Shown: positions 1 through 13,375 of the stretch, piece by piece
Numbering within the stretch: position 1 is the first letter of the stretch
Layout: each line of letters opens with the position of its first letter
Assembly: GCA_030616165.1 (NCBI GenBank)
Contig: JAUWXV010000087.1
Coordinates: 1-13,375, forward strand
Length of the DNA: 13,375 nt
Source of the DNA: a bacterium
GTDB lineage: Bacteria; SM23-31; JAUVVT01
Direction of reading: 5' to 3'
The notes under the pieces: generated by a model
Database searches by the model: none
What the model was told of the DNA's origin: nothing
Seen by the model: only the letters and a program-made list of their open reading frames with translations
Made by a program: the position numbers and the translations under genes

Positions 1-1
1 C

Positions 2-133
2 AAGAATTTTTATATGGCAGGACAGTGGGTTGAACCGGGTGGCGGATTACCCAGTGCAATTTTGTCTGGAAGAAATGTTACTCAAATTATATGTAAGAAA
101 GATAAAAAGAAATTTATTACTACGAAACACTAA
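2..133 (+). CDS. C-terminal end of a CrtI/phytoene-desaturase-like FAD oxidoreductase (5' truncated)
   Basis: An open frame enters from the left edge and gives 43 residues before TAA at 131-133. It contains FYMAGQWVEPGGGLPSA, then LSGRN and a Lys-rich tail. Aromatic-AGxW followed by PGGGLPxAxxSGR is the C-terminal FAD-contacting segment of the phytoene desaturase / NAD(P)-FAD amine-oxidase-like family, in which this stretch closes over the flavin. Only the tail is visible, so the substrate (carotenoid or another polyene or retinol-type molecule) cannot be said. The gene probably ends normally here, because homologues also stop shortly after this motif. Family assignment rests on motif recognition alone. 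Confidence 0.72.
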   Translation, partial: KNFYMAGQWVEPGGGLPSAILSGRNVTQIICKKDKKKFITTKH

Positions 134-211
134 ATTACACGGCACATAACGTATAAAGAATTCCCACCTGACCGAAGGTCGGCTTGCAATTCAGGGTTGA
201 ACTAAGCACAA

Positions 212-386
212 TCAAAACATCTTCCTGACAGCATTTACTATATCGTCTTTAGTTGAGCCGTAGTATCCAAGAATTTCAATATACCAGTTTTTTCAACTCG
301 TCTCCTTTAACTAGTTTCAAAGAACTCACATTCACAACTCTTACAGAGATTCCTTCTTTATTAATAATATCTGCTGCCTTTACTTT
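212..386 (-). pseudogene. Decayed transketolase C-terminal remnant (frameshifted)
   Basis: The minus strand reads KVKAADIINKEGISVRVVNV then SSLKLVKGDEL in one frame up to a six-A run (288-293). One extra A there puts the rest in the neighbouring frame, EILGYYGSTKDDIVNAVRKM then F and a TGA stop (212-214). The first part resembles the transketolase C-domain strand-helix (aaeiL.kEGIsvRVvnm.slKp). The second resembles the transketolase C-terminal helix (eLle.YGlT.ddIv.Avkk). The roughly 50 residues that should lie between them are missing, so both a frameshift and an internal deletion are inferred. The remnant starts inside the 3' end of the downstream-facing hydrolase frame, with no start codon or RBS. 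Other thiamine-diphosphate enzymes with the same C-domain, such as DXS, are possible sources. Confidence 0.5.
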
Positions 387-1918
387 TCGCTGGATTTAAC
401 GAGCGGCTCGGTGATAAAGCGCAGTTCCATTTCTCCCAAGCACGAGCTATCAGGCGCGGTAGTCGGATCTTCCAGGAATTCAGCCGTCATCAATAGCGCA
501 CACGGTCCAGAATCTATCGGCGAATGTGCAAAGCCGGGAAACGTGTAGACATACGCCTGGGTCAAACCCTGTGCCACTATCTCACCGTAAAGTGGAGGGC
601 ACACGTGATCAAATTCGCCGCAAAGGATAAGCGTGGGCACATCACTCGTGACTGTTTCCTTAGCGTATGCGTATAATGCCGGCACATTCCAGATTTCGCG
701 GGCGCGCGGCATAAGCTTGGCGCCAAAAAAGGTCGATGAAGCCCCCTTTAAAAAAGTTGAATAGGGTCCCTCAATGCGGACATCTTCAGGTGTGAAATCG
801 ACAAACTCACTACAGAAAACACTATATTGTAAGCCATGACTGAATGTATGCATCGGGAAGAATATATCTGCAGTCTCCTGTAAAGGGGTGTAATCACCGG
901 CGAGTATCCGGCTGAGGACAAACGGCAACTGCGGCGGCATGTCCACTCTATACATCACCATGAACAACCATTGTCCCAGGCGTTCTCCGTTGAGCAACAA
1001 TTTGAAGGTTTTGCCGGTTGCAGGGCTCTGTATGGGAACCGTGACGGGATTGGCGTTGAGTCTCTCCAGCAGATTCAGGAAATCAGCCTCCAGGTTGGGG
1101 TACGCGGCTTGACAGGCTTTGTCCGCAGCACAACGTTCAAACACTCGTCGGAGCGTCTCCGTCGCGTTAGCAAGCATAGATTGTAATAAAGGCGTGCCTA
1201 ACGGTACTGGTGAGCTGAGGATAACGCTTCGCAGGCGTTCGGGATAGTCACGCATCATATGCTGCGCCAGTATCGTGCCGGCTGAGTTCCCAAAGAGGTT
1301 GAATTTATCGTAGCCGAGTACGGTCATCACCATAGCGATATCCGCTGCGCTTTCAATGCTGTTGAATGCCGCCAGATTGATACCCTCGCCTACCAGTCGG
1401 TCATGACAAGCACGGATGGCTTCCAGCAGGAGCGTAATGTTTTCCTCAGCGCTGAGATTTTGCTCAAGTATGGTAATCTGTAACTCAAAAATCTCTTTGC
1501 ACAACAAATTCGGCTCTGAATAGAGCGTTCCTCGCTGCTCAATCACGATGGCATCGCGCTGCGCTAAAAGGAGATTCCCGATTTCTCCATCAAGATTCGG
1601 GACAAAAGACTCCATGTTGCACTCTCCCGGTCCGCCAGCGTTCAACACGAGCGGGTCAGGTACGGGATTGTCGCTGTGGCTGGGGAAGATGGCAACCGCC
1701 AGCCGAATAGTCGGTCCTTCCGGTTCGGCGTGATGTTCCGGCACAGTAACATAGCCGAAAATAATACTTTCACCTTCGATCAGACCTTTCGGTACATCAA
1801 ATGGGCAAGGTGCTTCCTCAAAAGTGCCGATACCTACTTCTTGAGCCAGTGTGGGATGTGTCCACATGATAAGTAGTATCAGCATTAACTTTAGTGTGAA
1901 ATAAGTCCGTTTGTTAAT
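380..1918 (-). CDS. Secreted alpha/beta hydrolase, tripeptidyl-aminopeptidase (TAP)-like
   Basis: Probable exported serine hydrolase of the prolyl/tripeptidyl aminopeptidase group, which removes N-terminal residues or short peptides. Numbering from the ATG at 1885: GGPG at 84-87 (oxyanion region), EQRGT at 116-120 (normally DQRGTGxS), nucleophile Ser201 in GNSAG, Asp426 in GEFDHV, and His454 in GFAHSP. The triad is complete. The C-terminal TAP-like domain carries paired cysteines (252/258, 461/482) expected of a periplasmic or secreted protein. I prefer an ATT start at 1916-1918: AGGGAGG lies 7 nt upstream (1926-1932), and the extension NKRTYFTLKL supplies the positive n-region that the ATG form lacks, giving a signal peptide ending near THPTLAQ. 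The conservative alternative is 380..1885 (501 aa). About 512 aa fits the family. Exact substrate is unknown. Confidence 0.88.
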   Translation of the reverse strand: MNKRTYFTLKLMLILLIMWTHPTLAQEVGIGTFEEAPCPFDVPKGLIEGESIIFGYVTVPEHHAEPEGPTIRLAVAIFPSHSDNPVPDPLVLNAGGPGECNMESFVPNLDGEIGNLLLAQRDAIVIEQRGTLYSEPNLLCKEIFELQITILEQNLSAEENITLLLEAIRACHDRLVGEGINLAAFNSIESAADIAMVMTVLGYDKFNLFGNSAGTILAQHMMRDYPERLRSVILSSPVPLGTPLLQSMLANATETLRRVFERCAADKACQAAYPNLEADFLNLLERLNANPVTVPIQSPATGKTFKLLLNGERLGQWLFMVMYRVDMPPQLPFVLSRILAGDYTPLQETADIFFPMHTFSHGLQYSVFCSEFVDFTPEDVRIEGPYSTFLKGASSTFFGAKLMPRAREIWNVPALYAYAKETVTSDVPTLILCGEFDHVCPPLYGEIVAQGLTQAYVYTFPGFAHSPIDSGPCALLMTAEFLEDPTTAPDSSCLGEMELRFITEPLVKSSEK

Positions 1919-1925
1919 TTTAGAA

Positions 1926-1932
1926 CCTCCCT
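1926..1932 (-). promoter_or_regulatory. Shine-Dalgarno site that decides the hydrolase start
   Basis: Minus-strand AGGGAGG, followed by 7 nt and an in-frame ATT. The first in-frame ATG is 33 nt further in and has no purine-rich site at normal spacing. This is the main argument for non-canonical initiation, or for a mutated former ATG. Confidence 0.6.
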
Positions 1933-2388
1933 GTTTAATAAATAAAGATAGAATAAATTTTTTGAATTCCCAACCTTCTTTATAAAAAAGCTGCTACTCC
2001 AATCACAGCAGAAAATAGTTCATAATCTTTATAATAAGACTATCTTTATGTAATAATTCTTTCAAACGAGTTTCAAATTTCCCCTAATTCACAACCTTTT
2101 ATATCGCATTCACAAGATTTATATTTTCTGCAAATGTTATCATTATATGTATTTTATTTTACAAGTATTTAAATTTTTCTTTAATTTTAGACTTGACAAC
2201 GTCTCTTTTATTAGTTAATATTTTTAATTGTTAGATAAAAATTGATTTCATTCAAAACTAATGTTTTTATTTCGAGACATAAAAAAGAAATTTCATTACG
2301 AATGGTTATGATGTGTTGATTTGTATTTGAAGAGATTGAAAAAAGGTTATTTAAATGGTTCGGATAAATTTTAAAGGAGAGGTTTAAA
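1933..2388. other. AT-rich divergent intergenic region
   Basis: About 450 bases between the divergently transcribed hydrolase and PurF-like genes, very rich in A and T, with no open frame of credible length on either strand. It holds the promoter at 2193-2221 and a 10-codon ORF at 2355-2387 (MVRINFKGEV) that overlaps the RBS of the PurF-like gene. That ORF has AAAGG 8 nt upstream and could be a leader peptide or chance. I see no RNA gene. Confidence 0.5.
2193..2221 (+). promoter_or_regulatory. Putative sigma-70-type promoter for the PurF-like gene
   Basis: A perfect TTGACA -35 box (2193-2198) is followed by 17 nt and TAATAT (2216-2221; four of six matches to TATAAT). It points toward the gene starting at 2389, leaving a leader of about 160 nt. 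The exact -35 and ideal spacing make it better than chance, but the surrounding DNA is AT-rich. Confidence 0.45.
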
Positions 2389-3702
2389 ATGAGTGGAATA
2401 TTTGGGATTTATTCAGAAAAAGAGTGTATTGAAGATTTGGTTTGGGGAACTTCTTATTTACAACATCGTGGACAAAAATTCTGTGGTTGGGCTGTTTCTT
2501 CTGATAATAGTATGGTTTATGAAACACATAGAGGAAAGTTAAGAGAAAAAATTAATTTTAATGAAGTAAAAGATGTTAAAGGTAAGATTGGCTTAGGTGC
2601 GGTTAGCTCAGGTGATAGACAACCTATAAGTGAATTATCAAAATATGGAGAATTTTTTTTAGTATATGATGGTAACGTTATGGGTGGTAGAGAATTAAAA
2701 GAAGATTTACTTAATGAAGGGCATTCTTTTACAGGTTATTATGATCCGACTTATATTCCCGATAATGTTTTAATTGGAAAAATATTAGCACTTAAAGGCC
2801 CTGTTAATGGTATTGTACAATTAAGTGAGAGGATAAAAGGAGATTATTCTTTAATTTTGTTAACAAGAAAAGGAATTATAGCTGCAAGAGGTTGGGGGAG
2901 AAAACCATTGATTCTTGGAAAAAGTGAGTATAGCTATGTTGTTTCTTCTGAATCATGTGTATTTCCGAATTTAGGCTTAGAAATTGAAAGAGATGTTAAA
3001 CCTGGCGAAATAGTCTCAATTAACGAGGAAGGTTTTAGTACTTTAAAACAATTAGACCTTAAACCAATAAAATATGGAACCTTTGAATGGGTTTATACAG
3101 CAAATTCATCTTCTGTTATAGATGGGGTTTCTGTGGAAGAATTTAGAAATAAAATTGGAGCTATACTTGCTGAGAGATACCCTGTTGATGCTGATTTAGT
3201 TTCAGAGATACCTAATTCTGGAATAGGTTATGCTATAGGTTATGCAAATAAATCGGGCATACCACATATTAGAATTTTTGTTAAATATGACTATGCTGAT
3301 AGAAGTTTTACGCTGGGAACAGAAAAGGAACGAGAGGAAGAGGCGAAGAGAAAATTAATTCCTATACCTTCTATAATAAAAGGAAAAAGAATTATTATTA
3401 CAGATGATTCTATAGTTAGAGGTACTCAGACAAAAGAAAGTCATGTCCCTCGATTAAAAAATTCTGGTGCTTTGGAAGTTCATGCGAGGATAGGATGCCC
3501 TCTATTGAGAGATAAATGTAGCTATGGTAAAACAACAAAGAAAAAAGAAGAGATTCTTTTTGTTAAGATGAAAATGAGTAATGATAATGATGTCAAGAAA
3601 TATTTGGGATTAGATAGTGTCGGTTTTGCTTTGCCAGAAGACCTTGCTATAGCCAGTGGCAAGTCTTTAGAAGAGTTATGTTTATCTTGTTGGGGGATTT
3701 AG
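2389..3702 (+). CDS. PurF-like amidophosphoribosyltransferase homologue with degenerate glutaminase domain
   Basis: Homologue of glutamine PRPP amidotransferase, which makes phosphoribosylamine in purine synthesis; 437 aa is slightly short for the family. The N-terminal Ntn-glutaminase fold spans about 1-230 and the phosphoribosyltransferase domain about 235-380. The PRTase half looks functional: PRPP loop IIITDDSIVRGTQ (335-347), flexible-loop Lys299/Tyr302/Arg305, and IPNSG at 274-278 (family PDSG). The four cysteines matching the B. subtilis-type 4Fe-4S ligands are present: Cys190 (SESCVF), Cys377 (DKCSYG), Cys431 and Cys434 (CLSCWG, near the very C-terminus). The glutaminase half is not intact. 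The protein starts Met-Ser-Gly-Ile-Phe, so the N-terminal Cys nucleophile is Ser; the Arg of GHVRYST becomes Ala71; the Asn-Gly oxyanion pair becomes Asp94-Gly95. HRGQ (26-29) remains. The start is fixed by AAAGGAGAGG (2373-2382). Codons are strongly AT-rich compared with neighbours, suggesting transfer. Ammonia-dependent activity or a new role is inference. Confidence 0.9.
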   Translation: MSGIFGIYSEKECIEDLVWGTSYLQHRGQKFCGWAVSSDNSMVYETHRGKLREKINFNEVKDVKGKIGLGAVSSGDRQPISELSKYGEFFLVYDGNVMGGRELKEDLLNEGHSFTGYYDPTYIPDNVLIGKILALKGPVNGIVQLSERIKGDYSLILLTRKGIIAARGWGRKPLILGKSEYSYVVSSESCVFPNLGLEIERDVKPGEIVSINEEGFSTLKQLDLKPIKYGTFEWVYTANSSSVIDGVSVEEFRNKIGAILAERYPVDADLVSEIPNSGIGYAIGYANKSGIPHIRIFVKYDYADRSFTLGTEKEREEEAKRKLIPIPSIIKGKRIIITDDSIVRGTQTKESHVPRLKNSGALEVHARIGCPLLRDKCSYGKTTKKKEEILFVKMKMSNDNDVKKYLGLDSVGFALPEDLAIASGKSLEELCLSCWGI

Positions 3703-3709
3703 TAAAGTT

Positions 3710-3859
3710 TTAACGCACCCTGAAAGTCAAGACAAAATCAAGCCGCTTTTGTTTGGTGTACAATTGTTCAAATTCAACTGGATTTACGTCTTTAAGCATT
3801 GAATGAGGATACAGGTAATTATAATCATGAATCCATTGTTTTATGGTTTGTTGTGAAAA
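3710..3859 (-). pseudogene. Transposase (integrase core, IS3/IS481-like) C-terminal remnant, copy 1
   Basis: Minus-strand open frame of 49 codons with no start. It reads QQTIKQWIHDYNYLYPHSML then KDVNPVEFEQLY and stops at 3710-3712. W(I)xxYNxxxPHSxL followed by a PxEF motif is the hallmark C-terminus of rve-type transposases. The reading ends upstream at TAA (3860-3862), exactly where a small inverted-repeat element begins, so the rest of the gene has been lost. The 66 bp at 3788-3853 match 59 of 66 positions in copy 2 (8285-8350). It lies 8 nt past the PurF-like stop codon, convergent with that gene. Confidence 0.75.
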
Positions 3860-3865
3860 TTACAA

Positions 3866-3960
3866 GCTGTTAACCAGAACTTTGAGATTTTAGAAAAATG
3901 AGAAAAAATTATTCTCATGCTCTTGGTTTTGGGGAGAAAATGGTATTTCTGGTTAACAGC
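3866..3960. repeat. Small inverted-repeat (MITE-like) element, 14-bp arms
   Basis: GCTGTTAACCAGAA (3866-3879) and its exact reverse complement (3947-3960) bracket 67 bases. A second hairpin lies inside: ATGAGAA (3898-3904) / TTCTCAT (3912-3918). The octamer AATTACAA abuts the left arm (3858-3865) and recurs 8 nt past the right arm (3969-3976), possibly a target duplication if the element ends at 3968. It has no coding capacity. It sits at the broken end of the transposase remnant. It could instead be a large RNA stem-loop. Confidence 0.5.
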
Positions 3961-4005
3961 ACTAGAAGAATTACAAATTTTAACAGTATATCTTAACATT
4001 TGTTG

Positions 4006-4029
4006 AATTGTCCAAAATGTTTTGAAGAC
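4006..4029. repeat. 24-bp dispersed repeat, copy A
   Basis: Exact 24-base match to 9931-9954, beginning AATTGTCCAAAATG and ending TTTTGAAGAC. The plus-strand reading is NCPKCFED in both copies; here the frame stops four codons later (SQT then TAA). The remaining sequence 3977-4128 shows no other feature. Confidence 0.6.
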
Positions 4030-4128
4030 TCACAGACATAACAATTTCGTTGAAGGAAGTGCAATACTACCCCGGAAATCGTTTTATCTTTTGTCAATTC
4101 TATGTAAAGATATTCCCTGACCTCAGTC

Positions 4129-6390
4129 TTAATCTAATAATTTTTTCAGAAGCTCCTCAAAATCTGCTTCCCAGATGCTTCCTTCTGACCGTGTTTTAAC
4201 CATTGCTTCGGAGTCATAGGAAATCCATTTTCCATCAGGAGACGGATAGAGATAATCCTTCCAGCCGTCGTCATCAGCGGCAAGCTCGGTGACTTTGCCC
4301 CCCTTAGCGGGAACCTTGAATATCCGATTCCGACCTGGCCCCCCTATTTCCTTTTGACTGATAAAGGTAAGGTATTTCCCGTCTGGAAGCCAGCAGAGCC
4401 CCCAGGTCTCGTCCTTCACAAATCCTTGATGCTTGAGGTCAAGTATCTGTCGGGCTTTGCCGGCGGCGATGGGAATAGCAGAGAGCACCCCTTTGGAGAT
4501 GACGGCAATCTCTTTACCGTCAGGAGACCATGCATACTCACCCCTGCCAGCAGGAGTGTCCAATATTTTCGTTGCCTCGCCACCATATGCGGAGATTACA
4601 TGGAGGATTTGTTTTCCTTCTCCTGCATATTCACTTAATCTAAACCTATAGGCGATCATCTCACCATCAGGCGACCACACCGGCTTGATTTCATGTTCCG
4701 GGGTTTTTGTTATCTGGACTGGCTTGCCTTCCTCGGCAGATGTTATCCAGATATCCCCGCCATGGAGTACAGCGAGTTTACTCCCGTCAGGTGACCACGA
4801 CCATTCAATGTGCCCGTAAGGATTTTTGTCCCGCCCGCTGAAAACCATAACGGCGGGTCCGGTCGTCCGGGCATCCTCCAGCGAAACCGGAGCCACATAG
4901 AGATCCTCTGTTTTGTCACTTTGTGACACAGCAAAGAGGAGCTTCTTGCCATCCGATGACAAGGAGTAAGGTTCAACTTCACCATCCACCGAGACATCGA
5001 GTTCCAGAGGAATAGGCTCGCCGCCTGCGAGAGAAATCATCCAGAAGTTCCAATCCCCTTCTTTGTTAAAGCCTCTTGCAATTATCATCCTACTATCGGG
5101 AGACCAGTACTGGTAATAAGGCCAAAGCGTGGAAAGCGGGAACTGACTTCCAAGTTCGAAGGATGGCCCGCCGGAAACTGACACGACTTTGAGACGGCAC
5201 GTGTAGTTGTATGACGAGCTATAGAAAAGCATCTTTTTTCCATCAGGTGACATTGAAAGAAAATACCCTACCCCCTCAGGCGGGATTATTTCAAACACTC
5301 GTTCGTCAGCGAGGCGGAAGAGATGGAGGTTTCCGGGGTTTGCTATCTTATAGAAAAGCCATTTGCCGTCAGGCGACCGGGACCGGGAAAGGAGGCGAGC
5401 TTCGTCGATGCTGATATTCCTGGGCGTTCCACCCTCAGCGGGGACCAGCCGCAATCCCCTTTTATAGATTTTGTAGGCAATAGTCTTGCCATCAGGAGAC
5501 CATACAGGATCATACTCAGCTAAGGAATCGTCCGTGATTTGAGTTAGCGCGCCATCTTTCACCGAGAGGGTCCAGATGTCACCAGAGACTTCATCGTCAT
5601 CTCTTTCAAAAACGAGCTTTTCCCCGTCGGGTGACCACCTTGGACTTTGTAATCGATAATTTCCATCTAAGAGTTTTTTTGCAGGACCCGTTGGCCGCCC
5701 CGTCTCTGGAGAAACAGGAACTACCCAGATTGCGCCTCCTGAGTTAAAAACGACCTGTTTCCCGTCCGGTGACCACCTGCCACTATATGCAGGCGTGTCC
5801 ACTAATTCAAAAGGATCACCACTATCCAATGGAAGCACAAGCTTATGACGGAGCAGGAACTTACCATTTGGAGAGAGATCAAGATACGAAGGCCAATTAA
5901 TCACATCCTTTTTACCCACAAATGTCTTGGTTTTGGTATATTTAACACCTGTGTTCGGGTCAATGATAACACCCTTATCTGAGGCATCGCTTATTTTTCT
6001 TCTTATTTCTTCATTCTCTTTTGCCTGTTGAACTCGCCCCACCATGAGTTTTGTCACGGGGGTGATTGCACTTTCCGGATATTCCTCAGTGAGCTTTTCA
6101 AATGTTGATAAGGCGTCATCATATTTTCCAGCCTTATAATAGGATTGCCCAATCCAATATTGAGCATCCTGAGCAATTTTGCTTTCAGGCACCAGTTTGA
6201 TTACTTGTTCGAGCTCAATAATTGCATCATCATACATTAATTGTCTGATGTGTTCAATCGCCTTTTCAAAGTGCTGTTCCGCTGACCTATTGGTATCTGA
6301 AGCATTAGTTATTAATGGTAAAGCAAATATTCCCCAGACAATTACCGAGGTTATACAAATCACTGACAATAATAAAATTATTTTCTTCAT
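4129..6390 (-). CDS. Exported TPR plus TolB-like PD40 double beta-propeller protein
   Basis: 753-residue secreted or membrane-anchored protein. Residues 1-30 form a hydrophobic signal/anchor (MKKIILLLSVICIT start, cleavage near TNAS). Residues 37-70 and 71-107 are two TPR units of the YbgF/outer-membrane-lipoprotein type (DAQYWIGQSYYKAGKYDDAL, then EYPES), with a partial third to about 135. From about 172 to 730 I count 13 PD40/WD40-like strand motifs, mostly WSPDGK followed by a hydrophobic strand, the last near 717. That number suggests two six- or seven-bladed propellers. No peptidase or other enzyme domain follows, so it probably binds proteins or ligands at the envelope. The start overlaps the anti-sigma stop by 4 nt (ATGA) and has AGGAGGG upstream, so it is translationally coupled as the third gene of the sigma operon. 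It may be the sensor or output of that system; the ligand is unknown. Confidence 0.88.
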   Translation of the reverse strand: MKKIILLLSVICITSVIVWGIFALPLITNASDTNRSAEQHFEKAIEHIRQLMYDDAIIELEQVIKLVPESKIAQDAQYWIGQSYYKAGKYDDALSTFEKLTEEYPESAITPVTKLMVGRVQQAKENEEIRRKISDASDKGVIIDPNTGVKYTKTKTFVGKKDVINWPSYLDLSPNGKFLLRHKLVLPLDSGDPFELVDTPAYSGRWSPDGKQVVFNSGGAIWVVPVSPETGRPTGPAKKLLDGNYRLQSPRWSPDGEKLVFERDDDEVSGDIWTLSVKDGALTQITDDSLAEYDPVWSPDGKTIAYKIYKRGLRLVPAEGGTPRNISIDEARLLSRSRSPDGKWLFYKIANPGNLHLFRLADERVFEIIPPEGVGYFLSMSPDGKKMLFYSSSYNYTCRLKVVSVSGGPSFELGSQFPLSTLWPYYQYWSPDSRMIIARGFNKEGDWNFWMISLAGGEPIPLELDVSVDGEVEPYSLSSDGKKLLFAVSQSDKTEDLYVAPVSLEDARTTGPAVMVFSGRDKNPYGHIEWSWSPDGSKLAVLHGGDIWITSAEEGKPVQITKTPEHEIKPVWSPDGEMIAYRFRLSEYAGEGKQILHVISAYGGEATKILDTPAGRGEYAWSPDGKEIAVISKGVLSAIPIAAGKARQILDLKHQGFVKDETWGLCWLPDGKYLTFISQKEIGGPGRNRIFKVPAKGGKVTELAADDDGWKDYLYPSPDGKWISYDSEAMVKTRSEGSIWEADFEELLKKLLD

Positions 6391-7352
6391 TGTGTTTCCC
6401 TCCTATTAATGTCGTTAATAAATTGTGCCATATCCATTAATTGTGCCATTTCGGTATTGCCAATCAGGACAAAAGAAAGAGCATCATCGCTCCAGGCAAG
6501 TATGGTATTGCCGACTTGTCCGTCATTCTGATTGTACACAGCATACTCTCTGAAATCCTGCACCGCAAGCATGCGTTTTCCCTCTAATGACTGCTCGAAA
6601 AAGGATACTGTATTTATGCCGTTTGTATAAAGCAGATGCAGGCTGTTCCGATCTTCAATTTTTCTTATTTTATCGAGTATATAGCCAGGGTGCAGCCACG
6701 ATGGCGCCACCAGGTCAAAATTGACAGTTTTCCGCGCTTGAGAGAGCGTGAGAATATGCCCATTGGAAATTGCAGAACTATCTTGAGAAATGATTTTCCG
6801 TTGATATGTGGGTCCCCTGAGGATTATGCCGGGACGTGTAAATTCAGGCCTATCGCCAAAATATTCATAATAAAAGATGTCTCTTCGCTCGAGACGCATA
6901 TACGCCGCAGAGGATGGATAGAGATTCGCAGAGACTGTCTGAGAAACAACACCCTGGTGTTCCTTTAAATAAAAATTGATCGTTGTTGAGTCAGCACGTA
7001 TATCTGGACTTGGCTTCCTGAGCCAATGACTTGCTAATAAAGTCAAAGTTACAACTGCCGCTATTTCAGCAAACCGAAAGGCAATCTTTCTTGCACGTGG
7101 GTTTATGAAAATCCTTCCCCGGATAGATTCAAAAGTATTCATTCGTGCCTTTAACTTTTCATACATCATGGGTGATGGTTCTATCCCCTCCCAGCTCTTA
7201 AGTACTTCAGATAGTTTTGTCAATTTTCTTAAAGCCAAAGAACAATTTTGGCATTTATTCAGGTGATTTTGTATCTCGCCTTTTTTTTGTTCATCTATGT
7301 CGCTGCTATAAAAAGCATCCAATTCCTTTTGGACATCTTCACATTTCATCAT
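6387..7352 (-). CDS. Membrane anti-sigma factor with zinc-finger domain and RseB-like periplasmic domain
   Basis: Single-pass inner-membrane regulator expected to sequester the ECF sigma factor encoded just upstream. Residues 1-45 form a zf-HC2/ZAS-type domain: Cys4 plus His30-x3-Cys34-x2-Cys37 (HLNKCQNC). A transmembrane helix runs about 93-111 (AEIAAVVTLTLLASHWL). The extracytoplasmic part ends in a domain (about 205-312) with the pattern of MucB/RseB C-terminal or DUF4367 domains: APSWLHPGYIL, then LLYTNGINTVSFFEQS, then a GNT.LAW...LSFVLIGNT segment. The sigma gene ends 71 nt upstream, and the PD40 gene starts inside its stop codon. GAGGAG precedes the chosen ATG; an adjacent second ATG codon is equally possible. 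Sigma partner is inferred from gene order. Confidence 0.85.
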   Translation of the reverse strand: MMKCEDVQKELDAFYSSDIDEQKKGEIQNHLNKCQNCSLALRKLTKLSEVLKSWEGIEPSPMMYEKLKARMNTFESIRGRIFINPRARKIAFRFAEIAAVVTLTLLASHWLRKPSPDIRADSTTINFYLKEHQGVVSQTVSANLYPSSAAYMRLERRDIFYYEYFGDRPEFTRPGIILRGPTYQRKIISQDSSAISNGHILTLSQARKTVNFDLVAPSWLHPGYILDKIRKIEDRNSLHLLYTNGINTVSFFEQSLEGKRMLAVQDFREYAVYNQNDGQVGNTILAWSDDALSFVLIGNTEMAQLMDMAQFINDINRRETQ

Positions 7353-7423
7353 TTAATTCTCCTCTTGTATTATTTCGTCATAAGTTAAAAGATGTAAAAA
7401 AATAACTTTCTAAAAAATTTATA

Positions 7424-8005
7424 TTAATCTATGTATTTCATTAAGACCTTTTTGAGTTTTTCATGCCCCCGGTAATTTAGTGATTTCACTGTACCTGTTG
7501 GAGAGTTCAAGATATCGGCTATTTCTGTGAATTTTAACTCGTGATATTCCTTAAGAATAACCACAATACGCTGTTCATCCGGGAGTGAAGCAATCGCTTT
7601 TTGAACCATACCTCTTATTTCATCTTTCTCCACACGTTTTAAAGGATCTGGCGAAACATCAGAAACTGATTTTTTAAGTTCATTGTGTTCACAATCTTGA
7701 GAAGATATAGGAGTATCTAAAGACAGATTAGGTCGAAACTTCATTCTTCTAAGCCTGTCACGACACAAATTATGAGCTATTCGAAAAAGCCAGGTTTTGA
7801 ATTTTCCGGTTACCTGATATTTCTTTTTTCCTCGTACCACTCTGAAGAAGGTTTCCTGACAAAGGTCTTCGGCATCACCAGCACTCATTAACATGCGATA
7901 GATAAAAGAGAGGATCGGCTTCTCGTATCTGCGATAGAGTATCTCAAATGCTTCTTCTTCACCGTTACAATATCTTGACATTAATTCCTCGTCTGAATGA
8001 CTCAT
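7424..8005 (-). CDS. ECF-family RNA polymerase sigma factor (RpoE-like)
   Basis: 193-residue sigma-70-family factor of extracytoplasmic-function type, directing RNA polymerase to stress or envelope promoters. Region 2 spans about 24-90, with DAEDLCQETFFRVV (44-57) and the promoter-melting segment KTWLFRIAHNLCRDRLRR (70-87). A linker of about 45 residues follows. Region 4 is about 135-190: LPDEQRIVVILKEYHELKFT, then EIADILNSPTGTVKSLNYRG. The usual GTVKSRLxRAR at the recognition helix is GTVKSLNYRGHEKLKK here, so promoter preference may differ from RpoE. First gene of a three-gene unit with its anti-sigma and a PD40 protein. The start ATG is followed by the normal family N-terminus (SHSDEELMSRYCNGEEEAFE); the RBS is weak (AAAATTAGAAAA). 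Confidence 0.95.
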   Translation of the reverse strand: MSHSDEELMSRYCNGEEEAFEILYRRYEKPILSFIYRMLMSAGDAEDLCQETFFRVVRGKKKYQVTGKFKTWLFRIAHNLCRDRLRRMKFRPNLSLDTPISSQDCEHNELKKSVSDVSPDPLKRVEKDEIRGMVQKAIASLPDEQRIVVILKEYHELKFTEIADILNSPTGTVKSLNYRGHEKLKKVLMKYID

Positions 8006-8029
8006 ATTTTTTTTCTAATTTTTAGTTTC

Positions 8030-8035
8030 ATTATA
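8030..8035 (-). promoter_or_regulatory. Possible -10 box for the sigma/anti-sigma operon
   Basis: Minus-strand TATAAT, an exact -10 consensus 24 nt before the sigma ATG. Seventeen nt upstream is TTTCAA, a poor -35. Housekeeping transcription with a very short leader is plausible. I see no clear ECF-type GGAAC...GTC pair, so autoregulation is not supported by visible sequence. Confidence 0.35.
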
Positions 8036-8221
8036 ATAAACGCATAAGACTCTTGAAAGATGCAAAAAATTATTAAAAAATGCAAATCTACTTGATTACT
8101 ACATGACCCTCCACGGAATATTTTACTGAAGGCAGGGAGTTTCTTGAGCTTTACATATAAAGAAGATTTCACTACATCCATCAAATTTTATGTCTGCCCG
8201 GGCTAATGGATAAGAAAGATT

Positions 8222-8247
8222 TAGGCGAACACGCAGGTTCGTTCCTA
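8222..8247. repeat. Short imperfect palindrome (TAGGCGAAC ... GTTCGTTCCTA)
   Basis: GC-richer island in AT-rich DNA with arms TAGGCGAAC (8222-8230) and GTTCGTTCCTA (8237-8247), imperfectly complementary around ACGCAG. It resembles small dispersed palindromes I recall from several candidate-phylum genomes. Only this copy is in the window. Confidence 0.35.
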
Positions 8248-8284
8248 CGAGAGTTTTTAAAGTTTAATGAATTATTAAGGTTAA

Positions 8285-8458
8285 GTCTTTAAGAATTGAA
8301 TGGGGATACTAGTAATTATAATCATGAATCTATTGTTTGATGGTTTGTTATGCTTCTTTAAGTGAATCATTTCCATTTAGCCAGTAAGTGGTTTTGCACT
8401 GGAGATTTAGGATATAACCGATAATCTTACGGGTGTACCAATAGAGTACGATTACTAG
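8285..8458 (-). pseudogene. Transposase (integrase core) remnant, copy 2, internally deleted
   Basis: One continuous minus-strand frame of 58 codons. It reads LVIVLYWYTRKIIGYILNLQ then CKTTYWL, then NGNDSLKEA and the same IKQ-IHDYNY-YPHSILKD tail as copy 1. Three stops interrupt it, where copy 1 has Gln, Trp and Leu. The first part matches the rve-core strand usually written DxxSRKIVGW (the Asp is Tyr here). About 80 residues normally separating it from the YN..PHS tail, including the HSDxG and Glu catalytic segments, are absent. The upstream edge coincides with the start of the 232-bp inverted-repeat element. Long dead. Confidence 0.72.
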
Positions 8459-8686
8459 TACTTACTTGCATAAATAGCTAATATCAAATAGAATCGTTTC
8501 ATAATCATATTTATCACAAGTATTTAATAACGAGATTGCCACGTCCCGAGTACTCGGGACTCGCAATGACAACAATCATGCATATCATTGCGAGGAGTCC
8601 CGAAACTTCGGGATGGCTATTTCCTGATATTTATGTAATAATCTTCCCACAGAATAAATGTAAGGATTTATGCAAGTAAGTATTAG
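8455..8686. mobile_element. 232-bp non-coding element with 21-bp terminal inverted repeats (MITE-like)
   Basis: CTAGTACTTACTTGCATAAAT (8455-8475, with the last base included as position 21) matches the reverse complement of 8666-8686 at 20 of 21 positions; the inner 17 (8459-8475 and 8666-8682) are exact. The interior has no credible ORF and carries a pair of REP-like palindromes. It interrupts or bounds transposase remnant copy 2 on one side and lies 98 bp from the DUF1080 stop on the other. No clear target duplication is seen. It could be a non-autonomous transposon or a long folded RNA. Confidence 0.5.
8531..8623. repeat. REP/BIME-like pair of palindromes
   Basis: Two units face each other. 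The left one (8531-8570) contains the perfect palindrome GTCCCGAGTACTCGGGAC (8543-8560). The right one (8585-8623) contains TCCCGAA-AC-TTCGGGA (8598-8613). Joining arms CTCGCAATGA (8560-8569) and TCATTGCGAG (8585-8594) are exact complements. The ATTGCCACGTC...CTCGCAATGAC core is a dispersed repeat I recognise from many environmental bacterial genomes. It lies downstream of the DUF1080 gene and could protect the 3' end of its mRNA. Confidence 0.7.
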
Positions 8687-8784
8687 CACTTGCCAGGATG
8701 AGAATTTCCGGCATCATTTACCTATTCCCATCTCTGCCATATTTACACAAAAATCCCTTTGCCCAGTTGACAATATGTCCACGA

Positions 8785-9585
8785 CTATTCCGAATCCGGC
8801 AGTTCTCGGATCCAGATGTTGCGGAATCGAGCCGGATTGCGGTGATCCTGGAGACCAAATGGCATCTTGTCGGGATGTTCTCTGTATTCTGGAACTTTTT
8901 TAAAATCTGTAGGTCCCATGATTTCATAGTTGTCCTGCACAAGTACGCCGTTATGGAATACTGTGATTGTTGCTGGTTTAACAACCTTGCCGTCTTTGAA
9001 AATTGGGCGGTGGAAGACAATGTCGTAAGTCTGCCATACTCCTGGAGCACGTGAAACATTGACCAGCGGCGGACTCTGAGCATAAACTGCTGCTGCTGAG
9101 CCAGCTGGATAGGTTCTGTTGTTGTAAGAGTCAAGTACCTGAACTTCATAAAGATTCATCAGGAATACACCGCTATTGCCTCGACCCTGGCCTTCGCCAA
9201 CGACTTCAGTTGGTGTAGCCCACTCGACGTGTAACTGGCAAGAACCGAATGCTTGCTTTGTAGTAATTTGTCCCGTGCCCCTGACTGTCTCCATGTAATC
9301 ATTTTCGACCTTCCATTTGGGTGTGTTACCATTACGGTCTATCCATTGCGACAAGTCCTTGCCGTCGAAGAGGATAATCGCATCTGAGGGTGCTTTTCCT
9401 ACCCTGTCTGGCGTGCTCGATGTACTAGGCGCTACAACGGGTGGTTGTGGTTGGTTCTCATCATACATGGCATCAAGGTCGTAAGGCTTAGGAGTATAGG
9501 CAGTTTCGGTATCTATGGGACCGCAGCCAGTTATGGCTAATAGCGACATCACAGAAATTCCTATCAAGATTGATTTTACTTTCAT
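8785..9585 (-). CDS. DUF1080 / 3-keto-disaccharide hydrolase domain lipoprotein
   Basis: 266-residue outer-surface or periplasmic lipoprotein: signal peptide with lipobox LAITGC, modified Cys21, then a Pro/Ser/Thr-rich linker to about 65. The rest is a concanavalin-like DUF1080 domain (PF06439; 3-keto-disaccharide hydrolase/GH16-like fold): ILFDGKDLSQWIDR (71-84), GRGNSGVF (134-141), YEVQVLDSY (146-154), WQTYDIVFHRP (184-194), and the C-terminal LQDHRNPARFRNIWIREL (245-262). These are the family's conserved blocks in the right order, and the length is normal. Members are abundant in Planctomycetes, Poribacteria and similar organisms and are thought to act on oxidised saccharides. It stands alone, with AAGGAG just upstream of the ATG. 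Substrate is not deducible. Confidence 0.92.
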   Translation of the reverse strand: MKVKSILIGISVMSLLAITGCGPIDTETAYTPKPYDLDAMYDENQPQPPVVAPSTSSTPDRVGKAPSDAIILFDGKDLSQWIDRNGNTPKWKVENDYMETVRGTGQITTKQAFGSCQLHVEWATPTEVVGEGQGRGNSGVFLMNLYEVQVLDSYNNRTYPAGSAAAVYAQSPPLVNVSRAPGVWQTYDIVFHRPIFKDGKVVKPATITVFHNGVLVQDNYEIMGPTDFKKVPEYREHPDKMPFGLQDHRNPARFRNIWIRELPDSE

Positions 9586-9900
9586 GACCGTCTCCTTAAT
9601 CTTTTTTAAAATGAAGTTTTATAAAAATAACTAAATCCAAAGTGATTTATTACAGTAAGTTATTAATAAATATATGTACAACTCTTCGAAAAAGCAATAT
9701 TTTTTTCTGCAAAATCTATTCTGCACTCAAATCGACCAGCCACTGCTGGGTTTATAAGATTTATGTTTCGATCCAACTTTCCCATCAAAAGAGGCAAGAA
9801 TTGGGAAGGTGTAAGTATGTTATATCCATGAGGGAAAAAAAATTAGTATCAGGTATGATTTAAAGTCAAAGGAAAAAAGACACGAAAAAAACACTTGATA

Positions 9901-10053
9901 ATGAAAAATGTATCTCTTAATTTTAATAAAAATTGTCCAAAATGTTTTGAAGACATACAATTACTAAATACCAATTACTTAAAAAAGTGGCGGATTTCAA
10001 ATTTAATTATCCTGAAAGGTTTTGGGTTGAAATGTATTAAAAAATTTGTTTAA
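9901..10053 (+). CDS. Possible 50-residue small protein with CPKC motif
   Basis: ATG at 9901 to TAA at 10051. It starts MKNVSLNFNKNCPKCFEDIQ and ends LKCIKKFV, so it is basic with a CxxC near the N-terminus and one further Cys at 45. The start lacks a close RBS (AAAGGA is about 25 nt upstream). The only support beyond being open is that its codons 11-18 are repeated exactly at 4006-4029. It could be a zinc-ribbon remnant or a chance ORF. Confidence 0.22.
   Translation: MKNVSLNFNKNCPKCFEDIQLLNTNYLKKWRISNLIILKGFGLKCIKKFV
9931..9954. repeat. 24-bp dispersed repeat, copy B
   Basis: Exact copy of 4006-4029 in the same orientation. No similarity extends beyond the 24 bases on the left; on the right the two copies share only a loose ACATA(A)CAATT after a small gap. 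Confidence 0.6.
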
Positions 10054-10140
10054 TTTAACTGTTAAACTTTAATACTAAATAAACAACACATGAGAAGCGC
10101 CGAAATCAGATACATGATATTATTTTCAACCGTATAAAAC

Positions 10141-10193
10141 TTTCCTTGTGATGACAATCTCAAGTAGAGAGCAGGTTATTATATACAAGGAAA
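10141..10193. promoter_or_regulatory. Inverted repeat upstream of the kinase gene
   Basis: TTTCCTTGT (10141-10149) and ACAAGGAAA (10185-10193) are exact complements separated by 35 nt, ending 51 nt before the kinase ATG. A TATTATATA -10-like stretch precedes the right arm. It could be an operator or a 5'-UTR hairpin; no regulator is identified. Confidence 0.28.
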
Positions 10194-10244
10194 CTGCCAG
10201 ACGACTTTATCGATGCTGTATAACCTAATCATAGGAATCGAAAG

Positions 10245-11291
10245 ATGATGACTCCTGAAAGGCTAACTTTTTTAATAGATAAATTCTCTTCACAGCGTAT
10301 TGTAGTGATAGGTGACTTTTTTCTCGATAAATACCTGGAGGTTGATCCAGCCCTTGGAGAACCGAGCATCGAGACGGGCAAAACTGCACATCAGGTGGTG
10401 AAAATAAGACACAGTCCAGGGGGTGCGGGAAATGTTGTAAGTAACCTGTCGGCACTGGGCACTGGATTGATACATGCTATTGGCATTATTGGTGACGATG
10501 GTGAAGGCTATGAGCTTCACAGGGATTTAGAAAAATTAGGTTGTAGCATCAGTGGATTATACATGGCTCCGGACTGTGTAACTCCGACATACCTGAAACC
10601 ACGCGATAAATCTGTGACGGGTTTAGCAGGAGAACATAACCGGTATGACACGAAAAATCGAACGCACACAGGGCCGGAAATTGTAAAATGCATGATTTCC
10701 AAATTGGATTCACTGTTACCAGACGTCGATGCAGTTATTATAATTGATCAGGTGGTCGAGGATGACTGTGGCGTGGTGACCACGACCATGCGTAAAGTAC
10801 TTGCAGACCGTGCAATTCAATACCCCAAAGTTATATTCTGGGCTGACAGTCGTGCCCACATACGGCTCTTCAGAAACGTTATCATCAAATCCAACCAATT
10901 CGAGGCGGTTGGGATAAAAAGTCCATACCTTGGTCATACTGTGAATGAGGCAGAACTTTGGGAGAGTGTAGTTAGGTTACGTGCGGAGGTTAATAGTCCT
11001 GTTTTTGTCACCAGAGGTGCCTCTGGTATGATTGTTAGTAATCCTGAACCAACTGCGATACGTGGTGTACGTGTTGAAGGGCAAATTGATATCACAGGTG
11101 CCGGAGATAGTGTATCAGCGGGAGCAGTCCTGACTTTAGCTTGTGGTTCGACCCTGCCGGAGGCAGCGCTGATAGGCAATCTGATAGCTTCCATTACAAT
11201 TCAGCAACTGGGTACAACCGGCACTGCTCGACAAGAACAGTTACCACCTCGTCTGGAACTGTGGCATGCACAGGAAAACGAAAATAACTGA
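10245..11291 (+). CDS. PfkB-family sugar kinase, HldE/RfaE N-domain-like
   Basis: 348-residue ribokinase-fold enzyme that phosphorylates a sugar with ATP. Signature blocks: VVIGDFFLDKY (20-30), SPGGAGNVVSNLSALG (57-72; substrate-binding GG motif), ADSRAHIRLFRN (200-211), VTRGASGMIV (255-264; nucleotide site), and ITGAGDSVSAGAVL (283-296), where Asp288 is the catalytic base and GAG forms the anion hole. The order and spacing are closest to heptose-7-phosphate kinases (the HldE/RfaE first domain), but there is no C-terminal nucleotidyltransferase domain, and no lipopolysaccharide genes are nearby. Fructose- or other sugar-kinase activity cannot be excluded. AGGA at 10233-10236 supports the start at the first of two adjacent ATGs. 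A terminator follows 114 nt after the stop. Confidence 0.92.
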   Translation: MMTPERLTFLIDKFSSQRIVVIGDFFLDKYLEVDPALGEPSIETGKTAHQVVKIRHSPGGAGNVVSNLSALGTGLIHAIGIIGDDGEGYELHRDLEKLGCSISGLYMAPDCVTPTYLKPRDKSVTGLAGEHNRYDTKNRTHTGPEIVKCMISKLDSLLPDVDAVIIIDQVVEDDCGVVTTTMRKVLADRAIQYPKVIFWADSRAHIRLFRNVIIKSNQFEAVGIKSPYLGHTVNEAELWESVVRLRAEVNSPVFVTRGASGMIVSNPEPTAIRGVRVEGQIDITGAGDSVSAGAVLTLACGSTLPEAALIGNLIASITIQQLGTTGTARQEQLPPRLELWHAQENENN

Positions 11292-11405
11292 TGCAAACTT
11301 AATAATCTTTGGATAATTAACTGGAAAAACTGCGAGAACTACTTTCCCAATTGGATATCAAGAGAATGGAATAGGCAATTATGCGGCTTCAGGAGTAAAT
11401 TATAT

Positions 11406-11433
11406 AAACTGGTTTTTAAAACCAGTTTTTTTT
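11406..11433 (+). terminator. Rho-independent terminator after the PfkB kinase
   Basis: AAACTGGTTT / AAACCAGTTT self-complementary stem with a minimal loop, running into eight Ts (11426-11433). Oriented to stop plus-strand transcription of the kinase gene. The stem is AT-rich with only three G-C pairs, so strength is moderate. Confidence 0.65.
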
Positions 11434-11450
11434 GAGAATTTGTTTAATTT

Positions 11451-11522
11451 AGTCTCATTTTAGTCTCATTTTAGTCTCAATTAGTCTCAATTAGTCTCAA
11501 TTTGTATCAATTTGTATCAATT
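11451..11522. repeat. Tandem 10-11 bp repeat array (AGTCTCA units)
   Basis: Seven head-to-tail units: two AGTCTCATTTT, three AGTCTCAATT, two TGTATCAATT. Inverted copies of the core follow at 11534-11541 (TTGAGACT) and 11544-11549 (TGAGAC), and another direct core at 11586-11591. No open frame crosses the array. Unit length near one helical turn is compatible with iterons or multiple protein-binding sites; slippage expansion is the simpler alternative. Confidence 0.75.
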
Positions 11523-11930
11523 TTGGGGTGATTTTGAGACTGGTGAGACAATTAAGTTATTAATTATCAAGAGATTACATTATTTGTCTCACTTTTTCTA
11601 TTAATGAGGGCGATAAATTTTCGTTTTTTTACGGATAAGTTTTTGTAATTCATAATATTGTTATATTATATTATTATTATATTGTATTTTGTTAGTATAT
11701 TTAATAACATATTTAATATAATAAATTTTTGGAGGGAAGTCAAGAGAAATTATTTGAAATGCAAAATGCAAAGTGAAAAATTAAATTAAGAATGGAAGGT
11801 TTGATTGGGTATTATTTGGGGAGAAGGAAATGACAGAGTTTTTTATTTTTGGGGTGTATGGCGAAGGTGAGGAAGGACTTCGACAGCAGTAATGACCACC
11901 CATTTTTATCACATTATGTCACATTCTGGC
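11523..11930. other. AT-rich non-coding region
   Basis: About 400 bp without a credible gene. It includes a nearly pure A/T tract (about 11640-11725). A 20-codon ORF at 11830-11892 (MTEFFIFGVYGEGEEGLRQQ) has AGAAGGAA just upstream but no other support. The stretch ATGCAAAATGCAAAGTGAAA looks like degenerate intergenic repeat. Confidence 0.45.
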
Positions 11931-11965
11931 AAAAAAAAAGCTCAACAGCATAAAACCATTGAGCT
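11931..11965 (-). terminator. Rho-independent terminator for the FN3-remnant gene
   Basis: Read on the minus strand: AGCTCAA, a 13-nt loop, TTGAGCT, then a run of Ts (positions 11965 down to 11931). It lies just past the stop of the 11986-12270 frame and points the same way. Confidence 0.75.
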
Positions 11966-11985
11966 ACATAATTAATTGTTTTTAT

Positions 11986-12270
11986 TTATATTTTAAACGT
12001 GGGCGATACTGGACTAGTCCTCCTGAGGCAGATCCGTATTGCTATATACAATCTATCTGACCAATCTGAACTCGAGTAATTACCGCTCTCATCATAAGCG
12101 AGAACTCTGTATTCATAATAACAATATTTAGTTAATACTATAGAATTTTGTTTGGACTGTTTTATTAACGTGGTATCTATTTTTTGCGAATAAGAATCAC
12201 CCGATAAAATAAATACAAACAATGAAAATGAATAAATTCTGATAATAAATTTTATCATATTTTTATTCAT
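11986..12270 (-). pseudogene. Remnant of a secreted FN3-type protein (94 codons)
   Basis: The start is chosen at 12268-12270 because GAGGAAATA precedes it; the upstream ATG at 12291 lacks an RBS. Residues 1-29 are a signal peptide (MNKNMIKF, hydrophobic core SFSLFVFILSG, cut near SYSQ). After about 20 linker residues comes YYEYRVLAYDESGNYSSSDW, the F-G strand end of a fibronectin type III domain, whose first two thirds are missing. After DWSD the frame goes on to an unlikely IRICLRRTSPVSPTFKI, while the adjacent frame reads IVYSNTDLPQED and a stop (12014-12016), a more natural FN3 ending. I infer an internal deletion plus a frameshift near 12055. It still has its own terminator. A short genuine secreted protein is the alternative. 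Confidence 0.5.
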
Positions 12271-12512
12271 TATTTCCTCAATTAACTTCATTTATAAAAA
12301 CGCTATTTTCTTAAATACATAAAATTTTGTCAATTTTAATTGAACAAGTAAATAGAACTAACAATCCTGAAAATATGTTTTGTGGATTGTAATATCAATG
12401 TTCATACATTACAAACCTCCATATATGATTTTTGATTGTTCTCTATATACGAAATTTGCGACCTCGGTTGACACTTTTGTAGTGTATTAGTCATATCTCT
12501 AATGTCAATCAA
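12271..12512. other. Short intergenic region with an orphan RBS
   Basis: AT-rich. On the minus strand GGAGGTTTGT (near 12411-12420) stands before two tiny frames (MYEH; MNIDITIHKTYFQDC), probably the start of a lost gene or chance. ACACT/AGTGT and TTGTAAT/ATTACAA hairpins lack T-runs, so no terminator is evident for the GH127 gene. Confidence 0.35.
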
Positions 12513-13375
12513 TTAATCGGTTTTAAAATAAACACTATACGGTATACCGTGAATTCTGTAAAATGGTACAAATGAAATACTGTTTGATGTAAAATGTAAC
12601 GGATCATTATTATCAGGAGTAAATGAACTGCCCAGATCAGATGGGTTAAGCCGTAATGTATGCAGAGAGGTCACATTTTCTCCGCCAAGCAGTATGGGAC
12701 CGTACATAATGCCGCCGACATCGGTTACGTCTGGTGTATATTCCACACGAAATCTGAAAGGCATACTGATAGTTATTTTATCACCGTCTGCCCATTTTCG
12801 ATTAAGAGTCAAATAGGTACCCGGATTTGCTGATATTGACTGTGCAACATCATTAATCTTTACCGAAAAACCGTCTTGTGCCCAGAATGGCCTTCTGATT
12901 TTAATTGCAAATGTTCCACTACCCTTAATAATCAGAGTAGTTCCCTGTTCCTCCGGAAACTTTGTTTCCTGGCGAATGGTAATGTTTTTATCTTTCCAAT
13001 CCAATTCAGAAGGGATAAAGAGATTAATCCATAAAATGTCATAATCATGAAAATATATGCACTCACCATATTTTGTATGATTTTCCATCCCTGTGCCATG
13101 ACAGCAGGAAAATGAGCGATAGTCATTGCTGTATCTTTTTCTTCCGCCGGGCTTTAACGGAACAAAATAGGTTGTAAAGCCATGGTCGGATCGCGCATCC
13201 TGTGAAGCCAGAATATGATTATATAGACCTCTTTCATAGTAATCCATATATTCGGCTTTAGGATCATGCATGAAAAGTTGTTTTGTCAACTTAAGCAGGT
13301 TATAGGTACAGCATGTTTCGCACGTCCTATCAGTCAATAACGTTCCAATCTTATCCGGATCTCTGAACATCTCTC
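12513..13375 (-). CDS. GH127/DUF1680 beta-L-arabinofuranosidase-like enzyme, C-terminal part (5' end outside window)
   Basis: Glycoside hydrolase of the DUF1680 (Glyco_hydro_127, related GH146) group, which removes terminal beta-L-arabinofuranose. The frame is still open at the right edge, so at least half the (alpha/alpha)6 barrel lies outside; the ATG at 13370 is internal. Numbering from it: CETCCTYNLLKLTKQLF (17-33) and FSCCHGTGMENHTKYGECIY (87-106). These are the two conserved Glu/Cys blocks; in the family, clustered cysteines bind zinc and one acts as nucleophile. Beta-sandwich motifs follow: IKIRRPFWAQDGFSVKIN, then DVGGIMYGPILLGG, and the usual ending FVPFYRIHGIPYSVYF. The C-terminus is therefore complete. 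Likely role: plant or algal glycan breakdown, with exact linkage specificity unknown. Confidence 0.9.
   Translation of the reverse strand, partial: EMFRDPDKIGTLLTDRTCETCCTYNLLKLTKQLFMHDPKAEYMDYYERGLYNHILASQDARSDHGFTTYFVPLKPGGRKRYSNDYRSFSCCHGTGMENHTKYGECIYFHDYDILWINLFIPSELDWKDKNITIRQETKFPEEQGTTLIIKGSGTFAIKIRRPFWAQDGFSVKINDVAQSISANPGTYLTLNRKWADGDKITISMPFRFRVEYTPDVTDVGGIMYGPILLGGENVTSLHTLRLNPSDLGSSFTPDNNDPLHFTSNSISFVPFYRIHGIPYSVYFKTD

Follow-up and report, generated by a model that had tools for sequence, protein, structure and literature searches.

Cys-less paralogues of amidophosphoribosyltransferase (PurF) were described in the Crenarchaeota in 2011 under the name PurF-prime, and an ammonia-dependent activity was proposed for them (PMC3261824). 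E. coli PurF in which Cys1 has been changed to Ala or Ser retains NH3-dependent activity (PMC3261824). The gene analysed here lies in a 13,375-nucleotide stretch of DNA (the window) from a genome of the SM23-31 phylum; its open reading frame starts with ATG. Judged from its sequence, the product is a PurF paralogue that is under selection and lacks a glutaminase active site. We assign it to a subfamily, A, whose features in the window are as follows.

2389–3702, forward strand: coding sequence of the Cys1-less PurF paralogue (subfamily A of PurF-prime), 437 amino acids; 248.5 bits to TIGR01134 (purF) against a cut-off of 350
2375–2382, forward strand: ribosome-binding site AGGAGAGG, six bases 5' of the ATG, read from the sequence
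2392–2394, forward strand: codon 2, Ser where the catalytic Cys1 is expected
2599–2616, forward strand: site of the deleted RYSTxG glutamine/channel loop, now AVSSGD (residues 71–76)
2668–2670, forward strand: Asp94, at the oxyanion Asn position in the alignment
3076–3078, forward strand: Gly230, at the position of the first Fe-S ligand (B. subtilis Cys236)
3280–3312, forward strand: flexible loop VKYDYADRSFT, with Lys299, Tyr302 and Arg305
3403–3429, forward strand: PRPP loop DDSIVRGTQ (Asp339–Gln347), with Gln for Thr at the final residue
3496–3519, forward strand: Cys370 to Cys377, the first two of the four invariant subfamily-A cysteines
3679–3690, forward strand: Cys431-x-x-Cys434, the remaining two invariant cysteines

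The strong ribosome-binding site had already been remarked upon in the first-pass annotation of this DNA. A scan for promoters and terminators around the gene gave signals no more frequent than those in shuffled sequences.

Residue comparison of the two domains

Fourteen subfamily-A and ten subfamily-B proteins were aligned with 64 canonical PurFs. Cys1 is present in all 64 canonical proteins and in none of the 14 A proteins, where the first residue is Ser (8), Ala (3), Thr (2) or Gly (1). Given this variation at residue 1, a catalytic role for Ser1 is unlikely. Every member of both subfamilies (14/14 and 10/10) has a deletion of the Arg-Tyr-(Ser)-Thr-x-Gly loop, and the oxyanion Asn, Asn102 of the B. 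subtilis enzyme, is conserved in 64/64 canonical PurFs and replaced by Asp in 14/14 A proteins. The first-pass annotation had correctly identified Ser, the residue after Met, in place of the catalytic N-terminal Cys, and Asp94 as the counterpart of the oxyanion Asn. It had, however, taken Ala71 for the replaced Arg of a GHVRYST motif; the alignment puts Ala71 at His70, and the Arg loop itself is missing.

In the phosphoribosyltransferase (PRTase) domain, the position table shows that the DDSIVRGT PRPP loop and the flexible-loop residues Lys299, Tyr302 and Arg305 are retained in the window protein, as had been claimed. All four Fe-S cysteines had also been thought intact; three are indeed present (Cys377, Cys431 and Cys434), but the position of the first ligand, B. 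subtilis Cys236, is occupied by Gly in all 14 A proteins. The cysteines invariant in subfamily A number exactly four (370, 377, 431 and 434), so that Cys370, which is found in 18/64 canonical PurFs too, may fill the place of the missing ligand. Nor is the loss confined to one half of the protein, as was first supposed: in the PRTase domain Thr353 is Gln in 14/14 A proteins, Asp282 is Asn in 13/14, and YGID387 has become YGK plus a Thr, Ser or Ala.

These changes could be read as altered or lost catalysis. The protein might then be a catalytically silent sensor of PRPP or nucleotide, or a pseudo-subunit regulating another protein. The substitutions in the PPi loop (D282N), at the end of the PRPP loop (T353Q) and in the YGID motif lend this some weight, as does the adjacency of subfamily-B genes to canonical purF in a gut contig and in genome G274 (see below), which would fit a PurF partner. 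Such a role is nevertheless improbable, since the PRPP loop, the Lys and Arg of the flexible loop and the Asp-Asp pair are all retained, and in the A-bearing archaeal genomes no canonical PurF was found with which the protein could pair.

Phylogeny, fold and selection

In the phylogenetic tree subfamily A is monophyletic (support 99/97), and A and B, without the divergent L087 protein, form one clade (100/99). Subfamily A was found in three of the six SM23-31-phylum genomes examined, the window genome included (G004 has two copies), in one Glassbacteria MAG and, among archaea, in ten genomes of Pacearchaeota, Woesearchaeota or Nanoarchaeota type. Subfamily B is found in DPANN archaea and in other bacteria, among them Bacteroides finegoldii, Parabacteroides distasonis and Peptoclostridium acidaminophilum. 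Two further Ser-1 types, L087 and C, branch between A/B and canonical PurF; as the support for this placement is weak, a single loss of Cys1 is, on the sequences, likely but not proven. The Ser-1 clade envisaged at first was found in a broader form: a Cys1-less clade exists, with Ser, Ala, Thr or Gly rather than specifically Ser at residue 1. The type C proteins (L101 in G387 and L102 in G304) are very divergent Ser-1 relatives of PurF, which share the pacearchaeal slot described below and lack the YG motif after the Cys matching B. subtilis Cys382.

Horizontal transfer probably accounts for the presence of subfamily A in both Pacearchaeota-like archaea and a few bacterial phyla. A phage origin was considered and rejected: a viral scan detected nothing, and the phage and plasmid matches examined were canonical PurF or subfamily B.

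Comparison of the window gene with its 89%-identical homologue in G001, a second genus of the same family, gave a dN/dS of ~0.06 over 294 codons, with values of 0.051 for the N-terminal domain and 0.055 for the PRTase domain. For A, B and canonical PurF the ratio of N-domain to PRTase-domain identity is 0.86, 0.82 and 0.88, respectively; the values for A and canonical PurF imply that the dead N-terminal domain is not decaying. An AF2 model of the window protein built from 13 homologues (pLDDT 84.8, pTM 0.83) matches the PurF structure 1ao0 with a Z-score of 37.3 (414 residues, rmsd 3.8) and 6lbp with a Z-score of 38.7, and thus predicts a two-domain PurF fold along the whole chain.

A decaying pseudogene or a sequencing error would account for the absence of Cys1, but the data refute this: there are 14 subfamily members with open frames, a dN/dS of 0.06 and invariant columns throughout. 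Point mutation, misassembly and relaxed selection are likewise ruled out by the 14-member Cys1-less subfamily and the dN/dS. Cys1 in all close homologues, or relaxed selection, would have told against the first-pass interpretation; Cys1 occurs in 0/14 members, and the dN/dS indicates purifying selection. Its core, a selected loss of glutaminase function with retention of the PRPP site, agrees with the residue pattern, the tree and the dN/dS.

Gene neighbourhoods and purine genes

Reading of the neighbourhoods revealed no purine genes beside the A gene in the window, as had first been noted, or at loci L031–L042, L111 and L112. In Pacearchaeota the A gene comes after orc1, DP1 and DP2 (the large subunit of polD), and a TctA-type transporter gene faces it. 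Depending on lineage, this orc1-DP1-DP2-PurF-prime-TctA slot is occupied by A, B-like, L087-type or C proteins, suggesting that a single old gene has been inherited there. In three archaea without a PurF match (L137, L145 and L148) DP2 and TctA are adjacent and the gap is empty, from which we conclude that the gene is accessory. Occupancy of this slot by all four kinds of protein might suggest a replication-linked factor of Pacearchaeota. That is highly improbable, however, since the gene is missing from those three sampled archaea, bacterial copies lie away from replication genes, and the wider region is generally syntenic, so that adjacency to the polymerase need not imply a role in replication. 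The bacterial A neighbourhoods do not repeat and therefore offer no clue to a pathway. A DUF1080 (3-keto-disaccharide hydrolase-like) lipoprotein gene occurs near the PurF paralogue in the window genome, G000 (window 8785–9585, reverse strand), and in G001 (L034:1582–2379, forward strand), at differing distance and orientation.

Subfamily B is purine-linked in several genomes, whereas A is purine-independent. The gene order is purC-purB-purA-purH-B-purD in G282 and purB-B in G045, and in G274 canonical purF is divergent to B-purD. The gut contig MT836108.1 (L167:5113–8882) has the order purC-B-canonical purF, with purH further on and a 28-base overlap between B and canonical purF; this record, filed as 'Bacteriophage sp.', is probably bacterial chromosomal DNA. 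The B genes of G011 and G050 have no purine neighbours. In two Bacteroidales records and Peptoclostridium (L164, L165 and L166) B lies directly 5' of pepT, an order common to Bacteroidota and Bacillota; in the Bacteroidales records pepT is followed by gcvT. Housekeeping genes (eno; rplU and rpmA) are carried by L165 and L166, both 'plasmid' records.

Profile searches of the ten A-bearing archaeal genomes, all of them MAGs, identified no PurD, PurM or PurL above the curated cut-offs, and nine of the ten gave no PurM or PurL match at all. The exception, G371, has full-length PurM-like and partial PurL-like matches on one contig. It is unlikely that so many MAGs are independently incomplete in the same pathway. 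In three of the ten, which have no true PurD, there is a PurD-like ATP-grasp protein (L077:5595–6899; L078:3065–4423 in G068; G409) that differs in its N-terminal region, matches GARS_A and GARS_C and scores 105–122 bits to purD; it is a possible partner of A.

The A-bearing bacteria carry purine genes, and a canonical Cys1 PurF is present in G001, G004 and G060. A normal PurF beside the paralogue, as the first-pass annotation had considered, is thus found in three of four A-bearing bacteria; none was found in the archaea or in a search of the contigs of the window's own genome. In the latter, contig C184 breaks off within a purC-purE fusion gene that lies immediately 5' of purD; in G001 the counterpart of this fusion gene, 86% identical, comes directly after canonical purF. 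We do not accept the paralogue as its host's sole PurF, as the break in C184 falls where G001 has purF.

These genome contents bear on whether A is an ammonia-dependent PRA synthase, catalysing the PurF reaction with free NH3 for purine synthesis or another PRA-consuming step. The activity of the E. coli Cys1 mutants, the same proposal for crenarchaeal PurF-prime (PMC3261824) and the presence of the sister subfamily B in purine operons speak for such an enzyme. Most of the archaeal hosts, with no PurD above cut-off and no PurM or PurL match, would however make PRA without a known consumer, the bacterial hosts already have PurF, and the RYST loop is deleted. We regard this role as possible but rather unlikely; the earlier suggestion of free ammonia for purine synthesis is weakened accordingly in both groups of hosts.

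Proposed function and relation to known systems

The explanation we favour, at roughly even odds (about 0.5), is that subfamily A is a PRPP transferase that works independently of glutamine and outside standard purine synthesis. On its sequence, the N-terminal Ntn domain is unable to hydrolyse glutamine, having lost Cys1, the oxyanion Asn and the Arg loop; it would be retained as a structural or altered-ligand domain. The C-terminal PRTase domain, to go by its kept residues, would bind Mg-PRPP and transfer the phosphoribosyl group to a nucleophile that reaches the site directly, not to glutamine-derived ammonia. This acceptor would be free ammonia or, more likely, another small molecule, and the genome contents suggest that the product stays out of de novo purine synthesis.

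Another acceptor is ranked above ammonia because nothing known would consume PRA in most of the archaea that carry A, and the A-bearing bacteria make it already; our confidence in this ranking is moderate, not strong. Of three options raised at first, use of another substrate is the better supported, by inference; for a partner supplying ammonia, no candidate was found among the neighbours of A. More tentatively, A may serve an undescribed pathway, joining PRPP to a non-ammonia acceptor, in a few bacteria and in archaea that lack de novo purine synthesis; its Ntn domain would then be re-purposed and its cysteine cluster rearranged (CX6C ... CX2C).

The gene carries an annotation for the committed step of purine synthesis where the rest of the pathway was not found, and automatic annotation from it would falsely imply purine synthesis in DPANN archaea. 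Since the Cys-less clade reaches gut Bacteroides and Parabacteroides, removing the gene there would allow the function of subfamily B to be tested. In the open-access literature we found no paper on the bacterial/DPANN clade, the A/B split or the A cysteine set, and nothing relevant about the Bacteroides gene or the PurF of Pacearchaeota. What is new is how far the clade extends among bacteria and DPANN archaea, together with the A/B split and the altered cysteine set of A.

Compared with PurF (TIGR01134; B. subtilis 1ao0/1gph, E. coli 1ecf), subfamily A has the same full-length two-domain fold, PRPP loop and flexible-loop Lys/Tyr/Arg, and differs in the loss of Cys1 and the RYST loop and in the Asn-to-Asp, T353Q and D282N substitutions. 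Relative to the Fe-S-type enzymes (B. subtilis cysteines 236, 382, 437 and 440) it has Gly at 236 and keeps the other three. The window protein falls below the TIGR01134 cut-off, whereas the canonical PurF of G001 scores 437.7 bits. Subfamily B ('TDYHSHLGT'), annotated as amidophosphoribosyltransferase (WP_007756110.1 from B. finegoldii; WP_025436666.1 from P. acidaminophilum), is the sister clade and resembles A in having Ser or Gly instead of Cys at residue 1, a deleted RYST loop and T353Q; unlike A, it keeps Cys236, has lost Asp127 and in several genomes lies beside purine genes or pepT(-gcvT). Crenarchaeal PurF-prime, as described (PMC3261824), is likewise a PurF paralogue without Cys1, but its genes cluster with purF and purine genes (PMC3261824), which those of A do not. 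Cys-less PurF paralogues were therefore already known from Crenarchaeota, and subfamily A is a further variant.
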